Positions 1 through 51,681 of a stretch of 51,681 bases of DNA are shown one piece after another. The stretch's first letter is position 1, and every line of letters begins with the position of its first letter. The translations under genes were made by a program, and so were the position numbers. The stretch covers positions 119,152 through 170,832 of the IMG/VR virus record IMGVR_UViG_3300047392_000113. One strand, 5' to 3'. The DNA comes from a virus. Under the pieces are notes generated by a model. The model was given only the letters and a program-made list of their open reading frames with translations, was not told the DNA's origin and searched no databases.

Positions 1-151
1 TATGTTTCCCGAACACGTTGAACAAAAAGATATTAATGATATGATTATTAAGGGTGGTATGACACCAAAGGAAATTCTCGAAACGATAAATACAAATACC
101 TTTTCGGGAATTGAAGCGAAATTAAAATTTAGTACATGGAAAAAAGTATGA
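1..151 (+). CDS. C-terminal fragment of a phage protein, possibly DNA primase
   Basis: The open frame enters from the left edge (codons in phase with base 2) and stops at TGA 149-151. About 49 residues are visible. The tail contains KDINDMI and NTFSGIEAKLKF followed by W-K-K, which I recall as resembling the end of T4 gp61-type primases (TOPRIM family). That is recollection of a family pattern, not an alignment. The stop overlaps the ATG of thyX (ATGA), so the two genes are probably translationally coupled. Confidence 0.45.
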   Translation, partial: MFPEHVEQKDINDMIIKGGMTPKEILETINTNTFSGIEAKLKFSTWKKV

Positions 152-840
152 AAGTGAAATTGATTAGTTATAGCAAACCATCCCGACAAATGTATGACGA
201 AGGTTTAGTTGATGCACAAGAGTTAGTTGCGTTTTGTGCTCGTGTCAGTAATCCAAGCAACCAATTCAACACAGAGACAGCAGAGAAGTTAATTCGCTAT
301 TTGGTCAAGAATAAACACTGGTCGCCACTAGAAATGGTCAGTGCTTGTCTTGAAGTTGAAACCACCCGTGACATCGCCAGACAGATGTTGCGTCATCGTT
401 CTTTCTCGTTCCAAGAATTTAGTCAACGCTATGCAGATCCCACTGCAGAAATCGGCGACGCTTTTGTAATTCGTGAAGCGAGATGGCAAGATACAAAAAA
501 TAGGCAAAATTCTGTCGAGGTAGACAAAACAGATGAAGCCCAAAAGTTACTTGCTATTGAATGGGAACGTGCTCAAAAGCGTGTGTTGTACGCTGTTGAG
601 AAAGAATATAAATGGGCTATTGCCAACGGGATTGCTAAAGAACAAGCCCGAGCAGTATTGCCTGAGGGACTGACTGTCTCTCGTTTGTATATGAATGGCA
701 CATTGCGTAGTTGGATTCACTTTATTGAATTGCGTAGCGCAAATGGCACTCAAAAAGAACATATGGAAGTTGCACGTGAATGTGCAAAAGTCATCGCAGA
801 AGTCTTCCCTATGGTGGGTGACTTTGTAAATAAAGAATAA
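148..840 (+). CDS. thyX: Flavin-dependent thymidylate synthase ThyX
   Basis: Makes dTMP from dUMP using methylene-tetrahydrofolate and FAD/NADPH, supplying phage DNA synthesis. The protein is 230 aa, usual for the family. The ThyX signature RHRxxSxxxxSxR appears as RHRSFSFQEFSQR starting near residue 82, and the C-terminal half keeps the LPEGL and R-S-W region that binds dUMP. An ATG at 136 is also in frame, but ATG 148 overlaps the upstream stop (ATGA) and gives the normal MKVKLISY start. It is followed 16 bp later by nrdA, a nucleotide-metabolism cluster typical of T4-like phages. Confidence 0.95.
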   Translation: MKVKLISYSKPSRQMYDEGLVDAQELVAFCARVSNPSNQFNTETAEKLIRYLVKNKHWSPLEMVSACLEVETTRDIARQMLRHRSFSFQEFSQRYADPTAEIGDAFVIREARWQDTKNRQNSVEVDKTDEAQKLLAIEWERAQKRVLYAVEKEYKWAIANGIAKEQARAVLPEGLTVSRLYMNGTLRSWIHFIELRSANGTQKEHMEVARECAKVIAEVFPMVGDFVNKE

Positions 841-856
841 AATATTGGAGCATTAT

Positions 857-2653
857 ATGGAAAGTGTCGTGCATGGCATTAAGGTTGACTATTCTCGTGA
901 TAGTCTGTTCGATGAATTGGGTAAGATCAGATTAAAAGAAAGTTACATGAAGGATGACGAATCCTCACCACAAGAGAGATTTGCATACGTGTCATCGAAG
1001 TTTGGATCTAATCCAGACCACGCTCAACGTTTGTATGATTATTCCTCTAAGCATTGGCTTAGCTACTCTACTCCCATTCTTTCTTTTGGTCGTTCTAAAC
1101 GTGGGCTTCCTATTTCGTGTTTTCTTAACTACATTGAAGACACCGCAGAAGGACTAGTTGATAACCTATCTGAAACTAATTGGTTGTCAATGCTTGGGGG
1201 CGGTGTTGGTATTGGCTTTGGTATTCGTTCAGCTGATGATAAATCTACTGGAGTTATGCCACACCTTAAAATGTATGATGCATCATCACTTGCTTATCGT
1301 CAGGGGCGTACTCGTCGTGGATCTTATGCTGCTTATCTTGATATCTCTCACCCAGACATCATTAACTTCTTAGAGATGCGTAAGCCAACAGGCGATCAAA
1401 ACATGCGTACTCTGAACATGCACCATGGTATTAATATCCCTGATGCATTCATGGAAATTATTGAGAAGTCAATGATTGATCCAGAGTTTGATGATTCTTG
1501 GGAATTGGTTGATCCAGCTTCACATGAAGTTCGTGACAAAGTGTCAGCACGTGAACTGTGGCAACGCATTCTTGAAATGCGCATGATGACTGGTGAACCA
1601 TACATTCACTACATCGATGAATCAAATCGTAAGCTGCCACAACACTTGAAAGATCTTGGTCTTAAAGTTCACCAGTCTAATCTCTGCTCTGAGATTATTC
1701 TTCCAACAAATGAAAAGCGTACAGCTGTATGCTGTTTGTCTTCACTGAACCTAGAGTACTACGATGAGTGGAAAAACGATCCTCTTTTCCTTGCTGATGT
1801 TGCAGAAATGCTTGATAATGTGCTTCAGTATTTTATTGATAATGCACCTTCCTCAATCAAACGAGCGAAGTACTCCGCCATGCGTGAAAGAAGTATCGGC
1901 ATCGGTGCGTTGGGTTGGCATGCCTTCTTGCAAAAGAACAACCTCCCATGGGAATCTTCAATGGCAGTTGGAAAGAACAAACAGATCTTCTCTTACGTAA
2001 GAGGAAAACTCGATGAAGCAAATAAGAAACTCGGATTGGAGCGTGGCGAGGCTCCTGATGCGGTGGGCACTGGGAATCGCTTTAGTCATCTTATGGCTAT
2101 TGCTCCCAATGCTTCTTCTTCCATTCTCATGGGGAATACTTCTCCTTCTATTGAACCTTATCGTGCCAACGCTTATCGCCAAGACACTCTATCGGGTTCT
2201 CACTTGAACAAGAATCGCTATTTAGATAAGGTAGTGAATGATTATGTGGAGACAAACCCTAAAGCAAATGCACAAGAAATCTGGAGTTCGATTATTGCGA
2301 ACGATGGTTCAGTTCAGCACCTCGATTGGATGGACGACTGGACAAAAGATGTTTTCAAAACGTCTATGGAAATTGACCAGCGTTGGGTCGTCCAACATGC
2401 CGCAGATAGGCAAGTATATGTAGACCAAGCGCAGTCTCTGAATGTGTTCTTCCGTCCAGATAGCCACATCAAGTACATCCATGCTGTGCACTTCCAAGCA
2501 TGGAAGCAAGGTTTGAAGACTATGTACTACTGCCGTTCTGACAAAATCGCTAAAGCTGATAAGGTTGCTAAGAAGATTGAACGTGAAGTTATTAAAGAAA
2601 TCAACCTGCACGATCTTGCTCAAGGTAACGAATGTTTGGCATGTGAGGGTTAA
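857..2653 (+). CDS. nrdA: Ribonucleotide reductase class I, alpha subunit (short form)
   Basis: Reduces ribonucleoside diphosphates to deoxyribonucleotides together with NrdB. Of 598 aa, the catalytic landmarks are present: SCFL near residue 88 (first redox Cys), N-L-C-S-E near 275-279 (radical Cys with its Asn/Glu), CCLSSLN near 293 (second redox Cys), the Tyr pair TMYYC near 560 and a C-terminal ECLACEG shuttle tail. It begins almost directly at the barrel, so the N-terminal ATP-cone of cellular NrdA is missing and dATP feedback inhibition is probably lost (inference). ATG 857 was chosen because TTGGAG lies 7 nt upstream; the frame is open to a TTG at 845. Confidence 0.95.
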   Translation: MESVVHGIKVDYSRDSLFDELGKIRLKESYMKDDESSPQERFAYVSSKFGSNPDHAQRLYDYSSKHWLSYSTPILSFGRSKRGLPISCFLNYIEDTAEGLVDNLSETNWLSMLGGGVGIGFGIRSADDKSTGVMPHLKMYDASSLAYRQGRTRRGSYAAYLDISHPDIINFLEMRKPTGDQNMRTLNMHHGINIPDAFMEIIEKSMIDPEFDDSWELVDPASHEVRDKVSARELWQRILEMRMMTGEPYIHYIDESNRKLPQHLKDLGLKVHQSNLCSEIILPTNEKRTAVCCLSSLNLEYYDEWKNDPLFLADVAEMLDNVLQYFIDNAPSSIKRAKYSAMRERSIGIGALGWHAFLQKNNLPWESSMAVGKNKQIFSYVRGKLDEANKKLGLERGEAPDAVGTGNRFSHLMAIAPNASSSILMGNTSPSIEPYRANAYRQDTLSGSHLNKNRYLDKVVNDYVETNPKANAQEIWSSIIANDGSVQHLDWMDDWTKDVFKTSMEIDQRWVVQHAADRQVYVDQAQSLNVFFRPDSHIKYIHAVHFQAWKQGLKTMYYCRSDKIAKADKVAKKIEREVIKEINLHDLAQGNECLACEG

Positions 2654-3304
2654 ATGCTAGAAACGATTTGTGAGACAATGGTTGAGGCGTATCGCCGAAA
2701 CTGGATTACAAGTCGTGATGGTAATGTGAGTATTCGCCATCACGATCGTAATCATTTTTACATCACGCCAAGTGGTGTTCGTAAACAAACAATGCAGCCA
2801 GATCAGTTTAAGAAGATTGCGATTGTTAGGTCTATTAATAGCGGGAACGGAACAGGCGTCTACGGTTATAGTTGGAACGAGATGCTGTATACTGATATTA
2901 GTAGAAATCTAAAACCAAGTGGAGAGATTCCACTTCACTTTGGTTTACAACGAGAACTTGGTCAACACAGTAATGATGTTCGTGTAGTTATGCACTTTCA
3001 TCCAACTTACTGTGTTGCCGCCATGCATGCTGGTATTGAACTTGGTGATATTGCCAAGGACTTTCCAGAGTTAAGTAGATATACTAAGGTGGCATGTAAC
3101 GTACCAGATGTACCACCAATTAGTCAAGAGTTAGCTGATCAGTGTCACAAAAAATTGAAGCTGAATAATAATGGTGACATTTCTTATGATATTGTAGGTA
3201 TCAAAGGACACGGTGTTGTTGCTATTGATAGCAGCCCATGGCGTGCCTTTGAGCATATAGAGAGATTAGAACATATTTGCCAGATAGTTTTGGCATCAAA
3301 ATAA
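2654..3304 (+). CDS. Class II aldolase/adducin-family protein
   Basis: The protein is 216 aa. It resembles zinc-dependent class II aldolases/epimerases (L-fuculose-phosphate aldolase, ribulose-5-phosphate 4-epimerase). GNVSIR occurs near residue 25, SGEIPLHFGL near 93, the zinc-binding H-F-H-P near 115 and a C-terminal GHGVVA motif. The natural substrate cannot be told. ATG follows the nrdA stop directly, with GAGG at the end of nrdA as ribosome binding site. The gene is wedged between nrdA and nrdB, an unusual place for a sugar-phosphate enzyme; a pentose-phosphate or nucleotide-sugar role is only a guess. Confidence 0.8.
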   Translation: MLETICETMVEAYRRNWITSRDGNVSIRHHDRNHFYITPSGVRKQTMQPDQFKKIAIVRSINSGNGTGVYGYSWNEMLYTDISRNLKPSGEIPLHFGLQRELGQHSNDVRVVMHFHPTYCVAAMHAGIELGDIAKDFPELSRYTKVACNVPDVPPISQELADQCHKKLKLNNNGDISYDIVGIKGHGVVAIDSSPWRAFEHIERLEHICQIVLASK

Positions 3305-3313
3305 GGAATAAAA

Positions 3314-4306
3314 ATGGTAAAGAATAAAACTAGTAGAATGACGGATGAGCGCACGTATTTTAAGCCGTTCAACTATCCATGGGCTTATGAAGCATGGTTA
3401 AAGCACGAGCAAGCACATTGGTTGCACACTGAAGTGCCAATGATGGAAGACGTTAAAGATTGGAAAAAGAAACTAACTCCACAAGAAAAACAATTCTTGA
3501 CAAACATCTTTCGTTTCTTCACACAAGGTGATATTGACGTTGCTGGTGGTTATGTCAAGAACTATCTTCCATACTTTCCACAACCAGAGATTCGTATGAT
3601 GTTGTCTGGCTTTGCTGCACGTGAAGCCTTACACATTGCTGCTTACTCACACTTGATTGAAACTCTTGGTCTGCCAGACACAACATACAACCAGTTTCTT
3701 GAGTACCAAGAGATGCGTGACAAGCATGACTACGTAACTGAATTGTCCAGCAAGAACGGAACACTTGAGTCCACCGCTACGCACATTGCAGTATTCTCTG
3801 CATTCACTGAAGGTATGCAGCTGTTCTCTTCATTCATTATGTTGTTGAACTTCCAACGTCACGGCTTGATGAAGGGTATGGGTCAGATCGTTACTTGGTC
3901 TATCGTTGATGAAACAATGCACGCTGAGTCTATGATCAAACTGTTCAAAGAGTACATCAAAGAAAATCCAGAGATCTGGAATGATGAACTTAAAGGAAAG
4001 ATATATACAATCGCTGAGAAGATGGTTGAACTAGAAGACAAGTTTATTGACTTGTCATTTGCTGATAGCGATATGCGTGACCTGCATGCTGCTGATGTTA
4101 AACAATACATTCGTTACATCGCTGATCGTCGCCTTATTTCATTGGGTATGAAAGGCATCTTCAAAGTTAAAAAGAATCCTCTACCTTGGGTTGAGGAAAT
4201 GATCAATGCACCAGTGCATGGCAACTTCTTCGAGAACCGTGTTACAGATTACGCTAAAGGCGCACTGTCTGGTTCTTGGGATGACGTATGGGGAAAAGCA
4301 GCGTAA
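3314..4306 (+). CDS. nrdB: Ribonucleotide reductase class I, beta subunit
   Basis: Ferritin-like small subunit that houses the metal cofactor and radical. It is 330 aa. Ligands follow the class Ia pattern: Asp in GDIDVAGG, Glu/His in REALHIAAY (whose Tyr matches the radical Tyr122 of E. coli), Glu in EGMQLF, and Glu/His in DETMHA. A tyrosyl radical enzyme is therefore likely. AAGGA at 3302-3306 precedes ATG 3314. It closes the nrdA-aldolase-nrdB operon and its stop overlaps the next small gene by one base. Confidence 0.95.
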   Translation: MVKNKTSRMTDERTYFKPFNYPWAYEAWLKHEQAHWLHTEVPMMEDVKDWKKKLTPQEKQFLTNIFRFFTQGDIDVAGGYVKNYLPYFPQPEIRMMLSGFAAREALHIAAYSHLIETLGLPDTTYNQFLEYQEMRDKHDYVTELSSKNGTLESTATHIAVFSAFTEGMQLFSSFIMLLNFQRHGLMKGMGQIVTWSIVDETMHAESMIKLFKEYIKENPEIWNDELKGKIYTIAEKMVELEDKFIDLSFADSDMRDLHAADVKQYIRYIADRRLISLGMKGIFKVKKNPLPWVEEMINAPVHGNFFENRVTDYAKGALSGSWDDVWGKAA

Positions 4307-4458
4307 TGGCAATAACAAAACACTTCGAATGTAAAGAATGTGAAGCAGAAGGTAAGATCGTCGTCAAAGGCAATGATCATCAACTAGCTGATATCGTGTA
4401 TTGCCCAGTGTGTTCTGGGGATATCTATGAAGAAGAGGAATTTGACGAGGAAGAATAA
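4306..4458 (+). CDS. Small zinc-ribbon-like protein
   Basis: The frame encodes 50 aa and starts inside the nrdB stop (TAATG). CECKEC-type spacing (C-K-E-C near residue 9) and C-P-V-C near 33 form two CxxC knuckles, followed by a very acidic tail (YEEEEFDEEE). This is a compact zinc-ribbon with an acidic C-terminus. Tight coupling to nrdB suggests co-expression; a glutaredoxin- or RNR-related role is possible but not shown. Confidence 0.7.
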   Translation: MAITKHFECKECEAEGKIVVKGNDHQLADIVYCPVCSGDIYEEEEFDEEE

Positions 4459-4468
4459 ATAGTCCATT

Positions 4469-4894
4469 ATGTGGACTTATAATTCTAAAATCGTTGAAGA
4501 ACTTCCTGAAGACTGCGTTGGCTTTGTTTACTTAATTGTAAACAAGGTCAACAGTCGTATGTATATCGGGAAAAAACTAGCCAAGTTTTCTAAGACCACT
4601 TACAAGATGGTCACACAGAAAAATGGTGTAAAGAAAAGAAAGAAGATCAAGTCGAAAATCGACTCTGATTGGATGGATTATTACGGTTCAAGCATCGAAC
4701 TAAATAAAGATGTAGAATCTCTCGGGAAGGAAAACTTCAGCCGAGAGATTTTGTTTTTCTGCAAATCTAAGGCAGAGTGCTCTTATATTGAAGCACGAGA
4801 ACAATTCACAAGGAGAGTATTAGAATCAGACGACTACTATAATGGACAAATTTCCGTTAGAGTACATGGTTCTCATATTAAAAATAAGTTATGA
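4469..4894 (+). CDS. GIY-YIG-type endonuclease-like protein
   Basis: The protein is 141 aa. The N-terminus has G-F-V-Y-L-I near residue 18 and M-Y-I-G-K-K near 31, the GIY-YIG catalytic strand pattern, followed by a basic stretch and a conserved Glu-rich helix (YIEAREQF). No DNA-binding tail long enough for a typical homing enzyme is visible, so it may be a free-standing nuclease of the kind common in T4-like phages. Start ATG 4469; its stop overlaps the next gene by 4 bp. Confidence 0.7.
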   Translation: MWTYNSKIVEELPEDCVGFVYLIVNKVNSRMYIGKKLAKFSKTTYKMVTQKNGVKKRKKIKSKIDSDWMDYYGSSIELNKDVESLGKENFSREILFFCKSKAECSYIEAREQFTRRVLESDDYYNGQISVRVHGSHIKNKL

Positions 4895-6018
4895 CTTACT
4901 TACTATTAGTAGTAGCGTTATCTTTATCGGCTGTAGCTGAGTGGTATGCCATCGTTGGTTTGATGGCTATCTTTGCTGCAGCTGCTCAATCCATTATGAT
5001 TATGGGTATTTTGTTAGGTGCATCAAAATTAGTTATTGCTTCTTGGTTATACCGTAACTGGAAAGAAATCCCAACTCTAATGAAGACGTACTTCACGTTT
5101 GCATTAGTTGTGTTGATGATGTTAACTTCGATGGGTATTTTTGGTTTCTTAAGTAAGGCTCACCTAGATCAAGCCATACCTAGTGGTGATGTTGCTGCTA
5201 AGTTAGCATTGATTGATGAGAAAATAAAAACAGAAAAGGACAACATAAATGCAAGTCGTAAAGAACTTACTCAACTCGATGCTCAAGTGGATCAAACCAT
5301 CAGTAGAACAACCGAAGCCAGTGGAGCAGAGCGAGCCATTGCCATCCGTAGAGGACAGCAAAAAGACAGAGCCAGAATCCTTACCGAAATCGGTACAGCG
5401 CAAGCCAAGGTCGCCAAACTCAACGAAGAACGTGCCCCAATCGCCAGCGAAGTCCGTAAAGTCGAAGCCGAAGTTGGACCAATCAAATATATCGCAGCCC
5501 TTATCTACGAAGAAAGCGCCAGCGAAGAAGTCCTCGAAAAAGCAGTAAGAATCGTATCAATTATGATTGTTGCTGTTTTCGATCCGTTAGCTGTATTAAT
5601 GTTGATTGCAGCTAACTGGTCATTGAAACACAATAACAAACCAGACTGGACTAGTTTCTTTACAAAGAAACGAGATGAAGAATTAGACTTCCCAGAACCT
5701 AAAGAAATAAAGGTTGATGACGATATTAATATTGTTGATAAACCAGATGCTTGGGTTGCTGATGTTGGTGAAAAACCAACAGAAGAAGAGCTTCTTAACA
5801 TTGAGGAAGAACCAACTCCTACAGAGTGGTCTCCAGAACTATACCAACGTACTAGACCAAAATCAGAAACAGAATCAGATAAAGCTGCTTCTTTCTTAAG
5901 TAAAGTTAACAAGTCTATTGGCGTAAAAACTATCGAGCAAGAGGTTGAAGAAATCCAAGTTAACGACAAAGGTAAAGTTGTTGAATTTGACTCTGCTGGC
6001 AGAAGAATAACACCCTGA
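4891..6018 (+). CDS. Membrane protein with central coiled coil
   Basis: The protein is 375 aa of unknown function. Three hydrophobic segments lie in residues 1-90, then a charged helical stretch (about 95-215, rich in K/E/Q, predicted coiled coil), another membrane segment near 220-245 (MIVAVFDPLAVLMLIAANW) and a long acidic disordered tail. The centre of the gene is overlapped in another frame by a second reading frame (5249-5548). Over exactly that stretch the codons of this gene switch to C-ending ones (GCC, ATC, GTC), unlike the flanks. It belongs with the following secreted/membrane genes, possibly envelope-associated or virion-associated. Confidence 0.8.
   Translation: MTYLLLVVALSLSAVAEWYAIVGLMAIFAAAAQSIMIMGILLGASKLVIASWLYRNWKEIPTLMKTYFTFALVVLMMLTSMGIFGFLSKAHLDQAIPSGDVAAKLALIDEKIKTEKDNINASRKELTQLDAQVDQTISRTTEASGAERAIAIRRGQQKDRARILTEIGTAQAKVAKLNEERAPIASEVRKVEAEVGPIKYIAALIYEESASEEVLEKAVRIVSIMIVAVFDPLAVLMLIAANWSLKHNNKPDWTSFFTKKRDEELDFPEPKEIKVDDDINIVDKPDAWVADVGEKPTEEELLNIEEEPTPTEWSPELYQRTRPKSETESDKAASFLSKVNKSIGVKTIEQEVEEIQVNDKGKVVEFDSAGRRITP
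5249..5548 (+). CDS. Nested overlapping gene, Pro/Lys/Ser-rich 99-aa protein
   Basis: The frame lies entirely within the 375-aa membrane gene, in the +2 frame relative to the window. ATG 5249 is preceded by AAAGGA at 5235-5240 with 8-nt spacing, a good ribosome binding site in mid-gene. The product begins MQVVKNLLNSMLKW (amphipathic) and continues as a disordered P/S/K/E-rich chain ending in KKSSKKQ. The host frame changes codon preference across precisely this interval, as expected of dual coding. No homologous family recognised. Confidence 0.6.
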   Translation: MQVVKNLLNSMLKWIKPSVEQPKPVEQSEPLPSVEDSKKTEPESLPKSVQRKPRSPNSTKNVPQSPAKSVKSKPKLDQSNISQPLSTKKAPAKKSSKKQ

Positions 6019-6030
6019 TACTTTATAATC

Positions 6031-6037
6031 CTAAATA
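6031..6037 (+). promoter_or_regulatory. Candidate T4-type late promoter CTAAATA
   Basis: CTAAATA lies 54 bp before the next gene in an otherwise empty spacer. T4-like phages use TATAAATA / CTAAATA elements with a gp55-type sigma. The same heptamer occurs at 26809 and 47662. Motif only; no -35 expected. Confidence 0.35.
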
Positions 6038-6090
6038 AAAGTGGATTGAGACGTAATATATTATGCCAATTAATAACTAAAGGTAATAAC

Positions 6091-6570
6091 ATGAACAAGA
6101 ACATCGCTGTAGCGGTGCTTTTTGTTATGACTACATTCTCGGCAATGGCAGAGCCCATTGTGACTGACTCGACTTCTAGAAGCACTTCTGATACAAATTC
6201 GACTTCAACTAGTGTAACAACAGTACACTCCCCACCGCCGACAGCAGTTGCCCCCGCAATCACCGTAATTAACAGTGATGTATGTGCTGTAGGTGCATCC
6301 GCAGCTGTTCAAACTCAAATTCTTGGTATCTCCATGGGCGGTACTCAAGTAGATAAAAACTGCGAACGACTAAAACTCGCTCGTGGTATTTACGATATGG
6401 GTATGAAAGTAGCTGCTGTTTCCGTCATGTGTCAAGACGAACGTGTCTTTACTGCCATGATGAACGCTGGAACACCATGCCCGATCGAAGGTAAAATCGG
6501 CGAGCAAGCTAAGGTGATCTGGGAAGCTAATCCAGAAAAGATCCCACAAAAAGTTAAAAGCAAGGACTAA
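6091..6570 (+). CDS. Secreted protein with Ser/Thr-rich linker
   Basis: The protein is 159 aa. A clear signal peptide spans residues 1-20 (basic MNKN, hydrophobic core, cleavage after AMA). A Ser/Thr/Pro-rich linker follows, then a conserved-looking C-terminal domain with four cysteines (VCAVG, NCERL, VMCQDE, PCPIEG), which could form disulfides in the periplasm or on the virion. AAAGGT precedes ATG 6091. Followed after 2 bp by another secreted protein, so the two probably work in one place. Function unknown. Confidence 0.75.
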   Translation: MNKNIAVAVLFVMTTFSAMAEPIVTDSTSRSTSDTNSTSTSVTTVHSPPPTAVAPAITVINSDVCAVGASAAVQTQILGISMGGTQVDKNCERLKLARGIYDMGMKVAAVSVMCQDERVFTAMMNAGTPCPIEGKIGEQAKVIWEANPEKIPQKVKSKD

Positions 6571-6572
6571 CC

Positions 6573-8381
6573 GTGTCTAGACTGGTTAGTCTTGTACTTG
6601 GTTTTGTACTGAGTCTCTCAGTAGCACACGCACAAGTATCGATACCTGGAACTAATCTTACTGTCACCTCAGTAAATGGTGGAACAGGAACTTTAGTGAC
6701 AGTGCCAATTTCTGGTGCTGCAGGATTGTCCGTAACTGTTGGTACTGGTTCTGCAGCAGTGCCACTGCAAGATATTCGAAACAACCCAGCAGCTGTAAAC
6801 ATTACAACGTATGATGATTCATACAATAATGTTCCACTAGGGTTTGACTTTCCATTCTTTGGTAAGACATTCAACAACTCTTGGGCTATGACCAATGGTT
6901 TGGTTACATTCCAAGATCCTAATCGTTCTGGTTTGGGTGGTGCTTGCTGCGAGGGTGTAGACTTAAGCAAGACAACTGATGCACGTTACAACTATACCAT
7001 CTACGGATTACACACCGATCTGTATTCTTGGAATGGTCAGAACCAATACTACCTTCGTGGCACAAACGAAATGACATATGGTTGGTATAACGTAAGTCAA
7101 TGCTGTAGTAGTCAAGGTGGTAACAGTTTCGAGATTAAGATTAACTCAGCTGGACTAGTTGATACTCGTGTTGCTGGCGCTATGGTAAACTGGAATAGAG
7201 TGACTTCTGGAATGGCAGGTGATCTTTCCAAGGGCGAGTTCTATCAATACTACCATGGTCAGGGATTGAACATAACTGCTGGTAGTTCGAGTATCTTTAG
7301 TTGGCAAGCATTGAGCGGAACTGGTGGCGACTTGTGTGCAGCTAACCCATTGTCTTCACCTACTTGTGCTGGATACCAAGCTGCTTATACTGTCCAACAA
7401 TGTACTATTAGTGCACTATACGACCCATCATGTCCAGGATACGCTGCAGCATTCTTTACTCAGCAATGTTCTATCAGTGCACTATACGACCCATCATGTC
7501 CAGGATACGCCACTGCATATCACGATCAACAATGCTCCATAAATGCGTTATATGCTACAGACTGTTCAGGTTACGAACAAGCATATCTAAACGCACAGTG
7601 TATTAAAGATTCTTTGTATTCTACAAAGTGTGAGGGGTACGCAACTGCTTATGCTATCAAGTATCTTGTTCCACTAGATTCATCAGTAACAACTGCTGTT
7701 AATGCTTCGCTATCAAACACTGCTGCTGTTAAAGCAAATGACCCAACAAATACAGTAGTGGCAACAAACACAGCAAGCACAACAATTAACACTGACGGTA
7801 CAGTATCAACTGGTGTTTCAAAAACTGGTGATACTAACGTTGATAAGGCAATCGCTCCTCCACCACCAACTGCTAACTCTAGTGCAGCACCTGCTGCTGT
7901 TGTTCAATTGGCACCTCCTCCACCACCAGCTGCACAAGCACCACAGGAAAGAAAACCTGAAGGTAAACCAGAAGGTGGTGACAGAGCTGCAGGTGGTCCA
8001 CCACAGATGGCGCAGGGGCAACAAGGTGGAGACTCCAAACCAGCGCAACCAACTGCTCGTCAAGAACTTCAAGCAAAGCGTGAAGCTAATGCAAGAGCAG
8101 AAGCTATTGAGAAGGGTAAGAACCTCGCCAACGAGATGGGTAAGGTTGCTGACATTGAATCTCAGAAACAACTACAGAACGTAGTTATCCAAGCAATGGG
8201 GTTTACTCCAGGATTTGACACATATGGTAAGGCAACAATACCTGACGTTGCTGGATACAAACCATACTCGGTTTATAACAATCAAAAGAATATTGATAAT
8301 CGTACCACACTAAGAATGTTTGGTGGTGCTGATCGACTACACAATGAAATGGTCGATTTACAATACAACAAGGAGAAGTAA
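6573..8381 (+). CDS. Large secreted Cys-repeat surface protein
   Basis: The protein is 602 aa with a GTG start supported by AAGGA six bases upstream, and a signal peptide ending AHA near residue 21. A beta-rich domain (about 25-245, containing a NIDO-like region GFDFPFFG) precedes five tandem repeats of about 21 aa, each with C-x6-9-C and a G-Y-x-x-A motif (about 253-365; for example QQCSISALYDPSCPGYA). A long low-complexity Pro/Gln/Lys region follows, then a C-terminal conserved segment. It looks like an adhesin or virion surface protein. Not recognised as a named family. Confidence 0.75.
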   Translation: MSRLVSLVLGFVLSLSVAHAQVSIPGTNLTVTSVNGGTGTLVTVPISGAAGLSVTVGTGSAAVPLQDIRNNPAAVNITTYDDSYNNVPLGFDFPFFGKTFNNSWAMTNGLVTFQDPNRSGLGGACCEGVDLSKTTDARYNYTIYGLHTDLYSWNGQNQYYLRGTNEMTYGWYNVSQCCSSQGGNSFEIKINSAGLVDTRVAGAMVNWNRVTSGMAGDLSKGEFYQYYHGQGLNITAGSSSIFSWQALSGTGGDLCAANPLSSPTCAGYQAAYTVQQCTISALYDPSCPGYAAAFFTQQCSISALYDPSCPGYATAYHDQQCSINALYATDCSGYEQAYLNAQCIKDSLYSTKCEGYATAYAIKYLVPLDSSVTTAVNASLSNTAAVKANDPTNTVVATNTASTTINTDGTVSTGVSKTGDTNVDKAIAPPPPTANSSAAPAAVVQLAPPPPPAAQAPQERKPEGKPEGGDRAAGGPPQMAQGQQGGDSKPAQPTARQELQAKREANARAEAIEKGKNLANEMGKVADIESQKQLQNVVIQAMGFTPGFDTYGKATIPDVAGYKPYSVYNNQKNIDNRTTLRMFGGADRLHNEMVDLQYNKEK

Positions 8382-8382
8382 G

Positions 8383-8967
8383 ATGGCAGAAGATATTAAA
8401 GACGTCAACGCAAAGATTGACGAAGCAGAAGCAGCAATGAAGAAGTATGCTAGCAAGGACACAGTTATCAGCATCGGTGGTTACGAATTTACACCTGCTA
8501 AGTTAATGGTTGCGTTCACTATCGTATCATCCACTCTTGGTGGTTTATATGGCGCTTTCGAAGTTTACAAAGACTATCAGTCTATGAAGAAACGTATTGC
8601 TGAGTATGTTGCTCCAGACTTGTCTGACCTAAACAAGAAGATGGAAATTACAATGCAGAACTCTGAAAAGTCTGTACAATACACACAAGATATCAAGAAC
8701 GATTTGAAGAATGATATTCGTCGTGTTGAAGGTGTAGCTGAGAGCGTTGAGCGTAGCACTAAACAAGCACAGCGTGAGACTGACCAATCCATTCAAGCAG
8801 TTCGTAGTGAAATGACAGCAGTTCGTTCTGAAGTTAGATCAGCTACTAAAGAAGTTGATAACAATATGAAGCAACTATCTCGTGAGACTGATGCTCATTT
8901 GAAACAGATTGAACGAACAGTTGATGTTAAGATTCAAAAGGCTTTGGACAATCCATTAGCTAAATAA
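8383..8967 (+). CDS. Single-pass membrane protein with coiled coil
   Basis: The protein is 194 aa. One hydrophobic helix near residues 45-65 (LMVAFTIVSSTLGGLYGAF) is followed by a long heptad-rich coiled coil up to the end. The ATG at 8383 has AGGAGA upstream; a longer in-frame extension reaching back to 8320 would overlap the previous gene by more than 60 bp and is not needed. It sits between two membrane/secreted genes; it could tether a complex to the inner membrane. Function unknown. Confidence 0.8.
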   Translation: MAEDIKDVNAKIDEAEAAMKKYASKDTVISIGGYEFTPAKLMVAFTIVSSTLGGLYGAFEVYKDYQSMKKRIAEYVAPDLSDLNKKMEITMQNSEKSVQYTQDIKNDLKNDIRRVEGVAESVERSTKQAQRETDQSIQAVRSEMTAVRSEVRSATKEVDNNMKQLSRETDAHLKQIERTVDVKIQKALDNPLAK

Positions 8968-8988
8968 TTGATGTTATAAGGAGTAAAG

Positions 8989-9528
8989 ATGGCAGAAGAA
9001 GTAAAGAAAGCGCCAACACGTAGTGAACGTGAGGCAGCTATTAAAGATAAAGCTGGTTTAGTTATTGTTGTTATGGCTTTGTTATTGGCCATTAATACTT
9101 ACTTTGCAAACAGTTTTAGTAGTGCAGCAATGACTAACTTGCTAAAGGCATCCAACACATATGGATTCTTTCAATCTAAGTCTATTAAACAATCAATTGC
9201 TGAAGGTCAACTAGAAGAAGCAAAATCTAAAGGTGATAAAGATCGTGTAGAAAAATTGCAAGCTAAGATTGATCGCTACGAATCTGATCCAAAATCTGGT
9301 GAAGGTAAACGAGAATTGCTTGAAAAGGCAAGAGCACAAGAAGCTGCAAGAGATGAGGCTCGTGTACATAGCCCATGGGTAACTTTCTCTGGTATGCTAT
9401 TCCAACTTGCAATCGTCCTACTATCTGCTTCAATTATTGCAGTTGATATGCGTATGTATTATGCATCTTGGGGTGTTGGAGCACTAGGTGTGGTACTATT
9501 ATTGCAAGGAATATTCTTATGGGTTTAA
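8989..9528 (+). CDS. DUF4337-like membrane protein
   Basis: The protein is 179 aa. The layout fits DUF4337: a basic N-terminus, a hydrophobic helix (about 25-42) ending in NTYFANSF, a soluble helical stretch with YGFFQSKSIKQ near residue 58, then two C-terminal membrane helices (about 130-150 and 160-178). Preceded by AAGGAG. The biochemical role of the family is unknown. Last of the membrane-protein block before a terminator. Confidence 0.75.
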   Translation: MAEEVKKAPTRSEREAAIKDKAGLVIVVMALLLAINTYFANSFSSAAMTNLLKASNTYGFFQSKSIKQSIAEGQLEEAKSKGDKDRVEKLQAKIDRYESDPKSGEGKRELLEKARAQEAARDEARVHSPWVTFSGMLFQLAIVLLSASIIAVDMRMYYASWGVGALGVVLLLQGIFLWV

Positions 9529-9578
9529 GTCAAGAAGAGGGTTGCCCAGTATGTGGAGGCAAACACCCTAAGAAGTAA
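9519..9578 (+). CDS. Candidate 19-aa CxxC microprotein
   Basis: ATG 9519 lies inside the end of the upstream membrane gene, 8 bases after AAGGA. It encodes a 19-residue peptide containing C-P-V-C-G-G-K-H, half a zinc knuckle. Many phage micro-genes look like this, but length alone gives no statistical support. Confidence 0.4.
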   Translation: MGLSQEEGCPVCGGKHPKK

Positions 9579-9600
9579 GTAAGCACTTACTAACTAAAGA

Positions 9601-9622
9601 CCCCACCTTGTGTGGGGTTTTA
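9601..9622 (+). terminator. Rho-independent terminator
   Basis: CCCCAC (9601-9606) pairs with GTGGGG (9612-9617) across a 5-nt loop, followed by TTTTAC. It ends the 4.9-9.6 kb operon. A palindrome with AGTAAG/CTTACT lies just upstream (9573-9592). Confidence 0.8.
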
Positions 9623-9632
9623 CATTTAAGGC

Positions 9633-9661
9633 TTGACATTTACTTGACTTTAGGGCATAAT
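9633..9661 (+). promoter_or_regulatory. Sigma70-type promoter
   Basis: TTGACA (9633-9638), 17-bp spacer, CATAAT (9656-9661). Drives the small-gene operon beginning at 9690; immediately downstream of a terminator. Confidence 0.85.
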
Positions 9662-9689
9662 AACTGTGTTAGGGTTGATTAGGAATGTT

Positions 9690-9854
9690 ATGAGAACTAT
9701 CGATGAGATCAATGCTGATCTGCTAGAAATTGCAGAAGAACTCCGTCAAGAACAGACGGATGCTGAGTACGAAGATTTTATGGATCTGATGTACTACTGC
9801 TGGGAATGTGAACAATACGATCGTGATATGGAGTTGTACAATGAATTCGGTTGA
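9690..9854 (+). CDS. Small acidic protein
   Basis: The protein is 54 aa, strongly acidic and helical (M-R-T-I-D-E-I start, C-W-E-C in the middle). The upstream GTG 9666 would lie at or before the predicted transcription start, so ATG 9690, preceded by TAGGA, was chosen. First gene of the operon; overlaps the MazG-like gene by 14 bp. Function unknown. Confidence 0.65.
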   Translation: MRTIDEINADLLEIAEELRQEQTDAEYEDFMDLMYYCWECEQYDRDMELYNEFG

Positions 9855-10113
9855 AAATGAGATTATGCTTATCTGCCAAGAGGAATGTGCAGAAGTAACG
9901 CAAGCAATTAGTAAGGTTTTCCGTTTTGGGATGGAATCAACCCACAATGGGGCATCTAATCGTAGTCGTCTAACTGAAGAAGTTGGTGACTTGCTTTGTA
10001 TGATTGAGTTGATGATTGAACATAAGATTCTTGATGCACAAGCAGTTGGTCAAGCTGGATTGAAAAAGCGTGAGAAACTACTGAAGTGGTCGTCTATTGG
10101 AGCTAAACAATGA
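9841..10113 (+). CDS. MazG-like nucleotide pyrophosphohydrolase
   Basis: The protein is 90 aa. The all-alpha NTP-PPase pattern is present: E-E-x-x-E (QEECAEVTQA, residues about 12-21) and EEVGD-LL near 46-52, the magnesium-binding residues. Such enzymes hydrolyse (d)NTPs or (p)ppGpp-like substrates; MazG-type proteins are common in T4-like phages. The domain is minimal but within the size of phage versions. Start and stop overlap neighbours. Confidence 0.8.
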   Translation: MNSVENEIMLICQEECAEVTQAISKVFRFGMESTHNGASNRSRLTEEVGDLLCMIELMIEHKILDAQAVGQAGLKKREKLLKWSSIGAKQ

Positions 10114-10361
10114 ACGAACGAATTCGCAAACTCGCTGAACAGGCTGGATGCACTATTGATGGCATGGGATATGGCGAAGGGAATGTTGAAAAGTTCGCCG
10201 AGTTGATTGTGCAGGAATGTATTGAGCAGGTAAGAGGAGAATTTCTGCCTGTGCTAGAAGATAAAGAAATGATGAAAGACACACATTGGGATGGTTACAT
10301 TCAATGCGGTGTTGATAGTGTTGTAGCAATTAGAGAACATTTTTACGGGGTTGAGGAATGA
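10110..10361 (+). CDS. Conserved small phage protein
   Basis: The protein is 83 aa, unknown. The layout N-E-R-I-R-K-L-A-E-Q-A-G followed by K-F-A-E-L-I-V-Q-E-C is a common pattern in small phage proteins. The next gene shares it (FAEKIVQECI), so the two are probably paralogues from a tandem duplication. Overlaps both neighbours by 4 bp. Confidence 0.7.
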   Translation: MNERIRKLAEQAGCTIDGMGYGEGNVEKFAELIVQECIEQVRGEFLPVLEDKEMMKDTHWDGYIQCGVDSVVAIREHFYGVEE

Positions 10362-10621
10362 ACAAAGGATTGATTCGAGACTTGGCTATTACTGGCGGCA
10401 TATATGACTGTATCACCGATCCCTACGATAAGTTAAAGAATGGTGACCCATACAGTAGTGTCATGATTGATCTGGAACGATTTGCCGAAAAGATTGTTCA
10501 GGAGTGTATCCGTTGCTGTGAGCAAGTTATCAGTGATCCTGTTCCTGAATCAGTAGATACTTGGTTAAATGGTGGTTCGCAATGTATTGACGAGATTAAA
10601 CAACATTTTGGAGCTAAATAA
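10358..10621 (+). CDS. Conserved small phage protein (paralogue of the upstream gene)
   Basis: The protein is 87 aa. It shares the central F-A-E-K-I-V-Q-E-C-I and the C-terminal I-x-H-F pattern with the 83-aa protein just upstream. Function unknown. Start overlaps upstream stop by 4 bp. Confidence 0.7.
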   Translation: MNKGLIRDLAITGGIYDCITDPYDKLKNGDPYSSVMIDLERFAEKIVQECIRCCEQVISDPVPESVDTWLNGGSQCIDEIKQHFGAK

Positions 10622-10842
10622 TGATCCAAATTGAAAACCTAACACCTGAGCAGGTGGAAATGCTTGACACTATGTGGTCTCTTGATACATTCGAAGATTA
10701 TTGCGAGTATCTGGACACATTGAGTTCTGAAGATCGCAAGATGGCTGAGAGTCTTTCTCAGATTGTGATTCTTGCAGAAATAGATGAGTTGCTTGGACAA
10801 TGCGTCGAAGCTAAAGAAGTGTTACAAAAATTTGCCTTGTAA
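10621..10842 (+). CDS. Small acidic protein of unknown function
   Basis: The protein is 73 aa, acidic, probably all helical (NLTPEQVEMLDTMWSLDT start). TAATG overlap with the previous gene. Last gene before an internal promoter. Not recognised. Confidence 0.65.
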   Translation: MIQIENLTPEQVEMLDTMWSLDTFEDYCEYLDTLSSEDRKMAESLSQIVILAEIDELLGQCVEAKEVLQKFAL

Positions 10843-10860
10843 GAGAATACCGTGTATAAT
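10832..10860 (+). promoter_or_regulatory. Sigma70-type promoter
   Basis: TTGCCT (10832-10837), 17-bp spacer, TATAAT (10855-10860). The -35 lies in the end of the upstream gene. The downstream ATG 10867 is about at the predicted start of transcription, so the first gene may be leaderless or also read from upstream. Confidence 0.7.
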
Positions 10861-10866
10861 AAACCT

Positions 10867-11007
10867 ATGAAACCTAAAAACCTTGTTGCCAAGGATTTAA
10901 GGACTCCAAAGTACCGCATGCGTGTGGTGGAGTCTAAGGTTCATTACACACGCAAAACTAAGCACAAAGGACATGCAAATGGAATACCCGCACAAGCTGG
11001 TTATTGA
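10867..11007 (+). CDS. ArfA-like ribosome-rescue peptide
   Basis: The protein is 46 aa. The middle (P-K-Y-R-M-R-V-V-E-S-K then Y-T-R-K-T-K-H-K-G) parallels the ArfA core of E. coli (P-L-F-R-Q-R-V-E then the basic R-K-G-K-H segment), which recruits release factor 2 to stalled ribosomes. Length is short but the known active part of ArfA is similar. Assignment is by pattern only. A GGQ protein encoded at 45213 could be a functional partner. Confidence 0.55.
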   Translation: MKPKNLVAKDLRTPKYRMRVVESKVHYTRKTKHKGHANGIPAQAGY

Positions 11008-11176
11008 AGAAATCCCTGTTCCTGCAGGATATATCCGAACTATGATTGAATCCGATATGGTAAGTTATAAAACAACCAAAGAGTTTTATGCAACCGCAGA
11101 AGAGTTTTTAGCCTTCTGGCAACCATTAGTAGAACATTATGAAAGAGTGAAAAATGCAAACAGTATTCAAAACTGA
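10979..11176 (+). CDS. Small protein of unknown function
   Basis: The protein is 65 aa. AAAGG sits 8 nt before ATG 10979, favouring it over ATG 10973. It overlaps the ArfA-like frame by 29 bp and the next gene by 23 bp. No recognised domain; C-terminal helix. Confidence 0.65.
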   Translation: MEYPHKLVIEEIPVPAGYIRTMIESDMVSYKTTKEFYATAEEFLAFWQPLVEHYERVKNANSIQN

Positions 11177-11450
11177 TCGAGAATTCGAAGAATTTAAAAC
11201 ATGGACTCTAGGACTACTTCATGACCGAAATGCAAAAGATTTGCGCATTACTTTTACCAAACGGGATGGCGCTGAACGGGAGATGCGATGCACCCTCGTC
11301 GAAGAAGCCATCCCTCAAGAGAAACAACCCAAAACCCAAAGTGAAGGTAGCCAGACTGCTGGATCCGCAGTTCGGGTCTTTGATGTTGAAAAGCAAGAGT
11401 GGAGATCGTTCCGCTGGGATTCTGTAACTAAAGTGAGTGTTGACCTATGA
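11154..11450 (+). CDS. DUF2693-like SH3-fold small protein
   Basis: The protein is 98 aa. An ITFTKRDG strand, a mid-protein R-C-T-L and a C-terminal V-F-D-V-E-K-x-x-W-R-S-F-R-W-D-S-V block match the phage DUF2693 pattern (small beta barrel). Role unknown. Overlaps both neighbours. Confidence 0.7.
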   Translation: MQTVFKTDREFEEFKTWTLGLLHDRNAKDLRITFTKRDGAEREMRCTLVEEAIPQEKQPKTQSEGSQTAGSAVRVFDVEKQEWRSFRWDSVTKVSVDL

Positions 11451-11629
11451 AATACCTTTTTATTGTTGCGATTGTTATCGCCCTCGTTGTTCTTATGCCA
11501 TTTGCCACTATCTGGTCTATTAACACCCTATTTGGACTTACCATTCCATGGACATTTGATACTTGGTGTGCGTCACTAATTCTTAGTGGTGTTGTTGGTG
11601 GGTCAACTGGACTATCATTTAAGAAATGA
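11447..11629 (+). CDS. Small two-helix membrane protein
   Basis: The protein is 60 aa. Hydrophobic helix at residues 3-22, a conserved-looking F-A-T-I-W-x-x-N-T-L-F turn, and a second helix at about 41-57. Such 60-aa proteins recur in many phages; function unknown. Confidence 0.7.
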   Translation: MKYLFIVAIVIALVVLMPFATIWSINTLFGLTIPWTFDTWCASLILSGVVGGSTGLSFKK

Positions 11630-12453
11630 TTCTAGATTATCCTGCCTACCATAATGGCAGTTTCTGTAAAGTCCGAGATCTACAGGTATCCATCTTAGAT
11701 CTCGGCTTTATTCATTCTGATGCAACTTATGATGTTATTGCAATTAAAGACGGTGAGTTTGTCAATCTAGATGCACACTTGACTCGCTTTAAGAAAAGTT
11801 GCGAAGGGTGGCGTATTCCTCTGCAATATACCGTTGAAGATCTTGAAGCAATTCTTCGTGTGCTGCACGTTAAAGTGCCATTGGATATTAAAGACTGCTT
11901 AGTTTGGATCGCTGTCACTCGTGGTATTCCTACTTCTGGAAACCCACGTGATCTGGCTTCTTGTGAGCCAAATTTCTACGCTTATATTAAACCTTATTTT
12001 GGTTTCAATAGTAGCAATTCTGCTACTGTGTGTCTCGCAAAGCAAAAGCGCAACGACGCTATCGACCAAACAATGAAGAACTTTGCTTGGAATGATCTAA
12101 ACCTTGCACAGTGGGAAGCTATTGATCGTGGTTATGATACAGCGATTCTAGTTGATCGTCGTGGATATGTAACAGAAGGTCCAGGATTTAATGTTGGGAT
12201 GATTCAAGGAGATACTGTCTATGCGCCAGAATCGAATCGTTTGAGTGGCACAGTTATGGAATTTGTTCGATATCGCTGTGTGAAAGAAGGTCTATCATTC
12301 AAGTATTCTGATATCAAACCAGAAGTATTTCTTCATTATGCTGATGCTATGTTTCTAACATCAACTGCTGGTAATGTTATTACTGTTACCGAATTTGAAG
12401 ATAGAACATTCCACGATAATGAGATTTTAACATGGTTGAAGAACGTCATCTAA
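11626..12453 (+). CDS. Class IV PLP aminotransferase (branched-chain / D-amino acid type)
   Basis: The protein is 275 aa, the right length for fold-type IV PLP enzymes. Lys151 in TMKNFAWNDLN is the likely PLP lysine. GYVTEGPGFNV near 185 matches the family G-x-V-x-E-G-x-x-x-N motif, and a D-A-x-F-L-T-S-T block near 240 completes the cofactor site. It transfers amino groups between an amino acid and a 2-oxo acid; whether branched-chain, D-amino acid or aminodeoxychorismate type cannot be told. It overlaps the hydrolase gene by 22 bp, implying a shared pathway. An unusual phage cargo gene. Confidence 0.85.
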   Translation: MILDYPAYHNGSFCKVRDLQVSILDLGFIHSDATYDVIAIKDGEFVNLDAHLTRFKKSCEGWRIPLQYTVEDLEAILRVLHVKVPLDIKDCLVWIAVTRGIPTSGNPRDLASCEPNFYAYIKPYFGFNSSNSATVCLAKQKRNDAIDQTMKNFAWNDLNLAQWEAIDRGYDTAILVDRRGYVTEGPGFNVGMIQGDTVYAPESNRLSGTVMEFVRYRCVKEGLSFKYSDIKPEVFLHYADAMFLTSTAGNVITVTEFEDRTFHDNEILTWLKNVI

Positions 12454-13265
12454 AAGAAACTTTTATTAAAACTTATACAGCAGATGGAAATAATCATCTG
12501 CTGTTTTTACTTCCAGGTCAGAGTTTATCCCCAAGAGTTTTCTGGGATTATCCTACTGAAGAAGGTAGCCATGCGCAATGGTTATGTTCTCAGGGTATTG
12601 ACGTTGTATTATTTGATCCAGTTGGTTATGGTAAAAGTAGATCATTTTATCCATATGATCGAATTGAATATGCTCGCCAGATTTTAGAAGCAACACATTC
12701 ATTGACAAAGGAATACGAGAATAAAGTTGTATTCGGGTTTTCTACTTCTACTGCACCAGCATTGATCGCTTCTCAACGATACTTTAATAAAGTTATTATC
12801 CATAGTCCTGTTATTCGACAAGATCCAAAGTATTTTGTTCCACATGGCGAAGTAATGGATGTTTCAATTGATAAACTAATTCAAAATAGAATTGGTAATA
12901 TTAGTGATAAACTAATTCCAAAACCAAATAGAGTAGATAATTGGCGTGAAAAGATTCTTTCTGTTATCGGTAATACAGAATGGAAAGTACCTGCCAAAGT
13001 AGTACATGATGTTGGAAACTTTTATCCAAAACGTGGTACAAATGGATTTAGTCCAGAATTAGTACCACCAGTATTAAGTATTATCGGTGAGTATGATTAT
13101 GAAATAACCACTGGCGGATATGCATTATTTAAACAGTATTTCCCCGATAATAAAGAGGTTATTATTCCTAATTCAACTCACTTTTCTATGTGGGAAAACG
13201 AGTACAAAATAACCCTACAGACTGTAAGGGATTATGTTAAGGGCTTGACCTTTTTGCCAACTTAG
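12432..13265 (+). CDS. Alpha/beta hydrolase
   Basis: The protein is 277 aa. An early LPGQSLS oxyanion-type loop, the nucleophile elbow G-F-S-T-S-T (Ser104; second Gly of GxSxG replaced), an acidic residue in GEYDYE near 219 and catalytic His in N-S-T-H-F near 247 give a full Ser/Asp/His triad. Substrate unknown. Translationally linked to the aminotransferase. It ends in TAG, one of the few amber stops in the window. Confidence 0.8.
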   Translation: MVEERHLKETFIKTYTADGNNHLLFLLPGQSLSPRVFWDYPTEEGSHAQWLCSQGIDVVLFDPVGYGKSRSFYPYDRIEYARQILEATHSLTKEYENKVVFGFSTSTAPALIASQRYFNKVIIHSPVIRQDPKYFVPHGEVMDVSIDKLIQNRIGNISDKLIPKPNRVDNWREKILSVIGNTEWKVPAKVVHDVGNFYPKRGTNGFSPELVPPVLSIIGEYDYEITTGGYALFKQYFPDNKEVIIPNSTHFSMWENEYKITLQTVRDYVKGLTFLPT

Positions 13266-13273
13266 GGTATAAT
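13245..13273 (+). promoter_or_regulatory. Sigma70-type promoter
   Basis: TTGACC (13245-13250), 17-bp spacer, TATAAT (13268-13273), 28 bp before the 366-aa gene. The -35 is inside the hydrolase gene. Confidence 0.85.
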
Positions 13274-13301
13274 AGATACATATTAAGGAGGCTAAGAACC
13301 T

Positions 13302-14402
13302 ATGGCTACAGCAACGAAACGTGCAAAAGCACACGCTACACTACGTAAGACTATCGATGAACCGATGCTGAATCAGGAGAACTATAACGTTTCTCTGACC
13401 AGCGCATTGGTTTGGTATCGTGACAACGTAGACGAAAAGAAGATTCGCAAATTTGCTATCGAATACTTCGCAAAACTCGGCAAGAAAAAAGAAGTTATTG
13501 CCATCAATAAAGCAAACGACTATGATGTTCGCCAACTTGGCGTTCTGTGTCGTCTTGTGTCAAATGAAAACGTGCTCAGCGATGAACACATGAAGACCAT
13601 CGATAACTTGGTCAATCATATCATCCGCAAAGAAGCATTACCCCAAAAGATTAAAGAAGATAAAACAGTTGTTGTTCCAGTGGCAACTGTATCAATCCAA
13701 GACCGCATGGACGAAAAGGCTCATGATTTGGCTGGAGAGATCGAAGGTGCAATCGATGAGTTTGTCACCAACAAAACATCGTTCTCTGCAAAGAACTATC
13801 TGGCAGCTAATCAAGTTGCAGCACCCATCGCAAAACGTATTGGTGACATTTTCGCAAAACGCATTCCAGAAATCAAGGAAGCGATTGAGGGGGATGATGA
13901 CCAACTCGTGGAAGGTTACTCGCACTTCAACAAGCGTGAATTGAAGAAGTTCTTGGCATTCTTGGAAGAGATCGTCTCTGACTGCCAGCAACAAGTACAA
14001 AATGCCAAGGCTAGTCGTGCACCACGTAAACGTAAAGCAGCATCTCCTGCCAAGGTAGTGGCTAAGATGAAGTACATGAAAGAGTTTGCAGAACTCAAAC
14101 TCAAGTCTTGCAAGCCAGAAGACATTTTGACTGCCACTGAACTGTGGGTGTATAATACTAAGTACCGTAAAGTGACTTTGTATAAAACTGATGGTGGAAC
14201 ACTGTCTGTTAAGGGTACGACAATCCTCGGGTTCGATGTCAAAGAATCCAAGACAATGACACTACGTAAGCCAGAAGAATTCTTCAAAGGACTTGCTATG
14301 GGTAAACGTGCTCTGAATGGTGCGTTTAAGAAATTGACAACCAAACCTTCTGCTCCAAATGGGCGAGTAAATGAAGAGTGTATTTTGCTGGGAGCATTTT
14401 AA
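13302..14402 (+). CDS. Conserved phage protein of unknown function
   Basis: The protein is 366 aa. Mostly helical and charged, with a basic linker (RAPRKRKAASPAK near residue 240) dividing an N-terminal helical part from a smaller C-terminal beta-rich domain (ATELWVYNTKYRKVTLY onward). Basic character suggests nucleic-acid contact, and it is followed immediately (TAATG) by RNase H, but I recognise no domain. AAGGAGG lies upstream, a strong ribosome binding site. Confidence 0.8.
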   Translation: MATATKRAKAHATLRKTIDEPMLNQENYNVSLTSALVWYRDNVDEKKIRKFAIEYFAKLGKKKEVIAINKANDYDVRQLGVLCRLVSNENVLSDEHMKTIDNLVNHIIRKEALPQKIKEDKTVVVPVATVSIQDRMDEKAHDLAGEIEGAIDEFVTNKTSFSAKNYLAANQVAAPIAKRIGDIFAKRIPEIKEAIEGDDDQLVEGYSHFNKRELKKFLAFLEEIVSDCQQQVQNAKASRAPRKRKAASPAKVVAKMKYMKEFAELKLKSCKPEDILTATELWVYNTKYRKVTLYKTDGGTLSVKGTTILGFDVKESKTMTLRKPEEFFKGLAMGKRALNGAFKKLTTKPSAPNGRVNEECILLGAF

Positions 14403-15307
14403 TGATTCTAATTGATTATAGCCAAGTTGCGCTTAGCACTATCCTTACGTTTCAACGAGAACTCAAAGGTACTGAGTCTGAGGTAAAGAACCTTATTCGT
14501 CACGTAACTCTTTCCACAATCAAATCTTACAAGCGTAAGTATGGTAAAGAATATGGAGAGATCGTTATCTGCTGTGATGGTCGTAAGTACTGGCGCAAGG
14601 AAATCTTTGAGCACTACAAAGCTAGTCGTAAAAAGATGCGTGAGGCTTCCGACCTTAACTGGAAACTAATCTTTGATACGCTATCAGAGATGCGTGAAGA
14701 TATCTCCAAGCATTTTCCTTACCGTGTTATTCATATCGATCGTGCAGAAGCAGACGATGTTATTGCATCAATGACTGTTTGGTGCCAGACTAATCAACTC
14801 AAACAAGAAGGTTTGGTTGAGGAACCGCAACCTATTCTTATTCTTTCTTCTGATAAAGACTTTAAGCAGTTGCAACTTCCACCATTCTCTGCGGGGAATG
14901 TGCGTCAGTGGTCACCTATGCAAAAGAAGTTTGTCACTGCCAGTAAGCAAGAGATTTTAGAATTTACGATTGAACATATCGTAAAGGGTGATACTGGTGA
15001 CGGTATCCCCAACATTTTGTCTGCCGATGATGTGTTTGTTAAGGGCGAACGTCAAAAACCTGTTAGTGCAAAACGTCTTGAAGAGTTTATGAAGGTTGGT
15101 CGTGCAGCTTGCCGTAGTGACGATGAGCGACGTAACTGGGATCGCAATGCTCGTCTTGTAGCATTCGATAACATCCCAACAGATATCGCAAACGAGATCT
15201 GGAACGCTTACCTAAATACTAAACCCACAGGTGACAAGATGTCGATTATGAACTACTTGATCGAACATCGTTGCCGTTTACTCCTAGATGAGATTGAGGA
15301 ATTTTGA
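14402..15307 (+). CDS. rnh: T4-type RNase H (5'-3' FEN-family nuclease)
   Basis: Removes RNA primers from lagging-strand fragments. The protein is 301 aa, close to T4 RNase H (305 aa). FEN-family acidic sites are visible: ILIDYSQ at the start, C-C-D-G-R-K-Y-W-R near 58, the E-A-D-D-V-I-A block near 118, SSDKDF-K-Q-L near 155 and the helix-hairpin region G-D-T-G-D-G-I-P-N near 198. ATG 14402 overlaps the upstream stop. Confidence 0.9.
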   Translation: MILIDYSQVALSTILTFQRELKGTESEVKNLIRHVTLSTIKSYKRKYGKEYGEIVICCDGRKYWRKEIFEHYKASRKKMREASDLNWKLIFDTLSEMREDISKHFPYRVIHIDRAEADDVIASMTVWCQTNQLKQEGLVEEPQPILILSSDKDFKQLQLPPFSAGNVRQWSPMQKKFVTASKQEILEFTIEHIVKGDTGDGIPNILSADDVFVKGERQKPVSAKRLEEFMKVGRAACRSDDERRNWDRNARLVAFDNIPTDIANEIWNAYLNTKPTGDKMSIMNYLIEHRCRLLLDEIEEF

Positions 15308-15750
15308 TGAGAAAATATGTAACAGAGGTATTTGCTGATATTAATGCAAACCCTAAATCGATAGAACAGTATGCAAAAGACCCACTGTATAATGTATTGC
15401 TTAAATCTTTATGCGAGCATGCATTTGATCCAGCAAAGAAGTGGCTTCTTCCAGAAGGACAACCGCCATTCAAAGTTGCTGCTGAACCACTGGGTATGAC
15501 CCCAACAAATCTTTATGGTGAACTGCGTAGACTTTATGTCTTCACTCGTGCGGATCTCAAGCCAGTCAAACGTGAACAACTATTCATCTCTTTGCTAGAA
15601 GGATTGCATCCAGATGAAGCTAAATTAATGTGCGCTATTAAAGATCAAACCCTACATAAACTTTATCCAAAGATTACTCGTAAGTTGGTCACTGATGCTG
15701 GCATTCTCCCACCTGTTGAGAAGAAAGCCAAAGAAAGTGGAACACCTTAA
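15307..15750 (+). CDS. Conserved T4-like phage protein
   Basis: The protein is 147 aa, helical. It follows RNase H with a TGATG overlap, in a position and with a pattern (D-P-L-Y-N-V-L-L-K-S, L-Y-G-E-L-R-R-L) I associate with a conserved small protein of T4-like cyanophages, possibly DUF6433. This is recollection only. Function unknown. Confidence 0.75.
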   Translation: MRKYVTEVFADINANPKSIEQYAKDPLYNVLLKSLCEHAFDPAKKWLLPEGQPPFKVAAEPLGMTPTNLYGELRRLYVFTRADLKPVKREQLFISLLEGLHPDEAKLMCAIKDQTLHKLYPKITRKLVTDAGILPPVEKKAKESGTP

Positions 15751-15949
15751 AGACGAAGACAGAGATTTCCTTCTTTTCCTTTTGAGTTTAGAAGAAGATG
15801 AGTTTAAAATGATGTTAGACTCAATGACTGATCAAGACGCTATGCGTGTTATGGTTATGATTCAGCAAGCCAAGGATGAAATCTTTGATCAGTGGATAGA
15901 AGAAAATGGCACACCACATGCTGATGAATTATTGGATAGAATTAAATGA
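15737..15949 (+). CDS. Small acidic helical protein
   Basis: The protein is 70 aa from GTG 15737; the frame is open further back to ATG 15695, which would enlarge the overlap to 56 bp and add a basic 14-residue leader. Neither start has a clear ribosome binding site. Acidic helices with D-E-D-R-D-F-L-L-F and a QQAKDEIFDQW end. Unknown. Confidence 0.6.
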   Translation: MEHLKDEDRDFLLFLLSLEEDEFKMMLDSMTDQDAMRVMVMIQQAKDEIFDQWIEENGTPHADELLDRIK

Positions 15950-16377
15950 AACAAAAGTGGGTTGATGCATTTATGGACACAGCGGAGCGATTTGCTCAGT
16001 TGTCCAGTGCCAAGAGGTTACAGGTCGGTGCGGTTGTCGTTAAGGATAACCGCATCATCTCAATCGGTTACAACGGAACACCAGCTGGTTGGGATAATAA
16101 TTGCGAGTATACTCCATATGATGACAACGGTGATCCTATGGACATTAAAACTAAACAAGAGGTCATTCATGCTGAAGCTAATGCGATCTCTAAGTTGGCA
16201 AGATCGAGCGAATCTGGTCTTGGCAGTGATATTTTTATTACTCACGCTCCTTGTGTGGATTGTGCCAAACTGATTTACGGTGCTGGTATAAATACGGTCT
16301 ACTACCGCAATTCTTACCGTGATACTAATGGGCTTGAATTTTTAGAAAAATGTGATATACAGGTGAATAAAGTATGA
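15946..16377 (+). CDS. dCMP deaminase
   Basis: Converts dCMP to dUMP, feeding ThyX. The protein is 143 aa. Zinc-site motifs H-A-E-A-N-A (His75, Glu77) and P-C-V-D-C-A (Cys103, Cys106) of the cytidine/deoxycytidylate deaminase family are intact, with the G-Y-N-G-T-P substrate loop near 41. Overlaps both neighbours by 4 bp. Confidence 0.95.
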   Translation: MKQKWVDAFMDTAERFAQLSSAKRLQVGAVVVKDNRIISIGYNGTPAGWDNNCEYTPYDDNGDPMDIKTKQEVIHAEANAISKLARSSESGLGSDIFITHAPCVDCAKLIYGAGINTVYYRNSYRDTNGLEFLEKCDIQVNKV

Positions 16378-17249
16378 AGAAAATTATTGCTTTGATGATG
16401 TTGGTGTGTACAAATTTGTTTGCAGCGGAAACTATTAAAATCTATTCTCCATATAGCCCATCACACTCAGCGACTCCAGCTATGTTTAGAATCATTGATG
16501 AGGCAAACAAAGAACAGAGTATCTACAAGTTCATTCTCGAATTTCGTCCAGGTGGCAATCAGATTATTGCTCTTAAGTCTATGGACGAAAATAGTCTCGC
16601 AATCATTGCGCCAGCATTCGTGGAAAATGTAGCAGCAGGACAGATTAAAGAGTCTGACTATATTCCTGTTCATGCTCTTGGTGATGCATGCTGGGCTGTT
16701 ATCACAAATGGACCAATCAATGCTAACAAAGAGTTGACTGTTGGTGGTGTTGGGTTTGGTAATGCTGCACATCTAACTGCTCTTGCACTCGGAGAGAAAT
16801 ATAAGTTTGATGTCAAGTACATTGTGTTCAAGTCAAATAACGATGCGTTAGTTAATATGGCTGGCAACAACGGAATCTTTATGGTGATTGATCGTTATGA
16901 ATCTTACGAATCAATGAAGACAAAGAATACAAACTTGCAAGCATTCGCAGCTAGTTGTCCTGATAGACTACCGCAAGCACCCAATCTAAAGACTTTAAAA
17001 GAACTTGGAATTCAAGCACCATACGTCTTTAATATTACGATGGCTCATGTGTCTATGAGTACAGCAAGGCGTGAAAGTATCAAGCAAATTCTAAACAATG
17101 CTCAGAACAAAGTCGGTGCTGAAGAAATTTACAAAGTTTCTGGTATGAGGATTCCCAAAGAATCTGCTGAAGTGTTCTATAACAAATCAACTAAACTTGT
17201 AAAGACTCTACAAGAAAAGTACAGATCTGAGATTGAGAAATCAAAATGA
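16374..17249 (+). CDS. TctC/Bug-like periplasmic solute-binding protein
   Basis: The protein is 291 aa. A signal peptide (MKKIIALMMLVCTNLFA) is cleaved near residue 18. The mature part follows the tripartite-tricarboxylate-transporter receptor layout: a Y-S-P-Y-S-P-S-H-S-A-T-P start, RPGGNQIIAL near 59 in place of the usual P-G-G-x-x-D loop, and a two-lobed body. Length fits the family (about 300 aa). A phage-encoded binding protein could feed a host TctAB permease or another uptake system. An import role is inference; divergent loops leave a different ligand possible. Confidence 0.65.
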   Translation: MKKIIALMMLVCTNLFAAETIKIYSPYSPSHSATPAMFRIIDEANKEQSIYKFILEFRPGGNQIIALKSMDENSLAIIAPAFVENVAAGQIKESDYIPVHALGDACWAVITNGPINANKELTVGGVGFGNAAHLTALALGEKYKFDVKYIVFKSNNDALVNMAGNNGIFMVIDRYESYESMKTKNTNLQAFAASCPDRLPQAPNLKTLKELGIQAPYVFNITMAHVSMSTARRESIKQILNNAQNKVGAEEIYKVSGMRIPKESAEVFYNKSTKLVKTLQEKYRSEIEKSK

Positions 17250-17788
17250 TTAAACATGAGTGGTGGGCGACTCCAGTTTGGGAAGTTAAGACTGGATTTG
17301 ATACTAAATTTAACAATGAGTTGTTAAAAGAGATCGCATCAATCAAACCAACTGACGGATCATTCAACGTCTGGGATTATCGTCTACCAAGAATCATTGA
17401 ACTTGAGAGTTACATCTTAAAAACTGTCAACGATTCTATGGAAGAGTACCTACCCGAATATATGCAGAGAAAGTTATCTCTGTCAAGGGGATGGGTCAAC
17501 CGAAATCCTCCAGGAAATGCTCTTGCAGTACATAACCATGGTGGTGCTCTACTGGCTTGTACTTACTATCTTGTCACTCCTCCATATTGCGGAGATCTAC
17601 TATTGGTAGACCCACGTGGTGGTGCCAACTGGGGGTGGGAATATGAAGATGGAATCATTGGAGTGAAACATAAAAGAATCCGACCACTAGTTGGTAATCT
17701 TGTTTTCTTTCCAGCTTGCTTACTACACTCGGTCGAGGCTAATAAGTCTTATACTGCACGTGTAAGTCTTTCCACTAATGTCTATTGA
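17246..17788 (+). CDS. 2OG-Fe(II) oxygenase, TIGR02466-like
   Basis: The protein is 180 aa. H-N-H-G-G near residue 93, L-L-L-V-D-P-R-G-G near 113, L-L-H-S-V-E near 160 and A-R-V-S-L-S-T-N at the end correspond to the Fe(II) ligands and the 2-oxoglutarate Arg of this double-stranded beta-helix family, common in marine and freshwater phages. Substrate unknown. It sits directly before the Fe-S cassette. A second copy of the type is at 38369. Confidence 0.8.
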   Translation: MIKHEWWATPVWEVKTGFDTKFNNELLKEIASIKPTDGSFNVWDYRLPRIIELESYILKTVNDSMEEYLPEYMQRKLSLSRGWVNRNPPGNALAVHNHGGALLACTYYLVTPPYCGDLLLVDPRGGANWGWEYEDGIIGVKHKRIRPLVGNLVFFPACLLHSVEANKSYTARVSLSTNVY

Positions 17789-17801
17789 CTAAATATACCA
17801 T

Positions 17802-18206
17802 ATGGCATACTCAACTAAAGTTATCGATCACTACGAGAACCCTCGTAATGTAGGATCCTTCGGCAAAGACGAAGAGGGAGTAGGCACAGGTATGGTTGGA
17901 GCACCAGCTTGCGGTGACGTGATGAAGCTACAAATTAAGGTAGATGATAATGGTATTATTAGAGATGCTCGTTTCAAGACATATGGATGCGGTTCAGCAA
18001 TCGCAAGTTCCAGTCTCGTCACTGAGATGGTTAAGGGTATGCACATTGATGATGCTAATAAACTTAAGAACTCTCAAATCGCTGAAGAACTAGCACTCCC
18101 ACCAGTTAAGATCCACTGTTCAATTCTAGCAGAAGATGCTATCAAGGCAGCTGTAAATGATTACCGTAACCGACACAGCAAAACAGAAAATCAAGCAGCT
18201 GCTTGA
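17802..18206 (+). CDS. iscU: IscU-like Fe-S cluster scaffold
   Basis: Scaffold on which [2Fe-2S]/[4Fe-4S] clusters are assembled. The protein is 134 aa. All three ligand cysteines fall at the E. coli IscU positions: Cys37 (APACGD), Cys63 (YGCGSAIASS) and Cys106 (KIHCSILA), with the Asp in A-C-G-D. The usual L-P-P-V-K motif that binds HscA appears as LALPPVK just before Cys106. Overlaps the next gene by 50 bp. No IscS, HscA or ferredoxin gene lies nearby, so it must rely on host sulfur and chaperone supply. Confidence 0.95.
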   Translation: MAYSTKVIDHYENPRNVGSFGKDEEGVGTGMVGAPACGDVMKLQIKVDDNGIIRDARFKTYGCGSAIASSSLVTEMVKGMHIDDANKLKNSQIAEELALPPVKIHCSILAEDAIKAAVNDYRNRHSKTENQAAA

Positions 18207-18483
18207 GAAACGTGGTAAGGGAGTCGGCATTCGGTTAGGTGTTAAAACTACAGGATGCAGTGGCTTAGCTTATACGCTAGAATATGTCGATGAACACAAA
18301 ATAGAAATTGGTGTTACCAACTACGCTCAACCAGAATTCTCTGTGCTTGTAGACGCTAAAGCAGATGCCTACTTAAATGGTATGACAGTTGATTGGGTTC
18401 GCAATGGACTCAATGAAGGATTTGATTTTCAAAACCCAAACGAACGTGACCGATGTGGTTGCGGAGAAAGTTTCAGAGTATGA
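18157..18483 (+). CDS. iscA: A-type Fe-S carrier (IscA-like)
   Basis: The protein is 108 aa. Carries clusters from IscU to apoproteins. The HesB/IscA signature is complete: Cys34 in TTGCSGLAY and Cys100/Cys102 in [12 protein letters not shown] 18157 lies within iscU in another frame, implying coupled translation. Second gene of a three-gene Fe-S cassette. Confidence 0.93.
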
Positions 18484-18785
18484 TTACAGTAACAGAAAAC
18501 GCTACAACTAAAATCGCTGATTTGTTAGCAGAGAACCAAGAAAACTTCTTGCGCATGTCAGTGCAAGGTGGTGGTTGTTCTGGTTTCACCTATGCATTTA
18601 TGTTTGATGATGTAGCCAACGAAGATGACTTTACTCTTGATAAAGTTGTTGTTGATGCAATGAGCATGCAATACTTGCAAGGTGCGACTGTAGACTACAT
18701 TGAAGATCTGATGGGGTCGTCATTCAGGGTGCAAAACCCAAACGCTGAAACAACTTGTGGATGTGGAAGCTCGTTCTCTGTATAA
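18480..18785 (+). CDS. erpA: A-type Fe-S carrier (ErpA/IscA-like), second copy
   Basis: The protein is 101 aa. Cys33 in GGGCSGFTY and Cys93/Cys95 in T-T-C-G-C-G-S-S-F. It differs enough from the upstream carrier to be a distinct subfamily rather than a recent duplicate. ErpA versus IscA naming is tentative. Starts in the stop of the previous gene (ATGA). Confidence 0.85.
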
Positions 18786-18802
18786 AATATATTTTAAAAT
18801 AC

Positions 18803-18831
18803 TTGACTTTTTCCCACTTTTGGGGCATAAT
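18803..18831 (+). promoter_or_regulatory. Sigma70-type promoter
   Basis: TTGACT (18803-18808), 17-bp spacer, CATAAT (18826-18831). A TATAAATA late-type motif overlaps downstream (18836-18843). The first 60 nt of the transcript hold a CTGCAG...CTGCAG inverted pair. Confidence 0.8.
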
Positions 18832-18898
18832 TCCTTATAAATAGATTACTAGCTGCAGGAAAAGACCCTACTGAATGTAAGGTTACTGCAGAAAGTAC

Positions 18899-18927
18899 TT
18901 GACGAAAACAACTTTTTAGGACATAAT
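18899..18927 (+). promoter_or_regulatory. Sigma70-type promoter
   Basis: TTGACG (18899-18904), 17-bp spacer, CATAAT (18922-18927). Expected start near 18934, at the head of a structured non-coding RNA. Confidence 0.8.
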
Positions 18928-18933
18928 TCTTTC

Positions 18934-19118
18934 TACTATGAAAAACGTTTGTATATCCAGCATGCATAAACAGCTACCGTTAGTAAATAACGGCTGGACA
19001 AGCACACGCCCATCATTTGCGATTGAATATGATACTGGGGGTTTTGGCAAGTAAGACTTAGAATACCATTAAGGTTACTTACCAAAACCCTCTGAGACGA
19101 AAGTCCAGAGGGTTTTTT
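18934..19118 (+). ncRNA. Candidate structured small RNA with own promoter and terminator
   Basis: About 185 nt bounded by a promoter and a strong terminator. TCCAG/CTGGA encloses a CCGTTA-GTAAA-TAACGG hairpin. Downstream GGGTTTTGG plus AAGTAA pairs with TTACTT plus CCAAAACCC (15 bp, one mismatch). A 38-codon frame from ATG 18938 has no ribosome binding site and starts about 5 nt from the predicted 5' end, so a non-coding role is favoured. Confidence 0.6.
19088..19118 (+). terminator. Rho-independent terminator
   Basis: CCCTCT (19088-19093) pairs with AGAGGG (19107-19112); an inner GAC-GAAA-GTC extends the stem; six T follow. Separates the small RNA from the tRNA operon. Confidence 0.9.
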
Positions 19119-19158
19119 GTTTATACTCTACCATCGTGTGGGGTTATTTTTGAAGGTG

Positions 19159-19187
19159 TTGACTTCCGTAGTTTTTTACTGTAGAAT
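19159..19187 (+). promoter_or_regulatory. Sigma70-type promoter of the tRNA array
   Basis: TTGACT (19159-19164), 17-bp spacer, TAGAAT (19182-19187), about 105 bp before the first tRNA. Confidence 0.85.
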
Positions 19188-19294
19188 TCAATCCCTTAGT
19201 TAGTCGAAAGACTTACTGAAAGATCTTTAAAAATTTGCGTACCATTTTAATGAGTCACTAGCGAAGGTTCGCTGGTAGCTAGTGACTCTTTTGT

Positions 19295-19368
19295 TCCCGA
19301 GTAGTGTAGTGGTAACACACCAGACTTTGACTCTGTTATTGTAGGTTCGATTCCTACCTCGGGTGCCA
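19295..19368 (+). tRNA. tRNA-Gln(TTG)
   Basis: Acceptor TCCCGAG/CTCGGGT (position 1-72 unpaired, as in many tRNA-Gln), anticodon loop CTTTGAC, T-arm GTAGG-TTCGATT-CCTAC, discriminator G and encoded CCA. Confidence 0.93.
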
Positions 19369-19451
19369 AACAAAAGCACATTATGTAACCTGAAGTGCGG
19401 TCACAGGACATCGAAAGGTGTGGTAGCCGTGATAGTGTGCCTTTGTTTGGT
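19366..19451 (+). ncRNA. Structured spacer RNA between tRNA genes
   Basis: CCAAACAAA (starting in the tRNA-Gln CCA) plus GCACA pairs with TGTGC plus TTTGTTTGG, closing an 86-nt domain. Inside are CCTG/CAGG and an ACATC-GAAA-GGTGT hairpin. A near-identical ACATC-GTAA-GGTGT hairpin occurs in the large RNA at 30695. Confidence 0.45.
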
Positions 19452-19473
19452 AACAATGTTCAAGGAGAACGAC

Positions 19474-19494
19474 AATGAAACGTGCTAAACGTTA
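19474..19494 (+). CDS. Candidate 6-codon mini-ORF (MKRAKR)
   Basis: AAGGAG lies about 8 nt before an ATG that reads M-K-R-A-K-R-stop. The ribosome binding site is among the best in the tRNA region. It may be a leader or minigene; such minigenes can trap peptidyl-tRNA. No proof of translation. The sequence around it folds (ACGTGC/GCACGT enclosing CTCAGA/TCTGAG). Confidence 0.3.
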
Positions 19495-19555
19495 GTGTCG
19501 CTCAGATCCCCCGTATGGTCTGAGTTGGCACGTAAAATCAAAACAATACGTACAA

Positions 19556-19631
19556 CCACTCGTGGCGTTAATGGTAGCGTACATGACTCTTAATCATCGA
19601 GGTCTGAGTTCGAATCTCAGCGAGTGGACCA
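19556..19631 (+). tRNA. tRNA-Lys(CTT)
   Basis: Acceptor CCACTCG/CGAGTGG, anticodon loop CTCTTAA in an ATGA/TCAT stem, T-arm CTGAG-TTCGAAT-CTCAG, discriminator A, CCA encoded. Confidence 0.93.
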
Positions 19632-19634
19632 TAT

Positions 19635-19709
19635 GGGGGTATAACTTAACGGCTAAAGTAGCTGGCTTTTAACCAGTTAATCAGAGTTCGATTCTCTGTG
19701 CCCCTACCA
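19635..19709 (+). tRNA. tRNA-Lys(TTT)
   Basis: Acceptor GGGGGTA/TGCCCCT, anticodon loop CTTTTAA in CTGG/CCAG, T-arm CAGAG-TTCGATT-CTCTG, A plus CCA. Only 3 nt from the preceding tRNA. Confidence 0.93.
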
Positions 19710-19791
19710 TATGAAAACACATTCTAAAACATAAAGATTTAGGATCATCAAGGGATACTTTCAGCACATCCCCGAGTGTGTTTCTATATGG
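19707..19791 (+). ncRNA. Structured spacer RNA between tRNA-Lys and tRNA-His
   Basis: CCATAT (beginning with the tRNA CCA) pairs with ATATGG, continuing through AAACACA/TGTGTTT; inside, GGGAT/ATCCC closes a loop containing TTTCAGCAC. It contains TTTAGGAT and TTCAGCA words like the recurrent pseudoknot, but the partner GTTG is absent. Confidence 0.4.
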
Positions 19792-19796
19792 TTTAT

Positions 19797-19871
19797 GGAG
19801 TTGTTAGTTTAGTGGCAAAACCACGGGTTGTGATTCCGTTATCACGAGTTCGATTCTCGTACGACTCCCCA
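19797..19871 (+). tRNA. tRNA-His(GTG)
   Basis: Includes the extra 5' G(-1) opposite C73, the tRNA-His identity pair. Acceptor GAGTTGT/ACGACTC, anticodon loop TTGTGAT, T-arm ACGAG-TTCGATT-CTCGT, CCA encoded. Confidence 0.93.
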
Positions 19872-19884
19872 AAGAAAATTGTAT

Positions 19885-19960
19885 GCCGAAGTAGCTCATC
19901 AGGTAGAGCAGCAGACTGAAAATCTGTGTGTGGTTGGTTCGAGTCCAATCTTCGGTACCA
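19885..19960 (+). tRNA. tRNA-Phe(GAA)
   Basis: Acceptor GCCGAAG/CTTCGGT, canonical D-arm, anticodon loop CTGAAAA in CAGA/TCTG, T-loop TTCGAGT, A plus CCA. Confidence 0.95.
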
Positions 19961-19968
19961 AAATTATT

Positions 19969-20041
19969 CCCCGTTAGCTCAATGGTAGAGCACTCGACTG
20001 ATAATCGAGCGACAGTGGATCGTAACCACTACAGGGAACCA
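19969..20041 (+). tRNA. tRNA-Ile(GAT)
   Basis: Acceptor TCCCCGT/ACAGGGA with one C-A mismatch, anticodon loop CTGATAA in CTCGA/TCGAG, unusual T-loop ATCGTAA shared with the tRNA-Glu at 20275, A plus CCA. Confidence 0.88.
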
Positions 20042-20046
20042 AATGT

Positions 20047-20120
20047 ATCTCGCTGGTGTAATGGCAGCATGTCAGTCTCCAAAACTGTTGGTCGGGGTTC
20101 GAGTCCCTGGCGGGATGCCA
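20047..20120 (+). tRNA. tRNA-Trp(CCA)
   Basis: Acceptor ATCTCGC/GCGGGAT, anticodon loop CTCCAAA in CAGT/ACTG, discriminator G, CCA encoded. Confidence 0.93.
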
Positions 20121-20125
20121 AATAT

Positions 20126-20200
20126 GGTGATGTAGCATAATGGTAGTGCACCTCCTTCATACGGAGCAAAGTGGTAGTTCGACTCTACTCATCACCACCA
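20126..20200 (+). tRNA. tRNA-Met(CAT)
   Basis: Acceptor GGTGATG/CATCACC, anticodon loop TTCATAC in CTCC/GGAG, A plus CCA. One of three CAT tRNAs; elongator Met or a lysidine-modified Ile tRNA cannot be separated by eye. Confidence 0.9.
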
Positions 20201-20203
20201 AGT

Positions 20204-20272
20204 TTTAGGATTCTTTCAGCAAATTTAAAATTCAAACTTATATCTTGAAAAGAAAGCGAATCCTGTTGTTTT
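20204..20272 (+). ncRNA. Recurrent pseudoknot RNA, copy 1
   Basis: Helix 1 AGGATTC (20207-20213) with GAATCCT (20258-20264); loop CAGC (20217-20220) can pair with GTTG (20265-20268) directly after helix 1. Inner hairpin TTCAA/TTGAA. It lies 6 nt after one tRNA and 6 nt before the next, so it should be released with free ends by tRNA processing. Confidence 0.65.
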
Positions 20273-20274
20273 AT

Positions 20275-20349
20275 GTCGCATTAGACTTCTGGTGAGGTCA
20301 TCACCCTTTCAAGGTGACCAGACGGGATCGTAACCCGTATGCGACTCCA
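20275..20349 (+). tRNA. tRNA-Glu(TTC)
   Basis: Acceptor GTCGCAT/ATGCGAC, anticodon loop CTTTCAA in TCACC/GGTGA, T-loop ATCGTAA, discriminator T, CCA encoded. A second tRNA-Glu(TTC) is at 23854. Confidence 0.9.
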
Positions 20350-20354
20350 ATTAT

Positions 20355-20428
20355 CTCTGTGTAGCGTAGTGGTAGCGTTCGTGTTTTGGGGACATGAGGC
20401 GAAGGTTCGATTCCTTCTACGGAGACCA
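20355..20428 (+). tRNA. tRNA-Pro(TGG)
   Basis: Acceptor CTCTGTG/TACGGAG, anticodon loop TTTGGGG, T-arm GAAGG-TTCGATT-CCTTC, A plus CCA. Second copy at 24639. Confidence 0.88.
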
Positions 20429-20436
20429 AGTTTTAT

Positions 20437-20511
20437 GGGGGCAGTGCTGGGGCACGGCAGTGGCTTGCAACTTCTGCGACTAGATGGATTCGATTTCCAC
20501 GGCTTCCACCA
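20437..20511 (+). tRNA. tRNA-Ala(TGC), divergent
   Basis: Acceptor GGGGGC/GGCTTCC includes the G3-U70 alanine identity pair; anticodon loop CTTGCAA. The D-arm is irregular and the anticodon stem carries a T-T mismatch, so it may be a decaying copy; a cleaner tRNA-Ala(TGC) lies at 25164. Confidence 0.7.
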
Positions 20512-20518
20512 ATTTTAT

Positions 20519-20597
20519 TCCGAGAAACCCAAGCAAGGTGCAGGGGCTTGACTGTTAATCAATGGTTAGATGAGTTCGATTCTCATACTCGGAGCCA
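20519..20597 (+). tRNA. tRNA-Asn(GTT), divergent
   Basis: Acceptor TCCGAG/CTCGGA, anticodon loop CTGTTAA, T-arm ATGAG-TTCGATT-CTCAT, G plus CCA. Enlarged D-arm; 79 nt. A canonical tRNA-Asn(GTT) is at 24812. Confidence 0.78.
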
Positions 20598-20604
20598 ATT
20601 TTAT

Positions 20605-20680
20605 ACCGTAGAGTTCACCTGATGGTGATAACCGACTGTCTATCGGAGTGTGGCGGGTTTGATTCCCGTCTACGGTGCCA
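20605..20680 (+). tRNA. tRNA-Asp(GTC)
   Basis: Acceptor ACCGTAG/CTACGGT, anticodon loop CTGTCTA in CCGA/TCGG, T-arm GCGGG-TTTGATT-CCCGT, G plus CCA. Confidence 0.92.
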
Positions 20681-20684
20681 AGTT

Positions 20685-20850
20685 TTGTAAGTGTAGATGT
20701 TGAGAAAGCAAAGCCTCGAAAACTTTGTGAGCTAACGGTTCGAGTCCGACAACATGGCAGCTAGTAAGTAACGACTATTACTACGTACCTCTAACCCTAA
20801 CGTATACTGGGCGAAATGGTTGCGAATGAGCGAGGCGCAACTACTTACAA
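20685..20850 (+). ncRNA. Closed RNA with tRNA-like arm (Y-RNA-like candidate)
   Basis: TTGTAAGT (20685-20692) pairs with ACTTACAA (20843-20850). Inside is a reduced tRNA mimic: ATGTTG/CAACAT, an anticodon-like hairpin CAAAG/CTTTG with loop containing CTCGAAA, and a T-arm-like CGG-TTCGAGT-CCG, but no D-arm and no CCA. Further hairpins TAGTAA/TTACTA and GTTGCG/CGCAAC follow. Resembles the tRNA-mimicking modules of bacterial Y RNAs; assignment is inference. Confidence 0.5.
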
Positions 20851-20900
20851 ATTCAATCTCTCCCTGACATGCGGAGTACAATGTGATAAGTTGTATGTCA

Positions 20901-21012
20901 TCTTAATGAAGTGTATTGCGTGACGCCACGGTCGTAAGAGCCAGCTGGAACGAGAAGACAAAAAGCCTAAGCATGCAGATGGGCTCGCATGGCGCAGTAT
21001 ATTTCATTAAGA
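20901..21012 (+). ncRNA. Closed rod-like RNA
   Basis: TCTTAATGAA (20901-20910) pairs perfectly with TTCATTAAGA (21003-21012); below it GTATTGCG pairs with CGCAGTAT. The interior folds further (AGCC/GGCT). A hairpin TGACA+TACAA / TTGTA+TGTCA precedes it at 20864-20900. No open frame. Confidence 0.5.
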
Positions 21013-21016
21013 TTTT

Positions 21017-21145
21017 GGAGACATGATGTAATGGTAGCATAGCATAGCAAAAAATCAATTCTGTCTGTAGAATTGTTTCCGCAATACTAAAGCTCTAACT
21101 CTGTAAAAGTTCTTGTACGTGGTTCGAATCCCGTTGTCTCCACCA
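21017..21145 (+). tRNA. Atypical tRNA-Tyr(GTA)-like gene with ~50-nt insertion
   Basis: Acceptor GGAGACA/TGTCTCC, A plus CCA, D-loop-like TAATGGTAG, and T-loop TTCGAAT are present, but the gene is 129 nt. The only 7-nt anticodon-like loop is CTGTAAA (AACT/AGTT stem), reading GTA. About 50 nt, including a perfect CAATTCT/AGAATTG hairpin, separates it from the D-arm. It may be an intron-like insertion or a pseudo-tRNA; two ordinary GTA tRNAs exist at 21306 and 24138. Confidence 0.5.
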
Positions 21146-21146
21146 G

Positions 21147-21220
21147 TTTTAGGAAGGGTTCAGCAAATAAAAAAGCTAAACTTTTTGGTTGTCTAGCGAC
21201 AAAAACCTTCCTGTTGTATT
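21147..21220 (+). ncRNA. Recurrent pseudoknot RNA, copy 2
   Basis: Helix 1 AGGAAGG (21151-21157) with CCTTCCT (21206-21212); CAGC (21161-21164) and GTTG (21213-21216). Inner hairpin GCTA/TAGC. Five nt after the preceding CCA and 8 nt before tRNA-Arg. Confidence 0.65.
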
Positions 21221-21224
21221 TTAT

Positions 21225-21299
21225 GCGCCCTTAGTAAAATGAATATTACACAACGCTACGAACGTTGAAGTGGGAGTTTGATTCTCTCAGGGCGTACCA
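21225..21299 (+). tRNA. tRNA-Arg(ACG)
   Basis: Acceptor GCGCCCT/AGGGCGT, anticodon loop CTACGAA in a CAACG/CGTTG stem, A plus CCA. D-loop lacks the usual GG. A34 should be read as inosine after TadA editing. Confidence 0.88.
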
Positions 21300-21305
21300 A
21301 GTTAT

Positions 21306-21391
21306 GGATGTGATAGAACAATGGCGTTCTAGTGGGCTGTAACCCCATGGTCTTTCGAGATAGGTAGGTTCGATCCCTACCACATCCACCA
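21306..21391 (+). tRNA. tRNA-Tyr(GTA)
   Basis: 86 nt, class II. Acceptor GGATGTG/CACATCC, anticodon loop CTGTAAC in TGGG/CCCA, long variable arm with TTTCGAGA, T-arm GTAGG-TTCGATC-CCTAC, A plus CCA. Confidence 0.93.
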
Positions 21392-21393
21392 AG

Positions 21394-21510
21394 TTTTAGG
21401 TTAGGTTCTGCAAAAATAAAATTAGCTGGTTCGATTCCAGCATTATCCACCAAAACTCGAAAGAGACTCGGATGATGTGCCACGGTGGCAATCAAACTAA
21501 CCTGTTGTTT
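21394..21510 (+). ncRNA. Recurrent pseudoknot RNA, copy 3, enclosing a permuted tRNA-like domain
   Basis: Helix 1 AGGTTAG (21398-21404) with CTAACCT (21497-21503); CTGC (21408-21411) faces GTTG (21504-21507) with one mismatch. The loop holds a T-arm (CTGG-TTCGATT-CCAG), then CATTATCC-ACCA, an 18-nt linker with CTC-GAAA-GAG, then GGATGATG, which pairs with CATTATCC over 8 bp, followed by a D-arm-like GCCA/TGGC. The order T-arm, 3' acceptor, linker, 5' acceptor, D-arm is a circularly permuted tRNA lacking an anticodon arm. Confidence 0.6.
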
Positions 21511-21513
21511 AAT

Positions 21514-21603
21514 GGAAGCGTGTCCGAGCGGTTTAAGGAACTAGTCTAGAAAACTAGCGAGTCAGCAATGGCTCCGTGAGTTCGAATCTCACCGCTTCCA
21601 CCA
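21514..21603 (+). tRNA. tRNA-Ser(AGA)
   Basis: 90 nt with a long variable arm. Acceptor GGAAGCG/CGCTTCC, anticodon loop CTAGAAA in CTAGT/ACTAG, T-arm GTGAG-TTCGAAT-CTCAC, A plus CCA. A34 is unusual for a bacterial serine tRNA. Confidence 0.9.
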
Positions 21604-21608
21604 AATAT

Positions 21609-21700
21609 GGAGAGTAATGCAGCGGGGTTGGTCCTGCGACGTGCCTTGAAAACACGGTTCTCAGAAATGGGATGGGGTTCGACTCCTCTGCTCTCCGCCA
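21609..21700 (+). tRNA. tRNA-Ser(TGA)
   Basis: 92 nt, class II. Acceptor GGAGAGT/GCTCTCC, anticodon loop CTTGAAA, T-loop TTCGACT, G plus CCA. Confidence 0.9.
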
Positions 21701-21703
21701 GAA

Positions 21704-21851
21704 TTTAGAGATAGACGATGTGATGAGTCCCTTGTGCGCTAGTGCCCTATTCTTGAGCATGACACACCAGTAGCAACACAAGGTAGTTTAAACTCTCACA
21801 ATCGAGACAACTCCGACGAGTCCTTGAGAAAGATAGTTGGAACTCTCTAAA
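21704..21851 (+). ncRNA. Closed structured RNA before the phosphoesterase gene
   Basis: TTTAGAGA (21704-21711) pairs with TCTCTAAA (21844-21851). Inside, CCTTGTG/CACAAGG plus GCTA/TAGC form one arm and ACTC-CGAC-GAGT another. It may also act as the leader of the downstream gene. Confidence 0.45.
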
Positions 21852-21878
21852 CCTTTTTATTATTTTATGGAGAAACTT

Positions 21879-22445
21879 ATGCCAAGCGTATTTTTAACAA
21901 GTGACACACACTTTGGTCACGCTGGTGTGTGTAAGTTCTTGCGTGATGACGGTTCTAAATTGAGACCATGGGACAATCCAGAAGAAATGGACGAAGCCAT
22001 GATCAAGATGTGGAATGAAACTGTAAAGCCAACTGACAAGGTCTACCACTTAGGTGATGTAGTGATCAACCGTAAGGCTTTATCTACTTTACATCGGTTA
22101 AACGGTGATAAAGTTTTGATTAAAGGTAACCACGATATCTTTAGGTTGGAAGACTATACTCCGTTCTTCCGAGATATCCGCAGTTACCATGTGATGAATG
22201 GAGTGTTGTTGAGTCACATTCCTGTTCATCCTCAGCAATTGTATCGTTTTGGTTGTAACATCCATGGACACTTGCACAGCAACCGTGTTATGGTTACTGA
22301 CAAGTATGGTGTTACAAAAGTTGACCCACAGTACTACTCTGTATGCGTTGAGCAAACAGACTTCAGACCCATCTTGTTTGAGGACGTCTTGAAGAAGATT
22401 CAAGAGCAGGGTGGTACTGTGGGATTCAAAAACGGTAATCGTTAA
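21879..22445 (+). CDS. Calcineurin-like metallophosphoesterase
   Basis: The protein is 188 aa. All dimetal motifs are present: D-T-H-F-G-H near residue 9, G-D-V-V near 62, G-N-H-D near 83, a lone His in L-S-H-I near 111 and G-H-L-H near 129. YfcE-like small phage phosphoesterases act on phosphodiesters or phosphomonoesters; the substrate is unknown. GGAG precedes ATG 21879; the earlier in-frame start at 21837 lies within the structured leader. It sits inside the tRNA array, so an RNA or cyclic-nucleotide substrate is conceivable. Confidence 0.88.
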   Translation: MPSVFLTSDTHFGHAGVCKFLRDDGSKLRPWDNPEEMDEAMIKMWNETVKPTDKVYHLGDVVINRKALSTLHRLNGDKVLIKGNHDIFRLEDYTPFFRDIRSYHVMNGVLLSHIPVHPQQLYRFGCNIHGHLHSNRVMVTDKYGVTKVDPQYYSVCVEQTDFRPILFEDVLKKIQEQGGTVGFKNGNR

Positions 22446-22446
22446 T

Positions 22447-22537
22447 AGTGGGTTGGCAGAGTGGCGATTGCAGCAGTTTGCTAAACTGTAGACTCGAGAA
22501 ATCGGGTCCAAGGGTTCGAGTCCCTTACCCACTGCCA
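22447..22537 (+). tRNA. tRNA-Ser(GCT)
   Basis: 91 nt, class II. Acceptor AGTGGGT/ACCCACT starts 1 nt after the phosphoesterase stop; anticodon loop TTGCTAA; T-arm AAGGG-TTCGAGT-CCCTT; G plus CCA. Confidence 0.92.
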
Positions 22538-22563
22538 GTGTTGTGTCGACGACTAATCTCGGT

Positions 22564-22640
22564 GCTTCCGTTCTCCCGAGTTAAAATAGTTGATTGTGGT
22601 TCTCCCCTGACGAGATAAAACTTTCAACAAGACGGAGCCA
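22564..22640 (+). ncRNA. Structured spacer RNA
   Basis: GCTTCCGT pairs with ACGGAGC (one bulge) and GTTGA with TCAAC, closing a domain between tRNA-Ser and tRNA-Leu. An alternative CTCGG/CCGAG hairpin competes. Low support. Confidence 0.3.
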
Positions 22641-22641
22641 T

Positions 22642-22718
22642 GCGGATGTGATGGAATTGGTATACGTGCTTGACTCAAAATCAAGATTCTGCGAGTTCGA
22701 GTCTCGCCATCCGCACCA
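22642..22718 (+). tRNA. tRNA-Leu(CAA), short variable loop
   Basis: Acceptor GCGGATG/CATCCGC, anticodon loop CTCAAAA in CTTGA/TCAAG, T-arm GCGAG-TTCGAGT-CTCGC, A plus CCA. The variable region is 5 nt instead of the long arm usual for bacterial leucine tRNAs. Confidence 0.9.
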
Positions 22719-22723
22719 GATTT

Positions 22724-22798
22724 GGGCATTTAGCATAATGGTAGTGCCGTCAACTCATAATTGATACGGTTCGAGTTCGAATCTCGGAGTGCCCACCA
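22724..22798 (+). tRNA. tRNA-Met(CAT), second copy
   Basis: Acceptor GGGCATT/AGTGCCC, anticodon loop CTCATAA in TCAA/TTGA, A plus CCA. May be elongator Met or Ile2. Confidence 0.9.
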
Positions 22799-22827
22799 TT
22801 GACTTGCAACGCTAATTGATGTATAAT
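22799..22827 (+). promoter_or_regulatory. Sigma70-type promoter inside the tRNA array
   Basis: TTGACT (22799-22804), 17-bp spacer, TATAAT (22822-22827), starting at the base after the CCA of tRNA-Met and 9 bp before tRNA-Leu(TAA). Confidence 0.85.
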
Positions 22828-22836
22828 AAAGGTTAT

Positions 22837-22913
22837 GCGGATGTGATGGAATTGGTATACGTATCGGACTTAAAATCCGAGTTTTGTGGGTTCGAGTCCC
22901 ACCATCCGCACCA
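22837..22913 (+). tRNA. tRNA-Leu(TAA), short variable loop
   Basis: First 26 nt identical to the tRNA-Leu genes at 22642 and 24729. Anticodon loop CTTAAAA in TCGGA/TCCGA, 5-nt variable loop, T-arm GTGGG-TTCGAGT-CCCAC, A plus CCA. Confidence 0.9.
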
Positions 22914-22918
22914 GATTT

Positions 22919-22993
22919 CTCGCTTTCGTATAATGGATAATACAGTAGGCTTCTACCCTACGAATATGGGTTCGATTCCTGTAGGCGAGACCA
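22919..22993 (+). tRNA. tRNA-Arg(TCT)
   Basis: Acceptor CTCGCTT/AGGCGAG, anticodon loop CTTCTAC in GTAGG/CCTAC, A plus CCA. Confidence 0.9.
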
Positions 22994-23572
22994 TTATTTT
23001 CTAATTCTTTTAATTGATGAAATTGGTATATGATGATAAGAAACATTTTCTTCAGAGAAAATTTGTGCGTCAGGATGAATTGATTTACAATTTTTATCTG
23101 GAGTACACTCACCGAATCTAATACAGATTTTCTGATTACAAGAGTTAATACACTCTATGAAGTTTCCACTATAATCTAGTATGTTTGCTTCAGTAAAGAT
23201 AGAATGTTCGATCTGCCAATTAACTCTTAGAGCATTGACGGTGTCAACCCTAGATTGTATTAATACTCGCTGGTTGTTTTCGTCAAAATCAAATAGTTGA
23301 TTGTTGTTGGCAAAAATGTCGTACCAATATTGTTTGACTTGTTCAGCAGTTTTAAAAAATTTGTGATGATGTATTTGTCTGCTAGATCCGTTTTCCAAAC
23401 GGTCTTGAGTTTTTGAGATGTTGTGAACACCTTTGTAGAAAAAATTTGTATACTTCAAATCAAATTCTTTCTGGAATTTTTCGAATCCTTCTAGATTATT
23501 TTTGTAATCATCGCTGTCTTCGAAAAATAAATTTTCTGTTTTGTTAACTCTAATAATCTCAAGAATGTACAT
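22994..23572 (-). CDS. Minus-strand protein of unknown function within the tRNA array
   Basis: The protein is 192 aa, the only convincing gene on the minus strand. On that strand AGAGG precedes the ATG at 23572 by about 7 nt. The product starts MYILEIIRVNKTENLFFEDS and has several histidines near the middle (Q-I-H-H-H-K) and a Cys-rich C-terminal part (C-I-N-S-C-N-Q-K-I-C and E-C-T-P-D-K-N-C). It is markedly more AT-rich than its neighbours and abuts tRNA-Arg, suggesting a later insertion. No homing-nuclease motif is visible. Function unknown. Confidence 0.7.
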   Translation of the reverse strand: MYILEIIRVNKTENLFFEDSDDYKNNLEGFEKFQKEFDLKYTNFFYKGVHNISKTQDRLENGSSRQIHHHKFFKTAEQVKQYWYDIFANNNQLFDFDENNQRVLIQSRVDTVNALRVNWQIEHSIFTEANILDYSGNFIECINSCNQKICIRFGECTPDKNCKSIHPDAQIFSEENVSYHHIPISSIKRIRK

Positions 23573-23588
23573 TCTTTTTCCTCTTTGT

Positions 23589-23664
23589 GTAGGCGTGTCC
23601 CGAATGGCTAGGGAAGTGATTGCAAACCACTTGTATGCAGGTTCGAGTCCTGTCGCCTACTCCA
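23589..23664 (+). tRNA. tRNA-Cys(GCA)
   Basis: Acceptor GTAGGCG/CGCCTAC, anticodon loop TTGCAAA with an A-C closing mismatch, T-arm GCAGG-TTCGAGT-CCTGT, discriminator T, CCA encoded. Confidence 0.9.
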
Positions 23665-23711
23665 GTAAAACTTTAGTAACCTACAAAAGTTGAGGGTTAC
23701 TAAAAAACCTG

Positions 23712-23740
23712 TTGACATGTATTCATATTTAGTGTATAAT
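23712..23740 (+). promoter_or_regulatory. Sigma70-type promoter inside the tRNA array
   Basis: TTGACA (23712-23717), 17-bp spacer, TATAAT (23735-23740). The 110-nt leader folds into CCTCT../..AGAGG and a perfect GGCAGT/ACTGCC hairpin before tRNA-Glu. Confidence 0.88.
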
Positions 23741-23853
23741 ATAGTCTCATTAGTTGATTATCTTAGTTCTAAAATCCTCTCTAAGTCATTACGTGAAGTC
23801 GGATGCCTGAGGTGAATTTAGAGGTTGGCAGTCATCCACAAAACTGCCACTTT

Positions 23854-23928
23854 ACTCGGTTCGTCTATCGGTTAGGACATCAGGTTTTCAACCTGAGAAG
23901 ACGAGTTCGACTCTCGTACCGAGTACCA
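23854..23928 (+). tRNA. tRNA-Glu(TTC), second copy
   Basis: Acceptor ACTCGGT/ACCGAGT, anticodon loop TTTTCAA in TCAGG/CCTGA, T-arm ACGAG-TTCGACT-CTCGT, A plus CCA. Confidence 0.92.
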
Positions 23929-24128
23929 TTAGTAGTATCGTTTTGGAAAAATGCAGTGTTCACCTGCATAATGCACTGTCAATGTAATGGATTCTAGATT
24001 GAAGTTATACACAGTTGCGCCAAAGGAAATCAAGGTAAACAGTGGCCACTGTCCTTGTATAAGGTTTGGGCGATAAAAGCAAACGACAATAGGGTTATTG
24101 TTGTCCATAACGAAACGATACTACTAAT
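23928..24128 (+). ncRNA. 200-nt RNA closed by a perfect 16-bp terminal helix
   Basis: Bases 23928-23943 (ATTAGTAGTATCGTTT) are perfectly complementary to 24113-24128. Inside are CAAGG/CCTTG stacked on ACAGT-GGCC-ACTGT, GTTAT/ATAAC, CAGTG/CACTG and a CGCC/GGCG arm. No open frame of note. The 5' strand begins in the CCA of tRNA-Glu and the 3' strand ends 9 nt before tRNA-Tyr. Confidence 0.6.
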
Positions 24129-24137
24129 GGAAATTTT

Positions 24138-24230
24138 GGAGGCATTGTAGATATGGCGTGTTCTGCAGCGGACTGTAAATCCGTTCCCTCGTGGTAAACA
24201 ATGCTGGTTCGACTCCAGCTGCCTCCACCA
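24138..24230 (+). tRNA. tRNA-Tyr(GTA), class II
   Basis: 93 nt. Acceptor GGAGGCA/TGCCTCC, anticodon loop CTGTAAA in CGGA/TCCG, long variable arm, T-arm GCTGG-TTCGACT-CCAGC, A plus CCA. Confidence 0.92.
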
Positions 24231-24236
24231 AAATTT

Positions 24237-24311
24237 GGCTCGTTCGTATAATGGTTATTACGTCGGATTGTCTATCCGATCACGGGAGTTCGATCCTCCC
24301 ACGAGTCGCCA
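24237..24311 (+). tRNA. tRNA-Asp(GTC), second copy
   Basis: Acceptor GGCTCGT/ACGAGTC, anticodon loop TTGTCTA in CGGA/TCCG, T-arm GGGAG-TTCGATC-CTCCC, G plus CCA. Confidence 0.92.
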
Positions 24312-24323
24312 TAAATAAAAAAC

Positions 24324-24397
24324 GCCTCGGTAGTTTAATGGTAGAACGGCATCCTTACACGGTGCATACGGGAGTTCGATTCTCCAACGAGGTACCA
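24324..24397 (+). tRNA. tRNA-Val(TAC)
   Basis: Acceptor GCCTCG/CGAGGT, anticodon loop CTTACAC in GCATC/GGTGC, T-loop TTCGATT, A plus CCA. Confidence 0.9.
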
Positions 24398-24402
24398 GTT
24401 AT

Positions 24403-24479
24403 TGCGGGTTAGGGAAATGGTTATCCCGTCAGTCTCATAAGCTGAAGGTAGTTGGTTCGATTCCAGCACTCCGCAACCA
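24403..24479 (+). tRNA. tRNA-Met(CAT), possibly initiator
   Basis: 77 nt and ends GCAACCA like initiator tRNAs, with anticodon loop CTCATAA and a strong GGGA/TCCC D-stem. The three G-C pairs of a classical initiator anticodon stem are absent, so the initiator assignment is uncertain. Confidence 0.8.
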
Positions 24480-24480
24480 G

Positions 24481-24555
24481 TTTTAGGATATTTGCAGCAA
24501 ACAAAAAAGCATTCAACTTGTAATTGAAAAACGCAAAAAGATATCCTGTTGTATT
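24481..24555 (+). ncRNA. Recurrent pseudoknot RNA, copy 4
   Basis: Helix 1 AGGATAT (24485-24491) with ATATCCT (24541-24547); CAGC (24495-24498) and GTTG (24548-24551). Inner hairpin TTCAA/TTGAA as in copy 1. Five nt after the upstream CCA and 6 nt before tRNA-Thr. Confidence 0.65.
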
Positions 24556-24557
24556 TC

Positions 24558-24631
24558 GCCCTATTAGTATAATGGCATTACACCTGTTTTGTAATCAGGT
24601 TACGGCAGTTCGATTCTGTCATGGGGCACCA
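24558..24631 (+). tRNA. tRNA-Thr(TGT)
   Basis: Acceptor GCCCTAT/ATGGGGC, anticodon loop TTTGTAA, T-arm GGCAG-TTCGATT-CTGTC, A plus CCA. Confidence 0.9.
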
Positions 24632-24638
24632 AATTTAT

Positions 24639-24715
<77 letters not shown>

Positions 24716-24728
24716 TAAGTAGTATTAT

Positions 24729-24805
24729 GCGGATGTGATGGAATTGGTATACGTGTTGGTCTTAGAAGCCAAATTTTGTGAGTTCGAGTCTCACCATCCG
24801 CACCA
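24729..24805 (+). tRNA. tRNA-Leu(TAG), short variable loop
   Basis: Shares its first 26 nt with the other two tRNA-Leu genes. Anticodon loop CTTAGAA in TTGGT/GCCAA, 5-nt variable loop, T-arm GTGAG-TTCGAGT-CTCAC, A plus CCA. Confidence 0.9.
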
Positions 24806-24811
24806 TTTTAT

Positions 24812-24887
24812 TCCCTAGTAGCACAGCGGTAGTTGCACTTGACTGTTAATCAAGGTGTCCGTGGTTCGATCCCACGCTGGGGAGCCA
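24812..24887 (+). tRNA. tRNA-Asn(GTT), second copy
   Basis: Acceptor TCCCTAG/CTGGGGA, anticodon loop CTGTTAA in CTTGA/TCAAG, T-arm CGTGG-TTCGATC-CCACG, G plus CCA. Confidence 0.93.
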
Positions 24888-24907
24888 AATTTTTATAGAG
24901 AACAGTT

Positions 24908-25027
24908 ATGGGAAAAGGTAATAAACGTCAAAGAGTTGTAAAAAGAACTTGCCAGAATGGTAGTAAGTCTAGCACACTCAACAAATCTAAAAAGTCCAAG
25001 AAGAAATATAGAGGACAAGGACGATGA
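24908..25027 (+). CDS. Small very basic protein
   Basis: The protein is 39 aa. Starts MGKGNKRQRVVKRT and ends in S-K-K-S-K-K-K-Y-R-G-Q-G-R. Highly positive, probably RNA- or ribosome-binding. Its stop overlaps the next gene's ATG (ATGA), supporting a real coding pair. Too short to classify. Confidence 0.6.
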   Translation: MGKGNKRQRVVKRTCQNGSKSSTLNKSKKSKKKYRGQGR

Positions 25028-25173
25028 GTGATGGTGGCAAAGGTTCAGCGCCACGACCATTTAGCGTAGCGCATGACGAATATACTAAACGTTGGGATGC
25101 TATTTTCCAACGTGACGTTCCAAAGGAAGAGCCTAAGGAAGTCGAAGTGAAAGATGATAAATCGGGGGATTAG
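25024..25173 (+). CDS. Conserved small phage protein (MSDGGKGS-type)
   Basis: The protein is 49 aa. The start M-S-D-G-G-K-G-S followed by E-Y-T-K-R-W-D-A-I-F is a pattern I recall from many phage genomes; function unknown. It ends in TAG and its last 10 bp are the 5' acceptor of tRNA-Ala, so mRNA decay and tRNA processing conflict on one transcript. The amber stop is notable beside a CTA tRNA in the same array. Confidence 0.7.
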   Translation: MSDGGKGSAPRPFSVAHDEYTKRWDAIFQRDVPKEEPKEVEVKDDKSGD

Positions 25174-25238
25174 TCTAATTGGGAAAACACTAGCCTTGCA
25201 CGCTTGAGTCAGCGGTTCGATTCCGCTATCCTCCACCA
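25164..25238 (+). tRNA. tRNA-Ala(TGC), second copy
   Basis: Acceptor GGGGGAT/ATCCTCC keeps the G3-U70 alanine pair; anticodon loop CTTGCAC; T-arm AGCGG-TTCGATT-CCGCT; A plus CCA. Overlaps the end of the preceding coding frame. Confidence 0.92.
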
Positions 25239-25254
25239 TTAAATTAAGGATGTT

Positions 25255-25521
25255 ATGATTATTAAACCAATGAAGAAAAAGGTTTTGATTGCAGAGAATG
25301 TATCAGAATCTAAAACAACGTCAGGAATTATTCTTGATGGTGCTAACTCAGTACGTGACTCTAAGAAAGGTACTGTGCTAGCCATTGGACCAGATGTTAC
25401 AGAGGTCAAAGTTGGAGATGTTGTTTATCTCGAATGGACCAAAGGTTCTGTTGTTAAAGTTGGTGACGCACAACGTGTTATCATTGACGAAGAATTTATC
25501 GTAGCAGTTGTAGATAACTAA
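25255..25521 (+). CDS. groES: GroES-like co-chaperonin
   Basis: The protein is 88 aa, close to GroES (97 aa). The pattern V-L-I-A-E-N-V-S-E-S-K-T-T-S-G-I-I-L near residues 10-26 includes the mobile loop that docks on GroEL; G-T-V-L-A-I-G-P and K-V-G-D-V-V-Y follow as in Cpn10. T4-like phages use such proteins (gp31 type) to fold the capsid protein in host GroEL. AAGGA precedes ATG 25255. It stands alone between tRNA genes. Confidence 0.88.
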   Translation: MIIKPMKKKVLIAENVSESKTTSGIILDGANSVRDSKKGTVLAIGPDVTEVKVGDVVYLEWTKGSVVKVGDAQRVIIDEEFIVAVVDN

Positions 25522-25527
25522 TACCAA

Positions 25528-25603
25528 GCCCACATAGCTCATTTGGTAGAGCAACGCACTAGTAATGCGTAGGTGGTCAGTTCGAATCCGACTGTGGGCA
25601 CCA
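25528..25603 (+). tRNA. tRNA-Thr(AGT)
   Basis: Acceptor GCCCACA/TGTGGGC, canonical D-arm, anticodon loop CTAGTAA in ACGCA/TGCGT, T-loop TTCGAAT, A plus CCA. Another A34 tRNA. Confidence 0.92.
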
Positions 25604-25609
25604 AATTAT

Positions 25610-25683
25610 GCGGGTAAGCCTAAGGTGGGACGCCAGCCTTCCAAGCTGCGCTGAGTGGAGTTCGACTCTCCCTACCCGCTCCA
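25610..25683 (+). tRNA. tRNA-Gly(TCC)
   Basis: Acceptor GCGGGTA/TACCCGC, anticodon loop CTTCCAA in CAGC/GCTG, T-arm TGGAG-TTCGACT-CTCC, discriminator T, CCA encoded. Confidence 0.9.
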
Positions 25684-25713
25684 TTTTTGTAACAAAGAAA
25701 GCGAAGGTGTATT

Positions 25714-26196
25714 ATGAAGCGTATTGACATCGAAGAAGTAAAGGCTTTCATCGAGGCTCAATCTCCAGAAACAAAAATCTATATCGGTGGGGACTCTGAA
25801 CGATTCCCAATTGGTAATGAATGGTACGCAGATTACACCCTTGCAATTGTTGTTCACATTGATGGTAAACATGGTTGTAAGATTTTCGGTGAGGTTCAAC
25901 GTGAACGTGACTACGATCAAAAGAAGAATCGTCCACGTATGCGTTTGATGAACGAAGTATACAAGATTGCAGAGTTGTATCAAAAGCTACATGACGTTTT
26001 GGAAGACAGAGAAGTGGAAGTCCACTTAGATATCAACCCAAATGAAATGCATGGTAGCTCTTGTGTTATCAACGAAGCAACTGGTTACATTCGTGGTATG
26101 TGTAACGTAATTCCTTTGGTTAAGCCAAACGCATTCGCTGCATCTTACTGTGCTGACAGATTGAAGCACATCATGAGTAACCGTAAAGCTGCATAA
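25714..26196 (+). CDS. DUF458/YkuK-like RNase H-fold protein
   Basis: The protein is 160 aa. I-Y-I-G-G-D-S-E near residue 22 and a later L-D-I-N-P acidic strand near 104 fit the predicted RNase H-like fold of the YkuK (DUF458) family. A nuclease function is predicted for that family, not demonstrated here. It has its own ribosome binding site (AAGG) and sits between tRNA genes, consistent with an RNA-related role. Confidence 0.7.
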   Translation: MKRIDIEEVKAFIEAQSPETKIYIGGDSERFPIGNEWYADYTLAIVVHIDGKHGCKIFGEVQRERDYDQKKNRPRMRLMNEVYKIAELYQKLHDVLEDREVEVHLDINPNEMHGSSCVINEATGYIRGMCNVIPLVKPNAFAASYCADRLKHIMSNRKAA

Positions 26197-26203
26197 ATAT
26201 AAT

Positions 26204-26278
26204 GCGTTTGAAGCTCGATGGATGAGTAGGCGATTCTAAACCGCTGTGTAGCAGGTTCGATTCCTGTCAGACGCACCA
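26204..26278 (+). tRNA. Amber suppressor tRNA (anticodon CTA)
   Basis: Acceptor GCGTTTG/CAGACGC, D-arm GCTC/GAGT, variable loop GTGTA, T-arm GCAGG-TTCGATT-CCTGT, A plus CCA. Counting from both sides places TTCTAAA as the anticodon loop, so positions 34-36 are CTA, which reads UAG. The anticodon stem closes with an A-C mismatch, as in the array's tRNA-Cys. The charged amino acid is unknown. Confidence 0.85.
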
Positions 26279-26392
26279 ATGACTTATTTTATGAAAGGAC
26301 ATGCTATGGAGAAACTCTCAGCATAGATTCGACCACCGTAAGAATTCTCTTTGATTAATGTATTCATTTATTTTAAACAAGGAGAATTACAA

Positions 26393-26758
26393 ATGTGTAT
26401 CGAACTAAAAATTAAAGCAAAACATCTAGCCCTCGAGCCTAAAATTATTAAGCATGAGGAGCGAAAACTAAAGGGACAAATTAAGTACACGAAAGGTACT
26501 GATGCTAACCTGATCTATAAATTAAATGATCTGGTTAACCATCGTAAATGGAATGTGCGAAATGAATCTCGAGCCACTGAACTAGCAAGAGCATATCTCG
26601 CTGGTAAACCATACAGTTATGTGGAGAAGAAACGTAAGGATGACGTAATGTTCCAACTTTACATTGTTCCTCGTATCGTCTCTATGGTTACAAAGTACGG
26701 TAAAGGTGCGCAAAGAAAGATTGATGCTACTGTCATTAAAGAGTGGTCAAAACTCTAA
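26393..26758 (+). CDS. Small basic phage protein of unknown function
   Basis: The protein is 121 aa. A strong AAGGAG precedes ATG 26393; the in-frame extension back to 26351 lacks one. Lys-rich helical N-terminus (E-L-K-I-K-A-K-H-L-A) and a middle L-V-N-H-R-K-W-N-V-R-N-E-S-R segment suggest nucleic acid or ribosome contact. Ends just before a strong terminator. Not recognised. Confidence 0.7.
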   Translation: MCIELKIKAKHLALEPKIIKHEERKLKGQIKYTKGTDANLIYKLNDLVNHRKWNVRNESRATELARAYLAGKPYSYVEKKRKDDVMFQLYIVPRIVSMVTKYGKGAQRKIDATVIKEWSKL

Positions 26759-26770
26759 AAATTTTTGACA

Positions 26771-26806
26771 AATACCCCAGAATTTAACGTTCTGGGGTAT
26801 TTTTTT
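26771..26806 (+). terminator. Strong Rho-independent terminator
   Basis: AATACCCCAGAA (26771-26782) pairs perfectly with TTCTGGGGTATT (26790-26801), then a T-run. Ends the tRNA-region transcript. Confidence 0.95.
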
Positions 26807-26808
26807 GT

Positions 26809-26815
26809 CTAAATA
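26809..26815 (+). promoter_or_regulatory. Candidate T4-type late promoter CTAAATA
   Basis: CTAAATA directly after the terminator and 60 bp before the first virion-type gene, the expected place for a late promoter. Confidence 0.45.
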
Positions 26816-26875
26816 GAATTAGGTTCGCACAGACGAACCATTCCCAATAATAATAAAAACAAAGAGGAAATCCCT

Positions 26876-27139
26876 ATGCGCAAGCGTGTCAAAACAATCA
26901 CAGAACAAACCCATGAGTATGGGACAATCTCCATTGAACATTCATTATTGGACAAACTGTTGGACTATGCAAGTCTAGACAGTATGTCTGCTGAACACAT
27001 CGACCTAATGATTGATAGAACTATCAAAATTAGCGAAGAAATCGACGGAGATTCATTAACTACTGCAGATCACATCGTGCCGATTACAGAAGGTACACCA
27101 GCAGCAGCCGATGCTGTTGTTACTGCAGCAGCAAGATAA
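26876..27139 (+). CDS. Small acidic protein of unknown function
   Basis: The protein is 87 aa. Acidic, helical with an Ala-rich C-terminus (T-P-A-A-A-D-A-V-V-T-A-A-A-R). AGAGGA precedes ATG 26876. First gene after the terminator and a candidate late promoter, hence possibly virion-related. Confidence 0.65.
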   Translation: MRKRVKTITEQTHEYGTISIEHSLLDKLLDYASLDSMSAEHIDLMIDRTIKISEEIDGDSLTTADHIVPITEGTPAAADAVVTAAAR

Positions 27140-27227
27140 TCTAAAGAATTTTGGGTAAAACCAGATCGCTGGTGAGGGCGTAACTCACTTTGAAATTTCA
27201 ATAACAACAATAAAAAAGGAAATTAAA

Positions 27228-28001
27228 ATGGCAGAAATTCTACAACCAAGTGGTATGATCATGAGCGGTGCAGGCAACGATGGTCTGTTCGGTGGCGGAG
27301 GTGGTCTAATTGGTGGTCTTATCTTAGGATCACTACTACGTAATAATGGTAATCTTTTCGGTGGCGATGGTAACGGTGCAGCAGGTGGTGCGGCACTACG
27401 TTCTCCACCAGAACAAGTTGCAGCTAATATGTCCTTGATGCAATCTATCGGTGCTGTTGACAAAGCAGTTGCCGTTGGTACAGCAGCAATGGAAGCAAGC
27501 CAAGCGACTCAAACTATTGGTATCACTAGCCAACTAAACAACACTACAGCATCTATTGCTAATCGTGTTGATGGCGTAAAGGATACTGTGAATGCAATGG
27601 CTATGGTTCTTGCTCAGCAGATCAGTGGTCTGTCACAGACTACAATGGAAAATCGATATGAGTTGTCTAAAGACATCTCTGCCGATGGCGAAAAAACTCG
27701 TGCATTGCTAGTTGCTCAGTATGAAGCTGCATTGAATCGTCAGTTGTCTGATGCTAACGCAGCAGTTATCGCTCTACAGAATCGTTTCGAGAATGCAGAG
27801 CGTGCACGTGGTATTGAAGTTACTACAACTAACAACATTAACCAAATGCAACAGCAGCAGCAACAACAAGCGCAGTATGGCCAGCTATATGGCGCATTGT
27901 GGAATCTTGGTCAGTCCATTCGTGACACCAACTCTGCAATTAATGTTGGTAGCGGTACACAAACTGCAACTAACACTCCAACGAATACTAACATTCGTTA
28001 A
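27228..28001 (+). CDS. Gly-rich / coiled-coil virion-type protein
   Basis: The protein is 257 aa. An N-terminal Gly-rich stretch (L-F-G-G-G-G-G-L-I-G-G-L near 20-32) is followed by a long Ala/Gln/Ser helical region with a poly-Gln run near 215 and a Thr/Asn-rich end. Layout fits minor structural or tail-associated phage proteins but I do not recognise a family. AAAGGA precedes ATG; a terminator follows. Confidence 0.7.
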   Translation: MAEILQPSGMIMSGAGNDGLFGGGGGLIGGLILGSLLRNNGNLFGGDGNGAAGGAALRSPPEQVAANMSLMQSIGAVDKAVAVGTAAMEASQATQTIGITSQLNNTTASIANRVDGVKDTVNAMAMVLAQQISGLSQTTMENRYELSKDISADGEKTRALLVAQYEAALNRQLSDANAAVIALQNRFENAERARGIEVTTTNNINQMQQQQQQQAQYGQLYGALWNLGQSIRDTNSAINVGSGTQTATNTPTNTNIR

Positions 28002-28012
28002 TTGAAGCAAAG

Positions 28013-28040
28013 CCCATCCCCACAAGGGGTGGGTTTTCTT
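28013..28040 (+). terminator. Rho-independent terminator
   Basis: CCCA-CCCC pairs with GGGG-TGGG across an ACAA loop (one bulged T), then TTTTCTTTT. Confidence 0.8.
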
Positions 28041-28053
28041 TTAAGGAGAATGT

Positions 28054-28494
28054 ATGTATCAATATCAAAGAATTAGTCCTTATTGGGCAGCGCTGATGCC
28101 ACCATTAGAGGCATTCGCTCCTGCACAATCAGGATCTCCACAACAAGTCATTAACGATAATGATACCATCAATATCGGTTCTGGAACTCAAATTATCGGT
28201 GGAAATCCAAGCCCTGTCACTGTGACTGATGTCACAACCCCAACATATACTGCTCTTGCTACTGACTACATGTTGTGTGTAGATACAGCAACTAATGCAG
28301 TAACAATTACATTACCAACAGGTATACTTGGAACTGTTTATATGATTAAAGATTGTTCTGGCGATGCTGATACAAACAATATTACTATTCAGGGAACTGG
28401 TGGGCAATTAGTCGATGGATCAAGTGCTACCATCAATTCCCCCTATGGCAATATACAGTTAATTTTTAATGGCGTTGAGTGGAGTATTGTATAA
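28054..28494 (+). CDS. Virion-type beta-domain protein, paralogue 1
   Basis: The protein is 146 aa. The C-terminal 90 residues have the pattern Y-x-A-x-x-x-D-Y-x-L-x-V-D, I-T-L-P, then I-K-D, I-T-I, D-G and finally N-G-V-E-W-S-I, a repeat of short beta strands. The same pattern recurs in three downstream genes. Such domains are common at the ends of tail fibres or as virion decoration; the exact role is inferred. Confidence 0.75.
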   Translation: MYQYQRISPYWAALMPPLEAFAPAQSGSPQQVINDNDTINIGSGTQIIGGNPSPVTVTDVTTPTYTALATDYMLCVDTATNAVTITLPTGILGTVYMIKDCSGDADTNNITIQGTGGQLVDGSSATINSPYGNIQLIFNGVEWSIV

Positions 28495-28757
28495 TGCTTA
28501 TTTTTACCAAAACGAAAGTCGAAACACCTGAATCTGTAGAGGGTGAAAATCTTGCTGCTCATGTGGTGCTCTGTCGTCAAAGAGAAATATCCATCAATAA
28601 TCGTATGGATGAAATCGAACAAAGACAGAATAAAATCGAACAAAGAGAACACGAGTTACGCTCGCATATTCTCAAAACAGTAACAGCGGTATTGCTTTCT
28701 TTGCTTTCCTCTGCAGTCTCTCTTGGTGTGATGATTTCTCAATTTGTTAAAAAATGA
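28494..28757 (+). CDS. Coiled-coil plus C-terminal membrane helix protein
   Basis: The protein is 87 aa. Residues about 25-60 are a charged heptad-rich coil (R-M-D-E-I-E-Q-R-Q-N-K-I-E-Q-R-E) and 62-83 a hydrophobic helix ending F-V-K-K. The layout resembles XhlA-type lysis accessory proteins, so a holin-related role is possible but unproven. Starts in the stop of the previous gene (TAATG). Confidence 0.7.
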   Translation: MLIFTKTKVETPESVEGENLAAHVVLCRQREISINNRMDEIEQRQNKIEQREHELRSHILKTVTAVLLSLLSSAVSLGVMISQFVKK

Positions 28758-28808
28758 CACACACATCACACTCCCATTGGTTTATAACAATAATAAAAGG
28801 AAACCTAA

Positions 28809-29210
28809 ATGTCTTACTCAAATAATCCTACGTCGATTCTAGCTGGATCAGGTATCACAGTAACACCAACAACAGGCACTGGTGCCAATACAATCACAAT
28901 CAGCGCCAGCGGTGGCGGTTTTGTAGATATCAGAACTGCAGTTGCAACTCCAATTACAGTAGTGGCTGCAACTGATAACGTAATTGACGTTGCTGTTCCA
29001 GGTCCAGTAGCAGTTGCTGTTACATTACCTGCTGGTGTGCTTGGTCAAGAATTTACTATCAAAGATGGTCTTGGTTTAGCATCAGTAGCTACTCCAATCA
29101 CTATCACACCAGCTGCTGGTACTATTGATGGTGCAGCCACTGCAACTATTAGTGCACCTTATGGCGCATTAACTTTTGTCTATAATGGCACTGAGTGGTT
29201 GATTATCTAA
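28809..29210 (+). CDS. Virion-type beta-domain protein, paralogue 2
   Basis: The protein is 133 aa. Thr/Ala-rich N-terminus (N-N-P-T-S-I-L-A-G-S-G-I-T-V) then the shared domain: V-T-L-P-A-G-V-L-G-Q-E-F-T-I-K-D, I-T-P-A-A-G-T-I-D-G and Y-N-G-T-E-W-L-I-I at the end. AAAGGA upstream. Confidence 0.75.
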   Translation: MSYSNNPTSILAGSGITVTPTTGTGANTITISASGGGFVDIRTAVATPITVVAATDNVIDVAVPGPVAVAVTLPAGVLGQEFTIKDGLGLASVATPITITPAAGTIDGAATATISAPYGALTFVYNGTEWLII

Positions 29211-29211
29211 T

Positions 29212-29682
29212 ATGGCTTACAGCAGACAACCCAATGTCACTATTGCTGGTAGGGGAATGACGCAGAATCCTGCGCCAGTCCCTGTTGCTCCAGCTGGCAT
29301 AATTCAAGTAGGTTATGATGTTAACATAGCAACAACATCAACACTTGGAATTGTTCAGGTTGGATCTGGACTAGCAATCACACCTGCGGGTGTACTATCG
29401 GCAACTGGTAGCGGTAGTTCGCTGATCAATGTTAAACTTACATCAACGAACTACACAGCTACTGCCAATGATTATTACATCGGAGCAACATCTGGTGGTA
29501 TCACCATAACATTTCCAGCTGGTGTAGTTGGTAAGGTTTATGTTGTGAAGAATCAAGCAACATCAGGCAACATAACAGTAAAGGGCACTGGTCAGAATCT
29601 AGATCAATCAGGAGATAAAACTCTTGGTGGTAATGGTAGTCTGATTGCAGTGTTCGATGGAACACGCTGGAATCTTATTTAA
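29212..29682 (+). CDS. Virion-type beta-domain protein, paralogue 3
   Basis: The protein is 156 aa. N-terminus S-R-Q-P-N-V-T-I-A-G-R-G-M parallels paralogue 2; a G-I-V-Q-V-G-S-G-L strand as in fibre proteins precedes the shared domain (D-Y-Y-I-G-A, I-T-F-P-A-G, V-V-K-N, F-D-G-T-R-W-N-L-I). One base after the previous stop. Confidence 0.75.
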   Translation: MAYSRQPNVTIAGRGMTQNPAPVPVAPAGIIQVGYDVNIATTSTLGIVQVGSGLAITPAGVLSATGSGSSLINVKLTSTNYTATANDYYIGATSGGITITFPAGVVGKVYVVKNQATSGNITVKGTGQNLDQSGDKTLGGNGSLIAVFDGTRWNLI

Positions 29683-29691
29683 GGATAAAAT

Positions 29692-29901
29692 ATGAACTAC
29701 CCAGATGGAACTAAAATACCAGAATCTCTTCCACCTTCTTATCGTCTCGCAAGTACTTATGAAACAGGAGATCCAAGAACTATCGGTAAACGATGTAAAA
29801 ATTGTCAACGATATGATAATGGATATTGCTGGTGGTGGAATGCAAAAGTCAGAGATGATTATTATTGTGCGTCATGGGCGAAGATGGAGAAAACGAGATG
29901 A
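29692..29901 (+). CDS. Small Cys/Trp-rich metal-binding protein
   Basis: The protein is 69 aa. Four cysteines in the spacing C-x2-C-x6-C-x12-C end with C-A-S-W. This recalls a high-potential iron-sulfur or zinc site, but either is inference. Interesting given the Fe-S assembly genes at 17.8 kb. Its stop overlaps the next gene. Confidence 0.65.
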   Translation: MNYPDGTKIPESLPPSYRLASTYETGDPRTIGKRCKNCQRYDNGYCWWWNAKVRDDYYCASWAKMEKTR

Positions 29902-30251
29902 ATACTTTATGGAATAAAATCAAAGGAAAACTAAATGTCAAATTCACCAGAAGAAATTCAAGATCCGTCAGAACAACAACCGCAACCACAACCTACTATT
30001 CAACAGCTGATGAATTCTACATTGGAGTCTCTAGTGAGAAACCAGTTACAGTCTATCTACCAGCAGCTGCAGCAGATGGAAAAATCATTGTCGTCAAAGC
30101 AGAAATGAGACCACCACTTGGTAGTCGCAAAGTAAATATTGCAACAACAGATGGATCCAAAATAGATGGTTACAGTGATGCGTCAATTAATGTTTCTCAT
30201 GGTTATATTACTTTGATCCGTAATAACAACGAGTGGTATATCATAGGTTGA
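29898..30251 (+). CDS. Virion-type beta-domain protein, paralogue 4
   Basis: The protein is 117 aa from ATG 29898 (overlapping the previous TGA). A basic leader (K-F-T-R-R-N-S-R-S-V-R) precedes the shared domain: Y-S-T-A-D-E-F-Y-I-G-V, V-T-V-Y-L-P, I-V-V-K-A, K-I-D-G-Y and N-N-E-W-Y-I-I-G. The first half is overlapped in another frame by the frame at 29935. Confidence 0.72.
   Translation: MNTLWNKIKGKLNVKFTRRNSRSVRTTTATTTYYSTADEFYIGVSSEKPVTVYLPAAAADGKIIVVKAEMRPPLGSRKVNIATTDGSKIDGYSDASINVSHGYITLIRNNNEWYIIG
29935..30108 (+). CDS. Nested overlapping gene, Gln-rich 57-aa protein
   Basis: ATG 29935 has AAAGGA about 8 nt upstream and reads a 57-residue helical Gln-rich peptide starting MSNSPEEIQDPSEQQPQPQP and ending S-L-S-S-K-Q-K. 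It lies wholly within paralogue 4 in another frame. Composition is natural for a phage protein, and the host frame is supported by homology to its paralogues, so both frames look used. Confidence 0.5.
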   Translation: MSNSPEEIQDPSEQQPQPQPTIQQLMNSTLESLVRNQLQSIYQQLQQMEKSLSSKQK

Positions 30252-30338
30252 CGTTATTATAATTATCTGGTAAGATACTTCTCGTATTGATAATGATTTC
30301 AATACTTAATAGGAATATCCAATGACATAAGGAATATA

Positions 30339-30563
30339 ATGTGTTTTGAAAATCTACTTAAACAACATAACGATCTAAATCGACAACTAGCTGAAGAAGT
30401 TAGTAAGGACACTCAGAATCTAAAAGATTTGGCTGAGAATATGGCAGAATGCGCCACGAATATCCAAGGACAAGGATATGCAAGTTTTATTGCTTCACGT
30501 GAAAATTTTTTATCTGAATTGGAGAAATTTAGACGATGTTGGACAGATTTTCTTTATAAATAA
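30339..30563 (+). CDS. Small helical protein of unknown function
   Basis: The protein is 74 aa, three Cys, helical (N-L-L-K-Q-H-N-D-L-N-R-Q-L). AAGGAATATA precedes ATG 30339. Ends before three tandem hairpins, the last being a terminator. Unknown. Confidence 0.6.
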   Translation: MCFENLLKQHNDLNRQLAEEVSKDTQNLKDLAENMAECATNIQGQGYASFIASRENFLSELEKFRRCWTDFLYK

Positions 30564-30567
30564 AAGA

Positions 30568-30629
30568 CCTGACTTCCGTCAGGACTCCACCGAAAGGTGT
30601 TCGAGCAGTGCTAGTCACTGCTCTTTTTT
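30568..30629 (+). terminator. Tandem hairpins ending in a Rho-independent terminator
   Basis: CCTGAC-TTCC-GTCAGG, then CACC-GAAA-GGTG, then GAGCAGTG (30603-30610) with CACTGCTC (30616-30623) followed by TTTTTT. Insulates the RNA pair at 30.69-31.19 kb. Confidence 0.88.
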
Positions 30630-30653
30630 CCCTAAAATTTCTTGAAATAAGTG

Positions 30654-30682
30654 TTGACTTGTAAGAAGTTTTGATGTATAAT
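30654..30682 (+). promoter_or_regulatory. Sigma70-type promoter for the large structured RNA
   Basis: TTGACT (30654-30659), 17-bp spacer, TATAAT (30677-30682). Predicted start near 30689, 6 nt before helix 1 of the RNA. Confidence 0.88.
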
Positions 30683-30689
30683 AATGTTT

Positions 30690-30980
30690 GTGTTGGGATG
30701 AATTCAGCAGTTCAAAAACTACTGACTTAAGAGTAGCCCACTACAGGAGGAAACATCGTAAGGTGTCAATTTTGTGGGCTAGGTTGGTAAAGACTATTGC
30801 ATGCTCTTATGCCTTGTGACCCCTATTAGGAGTCAGATAGTTACGCCCGAATGCGTACCTAGTGCCTGTCACACAGGATAAGCCGATGAGAATTCGGATG
30901 ATTTTTCGTGGGGTTCACCTTGACAGGGGCACGATGTTTTCAAGTAAAACTACTCGATTAGCCCGATCATCCCGTTGACT
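30690..30980 (+). ncRNA. Large structured RNA with the recurrent pseudoknot ends (copy 6)
   Basis: Helix 1 GGGATGA (30695-30701) with TCATCCC (30967-30973): the outer A-U pair of other copies is G-C here, a compensatory change. CAGC (30705-30708) faces GTTG (30974-30977). The 265-nt interior holds hairpins TAGCCCAC/GTGGGCTA (with ACATC-GTAA-GGTGT), GACTAT/ATAGTT, TGAC/GTCA, CCTGT/ACAGG, TCGTG/CACGA and GTTTT/AAAAC. No substantial open frame. Directly upstream of the Ro60-like gene. Confidence 0.7.
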
Positions 30981-31003
30981 TGCAATTATATTTGATGTAT
31001 AAT
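30975..31003 (+). promoter_or_regulatory. Sigma70-type promoter for the second RNA and the Ro60-like gene
   Basis: TTGACT (30975-30980), 17-bp spacer, TATAAT (30998-31003). The -35 overlaps the GTTG of the upstream RNA. Start near 31010, again 6 nt before helix 1. Confidence 0.88.
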
Positions 31004-31009
31004 TGTGTT

Positions 31010-31194
31010 TTAGTTAGGATAGGTTCAGCAAACAATTTATTTGGTGGCTCCATGCCACCACTTAGAACTGAAAGAACTGTGATAACTACTGGAGCCTGTA
31101 TGGGCTTTGAAGGTGGTTATCGTGTGACGGTTCTCTCAAGGTGAGTTTCGATTTCTCACTGGAAACAAAAAGAAGGAAACTATCCTGTTGTTTT
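31010..31194 (+). ncRNA. Structured RNA with the recurrent pseudoknot ends (copy 5), leader of the Ro60-like gene
   Basis: Helix 1 AGGATAG (31016-31022) with CTATCCT (31180-31186); CAGC (31026-31029) and GTTG (31187-31190). Inside: GGTGGC/GCCACC, AGAACT/GGTTCT enclosing a 9-bp GATAACTAC / GTGGTTATC arm, and GTGAG/CTCAC. It ends about 43 nt before the start codon, so it could be a processed RNA, a cis-regulatory leader, or both. Confidence 0.7.
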
Positions 31195-31236
31195 GATTTA
31201 GGCTTTTATTGCCTGTTATTTGTAAAGGAGTGTCAT

Positions 31237-32673
31237 ATGAACACTTTCGTTTCTGCGGTTCAAAATCAATCCACTCGTACTACTAATGGTATGGTGGCTC
31301 GCAAGTCTACTGCATCTGCATGCGTAGACCTGTTTTTCAAAATCGGTGCTTCACGTGGTAAAGACATCACTAAGGACTTTGTTGCTGCTTATGTAGAAAA
31401 CAAAGACATCGCATTGCGTATCGCCCAATGGGTTCGTGATGCTCGTGGTGGTGCTGGCGAACGTGAATTGTTCCGTCAAATTCTTGCTTACTTGGATAAG
31501 CATGACCCAGATGCAGCTGCACAGCTGTTGATGAAGGTTCCAGAGATCGGTCGTTGGGATGACATCTTTGTCGTGAAGAACGACAAGCTGAAGTTCCAAG
31601 CATTCTCTATGCTGGGCGATGCCCTGCGTGCAAAGAATGGTCTGGCTGCTAAGTGGACTCCACGTAAGGGTGAGTTGGCTGTTGAAATTCGTAATTTCTT
31701 CGGTATGACTCCAAAGTTCTATCGTAAGTCTCTTGTTGAATTGACTAAGGTCGTTGAACAAGAAATGTGCGCTAAGAACTGGGATGAAATCAACTTCTCT
31801 CACGTACCTTCTGTGGCACATGCTCGTTATAAGAAGGCATTTTTCCGTAACACTCAAGAGTACGCTAAGTACGTTGCAGAGTTGGTCAAGGATCCTAAGG
31901 ATCGCACTATCCAAGTGAAGATCAACGCTGGTGCTGTGTACCCATATGATGTGTTGAAGGGTGTTATCGGTGCTTACAGCAAGAACTACAACTCTACTGA
32001 GTTGGGTGCGTTGCAAGCACAATGGGACGCTATGGAAAATTTCATCGGTGACGCTAACGTGTTGCCATTGGTGGACGTTTCTGGTTCCATGACTTGTAAG
32101 GCTGGTGGTGTGAAGTCTACTTCACAAACTACTTGCTTGGATGTTGCAGTTTCTCTTGGTCTGTACTGTGCAGACAAGAACAAGGGTAAGTTCAAGGATA
32201 CGTTCTTGACTTTCTCTGGTTCTCCAGAACTGTTGCACCTAAAGGGTGACATCGTTAAGAAGGTACAACAAATGGTAACTTCTAACTGGGGTATGAATAC
32301 TGACTTGATCAAGGCGATGGACAAGATCCTTCGTGTTGCCAAGGAAGGTAACGTACCACAAGAAGAAATGCCAGAAGTTCTTCTGATCATGTCAGACATG
32401 CAGTTTGATGCTTGCGCTCGTTTCGATGACTCAGCAATGAAGATGATCGAACGCAAGTTCACTGACGCTGGATACGATCTCCCAAAGATCGTGTTCTGGA
32501 ACTTGAATGCGCACGACAACGTGCCAGTCAAGTATGACACTCGTGGCGTAGCCCTTGTGTCTGGTTTCTCGCCAGCCATCATGGTATCCGTACTTGGTGG
32601 CGACACTGATAACTTCACCCCAGAAGCTATCATGTTGAAGGCGGTTATGTCTGATCGTTACAACCTAGTCTAA
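31237..32673 (+). CDS. Ro60/TROVE-like RNA-binding protein with vWA domain (DUF2828-type)
   Basis: The protein is 478 aa. The N-terminal 270 residues are helical repeats with W-V-R-D-A-R-G-G-A-G-E-R-E-L-F near 66-79 and G-R-W-D-D near 105, typical of TROVE/DUF2828 proteins. A vWA domain follows with the MIDAS D-V-S-G-S near 280-284 and a later S-D-M-Q-F-D. Ro60 proteins bind the ends of misfolded RNAs in their ring and Y RNAs on the outside. ATG 31237 has AAAGGAG upstream; a longer in-frame start at 31141 would fall inside the leader RNA. Two structured RNAs and a tRNA array nearby fit an RNA-binding role. Confidence 0.85.
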   Translation: MNTFVSAVQNQSTRTTNGMVARKSTASACVDLFFKIGASRGKDITKDFVAAYVENKDIALRIAQWVRDARGGAGERELFRQILAYLDKHDPDAAAQLLMKVPEIGRWDDIFVVKNDKLKFQAFSMLGDALRAKNGLAAKWTPRKGELAVEIRNFFGMTPKFYRKSLVELTKVVEQEMCAKNWDEINFSHVPSVAHARYKKAFFRNTQEYAKYVAELVKDPKDRTIQVKINAGAVYPYDVLKGVIGAYSKNYNSTELGALQAQWDAMENFIGDANVLPLVDVSGSMTCKAGGVKSTSQTTCLDVAVSLGLYCADKNKGKFKDTFLTFSGSPELLHLKGDIVKKVQQMVTSNWGMNTDLIKAMDKILRVAKEGNVPQEEMPEVLLIMSDMQFDACARFDDSAMKMIERKFTDAGYDLPKIVFWNLNAHDNVPVKYDTRGVALVSGFSPAIMVSVLGGDTDNFTPEAIMLKAVMSDRYNLV

Positions 32674-32810
32674 CTAGGACGGGACGCATTGACTGGTGTG
32701 CGTAATCACCAGTCACTATAATGAAGCACATTGCTGAAGTTGGTTCAGTTAGACAGGGAGATCCAATTGCCCATGTCGTTAGTGTGTTTCATTATGGTAT
32801 AAATACATAT

Positions 32811-33545
32811 ATGAAAACATACAGTGTAGAAAAGTTCGACAATATAATAGATGAAGACCTCCAGTGGAGAGTCTGGGACTATATTCAAAACCAGACATTC
32901 CACGCAACTAGGAAAAATGTATCATATCCTAAAGTTGGATCTGTAATCTACTATAAACCTATCGATAATAAAAAAGAGTATCTTGACGACTCTGTTCCTT
33001 CTGTGAACAACCAGTATATGCACAGATGCGTGTTTGGTATGCGTGGTGAAGGGCATCCAGTCATATTAGAACTCTGGGAGCAGATCAATTCCCACTTTGG
33101 AAATAAATTTTTTATTGATGGGGATGTAGAAGGTATAGCTGACCCCAATCTAAAACCTAACTATTCTATGTGCTATGTGAATGCGCAACCAGAAGAAACG
33201 ATCAAACGTTCTCACGGTATTCATAGAGATACAATTGATCTTCAAGAAGAAACACACTATACGTTATTGTATATTGCCAATCCAACTTGGTATCCTACTT
33301 GGATGGGTGAGAATATCTTTTATTCTGATGATGAAACCACTGGTGACAAACAGCAATTTCAAAGAGGTTATGGTCAATCAAGAGGATTTGGTGTTGGAGA
33401 ACCATTTGAAATTATTTCTCCAAAACCTGGAAGAGTTATTCTTTATGATGGTAGAACATTACACACTACTAGACCAGTAGCACCATGGGCGGACAAGATG
33501 CGTTATGCTGTAGTGTTCAGAATACGAAAACGTAGAGATAAATAA
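32811..33545 (+). CDS. 2OG-Fe(II) oxygenase, prolyl-hydroxylase-like
   Basis: The protein is 244 aa from ATG 32811; the frame is open to ATG 32721, neither with a good ribosome binding site, and TATAAATA at 32798 lies between them. S-H-G-I-H-R-D-T gives the H-x-D iron ligands, Y-D-G-R-T-L-H-T-T-R-P the distal His and the 2-oxoglutarate Arg near the end. First gene of the 32.7-42 kb metabolic cluster. Substrate unknown. Confidence 0.78.
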   Translation: MKTYSVEKFDNIIDEDLQWRVWDYIQNQTFHATRKNVSYPKVGSVIYYKPIDNKKEYLDDSVPSVNNQYMHRCVFGMRGEGHPVILELWEQINSHFGNKFFIDGDVEGIADPNLKPNYSMCYVNAQPEETIKRSHGIHRDTIDLQEETHYTLLYIANPTWYPTWMGENIFYSDDETTGDKQQFQRGYGQSRGFGVGEPFEIISPKPGRVILYDGRTLHTTRPVAPWADKMRYAVVFRIRKRRDK

Positions 33546-33551
33546 AAATAT

Positions 33552-33627
33552 GCGGGTATAGCTCAGTTGGTAGAGCACTTCCTTGCCAAGGAAGATGTCG
33601 AGAGTTCGAGTCTCTTTGCCCGCTCCA
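33552..33627 (+). tRNA. tRNA-Gly(GCC)
   Basis: Isolated from the main array. Acceptor GCGGGTA/TGCCCGC, canonical D-arm, anticodon loop TTGCCAA in CTTCC/GGAAG, T-arm GAGAG-TTCGAGT-CTCTT, discriminator T, CCA encoded. Confidence 0.95.
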
Positions 33628-33667
33628 AACATTATGGTACATAATAGTAAAATAAATAATGGCGATC

Positions 33668-33707
33668 AACACACGATTCATAAAACGGATCGTGTGTTTT
33701 CTTTTTT
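33668..33707 (+). terminator. Rho-independent terminator
   Basis: AACACACGAT (33668-33677) pairs with ATCGTGTGTT (33689-33698), then TTCTTTTTT. Separates the Ro60/oxygenase/tRNA-Gly unit from the next operon. Confidence 0.9.
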
Positions 33708-33722
33708 GTACAATCGAATGTG

Positions 33723-34229
33723 ATGTTCTTCCAAATATTAAACTTACCACCATTCCCAGAAAAGTATATCAAAGAAGCATACACTGCGAAATATACGCAG
33801 ATGTATAGTCCAGATCAACTGCGTGCATTCTCTTCATTTAACAATACAAAATTTGTTAAGATGATGCAAGATAAATTCGGTGTTCGTGGTGGGTTGTATA
33901 TGAAGAACACACCAATGTCTTATTACGACTGGCATACTGATATGGGGAGACAATGTTCGTTGAACTGGCTTCTTCAGAATAACTGTGGTAAAGCGTTCTA
34001 TAGAGAAAATATCAATTCATCAGCTGGTTCTAAATCCATAACATATAATCTAACGAAGATTGATTACACTTTATACAAACCAACTTTGCTTAATGTGACT
34101 AAAGAACACTGCGTTATAAATGATACTACAGAAGATAGAATCATATTCAGTATGAGTATTGATGTACCTTTCGAAGAAGTTCTCCAATATCTTTCTACTA
34201 CGGTAATTGATGATTATGAATCTTGCTAA
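33723..34229 (+). CDS. 2OG-oxygenase-like small phage protein
   Basis: The protein is 168 aa (GTG 33720 is an alternative start). Y-D-W-H-T-D near residue 60 supplies an H-x-D pair followed by C-S-L-N-W-L-L; a later E-H-C-V-I-N and R-I-I-F-S-M near 145 could supply the distal His and Arg. Reduced compared with standard oxygenases; a phage-specific branch is likely. Overlaps the ligase gene by 14 bp. Confidence 0.6.
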   Translation: MFFQILNLPPFPEKYIKEAYTAKYTQMYSPDQLRAFSSFNNTKFVKMMQDKFGVRGGLYMKNTPMSYYDWHTDMGRQCSLNWLLQNNCGKAFYRENINSSAGSKSITYNLTKIDYTLYKPTLLNVTKEHCVINDTTEDRIIFSMSIDVPFEEVLQYLSTTVIDDYESC

Positions 34230-35655
34230 CGTTATCGACAAAAAACTAGCAAATAGTCTGTTTCTGATATGTGTTGATAAAGATGGCGTATCAAAGAAGT
34301 ATACCTACATAAATTTAGATGAACATTCTAGCTGGTTTGCTCGTTCTCTTTTAAAGAGAGGATTGGTGCAGGGTGATTCTATTGCTATCTTATCAAACAA
34401 CAGTTTCGAATATGCTGTCGCTTATTATGGTGCTCTTAAAGCTGGCATCGTTGCTGTGCTCGTCAATAACAAAATGAGCAGCACAGAGATTGAGTATGTG
34501 CTCACTGATAGTGGCTCTAAGATTCTATTTTCTGAAGATGAAAGACAATTCAGCATACCAACAATCAAGATGAATGAGTTAGAACTTTTCTACGATGTAG
34601 GAGAGTTCGATACTCTCCAGCTGGAAAGTTCAGCACATGCGGTCTGCATGTATACATCGGGTTCAACTGGTATTCCAAAGGGTGTTGTTTACTCTCATGG
34701 TCAGCATTATTGGTCTATTGATAGACACTCACAGGAAGAAAATCCTGTAGATAAATTCAGAAAAGTTAAGACTCTAATCATCACACCACTATATCATCTT
34801 AATGGATTGGCTGGTTTTGAGATTCAGATAAAGAAAGGTAACGTGATCGTTACATTGTCTAAGTTTGATTCTTCGATTGCTCTTAAAGCGATAGAAGAAC
34901 ATAAGGTTAATGTTATTGCAACTATCACAACCACGATGGCTCTGGTGGCTAACAATCCAGCTGTAGTTAATACAGATGTTAGTTCTGTTAAATCTATCCG
35001 CATCGGTAGTTCTATCACGACAGAATCCACAATCAATAAAATAAAGAAACATTTTCCACGTGCATCAATCTTAATCACATATGGAACTACTGAAACTGGT
35101 CCAGGGATGTTTGGGCAACACCCACAAAAGAAAAAATCTCCATTAACGAGTGTTGGGTATCCACTAAAGGGTATCGAGTATAGGATCGTTGATGGTGTTC
35201 TGCAGATTAAGACGCCATCCATTATGGCAGACTATAAAAATAAGAAAGAGTTATTCGACAGCAGATTCACCGAAGATGGTTTCTATATAACTGGTGACTT
35301 ATTTGAAGTAGATGCAGATGGATTCTACTACTGTTTGGGTAGATCAGACGAGATGTTTAAGTCTGGTGGTAATATCGTATACCCATCTGAGATAGAAAAC
35401 TTATTAGAGTCGCATCCACAAATATCGATGGCTGCTGTTATTGCAGTTGAAGATGAGTTGAAACAATTCCTACCTGTGGCATTCGTGGTTGCAGATGGAT
35501 TAACTGAACAAGATGTCAAGAACTATATACTATCTAAGACCGCTGCATATAAGCACCCACGTAAGGTTATCTTCCTTGAAACGATGCCTACTATCGGTAG
35601 TGGTAAAATTGATAAAGTGAAACTCAAACAACATTATAAGGAACATTATGTTTGA
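34216..35655 (+). CDS. Acyl-adenylating ligase (acyl-CoA synthetase-like)
   Basis: The protein is 479 aa. ANL-superfamily cores are intact: Y-T-S-G-S-T-G-I-P-K-G near 147-157 (phosphate loop), Y-G-T-T-E-T-G near 290, Y-I-T-G-D near 355, G-R-S-D-E-M-F-K-S-G-G hinge near 370 and the C-terminal lysine in G-S-G-K-I-D-K. It activates a carboxylic acid as acyl-AMP and then probably loads CoA or a carrier. No carrier protein is visible. ATG 34216 or 34210. Confidence 0.9.
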   Translation: MNLANVIDKKLANSLFLICVDKDGVSKKYTYINLDEHSSWFARSLLKRGLVQGDSIAILSNNSFEYAVAYYGALKAGIVAVLVNNKMSSTEIEYVLTDSGSKILFSEDERQFSIPTIKMNELELFYDVGEFDTLQLESSAHAVCMYTSGSTGIPKGVVYSHGQHYWSIDRHSQEENPVDKFRKVKTLIITPLYHLNGLAGFEIQIKKGNVIVTLSKFDSSIALKAIEEHKVNVIATITTTMALVANNPAVVNTDVSSVKSIRIGSSITTESTINKIKKHFPRASILITYGTTETGPGMFGQHPQKKKSPLTSVGYPLKGIEYRIVDGVLQIKTPSIMADYKNKKELFDSRFTEDGFYITGDLFEVDADGFYYCLGRSDEMFKSGGNIVYPSEIENLLESHPQISMAAVIAVEDELKQFLPVAFVVADGLTEQDVKNYILSKTAAYKHPRKVIFLETMPTIGSGKIDKVKLKQHYKEHYV

Positions 35656-36394
35656 ACAGCTACATTCTTTAATTGGGCAGACAGTCGTTATTACTGGAGC
35701 GAATGGAGCAATCGCCAGAGCAGCAGCAAAACGTCTTCGTGGTCTTGGTGCCAATATAACTGGAATCGCAAGAACAGATAGCGAAGAAGTCAGAAAGTTT
35801 TATGCATCTGAAGAAGTCGAGGGTACACTGTTTATCGCAGATGTTACGGATACCGATTTAATACAACAAATTGTGTCTAAAATTACACAATGTGATATCT
35901 TGATCAACAACGCTGGTTGGACTAAAGCAGTACCACACCACGACCTAGCTGGTTTATCTGATGATGACATCGATAAAATGTTAAACGTGAATCTTAAATC
36001 AGTCTACACTACCACAAGAGCATTCCTACCTCTGCTACGCCAGAGCAACTACGGAACGATCATTAACATCTCCTCTGCTTCTGCCAATGGAGCAGGATAT
36101 GGTAGCAATGTTATGTATTCAGCAACCAAGTCTGCTATCAATTCACTAACAAAGGATTGGGCGAGAGCATTGGCACCGAAGGTTCGTGTTCTTTCTATTT
36201 CACCACCTCTTGTTATGGATTCTGACTTTTCTGGTTGGAGCAGAGATGATAAAATCAAACGTGGAATGAAACTACCTCTGAAGAGAGGATCCAACACAGA
36301 AGATATCGCCAACGCCATCGAAGCATATCTAACTAAAATCCGATTTGCCACTGGCGTTGATGTTATCGTCGATGGTGGGAGAAATTTACAATGA
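35648..36394 (+). CDS. Short-chain dehydrogenase/reductase (FabG-like)
   Basis: The protein is 248 aa. NAD(P) motif T-G-A-N-G-A-I-A near residue 16, N-N-A-G-W near 91, S-S-A-S-A near 139 and catalytic Y-S-A-T-K near 153 define a classical SDR. Probably reduces a 3-oxoacyl group or similar. Overlaps the ligase by 8 bp and the BKACE gene by 4 bp. Confidence 0.92.
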   Translation: MFEQLHSLIGQTVVITGANGAIARAAAKRLRGLGANITGIARTDSEEVRKFYASEEVEGTLFIADVTDTDLIQQIVSKITQCDILINNAGWTKAVPHHDLAGLSDDDIDKMLNVNLKSVYTTTRAFLPLLRQSNYGTIINISSASANGAGYGSNVMYSATKSAINSLTKDWARALAPKVRVLSISPPLVMDSDFSGWSRDDKIKRGMKLPLKRGSNTEDIANAIEAYLTKIRFATGVDVIVDGGRNLQ

Positions 36395-37287
36395 TTACCC
36401 GTAAACAAAAGACTGTTCTTACATGTGCTGTTACTGGTGGAGTTACCACCAAAGAGAACACACCATACTTACCCTGCACTCCAGAACAAATTGCAACTGC
36501 ATCTCTAGAAGCAGCCGAAGCTGGCGCTGCAGTAGTCCACATCCACGTTAGAGAGGATGATGGTAAGCCAAGCATTAGCTTAGACAAATATAGAGAAACT
36601 GTTGATCTTATTCGTAAACAGAACGATAAACTAATCATCAACCTAACTACTGGTCCAGGTGCTAAGTTTATTCCAGACAATACACGCTTAATTACTGGTC
36701 GTCCAGAATCGACTATGCTTCCAGCTGGTCGTCGTGTGAGCCATATTCTACAGGTCAAACCAGACATCTGCTCTATTGATTTTAACACGATGAATGAGAG
36801 TGATCAAAAACGTATTCGTATGAATATGCCGTATGTGGTCAAAGAGATGCTACGTCTGGTGCAATCTGTTGGCACTAAGCCAGAGTTAGAAATCTTTGGT
36901 TCTGGTGATTTCTTTCTTGCTAGAGAGATGGAGCGTGAGGGTGTATTCACTACTGGTAAACCATTGTGGCAATTTGCTACTGGTGTTAAGTATGGCATTA
37001 TGCCAACGCCAGAAGCTATTCACTACTACCACAGTATGCTACCCGACGATGCTCTGTGGTCTGCATTCGGTATCGGTAAGGAAGAGATGCCAATGGTTGC
37101 CACTACTTGGTTGTACGGTGGTCACGTTCGTGTTGGTATTGAAGACAATGTATATCTAGAGAAGGGTGTACTGGCAGAAACTAATGCACAGCTAGTTCAG
37201 AAAGCAGTCAGGATTGTAAAAGATCTTGGTGGTGAGATTGCTACATATGATGAAGCAAGAGAAATTTACGACTTACCCAAACGATGA
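36391..37287 (+). CDS. BKACE family beta-keto acid cleavage enzyme (DUF849)
   Basis: The protein is 298 aa. T-C-A-V-T-G-G at the start, P-Y-L-P-C-T-P-E-Q-I-A-T-A near 26, a zinc-type V-H-I-H-V-R near 48 and a TTGPGAK region near 87 match 3-keto-5-aminohexanoate cleavage enzymes, which split a beta-keto acid with acetyl-CoA as partner. Substrates vary widely in the family. Overlaps its neighbours by 4 bp, so it belongs to the cluster. Confidence 0.9.
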   Translation: MITRKQKTVLTCAVTGGVTTKENTPYLPCTPEQIATASLEAAEAGAAVVHIHVREDDGKPSISLDKYRETVDLIRKQNDKLIINLTTGPGAKFIPDNTRLITGRPESTMLPAGRRVSHILQVKPDICSIDFNTMNESDQKRIRMNMPYVVKEMLRLVQSVGTKPELEIFGSGDFFLAREMEREGVFTTGKPLWQFATGVKYGIMPTPEAIHYYHSMLPDDALWSAFGIGKEEMPMVATTWLYGGHVRVGIEDNVYLEKGVLAETNAQLVQKAVRIVKDLGGEIATYDEAREIYDLPKR

Positions 37288-37925
37288 ATCCTATTATAAA
37301 ATTAAATCTACCACCACTACCACCTGAGGTAGAATCCAGACTGTTGATTATGTCGGAGGATAGTGCCAATTTTAAGAACAGTAATAATACTTTGTTGGCC
37401 AAGAAAGAATCTGCTAAACGTAGAGGGATGACCAGAACAGTAGCAGAGATCGATGCAGTTCAGAAACTATATGGATTTGATTACATTCCTACACATAAGG
37501 CTATTCGTCTACAACCACAATTAACAGATGAATTGCGTAGTTATGTTCCTATTGAACTACCAGAAGCAATTGACTTTGTTGTGCAGGTTATTGATACTAA
37601 GAATACATTCATTCACGATGATGGTAGCCGTAAGGTATCATTCTACTATATGATGACAGAAGATCAGAATGCTATCACTAGATTCTACAAATCTGATTTA
37701 AATCCCATTCTGGAAACTACATATCACCCAGACGAAGTAGAAGAAGTTTACTCGATACATATGGATAAAGGATGTTGGTATATGTTTGACCATCAAAGTA
37801 TTCATGCTGTAACTAATGTGACAAAACGTAGAGTAGGTTTTTTGATAGACATGTCAAAGGTTTATACATATAGCCAGTGTTATGAAAAGTACAAGGATTT
37901 GATTGATGATAAAGATAATACCTGA
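37284..37925 (+). CDS. 2OG-oxygenase-like protein
   Basis: The protein is 213 aa. F-I-H-D-D-G near residue 111 provides a possible H-x-D pair; F-D-H-Q-S-I-H-A-V-T near 170 supplies the distal His, and R-R-V-G-F-L-I-D the 2-oxoglutarate Arg. P-L-P-P-E-V at the start is common in phage oxygenases. Overlaps the next gene. Confidence 0.65.
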   Translation: MNPIIKLNLPPLPPEVESRLLIMSEDSANFKNSNNTLLAKKESAKRRGMTRTVAEIDAVQKLYGFDYIPTHKAIRLQPQLTDELRSYVPIELPEAIDFVVQVIDTKNTFIHDDGSRKVSFYYMMTEDQNAITRFYKSDLNPILETTYHPDEVEEVYSIHMDKGCWYMFDHQSIHAVTNVTKRRVGFLIDMSKVYTYSQCYEKYKDLIDDKDNT

Positions 37926-38367
37926 TTTTGTTTCTTCAGAAACGATTGATAGACTGATATCTTCTATTGATACTAGCAAAGCTACTGACTTCCCACACCA
38001 ACAAAACATTAAAACTGTTAACGGGATTGTCTATCCTCCAATACATAAAGAGGCAAAGAAATATGGTAACATTAGTAACATAGAGTTTTTAACTTATAAT
38101 GTCAACTCACTGATGTTCCCGCACATCGACAAGTATGGGTTCGATGGTGACTTCAAGTGGGTTCAGACTGGTATCTTGTTTATGAATGAACCATCCGAAT
38201 ATGAGGGTGGAGAGTTAGTGTTTAATAAAATGAAAACAGAGTTGAAGTGTCCGAAAGGGACATTCGTTTTATTCCCTGCTGGTGCTGACTCTGTTAACTA
38301 CACACACTCAGTAAAAGTTGTGACAAAGGGAATTAGACTTTCATTGGTCTTACGATATAAGGAATAA
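37906..38367 (+). CDS. 2OG-Fe(II) oxygenase, prolyl-4-hydroxylase type
   Basis: The protein is 153 aa. F-P-H-I-D-K-Y (H-x-D near residue 69), E-G-G-E-L-V-F near 96, F-P-A-G near 116, Y-T-H-S-V (distal His) and G-I-R-L-S-L (Arg) are the P4H landmarks. ATG 37906 lies 20 bp inside the previous gene. Confidence 0.82.
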   Translation: MIKIIPDFVSSETIDRLISSIDTSKATDFPHQQNIKTVNGIVYPPIHKEAKKYGNISNIEFLTYNVNSLMFPHIDKYGFDGDFKWVQTGILFMNEPSEYEGGELVFNKMKTELKCPKGTFVLFPAGADSVNYTHSVKVVTKGIRLSLVLRYKE

Positions 38368-38368
38368 T

Positions 38369-39049
38369 ATGGAAAAGAAAATCACGTATCTAGAACACAA
38401 CGAAGAAGTTGTGGATGAAGTGCACAATCTGTGGCACACACCTATCATTACTGCCAAACCATTTGACGATGAATTCTTGGATAAGTTATGCGAAGACGTT
38501 AAGTATCTTCTAAAACCTGGAGCACCTGGAACTTTGAACCAGACCAATGTCTGGGAATTACCAGACCTACCTGATACTATGATTGCTGTCAAGGACAAGA
38601 TGGTTGAGTTGACAGACAAGTATTATCGCCCACTAACTGAGATGCCATTACCACCACTGTACGGTAGTAAGGGATACTTCCGTGAAGTAAAACAAAACTC
38701 GATCTATCGAATCTCTCCACACAAGCATGCACAAACGCTTGGTGTTGGTATCATCTATATCGATGTACCAAAACGTAATGCTGGTAACCTAATGCTAATG
38801 GATCCACGTGGTGGTGTTCTTTGGCACAACCAGTTCACACCATTCAAACGTGTCGCTGTTGAGCGTGGTCTGATGGTTGTACATCCAGGTTATGTAACTC
38901 ACTTTGTTGAACCTACTGACTACAACTGTTCTCGTTACGATTATCGCCTTGCCATTATCTCTAACATTCATTGGAAGCATGCTGACTTTATCAAGGAGTT
39001 GGCTAAGAATGAAGAGTTACTCTACAATATGGGAAGTATCGAGTTATGA
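38369..39049 (+). CDS. 2OG-Fe(II) oxygenase, TIGR02466-like (second copy)
   Basis: The protein is 226 aa. H-K-H-A-Q-T-L-G near residue 117, L-M-L-M-D-P-R-G-G near 142, V-H-P-G-Y-V-T-H-F-V-E-P near 170 and Y-R-L-A-I-I-S-N near 191 give the iron and 2-oxoglutarate sites. Related to the protein at 17246. Confidence 0.82.
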   Translation: MEKKITYLEHNEEVVDEVHNLWHTPIITAKPFDDEFLDKLCEDVKYLLKPGAPGTLNQTNVWELPDLPDTMIAVKDKMVELTDKYYRPLTEMPLPPLYGSKGYFREVKQNSIYRISPHKHAQTLGVGIIYIDVPKRNAGNLMLMDPRGGVLWHNQFTPFKRVAVERGLMVVHPGYVTHFVEPTDYNCSRYDYRLAIISNIHWKHADFIKELAKNEELLYNMGSIEL

Positions 39050-40497
39050 TGTTTTTTGATCAATATAAAGAGTTTGTTGATTCTGATATTAGAAAGGATA
39101 GACCATTAACCAGAGTCACCTCTGAATCATTAAGTAAAAGATGTCAAGCTCTTCTACCTTCTTGGTTGATCAAGGATAAAACTGTTCTTGATCTTGGTCA
39201 TTGCTATGGTGCATTTGGTCAGTGGTGTTTGGCAAACGGAGCTAAACATTATACTGGCGTAGACATCCAAAAATTATTTTGTGATAAGTCTAAAGAACTT
39301 CTATCAAAATACTGGAGTGACGAACAATTTAGCATTGAACAAGAAGATGTACTGGCATTCTTACAAAAAACACCAAGCCAGAAATATGATATTATTGTAG
39401 TATCTGGTGTTATGCACTGTTATTCTAATCCTATATCTTTTGTTGAGAGTGTATGTAACTCTGCCAATGAGGTTGTTATTATAGAAACATTAGAAGCTGA
39501 TGAATCTAATGGTGTTCCATCTATTCAGTTTAAAATTTTTAATATGGTCTCTGATGATATCAATTCACCATATCAAGGATGGACAGCTTTAGTTGGATAT
39601 AATGCACTTCGTTCAATAATGGAAGAGAATAACTTCGAGATATATGGACAAAGAATATTCCCCGAGAAGATTGAAAATAGTCATGATGCATATAATGATG
39701 ATATTACCGCTGTCAGTCCTCTCAAAAGCAAACCGAACCGTTATATGGTTCGTTACAAAAGAACCAGAAGAAAAATTAAAAAATCTTTACAATATAACAT
39801 TTTGAATAATGTTCATAGTAGAAATACTGCTTATGTTGGTATGTCTCACTCTAAAATTATTAAGGGTGAAACTTGGAAGTTTGATGATAATGTTGCTTCT
39901 AGATTCCAAGAGGAAGCTAACTCTAATATCCCAGATTATCATCGAGTTATTGAAATGTGTCAACAGATAGCCGATAGTAAGTTTGGTAAACATTCAGTTA
40001 TTGTTGATGTTGGGTCTGCATTAGGTTATACTGTAGAGTCATTCCTAACTAAAGGATACGATAATGTATACGGAGTAGAATCCAGTGAAGCGATGATGAG
40101 TAACTCATTGCATAGAGATCGTATCATTTTCAGTGAATCGTTTCCTATTATGCCAGTTGATTTTGTAATGGCTAACTGGACTCTACACTTTGTGAATGAG
40201 AGAAAGAAATACATACAAGATGTATATGATAATCTTAACTCTGGTGGCGTGTTTGTTTTAACAGATAAAACACCCCAATCAGATATTATAAAAGAGATGT
40301 ACTATGACTTCAAGAGATCTCATGGAGTCACAGATGAATACATATACGAAAAAGAAAAGAAGCTGCAGGGATATATGAATTTGTTACCTGTGCAGTGGTA
40401 TCTAGATACATTGAAAGAAGTTGGGTTTAGTGACATCCAGATAGTCAATAGTAAGTATGGGTTTGTAACCTTTTATTGTGAGAAGAATTATGCCTGA
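39046..40497 (+). CDS. CmoB-CmoA-like fusion methyltransferase
   Basis: The protein is 483 aa with two SAM domains. Domain 1 (about 45-235): V-L-D-L-G-H-C-Y-G near 47, G-A-K-H-Y-T-G-V-D-I-Q-K-L-F near 65 and E-T-L-E-A-D near 147 parallel CmoB. Domain 2 (about 265-480): W-K-F-D-D-N-V-A near 277, D-V-G-S-A-L-G near 321, N-W-T-L-H-F near 377 and Y-D-F-K-R-S-H-G near 420 parallel CmoA. In bacteria CmoA makes carboxy-SAM and CmoB transfers the carboxymethyl to U34 of tRNA. Fusion of both in one phage protein is unusual. It lies in a metabolic operon, so another acceptor is possible. Confidence 0.75.
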   Translation: MMFFDQYKEFVDSDIRKDRPLTRVTSESLSKRCQALLPSWLIKDKTVLDLGHCYGAFGQWCLANGAKHYTGVDIQKLFCDKSKELLSKYWSDEQFSIEQEDVLAFLQKTPSQKYDIIVVSGVMHCYSNPISFVESVCNSANEVVIIETLEADESNGVPSIQFKIFNMVSDDINSPYQGWTALVGYNALRSIMEENNFEIYGQRIFPEKIENSHDAYNDDITAVSPLKSKPNRYMVRYKRTRRKIKKSLQYNILNNVHSRNTAYVGMSHSKIIKGETWKFDDNVASRFQEEANSNIPDYHRVIEMCQQIADSKFGKHSVIVDVGSALGYTVESFLTKGYDNVYGVESSEAMMSNSLHRDRIIFSESFPIMPVDFVMANWTLHFVNERKKYIQDVYDNLNSGGVFVLTDKTPQSDIIKEMYYDFKRSHGVTDEYIYEKEKKLQGYMNLLPVQWYLDTLKEVGFSDIQIVNSKYGFVTFYCEKNYA

Positions 40498-41080
40498 TTA
40501 TTCAGAAATCAAAGATAACCATCGTGATAGAGTTTATGTTATCGAAACACCAGAAGAACTAGATTCTCATATGAAATCTGGTCGTAAATGGGTTAGTAAC
40601 TATTTCTTAATCGACAAGCCAAAGATTGTTCATTTTGCAGAAGCAACTGGTGACACGCAGTGGATTCATACTGCCGATGAATCAGAGGTAAAAAATAGAC
40701 TTAGCCTAATCTCCCATGGGTTTGGTGAAGATCCATTTGATAGAACTATTGCTCATGGATACTATTCATTGGCTATGTTTGGTTCACTACTCGGAAAGGC
40801 AGTGAATCTTCGTTTCACCAAACTTGTTATCAACTACGGATTAGACTATGTGCGCTTCACTAATCCAGTACCAGTCGACTCAAAAGTGCGTGCGGTTGTT
40901 GGTGTCAAAAAGTGGGAGTGGATAGCAGATGAGAATGATCCAACAAAAAACAATGGTGTAAAGATTTGGTGGGATCAAGTACTGCAGATCCAAGGTAAAC
41001 AGAAACCAGCTTGTTACGCTACTGCAGTTATTTTATACTACTTCGACAAAGACTATGCTCCACAAAAACCATCTGAATGA
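40490..41080 (+). CDS. MaoC-like (hot-dog) dehydratase/hydratase
   Basis: The protein is 196 aa. F-A-E-A-T-G-D-T-Q-W-I-H near 50-61 (hydratase D-x4-H), then A-H-G-Y-Y-S-L-A-M near 84 and Y-G-L-D-Y-V-R-F near 116, are the MaoC/(R)-enoyl-CoA hydratase landmarks. ATG 40490 overlaps the previous gene. Together with the ligase, SDR and BKACE it suggests CoA-thioester chemistry. Confidence 0.85.
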   Translation: MPDYSEIKDNHRDRVYVIETPEELDSHMKSGRKWVSNYFLIDKPKIVHFAEATGDTQWIHTADESEVKNRLSLISHGFGEDPFDRTIAHGYYSLAMFGSLLGKAVNLRFTKLVINYGLDYVRFTNPVPVDSKVRAVVGVKKWEWIADENDPTKNNGVKIWWDQVLQIQGKQKPACYATAVILYYFDKDYAPQKPSE

Positions 41081-41309
41081 CGCAAAGAAATACTCTCGCT
41101 TGTCAGAGAGTAAATGGTTCTATTTTCTACACATGTGGTGGGCACTGAAGTTCTCTGCCACACTACTCTTCTGGTCAGTCGCTATGTTTATCCATGCTAT
41201 CTTTCCACAGCTGGTAGGATTCACTGTTCTAGAAAACTTGGTAGCATTCCTTAAGAATATGAAAGAAAGTCATCCAGATGACCCCATCCTCAAAGACCTC
41301 AACCTATGA
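41055..41309 (+). CDS. DUF6356-like small membrane protein
   Basis: The protein is 84 aa. One or two hydrophobic helices (about 25-60) containing H-M-W-W-A-L-K-F-S and H-A-I-F-P, then a K-N-M-K-E-S-H-P tail; the layout recalls DUF6356. Overlaps MaoC by 26 bp and the next gene by 32 bp. Confidence 0.65.
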   Translation: MLHKNHLNDAKKYSRLSESKWFYFLHMWWALKFSATLLFWSVAMFIHAIFPQLVGFTVLENLVAFLKNMKESHPDDPILKDLNL

Positions 41310-42051
41310 AATAATTAGGGTTGGGTTGCCAATCACTAGAGAAGCAATCACTCAAGAGTTTCTCGATATCGTAGATGAATTAGAACGTAATGATGACTGG
41401 GTTGGATTAACTCTTTGTGACTACGATACATCTGGTACAAAAACTAGACTAGATCAACACAACGCTCCAGCAGGATATGAAGTTCTATTGGAGCGAGGTT
41501 TTGTATTCCAACAGAAAGAACTAACCAGAGCGAATAAGATTATTGGCACATTTGGTTATCTCTGGCTTGGTCGTGATCCAATACAAACTACCATTAAGAT
41601 GCTGCAGATCCTTAAGAATGTGCATGCTGTAGAACAATTCAAGACAGTAGTAACATTCACACCTGGAAGTCCACACTACGATGATGCTGTGACTAAAATC
41701 TTATCTTCTGCGTTTGACGATATGAGAATAGTCGATACTGCATCCTCTGCTCAGATAGCTGCGAGTGCTATTGGTCGTGACTGCGAGATTCGTGCATACT
41801 ATGATGACTTTGTTCTTGGTAAAAATAAATCAATAGACAAGTCAAAGGTTTTGATATTCTCTTGCTTACAACATGGGTATAATGTTGATATGCAAAAGGT
41901 GGTCACTGACTTACAACCCAAAGAAATCATTGCAGTTAATATTAAACTTGACCGAGTAGAGAAAACGGTGTATACTTATGAGGAAGTGCTAAACAATATC
42001 GATATGTTGTTTAAATCAGAACAAACTTACATCTTTGGATTTGCTTGGTAA
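41278..42051 (+). CDS. Protein of unknown function at the end of the metabolic operon
   Basis: The protein is 257 aa from ATG 41278. Alternating alpha/beta pattern with L-T-L-C-D-Y-D-T-S-G near 41, T-F-T-P-G-S-P-H-Y-D-D near 122 and V-L-I-F-S-C-L-Q-H near 193. Not recognised. The large overlap with the membrane gene leaves the start uncertain. Confidence 0.65.
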   Translation: MTPSSKTSTYEIIRVGLPITREAITQEFLDIVDELERNDDWVGLTLCDYDTSGTKTRLDQHNAPAGYEVLLERGFVFQQKELTRANKIIGTFGYLWLGRDPIQTTIKMLQILKNVHAVEQFKTVVTFTPGSPHYDDAVTKILSSAFDDMRIVDTASSAQIAASAIGRDCEIRAYYDDFVLGKNKSIDKSKVLIFSCLQHGYNVDMQKVVTDLQPKEIIAVNIKLDRVEKTVYTYEEVLNNIDMLFKSEQTYIFGFAW

Positions 42052-42479
42052 TGTATTATTTTATAACTCTTAAGTGGAAAGGTGGCTTTACTCATATAGT
42101 CCCATGTAGGAACTATAATCTTAAATCGCAATTACGATTCGCAGAATCACTTGATTACGTTGAGCATATATCGTATAAAGAAGTGACTGAAGAAAAGTAC
42201 AATGAATATTACGCTGATGAAAAGGAGAACTCTAATGGACCAAGAAAGCAAAGAAAAACACAGCAAGAGAATCCACCAAAAGGAAAGCTACGTAAAGAAG
42301 CAAGTAAAGATAGCAAAGCAAGTGTTGGGGCTAAACGAAAAGCAACCACATCGGTTCGCAAAGCACAGCCCAGCAAACTGCGGGAATCCAAAGTGCCTGA
42401 TGTGCGCAAACCCAAGAAAGACGTTAAAGGAACTAACGGTTCAGGAACAAAGACAACTACAAGACGTAGAAGCAAATAG
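42051..42479 (+). CDS. Small protein with long basic disordered tail, overlapped by the next gene
   Basis: The protein is 142 aa. Residues 1-60 look folded (F-I-T-L-K-W-K-G-G-F and S-L-D-Y-V-E-H-I). From about residue 62 a Lys/Arg/Ser-rich chain continues to TAG 42477-42479. That tail coincides almost exactly with the conserved frame beginning at 42235, so the tail may be an overprinted extension. TAATG overlap with the upstream gene. Confidence 0.6.
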   Translation: MYYFITLKWKGGFTHIVPCRNYNLKSQLRFAESLDYVEHISYKEVTEEKYNEYYADEKENSNGPRKQRKTQQENPPKGKLRKEASKDSKASVGAKRKATTSVRKAQPSKLRESKVPDVRKPKKDVKGTNGSGTKTTTRRRSK

Positions 42480-42549
42480 AGACAAACATAGTAATGGTTT
42501 AAAGGTAACCGATGAAACTAGCATCACTGACACAGTACGCCAAACATAA
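42235..42549 (+). CDS. Conserved small phage protein with two CxxC-like motifs
   Basis: The protein is 104 aa from ATG 42235, preceded by AAGGAG. The middle R-F-A-K-H-S-P-A-N-C-G-N-P-K-C-L-M-C-A-N-P-R pattern, a Cys knuckle followed by L-T-V-Q-E-Q-R, is one I recall from T4-like phage genomes, so this frame is real despite lying in the tail of the previous one. Overlaps Acb1 by 38 bp. Function unknown. Confidence 0.75.
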   Translation: MDQESKEKHSKRIHQKESYVKKQVKIAKQVLGLNEKQPHRFAKHSPANCGNPKCLMCANPRKTLKELTVQEQRQLQDVEANRDKHSNGLKVTDETSITDTVRQT

Positions 42550-43015
42550 AGATGGCACATACGTATCCCTAGAAATGAGCGAGGAGTCTAGAAAACTTCT
42601 CGATCACTACGTGGAAATGAATCTTGGATTGACAGAGCGAGTTGATCCATCTACATATCATATCACTGTAATCTATTCTCGAACACCTGTTCCATCAGCT
42701 GAGAATTACTTACACATGAACACTTCTCTGCCAGTCGAAGCAATGGTTACTGGTTATGAAGTATTCCCCACAAACCACGATGGAAAATGTTTGGTAATGC
42801 GAGTTGTTTGCCCATATGCAACTAGATTAAATTCTCAGCTAACGCAAGAAGGCGCAACCAGCGACTATTCTGATTACAAATCCCATATCACTATTGCTTA
42901 CAATATCCAGCAAGAAGTCGATCCGCATACGCTACCAGTACCGCAATTTCAATTAGTGTTTGATAAACTAAAAGTAGAACCACTCGACCCAGTCTTTACG
43001 CCCCAAAATAAGTGA
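42512..43015 (+). CDS. acb1: Acb1-like anti-CBASS 2H phosphoesterase
   Basis: The protein is 167 aa. Two H-x-T motifs, H50-I-T in S-T-Y-H-I-T-V-I-Y-S and H125-I-T in S-H-I-T-I-A-Y-N, and the surrounding E-G-A-T-S-D-Y-S-D-Y segment correspond to T4 Acb1 (57B), which degrades cyclic oligonucleotide signals of CBASS defence. A general 2H phosphoesterase is the fallback. Overlaps the upstream gene by 38 bp. Confidence 0.85.
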   Translation: MKLASLTQYAKHKDGTYVSLEMSEESRKLLDHYVEMNLGLTERVDPSTYHITVIYSRTPVPSAENYLHMNTSLPVEAMVTGYEVFPTNHDGKCLVMRVVCPYATRLNSQLTQEGATSDYSDYKSHITIAYNIQQEVDPHTLPVPQFQLVFDKLKVEPLDPVFTPQNK

Positions 43016-43044
43016 TTGTCTTGCAAGATTCTTTAGTGTATAAT
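43016..43044 (+). promoter_or_regulatory. Sigma70-type promoter
   Basis: TTGTCT (43016-43021), 17-bp spacer, TATAAT (43039-43044), 19 bp before the next gene. Confidence 0.8.
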
Positions 43045-43063
43045 ATACCTAAAGGAGCTTGAG

Positions 43064-43246
43064 ATGAAATGTTGTAATGATAACTGCAGGCAGGGTCGTG
43101 ATTGCCCACATCGCACATCCATACTGGACAATCCAAAGTTCATTATGATATGTGCGATTTTCATTGCACCATTTTTGATATTGTGGACACTGGTTCGTCA
43201 TCCGATACTTTGTTATCGAATCTGGAAGAATAAAGATATTTTATGA
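43064..43246 (+). CDS. Small Cys-rich membrane protein
   Basis: The protein is 60 aa. A Cys/His-rich N-terminus (C-C-N-D-N-C and D-C-P-H) is followed by a membrane helix (about 27-47). AAAGGAG precedes ATG. First gene of an operon of tightly overlapping small genes. Unknown. Confidence 0.65.
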   Translation: MKCCNDNCRQGRDCPHRTSILDNPKFIMICAIFIAPFLILWTLVRHPILCYRIWKNKDIL

Positions 43247-43713
43247 ATTACTTGTACGTGTTAGTTGGAGTGCCAGCATCTGGTAAGTCCACTTGGATTA
43301 AGAACCAAGTCTGGGCTAAAGATATCCCAGTTGTATCCACCGATAGATTTGTCGAAGAATATGCTAAAGAGCAAGGTAAAACTTACTCTGAAGTATTCCA
43401 AGAGTATATGCCCATCGCTGTTAAATTGATGGCGAACCAAGCATTGATCTGTCAGGCTAACAAGAAAGATATTATCTGGGATCAAACCAGTACTACTATT
43501 GCAACTCGTGCGAAAAAGATTCGTATGTTGCCAGAGTACTACAAGATTGCAGTTGTTATGAAGACTCCACCAACAGCTGTGTTAGAACAGCGTCTTGCTT
43601 CTCGTCCAGGAAAAAACATTCCATGGGAAGTTGTATCAAATATGGCTCAACAATTAGAAGCAGAGCCACCAACATTAGAAGAGGGATTCAATGAAATCTG
43701 GTACGCTCAATGA
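43243..43713 (+). CDS. P-loop kinase, polynucleotide-kinase-like
   Basis: The protein is 156 aa. Walker A G-V-P-A-S-G-K-S-T at residues 9-17, a substrate-binding S-T-D-R-F near 32, W-D-Q-T-S-T near 78 and a lid R-L-A-S-R near 122 resemble the kinase domain of T4 Pnk and related zeta-toxin-type kinases. RNA 5'-end repair is a plausible role; substrate not shown. Confidence 0.82.
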   Translation: MNYLYVLVGVPASGKSTWIKNQVWAKDIPVVSTDRFVEEYAKEQGKTYSEVFQEYMPIAVKLMANQALICQANKKDIIWDQTSTTIATRAKKIRMLPEYYKIAVVMKTPPTAVLEQRLASRPGKNIPWEVVSNMAQQLEAEPPTLEEGFNEIWYAQ

Positions 43714-43870
43714 AGTATGTATAATGTGTGGTAAACCTGCTGACTGGATTCGTTCTACTCAGTTTGCTGGTGACCACCCATTCTGTGAACAACATGCCAA
43801 AAAAGAAGATGATTTTGGTGTCAATGACTCTTATGAGTATTGGTACAACATAGAAGATAAGGAGAAGTAA
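43691..43870 (+). CDS. Small zinc-finger-like protein
   Basis: The protein is 59 aa. C-I-M-C near residue 10 and C-E-Q-H near 32 form a C2-CH type site; acidic C-terminus. Starts within the end of the kinase gene. Not recognised. Confidence 0.6.
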   Translation: MKSGTLNEVCIMCGKPADWIRSTQFAGDHPFCEQHAKKEDDFGVNDSYEYWYNIEDKEK

Positions 43871-43966
43871 ATGGTTATTGTATGTATGTTAGTGGTGCTG
43901 GCTTTATTGGTCGGTTGGTTTTTGTGGGCAGTAACTCAGTGTAATCCAGATGACGAACAAGATTAA
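43871..43966 (+). CDS. 31-aa single-pass membrane peptide
   Basis: One hydrophobic helix (M-V-I-V-C-M-L-V-V-L onward) and an acidic tail. AAGGAG lies 6 nt before ATG, directly after the previous stop; good start signals support expression despite the size. Confidence 0.6.
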   Translation: MVIVCMLVVLALLVGWFLWAVTQCNPDDEQD

Positions 43967-44165
43967 TAGTATTTACTTACACAGAGATGATCTGAAAACT
44001 ATATTGCAATTCTTGGATTCATTTCCAGATCGTGATGTAGTAGAAGTTACTAGTGATACATCTAGTGGTATTGGTGCAATTATCAAAGCTAGTGTTATTG
44101 GTTCTACTGTTAATGGTCATGTCGTTACTGTAACAAAAGATATTGTAGACGAGAGCAGCTGGTAA
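43950..44165 (+). CDS. Small protein of unknown function
   Basis: The protein is 71 aa, mixed alpha/beta (L-Q-F-L-D-S-F-P-D-R-D, then G-A-I-I-K-A-S-V strands). Overlaps the membrane peptide by 17 bp and the next gene by one base. Confidence 0.65.
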   Translation: MTNKINSIYLHRDDLKTILQFLDSFPDRDVVEVTSDTSSGIGAIIKASVIGSTVNGHVVTVTKDIVDESSW

Positions 44166-44461
44166 TGTTTACAAAACCAGATTTTAAAATCTATGACTAT
44201 ACCATCGGTGGAAAGATGGTGGTTGGTCGTGCATCGATGGAACATTCCTACGCTGTACAGATGAATACAGATTTTGACTTCCGTGATGAAGTAAAAAAGA
44301 AATTGATTATGGATATGGCTCAGTGCATCTTAGAGAACAATCTTGTGGAGTTTACTCAGTACGATGATCCATTGACAGGAACTAAAAATATCGCAGTCCG
44401 TGCTTATCTCGCACCCAATGACCAAGTAAAGATCCTGCGATTAGCCAATAAGATTGTATGA
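44165..44461 (+). CDS. Small protein of unknown function
   Basis: The protein is 98 aa with a central K-K-K-L-I-M-D-M-A-Q helix and flanking strands. Single-base overlap upstream, 4 bp downstream. Not recognised. Confidence 0.65.
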   Translation: MFTKPDFKIYDYTIGGKMVVGRASMEHSYAVQMNTDFDFRDEVKKKLIMDMAQCILENNLVEFTQYDDPLTGTKNIAVRAYLAPNDQVKILRLANKIV

Positions 44462-44733
44462 AGACGTTTGTTATTGCTGGTACTTACGAACAGGGAATGC
44501 TCTGGGTTAAACAAAACATAACCGAAGTTGCAATCAAGTACGGTGAATGGAGATCGATGTTGGATTATATTATCGTCAAGGATGCGATTAGCCTAAAAGG
44601 ACATAGTGATCCGCATGGATTGTTTGTTGGTACTTGGCGTGAACGTAAAGACATTAAAGATATCGTCCAATCATTGATGATACAATCTACCCATCCTAAT
44701 CCAGCGTTGGGTGAAATTTGGAAAGAACTATGA
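44458..44733 (+). CDS. Small protein of unknown function
   Basis: The protein is 91 aa. Begins with a V-I-A-G-T-Y strand-loop and has a D-Y-I-I-V-K-D strand, suggestive of a small nucleotide-binding-like fold, but no motif is complete. Overlaps both neighbours by 4 bp. Confidence 0.65.
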   Translation: MKTFVIAGTYEQGMLWVKQNITEVAIKYGEWRSMLDYIIVKDAISLKGHSDPHGLFVGTWRERKDIKDIVQSLMIQSTHPNPALGEIWKEL

Positions 44734-44966
44734 AGTATTACACAATTGCATTTCCAGGAGAATTCGGACAGCATGTCGTTGAGACTTGGAGTGAGAAACA
44801 AATTTTAGACTCGTACTATCCTTACTGGTGTGGTATGATGGTTCAGAACGTTGCTGCGCCAGACCTAGATCCAAAGCGTTGCATTGATGATTGGTGCGCA
44901 GTGCACTGGGCAGTAGAAACAGATCAATGGGGAAATAAGAATGTTCAACCTAGTCAAGAAGCCTGA
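44730..44966 (+). CDS. Small Trp/Cys-rich protein
   Basis: The protein is 78 aa (Y-Y-P-Y-W-C-G-M-M and D-D-W-C-A-V-H-W). ATG 44730 overlaps the upstream stop. Ends 26 bp inside the next gene. Unknown. Confidence 0.65.
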   Translation: MKYYTIAFPGEFGQHVVETWSEKQILDSYYPYWCGMMVQNVAAPDLDPKRCIDDWCAVHWAVETDQWGNKNVQPSQEA

Positions 44967-45216
44967 TGTAGTCCAAGAACGTGCTCGTCTGCTAGAGCAG
45001 ATGGATCTGGAAGAACTAATGGTCTATATGATTCGTTATGGTAAGCCAAGAGTCAGTTATCTGGATGGTGGTTGGTACTGTAAGGTCGAGATGAATACCA
45101 ACACAAAGGGTACGCAGTTTGATGTGGCAAGTGAGTTTAATCAACCAACTCCACTCCATGCTGCACGTATGTGTAATGAGCGCATTGAAAATGCAATGAA
45201 AGCATTGGGTGTATGA
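44941..45216 (+). CDS. Small protein of unknown function
   Basis: The protein is 91 aa; an N-terminal helix is followed by short strands (V-S-Y-L-D-G-G-W-Y-C-K-V). Overlaps the GGQ gene by 4 bp. Not recognised. Confidence 0.65.
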   Translation: MFNLVKKPDVVQERARLLEQMDLEELMVYMIRYGKPRVSYLDGGWYCKVEMNTNTKGTQFDVASEFNQPTPLHAARMCNERIENAMKALGV

Positions 45217-45587
45217 AAGTAACCGAAGATCAGTTTAGATACGAATGGTTCAGTGGAACTGGTGGCGGTGGACAACATCGTAACAAGCACCAGAACTGCT
45301 GCCGTTGTATCCATGAGCCAACTGGAATTGTAGCCACTGGACAGACCAGTCGCAGTCGTGATGAGAACAAGCAGAATGCTTACATTAACTGCTTGTCCCG
45401 TGTTCGTGCACACTTTCACAAGGATAAAGAACGATTCTTGGCTGGTAGTGAACGAATCCGTACCTACCATGAGCCAGACAATCGAGTAACAGACCATGCA
45501 TCTGGAATGCAAGATACCTATACTAACGTAATCGTTAAGGGTAATGTGGATCAGATGATCGAAGCAAGAGCAAAGGTAACAAGATGA
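45213..45587 (+). CDS. Release-factor-like GGQ domain protein
   Basis: The protein is 124 aa. G-G-G-G-Q-H-R-N-K near residues 17-25 carries the GGQ motif that triggers peptidyl-tRNA hydrolysis; then H-E-P-T-G-I and R-S-R-D-E-N-K-Q-N-A as in class I release factors. The C-terminus keeps S-E-R-I-R-T-Y-H and R-V-T-D-H of RF1/RF2. Codon-recognition domains are absent, so it may be a codon-independent rescue or release factor, possibly paired with the ArfA-like peptide at 10867. Confidence 0.85.
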   Translation: MKVTEDQFRYEWFSGTGGGGQHRNKHQNCCRCIHEPTGIVATGQTSRSRDENKQNAYINCLSRVRAHFHKDKERFLAGSERIRTYHEPDNRVTDHASGMQDTYTNVIVKGNVDQMIEARAKVTR

Positions 45588-45895
45588 CCAATGAAGAACT
45601 AATCAAATTCCTACAGGATCGAATCGAACATCTGGATGAGATGCTAGTGCAGTCCATGGAGATGAATCGTAAGCTAATGGAAAGACTCGGAGATCGTCCG
45701 ATTACATCACTACCTTATCCTCTTCCACAACCAGTTACTGTGCCGTTTCCATATGATCCATCGACTCCGTATGGTCCAATTGCAAAAAACTGCGCCAAGT
45801 GTGGTCTTAAGCTAGAAGGTGTAATGGGTTACGTTTGTACACAACCACAGTGTCCAACTGGACTGGGAGGAGCATGGTGTGGAACACAGACCTAA
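45584..45895 (+). CDS. Coiled-coil plus zinc-ribbon small protein
   Basis: The protein is 103 aa. Helical N-terminus (1-40), Pro-rich linker (P-Y-P-L-P-Q-P), then C-A-K-C near 70 and C-T-Q-P-Q-C near 85. Overlaps both neighbours. Unknown function. Confidence 0.65.
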   Translation: MTNEELIKFLQDRIEHLDEMLVQSMEMNRKLMERLGDRPITSLPYPLPQPVTVPFPYDPSTPYGPIAKNCAKCGLKLEGVMGYVCTQPQCPTGLGGAWCGTQT

Positions 45896-46049
45896 TTTAC
45901 CAGAGTGGATCGACCAGATCGATGAGGGTGGCTATCGAGAAGTTAGTCTGGTGACTCCAGAGTTCTTGGAGCAACAAGCAAAGTATCAAGCACTCTGGGA
46001 TAAGTTAAAAACCGAGTGGGACAATTGGAAACCAATAAAGGATTTATAA
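45879..46049 (+). CDS. Small protein of unknown function (GTG start)
   Basis: The protein is 56 aa. GGGAGG lies 8 nt before GTG 45879. Acidic with P-E-W-I-D-Q-I-D-E-G-G and three Trp. Its stop overlaps the next ATG (TAATG), supporting the frame. Confidence 0.6.
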   Translation: MEHRPNLPEWIDQIDEGGYREVSLVTPEFLEQQAKYQALWDKLKTEWDNWKPIKDL

Positions 46050-46576
46050 TGAGTTTAGAATCACATGCGCTAACAGAATTCCGTGCAGCTGGCTGGATGG
46101 ACGAGAACGGTAAGTTTAACGATGATATGCAAGAATTGCTTTGTAAGCAACTCATGGAGTTATTGAACCTATTTGCAGCGCATGGTCACTCTGGTACGAC
46201 TGCTCCTTATGCACTACGTTTATTCGATCGTCTTGCAAAGTTCGAACCACTAGTCCCACTAACTGGTGAAGACTGGGAGTGGGTTGATCATGGGCATACT
46301 AAACAAAACAAGCGTTGCTCCACTGTGTTTAAAGATCCAGACGGTAATGTTTACGATATCGATGGTCGAGTGTTTTGGGAGTGGCAGTCTCGTCCATTGG
46401 ATAGTGACGAAGCAGGATATCCAGGAAATCGAGTCTACAAGTCTTACTACACCAACAGTGGTTCACGTGTACCTGTGACCTTTCCTTACACTAAACCCCA
46501 GAAACCCGAATACGTGTATCGATACTCGGATGCCCATCCACCTGCACCACCACAAACCGAAAGGGGATTGCTATGA
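46049..46576 (+). CDS. Conserved-looking phage protein of unknown function
   Basis: The protein is 175 aa. Helical first third, then W-E-W-V-D-H-G near 75, a strand-rich middle (V-F-K-D-P-D-G-N-V-Y-D-I-D-G) and a Pro-rich end. Not recognised. Confidence 0.7.
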   Translation: MSLESHALTEFRAAGWMDENGKFNDDMQELLCKQLMELLNLFAAHGHSGTTAPYALRLFDRLAKFEPLVPLTGEDWEWVDHGHTKQNKRCSTVFKDPDGNVYDIDGRVFWEWQSRPLDSDEAGYPGNRVYKSYYTNSGSRVPVTFPYTKPQKPEYVYRYSDAHPPAPPQTERGLL

Positions 46577-46878
46577 TGGACTATCATGAAGCCATTCGAG
46601 AGATGCACAAGGGCAGGGTGGTCAAATACGTTGGAACAGTTAACGGTAATGTAATGACTGATCGGGGCTGGAGTTGGTGTATGTGCCGTGGTTGTATATT
46701 TCCATATAACGGTGAGCCACTTTGGAATATGGGCGGTCGTATGGTTTATGATCCAGACTTCCGATATGTGCTAACTGGAGAAACAGTTGATCCCCGTGCA
46801 TGGCGACCAGAAGATAGAGATCGCAAAGAGATTAAAAGCCGACTTGGATACTCTAGAATAGGATTAGGTAACGTATGA
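46573..46878 (+). CDS. Small Trp/Cys-rich phage protein
   Basis: The protein is 101 aa. H-E-A-I-R-E-M-H-K-G-R-V-V near the start and W-S-W-C-M-C-R-G-C pattern in the middle are typical of small phage proteins of unknown role. Overlaps both neighbours by 4 bp. Confidence 0.65.
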   Translation: MMDYHEAIREMHKGRVVKYVGTVNGNVMTDRGWSWCMCRGCIFPYNGEPLWNMGGRMVYDPDFRYVLTGETVDPRAWRPEDRDRKEIKSRLGYSRIGLGNV

Positions 46879-47219
46879 TGCAATATAATCAATACAGAAT
46901 TGCAAAGCGAGACGGTGAGATCATCCAACAAACCCGTACCGTTACATCCACTACTAAAAACAAGTGGTACAAGCCATGGTTATTTACCGTTCAACGTGAG
47001 TACAGTGAGTGGGTGGATCTACCAATTGTAGAGTTATACACATTCCGTGTAGGAGATCGAGTACAGGTACTACAGACTGCTGGATTCCATCGTGGAGCAA
47101 TGGGAGAAATAGTCTTTATCGAACCAATGGGCAAGTGCTGGGTGATCCGAGATAACTCTGGTTCACCAGTCTACTACCATCCTGAAGAACTAACCTTAAT
47201 CTGGAGACGACCAAAATGA
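46875..47219 (+). CDS. KOW/SH3-like small protein
   Basis: The protein is 114 aa. The C-terminal half (F-R-V-G-D-R-V-Q-V-L then G-A-M-G-E-I-V-F-I) has a KOW-type strand pattern seen in ribosome- and RNA-binding proteins. The role is inference. Confidence 0.6.
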   Translation: MMQYNQYRIAKRDGEIIQQTRTVTSTTKNKWYKPWLFTVQREYSEWVDLPIVELYTFRVGDRVQVLQTAGFHRGAMGEIVFIEPMGKCWVIRDNSGSPVYYHPEELTLIWRRPK

Positions 47220-47563
47220 AAACAATTATTGCAGGTGGTCGCACCATTACTGATTACGATCTAGTGTGTCGTGCTGTACAGGACAGTGGTTTCACTATTA
47301 CTGAAGTTGTCTCTGGGTTAGCTCCAGGAGTAGATACCCTAGCCATAGATTGGGCTGAAGAACATAATATTCCAAGGATAGGGTTTCCAGCTGATTGGAA
47401 CACCCATGGTCGTGCAGCTGGTCCAATTCGTAACAGACAAATGGCTGAGTACGGAGATGCTCTAATAGCTATCTGGGATGGAGAATCCCGTGGTACAAAG
47501 AATATGATCGAAGAAGCAACCAAACGAGGACTAAAAGTCTACGTGCACCGTACAGATGTATGA
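47216..47563 (+). CDS. DUF2493 / SLOG-fold protein (YspA-like)
   Basis: The protein is 115 aa. I-I-A-G-G-R at the start, V-V-S-G-L-A-P-G-V-D near 30, F-P-A-D-W near 57 and A-I-W-D-G-E-S-R-G-T near 87 are the family landmarks (Rossmann-like SLOG). Predicted nucleotide or nucleotide-derived-ligand binding; related proteins are linked to phage-host conflict. Overlaps both neighbours. Confidence 0.88.
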   Translation: MKTIIAGGRTITDYDLVCRAVQDSGFTITEVVSGLAPGVDTLAIDWAEEHNIPRIGFPADWNTHGRAAGPIRNRQMAEYGDALIAIWDGESRGTKNMIEEATKRGLKVYVHRTDV

Positions 47564-47676
47564 ATAAGTGGGAGATCGTCCTAATAACCTATGATAGTCT
47601 GCTGTTCTTGGCGTGTCTGGTAGTCTGGTGGCGTCTATTTAGGCGTGGCTCTCGTAGTCGGCTAAATAAGGACTAA
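47560..47676 (+). CDS. Small single-pass membrane peptide
   Basis: The frame encodes 38 aa. One hydrophobic helix (L-L-F-L-A-C-L-V-V-W-W) then a very basic tail (R-L-F-R-R-G-S-R-S-R). ATGA overlap with the SLOG gene. Confidence 0.55.
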   Translation: MNKWEIVLITYDSLLFLACLVVWWRLFRRGSRSRLNKD

Positions 47677-47697
47677 TCGTGGTTATGAAGATAAAAC

Positions 47698-47985
47698 ATG
47701 GCGTATAAAGAAAAAGAATGTGCTAAGTGTGGCACGAAACACACCAAGCGTGGTCTGTACTGTTCCCGCTCTTGTGGCAATAGTCGTCCTATGCCAGAAT
47801 ACCAGAAGCAAACTATGTCCGAAGTCAAGCGTGAATGGGCTCACACGACTGATGCTGGTGAAGAATCCCGTTGGCGTATCAATAACTACACTGAGGAAGA
47901 ACTGCCCACTCCCATTAAAGATATGTCCACCATCGAGTCCAATCAGTTTGTGGAAGATGGTGACCTCTGGACTAAGTGCGATTAG
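47698..47985 (+). CDS. Zinc-finger small protein
   Basis: The protein is 95 aa. C-A-K-C near residue 8 and C-S-R-S-C near 22 form a zinc finger; acidic C-terminus. CTAAATA at 47662 upstream may be a late-type promoter. Unknown function. Confidence 0.65.
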   Translation: MAYKEKECAKCGTKHTKRGLYCSRSCGNSRPMPEYQKQTMSEVKREWAHTTDAGEESRWRINNYTEEELPTPIKDMSTIESNQFVEDGDLWTKCD

Positions 47986-48090
47986 TGCACCAGTATGTGC
48001 GACACCTATGTCCGAATCTGTGCGGGACTATGTGCGAAACTTTGTGCGCTACGTGTGTGAGCCTAGGTGCGTGGCGTGTGCAATATTGCA
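47986..48090. repeat. Degenerate 12-13-nt repeats with TGTGCG core
   Basis: GTGCG-type words recur at roughly 11-13-bp intervals between 47990 and 48075 (ATGTGCGACAC, CTGTGCGGGAC, ATGTGCGAAAC, TTGTGCGCTAC). No confident gene; two tiny frames (from 47995 and 48008) run through the repeats. Could be an operator array next to the promoter at 48099. Confidence 0.4.
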
Positions 48091-48098
48091 AAAAAGAC

Positions 48099-48127
48099 TT
48101 GACTTGGACTTGACTTTGGTGTAGAAT
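48099..48127 (+). promoter_or_regulatory. Sigma70-type promoter
   Basis: TTGACT (48099-48104), 17-bp spacer, TAGAAT (48122-48127). A second TTGACT sits at 48110 but is too close. Confidence 0.8.
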
Positions 48128-48140
48128 AACGGAGTAATGG

Positions 48141-48308
48141 ATGATTATGGACAAGAGTATAGTAGTAAGAATCACCGATGAATTCCATACCGTATGGGAG
48201 TATGCCTCTGTGGACGAGGATGAGGTAATTACTATAGTCTCCGACTGGATTAGGAGTCGCCATGAGACACCCATCTATGACATCTCCATCAATCTAAATC
48301 CCCAGTAA
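48141..48308 (+). CDS. Small acidic protein of unknown function
   Basis: The protein is 55 aa. GGAG 48131-48134 supports ATG 48141. Sequence M-I-M-D-K-S-I-V-V-R then acidic D-E-D-E-V and a C-terminal Y-D-I-S-I strand. Its stop lies in the following terminator stem. Confidence 0.65.
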   Translation: MIMDKSIVVRITDEFHTVWEYASVDEDEVITIVSDWIRSRHETPIYDISINLNPQ

Positions 48309-48330
48309 GTAAGTACTCGCTTACTTTTTT
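48308..48330 (+). terminator. Terminator / GTAAG palindrome cluster
   Basis: AAGTAAG pairs with CTTACTT followed by T-run. A second palindrome GGTAAGTAAGC-GCTTACTAACC (48332-48353) follows; a close relative lies at 9573-9592. Confidence 0.7.
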
Positions 48331-48351
48331 TGGTAAGTAAGCGCTTACTAA

Positions 48352-48470
48352 CCGATTGTCGTCTTCAATCGGTTTCTCCAACCCCATTGATGAATTCAAT
48401 CGTGGGGTATCGATTGTCTCTCTCAATCGGTTCCGATAACCCCATTGAAAATAAGTTATTGTCGCCCATT
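48352..48470. repeat. Two ~59-bp direct repeats rich in hairpins
   Basis: Unit 1 (48354 on) and unit 2 (48413 on) share CGATTGTC, TCAATCGGTT and AACCCCATTGA. Within each, CGATTG pairs with CAATCG, and in unit 1 ACCCCA pairs with TGGGGT. No gene. Between a terminator and a promoter. Confidence 0.6.
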
Positions 48471-48487
48471 GCAATTTGCGGTATGAT
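48459..48487 (+). promoter_or_regulatory. Possible sigma70-type promoter
   Basis: TTGTCG (48459-48464), 17-bp spacer, TATGAT (48482-48487). Weaker than others. Confidence 0.5.
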
Positions 48488-48488
48488 A

Positions 48489-48570
48489 ATGGGTGGAGGG
48501 GCGGGAATAGATTTTTATTTGCTTCCTGCAAATTCCAGACAGGCAGGCTCCACGTCCACCCCAGTCTCGC
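48489..48570 (+). ncRNA. Possible structured small RNA
   Basis: GGGTGGA (48489-48495) pairs with TCCACCC (about 48555-48561), enclosing a perfect ATTTGC/GCAAAT hairpin. A 40-codon frame runs through but has no ribosome binding site. The remainder up to 48660 contains only CCCCAC/GTGGGT pairing and very short frames. Confidence 0.35.
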
Positions 48571-48700
48571 TTTCGAATGAACCTATTCTACTACAATGGT
48601 GGAGATAGACAACAACTACTTGGAAGACCCCACGGACTAGTAGGGAATCTGCCCAGTGGGTTTGACTCATGGTATAATCTTCTTTTTACAGGAGAAAACT

Positions 48701-48847
48701 ATGTTTGAAGTCACGGACGAGTCGGGTAATACTTTCGTTTTCGATAATTTTGAGGAAATTTCACATTTTTTCAACGAGTGTGTGTGGGCGGTCGGCGCTG
48801 AGGACGCTCAAATTTCCGTGAAATTCGCTAATCCCCTCAACGACTGA
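48701..48847 (+). CDS. Small protein of unknown function
   Basis: The protein is 48 aa. AGGAG lies 7 nt before ATG 48701; an extended -10 (TGGTATAAT ending 48678) with no clear -35 precedes it. Strand-helix pattern (F-V-F-D-N-F-E-E-I-S). The stop lies within a terminator stem. Confidence 0.6.
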   Translation: MFEVTDESGNTFVFDNFEEISHFFNECVWAVGAEDAQISVKFANPLND

Positions 48848-48855
48848 GGGTTTTT
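48834..48855 (+). terminator. Rho-independent terminator overlapping a stop codon
   Basis: CCCTCA (48834-48839) pairs with TGAGGG (48845-48850), then TTTTT. Confidence 0.85.
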
Positions 48856-48865
48856 AAAAAAGGGC

Positions 48866-48894
48866 TTGACCCTTTTGCAATTTTGCGACATAAT
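48866..48894 (+). promoter_or_regulatory. Sigma70-type promoter
   Basis: TTGACC (48866-48871), 17-bp spacer, CATAAT (48889-48894), directly after the terminator. Confidence 0.85.
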
Positions 48895-48921
48895 TCGTTA
48901 TCGTTGAATGAAAGATAAAAA

Positions 48922-49206
48922 ATGAAAATTTCTCGTCGTCTCCTCTCCTCGCTGACTTTCCGTCCCTTTACCAAAACCGACTACTACGGGTTTGCAGGCG
49001 TGTCAAGCCCAGTACCCCTAATCGCTGAAACCGATTCAATTTGCGTCATTATCGATGGCGATACCGCTGAGCTTTATCAGTTTGACGTTGATGGTACTTT
49101 TGATTGCGTTGATATTTGCGAAAATATCCGTGACTTGCCAAGCGAAACTGAAGTTGAAAATCGCATTGCTAAACTCAAGGCTGAACTAGCCCAATTGGAG
49201 GCGTAA
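48922..49206 (+). CDS. Small protein of unknown function
   Basis: The protein is 94 aa. Basic N-terminus, central I-C-V-I-I-D-G-D-T-A strands and a C-terminal coil (E-N-R-I-A-K-L-K-A-E-L-A-Q-L). Monocistronic between promoter and terminator. Its coil resembles the end of the 89-aa protein at 49292. Confidence 0.65.
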   Translation: MKISRRLLSSLTFRPFTKTDYYGFAGVSSPVPLIAETDSICVIIDGDTAELYQFDVDGTFDCVDICENIRDLPSETEVENRIAKLKAELAQLEA

Positions 49207-49213
49207 GTCAAGC

Positions 49214-49232
49214 CCCCACGAAGAGTGGGGTT
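49214..49232 (+). terminator. Weak terminator hairpin
   Basis: CCCCAC pairs with GTGGGG; only TT-ATC follows, so termination may be partial. Confidence 0.55.
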
Positions 49233-49237
49233 ATCTG

Positions 49238-49265
49238 TTGACGGATCTGTAATTTACGGTAGAAT
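49238..49265 (+). promoter_or_regulatory. Sigma70-type promoter
   Basis: TTGACG (49238-49243), 16-bp spacer, TAGAAT (49260-49265). Confidence 0.75.
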
Positions 49266-49291
49266 AGACTCATACTTTGAAAGGGTACGAT

Positions 49292-49561
49292 ATGACGAAA
49301 AGTGAAATTCTGATGGCCAAGCTAAACAAGGCTGCTGAGCTGGTTGAACGTGCCAAACGTTGCGTTGAGTACGTGCTGGAAAACGATGAATCGGGTGACG
49401 GTGAGTCAGGTGGAAAATTTATGACTCTAGCCGATAAATTGATTGACTTGACCGATGATTTAGGCTATGAAATTGTGATGCCCATGCAGGTGGAAGAGGA
49501 AGAGCGAGAGGAAGAAATTGCCATCCTAGAAGAACGACTGGCTCAATTGCGTCGTCAATAA
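49292..49561 (+). CDS. Acidic coiled-coil small protein
   Basis: The protein is 89 aa. ATG 49292 follows AAAGGG. Helical throughout, with an E-E-E-E-R-E-E-E-I segment and a leucine-rich end. Unknown. Confidence 0.65.
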   Translation: MTKSEILMAKLNKAAELVERAKRCVEYVLENDESGDGESGGKFMTLADKLIDLTDDLGYEIVMPMQVEEEEREEEIAILEERLAQLRRQ

Positions 49562-49593
49562 CCCTGCTGGCGCTGGGGTCATCCAGAAAGTGG

Positions 49594-49622
49594 TTGACGA
49601 AGTTGCAAGATTGATCCATAAT
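49594..49622 (+). promoter_or_regulatory. Sigma70-type promoter
   Basis: TTGACG (49594-49599), 17-bp spacer, CATAAT (49617-49622), 25 bp before the GP88-like gene. Confidence 0.85.
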
Positions 49623-49647
49623 AGACCTTACTGAATCGGAGAACACT

Positions 49648-50382
49648 ATGAAACTACTGAGCACTGCGAATCCTAAGGTCTTAAAGGGTCAATCCCAAGG
49701 TTACAATACCTTCATCCTCCACCTGTCTCCAGCCAATGTATCTGGCTACGAAACCTGTGCCAAGCGCACTGCTGGATGTACTGCTGCTTGCTTGAACACT
49801 GCTGGCCATGGTGGTATGTTCAAGAAGGGAGAGACGACTAACGTGGTGCAAGAAGCACGTAAGACTCGCACTCGAGCATTCTTCGAGAATCGTAGTGTGT
49901 TCTTCGAGCAGCTGGTGCGTGAGATCAAGAATGCTATCAAGCTGTCGGCTAAGCAAGGGATGATCCCAGTCTTCCGTCTGAATGGCACTAGCGACTTGGC
50001 TTGGGAGAAGTACGAAGTCGTCGAAGGCAAAAACATCTTTCAACTGTTCCCTGAGGTACAATTCTATGACTACACTAAAATCCTTGGTCGCAAAGTTGCG
50101 CACATCCCTAACTATCACCTTACATTCTCCGCTGCTGACGGCAATGATGCGGATGTTCTGAAAGCCATCCAGCAAGGGATGAATGTGGCTACTGTGTTCG
50201 GTCTCAAGAAGACAGAGCCAATGCCTGAGTCGTACAATGGTCGAGTGGTGTTCAATGGAGACGAGAGTGACCTGCGATTCTTGGACCCACGTGGTGTGGT
50301 CGTTGGACTCTACGCTAAGGGTCGAGCCAAGAAGGATACATCTGGATTCGTCAAGATGATTCCAATAACCCCTGTAGTCTGA
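49648..50382 (+). CDS. GP88-like phage protein
   Basis: The protein is 244 aa. A K-L-L-S-T-A-N-P-K start, Y-N-T-F-I-L-H-L-S-P near 24, cysteines in T-C-A-K-R-T-A-G-C-T-A-A-C (near 36-48) and a later E-A-R-K-T-R-T-R match what I recall of the phage gene-product-88 family. Four clustered Cys suggest a metal site. Biochemical role unknown. Confidence 0.7.
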   Translation: MKLLSTANPKVLKGQSQGYNTFILHLSPANVSGYETCAKRTAGCTAACLNTAGHGGMFKKGETTNVVQEARKTRTRAFFENRSVFFEQLVREIKNAIKLSAKQGMIPVFRLNGTSDLAWEKYEVVEGKNIFQLFPEVQFYDYTKILGRKVAHIPNYHLTFSAADGNDADVLKAIQQGMNVATVFGLKKTEPMPESYNGRVVFNGDESDLRFLDPRGVVVGLYAKGRAKKDTSGFVKMIPITPVV

Positions 50383-50400
50383 GGGGAATACAGATAGTTG

Positions 50401-50428
50401 TTGACTTTCTTGCAGACTGGAGTAGAAT
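50401..50428 (+). promoter_or_regulatory. Sigma70-type promoter
   Basis: TTGACT (50401-50406), 16-bp spacer, TAGAAT (50423-50428). Confidence 0.75.
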
Positions 50429-50460
50429 ATACTCTATTGATTCGATAACTAAGGATGATT

Positions 50461-51363
50461 ATGACACAAGTGACTGCTGTTTCTTTCGATGCCAAGAGTG
50501 GCAACTACATGGCTAAAGTGGGTGCCAAGACTATCAAGTCTTACTCCAAAGCCTATGTTGAACGCAAGGTCAAAGCCATGGTCGGCGACATCGAAGTGGC
50601 AGTTGCAGCAGCTGTTGAGAAGTCTAATCGATTCTCCATCGATGAGCGATTCTCCTTCGTCGAGAAACTGGTGACGATGGTTGCCACTGGTGTTCAGCCC
50701 TCTGCAGTCATTACTGGCAGTGGTGGTCTTGGCAAGACTTACACTGTCACTAAGACTCTGGAGTCCAATGGCTACAAGGACATCTCTGATCTGGCTGAAT
50801 TCCAAGTTGGCTCTGTCATTAACACTCGCAAGTGCTTTACCACTGTCAAGGGTTTCTCGACTGCCAAGGGTCTGTATCGTACCTTGTTCGAAAACCAGAA
50901 GTCGGTGATTGTGTTCGATGACTGCGATGCAGTGCTCAAGGATCCAGTGGCTCTGAACCTGCTCAAAGGTGCGTTGGACTCTTACGGCAAGCGCATCATC
51001 TCTTGGAATGCAGACATGCGTGACGAAGACTTGCCTCGTTCGTTCAACTTCGAAGGTCGAGTCATCTTCATCTCGAACATGGACCAGTCTCGTATCGACC
51101 AAGCCATCCGTAGTCGTTCGATGCTGATTGATCTCGAGATGACCCTCGACCAGAAGATTGACCGTATGGAAACCATCTCCAAGTCTGCTGAATTCCTGCC
51201 TGAGTATGACTCGAAGATCAAGCAAGATGCTCTGGCTCTGATTCGTGAAGTCAAAGATCAGTGTTCTGAGATCTCCCTCCGCACACTCATCTCTGTGGCT
51301 AAGATTCGTGCTTCGAATCCCAAAGACTTCAAGGATCTGGCCACTTACATTCTTACAAACTAA
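50461..51363 (+). CDS. AAA+ ATPase
   Basis: The protein is 300 aa. Walker A G-S-G-G-L-G-K-T near 86-93, Walker B V-I-V-F-D-D-C-D near 149-156, sensor region V-I-F-I-S-N near 198 and R-S-R-S arginine region near 213. Similar small phage AAA+ proteins with a helical N-terminus are common; partner and substrate unknown. AAGG sits 6 nt before ATG 50461 (ATG 50455 too close). Confidence 0.85.
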   Translation: MTQVTAVSFDAKSGNYMAKVGAKTIKSYSKAYVERKVKAMVGDIEVAVAAAVEKSNRFSIDERFSFVEKLVTMVATGVQPSAVITGSGGLGKTYTVTKTLESNGYKDISDLAEFQVGSVINTRKCFTTVKGFSTAKGLYRTLFENQKSVIVFDDCDAVLKDPVALNLLKGALDSYGKRIISWNADMRDEDLPRSFNFEGRVIFISNMDQSRIDQAIRSRSMLIDLEMTLDQKIDRMETISKSAEFLPEYDSKIKQDALALIREVKDQCSEISLRTLISVAKIRASNPKDFKDLATYILTN

Positions 51364-51378
51364 AGTGTTACTTTTTGG

Positions 51379-51405
51379 AAACCCTACACCTAGTAGGGTC
51401 TTCCA
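51379..51405 (+). terminator. Hairpin after the AAA+ gene
   Basis: TGGAA-CCCTAC pairs with GTAGGG-TTCCA. No T-run follows, so termination is uncertain. Confidence 0.4.
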
Positions 51406-51413
51406 GAAACTTG

Positions 51414-51442
51414 TTGACGGATCTTGCAATCTGAGCCATAAT
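51414..51442 (+). promoter_or_regulatory. Sigma70-type promoter
   Basis: TTGACG (51414-51419), 17-bp spacer, CATAAT (51437-51442). Confidence 0.85.
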
Positions 51443-51469
51443 ATAGTCATAGTTTGAAAGGAAAGTGAA

Positions 51470-51676
51470 ATGAAAAAGATGACTTACTCCGAGATGCGTA
51501 CCGCAGTGTGTGATGTGACTGAAATGAGCAATGGCTACAACAATCGTGCTCACTACACCTTGGGTGCATTTAGTGTCCTGATTGCAGACATCGCTGCAGA
51601 CCTGCCTAAGCACAAGCAAGCCGAAGTGATTCGCCAGCTGGAATCTCTCAAGGCTCGACTGGCCACTATCGAATAA
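51470..51676 (+). CDS. Small helical protein of unknown function
   Basis: The protein is 68 aa, complete at the right edge. AAAGGAAAGTGAA precedes ATG. Two helices with a K-H-K-Q-A-E-V-I-R-Q-L-E coil. Unknown. Confidence 0.65.
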   Translation: MKKMTYSEMRTAVCDVTEMSNGYNNRAHYTLGAFSVLIADIAADLPKHKQAEVIRQLESLKARLATIE

Positions 51677-51681
51677 CCCCC

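What the first reader, a model, noticed from the sequence alone, without database searches (positions are those of the whole stretch)
30690..32673. Ro60/TROVE-like protein preceded by two promoter-driven structured RNAs sharing one terminal fold
Directly seen: a TROVE/DUF2828-type vWA gene at 31237 is preceded by two RNAs (about 285 and 180 nt), each with its own strong promoter and each starting 6 nt after the predicted transcription start with the same architecture (helix 1, CAGC in the loop, GTTG directly after helix 1). Established: bacterial Ro60 orthologues are encoded near Y RNAs, some of which mimic tRNA, and phage examples have been reported. Inference: these RNAs are ligands of the phage protein, making an RNA-RNP system tied to the tRNA array.
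Basis: partly seen in the sequence, partly recalled or inferred. Interest (0 to 1): 0.93.

Follow-up and report, generated by a model that had tools for sequence, protein, structure and literature searches.

The report
Phage Ro protein's modular RNA partners
This virus of bacteria carries a relative of the human Ro60 autoantigen together with at least six small structured RNAs that share one unusual end, some imitating transfer RNA, and the same kind of RNA accompanies this protein in nearly all distantly related phages examined, which points to a widespread viral RNA-protein machine that had not been catalogued.

Summary
RNA1 (30695-30973) and RNA2 (31016-31186) each close with a 7-bp helix, three bases, CAGCA, and GTTG after the helix. 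Each lies behind an 11/12 sigma-70-like promoter. Four more copies sit between tRNA genes in the window's tRNA array (20207, 21151, 21398, 24485). The downstream gene is a DUF2828/DUF7788 protein (PHROG 850). Its predicted fold matches Ro60/Rsr best (nine best PDB hits). The end motif lies within 1 kb upstream of this gene, same strand, in 65 of 67 related viral loci (0 on the opposite strand). It also occurs in phages of Listeria, Bacillus, Enterococcus, Staphylococcus, Campylobacter, Mycobacterium, Vibrio and enterobacteria. A covariance model finds it in 13 of 16 held-out Ro-like-positive records and 0 of 18 negatives, T4 and T5 included. Helix covariation is near perfect. Many copies enclose tRNA-like modules, some matching Rfam YrlA below its cut-off. 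The RNAs are therefore Y-RNA-like probable ligands of the phage Ro-like protein. They differ from known Y RNAs in their protein-end motif, copy number and tRNA-array location. RNA-protein binding and function are untested.

The parts
31237..32673 (+). Ro60-like protein gene (DUF2828 + DUF7788, PHROG 850), 478 aa
   Evidence: Pfam and PHROG hits; AlphaFold2 model pLDDT 78.5, pTM 0.76; nine best PDB fold matches are all Ro60/Rsr/TROVE
32074..32088 (+). MIDAS motif D280-V-S-G-S284 of the vWA domain, invariant in 24 homologues
30654..30682 (+). promoter of RNA1, TTGACT-17-TATAAT
   Evidence: -10-like sites precede 47 of 65 long upstream elements against 13% background
30695..30977 (+). RNA1: terminal helix GGGATGA/TCATCCC, CAGCA, large branched interior, GTTG
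   Evidence: homologues; compensatory changes in interior helices
30975..31003 (+). promoter of RNA2, TTGACT-17-TATAAT; overlaps the GTTG at the end of RNA1
31016..31190 (+). RNA2: terminal helix AGGATAG/CTATCCT, CAGCAA, T-arm-like hairpin GTGAG-TTTCGATTT-CTCAC, GTTG
20207..20268 (+). short element (AGGATTC/GAATCCT) between tRNA-Met and tRNA-Glu
21151..21216 (+). short element (AGGAAGG/CCTTCCT) before tRNA-Arg
21398..21507 (+). medium element (AGGTTAG/CTAACCT, CTGC variant) with a tRNA-like module: T-arm GCTGGTTCGATTCCAGC, capped acceptor-like stem ATTATCC-ACCA...GGATGAT, D-arm-like hairpin; between tRNA-Tyr and tRNA-Ser
24485..24551 (+). short element (AGGATAT/ATATCCT) between tRNA-Met and tRNA-Thr

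Best explanation
The RNAs are a family of Y-RNA-like partners of the phage's Ro60-like protein. Shown here: a conserved end made of a 7-bp helix whose sequence varies by compensation, followed by 2-3 nt and an almost invariant CAGCAA on the 5' side, with the 3' strand ending the element; interchangeable interiors (short hairpin, large branched, acceptor-less cloverleaf, or permuted tRNA); and strict linkage to the Ro-like gene and to tRNA arrays. Inferred: the Ro-like ring binds and protects the common end. The RNAs are made from their own promoters or as parts of the tRNA-array transcript, and their ends are set by processing. As in the bacterial Rsr/YrlA/PNPase complex, each interior tethers or gates a different partner, with the tRNA-like interiors recruiting enzymes that normally see tRNA, so that the phage RNP surveys, degrades or shields tRNA and other structured RNA during infection. 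Elements lying just before the start codon may also let the protein regulate its own synthesis.
For: Motif 188 hits against 2.6 expected. With only AGG...CAGCAA and CCTGTTG used for selection, 114 of 116 elements pair at all four inner positions with 27 different sequences, against 0-1 when slid. Within 1 kb upstream of the gene in 65 of 67 loci, 0 on the opposite strand. Held-out covariance search: 13 of 16 Ro-like-positive against 0 of 18 negative records at E<=1e-3. Present in phages of very different hosts. Protein fold is Ro60. T-arm sequence in 111 of 145 medium elements against 2 of 249 short ones. Rfam YrlA sub-threshold matches inside elements, E 9e-8, 8e-5, 3e-4. Three highly transcribed non-coding regions lie within 2 kb upstream of the homologous gene in Listeria phage CKA15 (PMC12282133).
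Against: No binding, transcript or function data for these RNAs. The published Ro-binding end of YrlA (GGCGAAUG...CUUGUCGCC in the Rfam model) is absent. Three Ro-like-positive records had no model hit at the cut-off (G039, G040, G050), although G039 has an element found by scan. The one CKA15 region with stated coordinates (26,236-26,727) appears not to hold the motif. The fold match is moderate (TM 0.48-0.59).
Confidence: 0.77

Rival explanations
1. The elements are processing or spacing signals of the tRNA-array transcript (cleavage sites for RNase P, RNase E or a phage nuclease) with no specific tie to the Ro-like protein.
For: Many copies lie directly between a tRNA CCA end and the next tRNA.
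Against: tRNA-rich phages without the Ro-like gene, T4 and T5 included, lack them. In many genomes they lie beside the Ro-like gene rather than tRNAs, often with their own promoters. The tRNA-like interiors are not explained.
Confidence: 0.1
2. They are cis-regulatory leaders: the protein binds its own mRNA to control translation, and the tRNA-array copies are decoys or titrators.
For: The last upstream element ends a median 43 nt (minimum 16) before the start codon. In Stenotrophomonas phage DLP_6 a 40-nt element's 3' strand runs straight into GGAG before the start codon.
Against: In Mycobacterium, Staphylococcus and Klebsiella phages the elements lie downstream of the gene. Long branched and tRNA-like interiors are more than an operator needs.
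Confidence: 0.2
3. The tRNA-like members are decoys for host anticodon nucleases or other tRNA-targeting defences, held stable by the Ro-like protein.
For: Acceptor-less cloverleaves with 7-nt anticodon-like loops; TCT is commonest (11 of 34). A decoy role has been proposed for YrlA (PMC7790460).
Against: Most members are not tRNA-like. Anticodon-like triplets are varied. YrlA itself was not cut by the Salmonella nuclease (PMC7790460).
Confidence: 0.15
4. They are single-strand DNA recombination sites (attC-like) or mobile palindromes rather than RNAs.
For: Head-to-tail arrays with variable contents between conserved ends (L048).
Against: Always on the coding strand (0 of 67 opposite). Own promoters. 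Interiors show RNA covariation and tRNA folds. No integrase link was looked for.
Confidence: 0.03

Closest known systems
Bacterial Y RNA / YrlA (Rfam RF02553) with Rsr, and the Rsr-YrlA-PNPase complex
   Same: Encoded beside a Ro60-family protein. Ends paired into a stem. Modular interior; a subset has the T-arm, capped acceptor, D-arm order, with sub-threshold YrlA matches.
   Different: Different conserved end (helix + CAGCAA, not GGCGAAUG/CUUGUCGCC). Many copies per genome. Dispersed in tRNA arrays. Acceptor-less cloverleaf and non-tRNA interiors. Partner is DUF2828/DUF7788, not PF05731.
Putative Y RNAs of Listeria phage CKA15 (PMC12282133)
   Same: Highly transcribed non-coding regions within 2 kb upstream of the homologous Rsr-like gene, sigma-A-like promoters, no intrinsic terminators. 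The protein was detected in purified virions.
   Different: Authors could not say what the RNAs are and described no motif. The one region with stated coordinates (26,236-26,727) seems to lie outside the motif elements found in near-identical AG20 (L091:2664-2926).
Ro60 of Thermus phage phiLo (PDB 9l5y)
   Same: Phage-encoded Ro60-fold protein, among the best fold matches.
   Different: Sequence match to the DUF2828-type profile is not significant. Its RNA partners were not examined here.
Phage T4 stable RNAs rnaC and rnaD
   Same: Stable non-coding RNAs of long-unknown role in a phage tRNA array; rnaC has a T-arm-like 3' hairpin.
   Different: No terminal CAGCAA motif, and T4 lacks the Ro-like gene.

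Membership tests
Bacterial Y RNA (YrlA, RF02553) | encoded next to a Ro60-family gene | tested here: met
   65 of 67 loci within 1 kb upstream; Ro60 fold
Bacterial Y RNA (YrlA, RF02553) | 5' and 3' ends pair into a terminal stem | tested here: met
   114 of 116 in a selection that does not use the inner pairs; 7 of 7 pairs with double changes
Bacterial Y RNA (YrlA, RF02553) | conserved Ro-binding end of the YrlA model (GGCGAAUG / CUUGUCGCC) | tested here: not met
   consensus here is RGRWTNN-NTN-CAGCAA / ...GTT against the model
Bacterial Y RNA (YrlA, RF02553) | tRNA-like module (T-arm, capped acceptor, D-arm) | tested here: inconclusive
   met in a subset; window copy 21398-21507 has it by eye but no YrlA match; RNA1 and short copies lack it
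Bacterial Y RNA (YrlA, RF02553) | reaches the Rfam gathering score (69 bits) | tested here: not met
   best 47.8 bits; none in window
Bacterial Y RNA (YrlA, RF02553) | bound and stabilised by the Ro protein | not testable with these tools
   needs pull-down or gel shift
Ro60 / TROVE protein | Ro60 fold: helical repeat ring plus vWA | tested here: met
   Foldseek ranks 1-9 all Ro60/Rsr, E 7e-9 to 9e-6, TM 0.48-0.59
Ro60 / TROVE protein | MIDAS metal site DxSxS | tested here: met
   D280, S282, S284 invariant
Ro60 / TROVE protein | sequence match to PF05731 | tested here: not met
   only DUF2828, DUF7788 and weak VWA_2 hit
DUF2828/DUF7788, PHROG 850 | profile match above cut-off | tested here: met
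   DUF7788 6e-47, DUF2828 1e-23, PHROG 850 1e-139

The most novel reading that the evidence does not exclude
DUF2828-type Ro proteins and CAGCAA-ended RNAs form one ancient, near-universal RNA-protein module of large phages, present in at least 670 sequenced phages by protein count. It uses a repertoire of interchangeable RNA interiors, including complete permuted tRNAs and acceptor-less cloverleaves, to program a ring protein against tRNA-directed host defences or for RNA turnover, and it may be carried in the virion.
Probability: 0.35. Interest if true: 0.93.

Novelty: new variant of a known kind. Interest (0 to 1): 0.84.

Why it matters
The Ro-like gene is found in 677 of 50,697 phage records, mostly annotated as hypothetical. 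The RNAs are absent from Rfam and had been read as blank spacers between tRNAs. A short motif and covariance model now predict the ligands of these proteins genome by genome, in lab-tractable phages such as Felix O1 types, KVP40, Listeria P100-like phages and cluster L mycobacteriophages. That makes the question of what Ro60 and Y RNAs do in bacteria and phages directly testable, and it shows one protein paired with many swappable RNA modules, several imitating tRNA in at least two different topologies.

Tried and rejected
A CAGC/GTTG pseudoknot: not supported, because CCGC and CTGC occur with GTTG, CAGC occurs with GTTA and GTTT, and GTTG is not universal; in RNA1 the CAG pairs with a nearby CTG instead. 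Group I/II introns, GOLLD, ROOL and other known RNAs: no Rfam hits. T4 rnaC/rnaD as the same family: no motif. Direct DNA similarity of the RNA region in named phages: none, only chance hits. Common ancestry with canonical Y RNA at the protein-binding end: the one canonical TROVE locus with a YrlA match (L411) does not share the motif. One opposite-direction pattern hit inside the Felix-type Ro gene (W10:5097) had no partner strand and was dropped. Akkermansia relatives (L399, L405-L408) showed no convincing elements.

Full report
WHAT WAS CLAIMED AND CHECKED. The promoters TTGACT-17-TATAAT at 30654-30682 and 30975-31003 are the only 11-of-12 matches in 30000-33700. RNA1 is 30695-30973 and RNA2 31016-31186. 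Each has a perfect 7-bp terminal helix, three bases, CAGC, and GTTG right after the helix. RNA folding is better than shuffles (z -2.6 and -4.2). The gene at 31237 matches Pfam DUF2828 and DUF7788 and PHROG 850 'RNA-binding protein', not the TROVE model by sequence.

MORE COPIES. The same end occurs four more times in the window, all between tRNA genes: 20207-20264, 21151-21212, 21398-21503 and 24485-24547. In 80 held loci, a helix beginning RG, three bases and CAGC with an exact partner strand occurs 188 times against 2.6 in shuffles, followed by GTTG 98 times and GTTA 44 times.

COVARIATION. To avoid selecting for pairing, I required only AGG...CAGCAA and a downstream CCTGTTG. The four inner positions, not used for selection, all pair in 114 of 116 elements with 27 different inner sequences; sliding the partner gives 0-1. 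In a 50-sequence alignment spanning phages of many hosts all seven pairs show double changes; 95.9% of cells pair against 30-44% when slid (these rows were partly chosen by pairing, so one search is the cleaner test). The consensus over 514 elements with 96 helices is R-G-R-W-T-N-N, N-T-N, C-A-G-C-A-A ... G-T-T. RNA1's interior also covaries: 18 of 53 predicted pairs have compensated changes.

LINK TO THE PROTEIN. Of 67 loci with the gene (the window and 66 viral contigs), 65 have at least one element within 1 kb upstream on the same strand, 0 on the opposite strand, 1 inside the gene. The last element ends a median 43 nt before the start codon, and 47 of 65 long elements have a -10-like site just upstream against 13% background. 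Named phages only 31-48% identical in the protein carry the elements too: Synechococcus BUCT-ZZ01, Citrobacter Ci1, Cronobacter S13, Stenotrophomonas DLP_6, Felix-type UAB_Phi87, Listeria AG20, KVP40, Aeh1, Ochrobactrum OC; Mycobacterium MiniMac, Staphylococcus SEP9 and Klebsiella KP13-16 downstream of the gene; Campylobacter PC14, Enterococcus PEF1 and Bacillus BcoS-136 upstream. Clostridial, Endomicrobium and spirochaete metagenome contigs have two to four tandem copies beside the gene (chance 0.85 per 10 kb), though these contigs may themselves be viral.

CO-OCCURRENCE TEST. A covariance model R1 was run on whole records. At E<=1e-3 it hit all nine named Ro-like-positive phages that supplied no training sequence (W04-W09, W13, W14, W20; W04 is close to a training phage) and 4 of 7 Ro-like-positive contigs drawn by a tRNA pattern (G042, G044, G045, G049), but 0 of 16 Ro-like-negative contigs drawn the same way and neither T4 nor T5. 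That is 13 of 16 against 0 of 18; my arithmetic for the exact test gives about 6e-7, ignoring relatedness. In the other direction, contigs picked by an RNA pattern had the gene in 18 of 23. The five without it are fragments of 43-108 kb holding one to seven elements each.

THE PROTEIN IS RO60-LIKE. The AlphaFold2 model has as its nine best PDB matches only Ro60, Rsr or TROVE structures, including Xenopus Ro with RNA, D. radiodurans Rsr and Ro60 of Thermus phage phiLo. The MIDAS residues are invariant.

INTERIORS. Short elements (about 46-70 nt) hold an A-rich loop and a weak hairpin. Of 145 medium elements, 111 hold GGTTCRA, against 2 of 249 short ones. By inspection these are (a) acceptor-less cloverleaves with D-arm, anticodon-like arm and T-arm, or (b) permuted tRNA: T-arm, acceptor strands joined by a cap, D-arm, sometimes with an anticodon arm ahead of the T-arm. 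Order (b) is that of YrlA, and the Rfam YrlA model gives sub-threshold hits inside elements (E 9e-8, 8e-5, 3e-4, 6e-3). The window copy 21398-21503 has the T-arm and an acceptor-like stem with ACCA in the cap but no YrlA hit. RNA2-type elements carry a conserved GAG-TTTCGA-CTC hairpin.

MECHANISM. Shown: structure, conservation, linkage, Ro60 fold. Inferred: binding of the common end; end formation by processing (RNA1's GTTG is part of the next -35 box and no terminator lies between); interiors as effector docks, by analogy with Rsr-YrlA-PNPase (summarised in PMC8394870). In Listeria phage CKA15, >99% identical to AG20, three non-coding regions within 2 kb upstream of the homologous gene are among the most transcribed in the genome and lack intrinsic terminators. 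The authors suggest Y RNAs among other options, and they found the protein in purified virions (PMC12282133). The only region with coordinates, 26,236-26,727, would fall at about L091:1487-1978 if numbering is shared, outside the motif elements, so it is not direct proof for these RNAs.

KNOWN OR NEW. By my knowledge of its abstract, Chen et al. 2014 reported likely Y RNAs near Ro60 in >250 bacteria and phages; its text was not held, so some overlap cannot be excluded. The protein-end motif, the multi-copy tRNA-array location, the acceptor-less cloverleaf class and the link to DUF2828 were not found in Rfam or in the papers searched. I file it as a new variant of the Ro/Y-RNA kind, not as a member of YrlA, because the YrlA end and score were tested and not met.

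Noticed in passing
window 26204-26278: tRNA with CUA anticodon, called tRNA-Pyl by ARAGORN; in a phage array more likely an amber suppressor tRNA.
   Followed up: no
window 34207-35655 and 35648-36394: AMP-ligase-like and FabG/SDR-like genes side by side (PHROG hits), unusual metabolic cargo for a phage.
   Followed up: no
L080:737-1137: Permuted tmRNA (RF04321, E 3.5e-21) in Synechococcus phage BUCT-ZZ01.
   Followed up: no
L091:1460-2030: About 500-nt non-coding stretch behind a TTGACA promoter in Listeria AG20, apparently the most transcribed region in CKA15; ends pair as GAAATTTG/CAAATTTC but carry no CAGCAA motif. A different large RNA of unknown kind.
   Followed up: partly
L092:905-1030 and 1104-1229: Bacillus phage BcoS-136: adjacent elements with the same helix AAGACACT/AGTGTCTT, one holding an acceptor-less cloverleaf, the other a permuted tRNA with its own promoter.
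   Followed up: partly
L082:2938-2977: Stenotrophomonas DLP_6: 40-nt minimal element whose 3' strand TCAATCT runs into GGAG before the Ro-like start codon, suggesting autoregulation.
   Followed up: no
window 21703-21858: TTTAGAGA ... TCTCTAAA enclose about 150 nt between tRNA-Ser and a phosphoesterase-like reading frame; no CAGC, possibly a degenerate or different RNA.
   Followed up: no
window 19740-19797: Near-miss of the motif (GGGATACTTTCAGCACATCCCC) between tRNA-Lys and tRNA-His, without the partner strand.
   Followed up: no
L425:4909-5047: T4 rnaC ends in a T-arm-like hairpin and folds well (z -4.6); long-unknown stable RNA, not in this family.
   Followed up: partly
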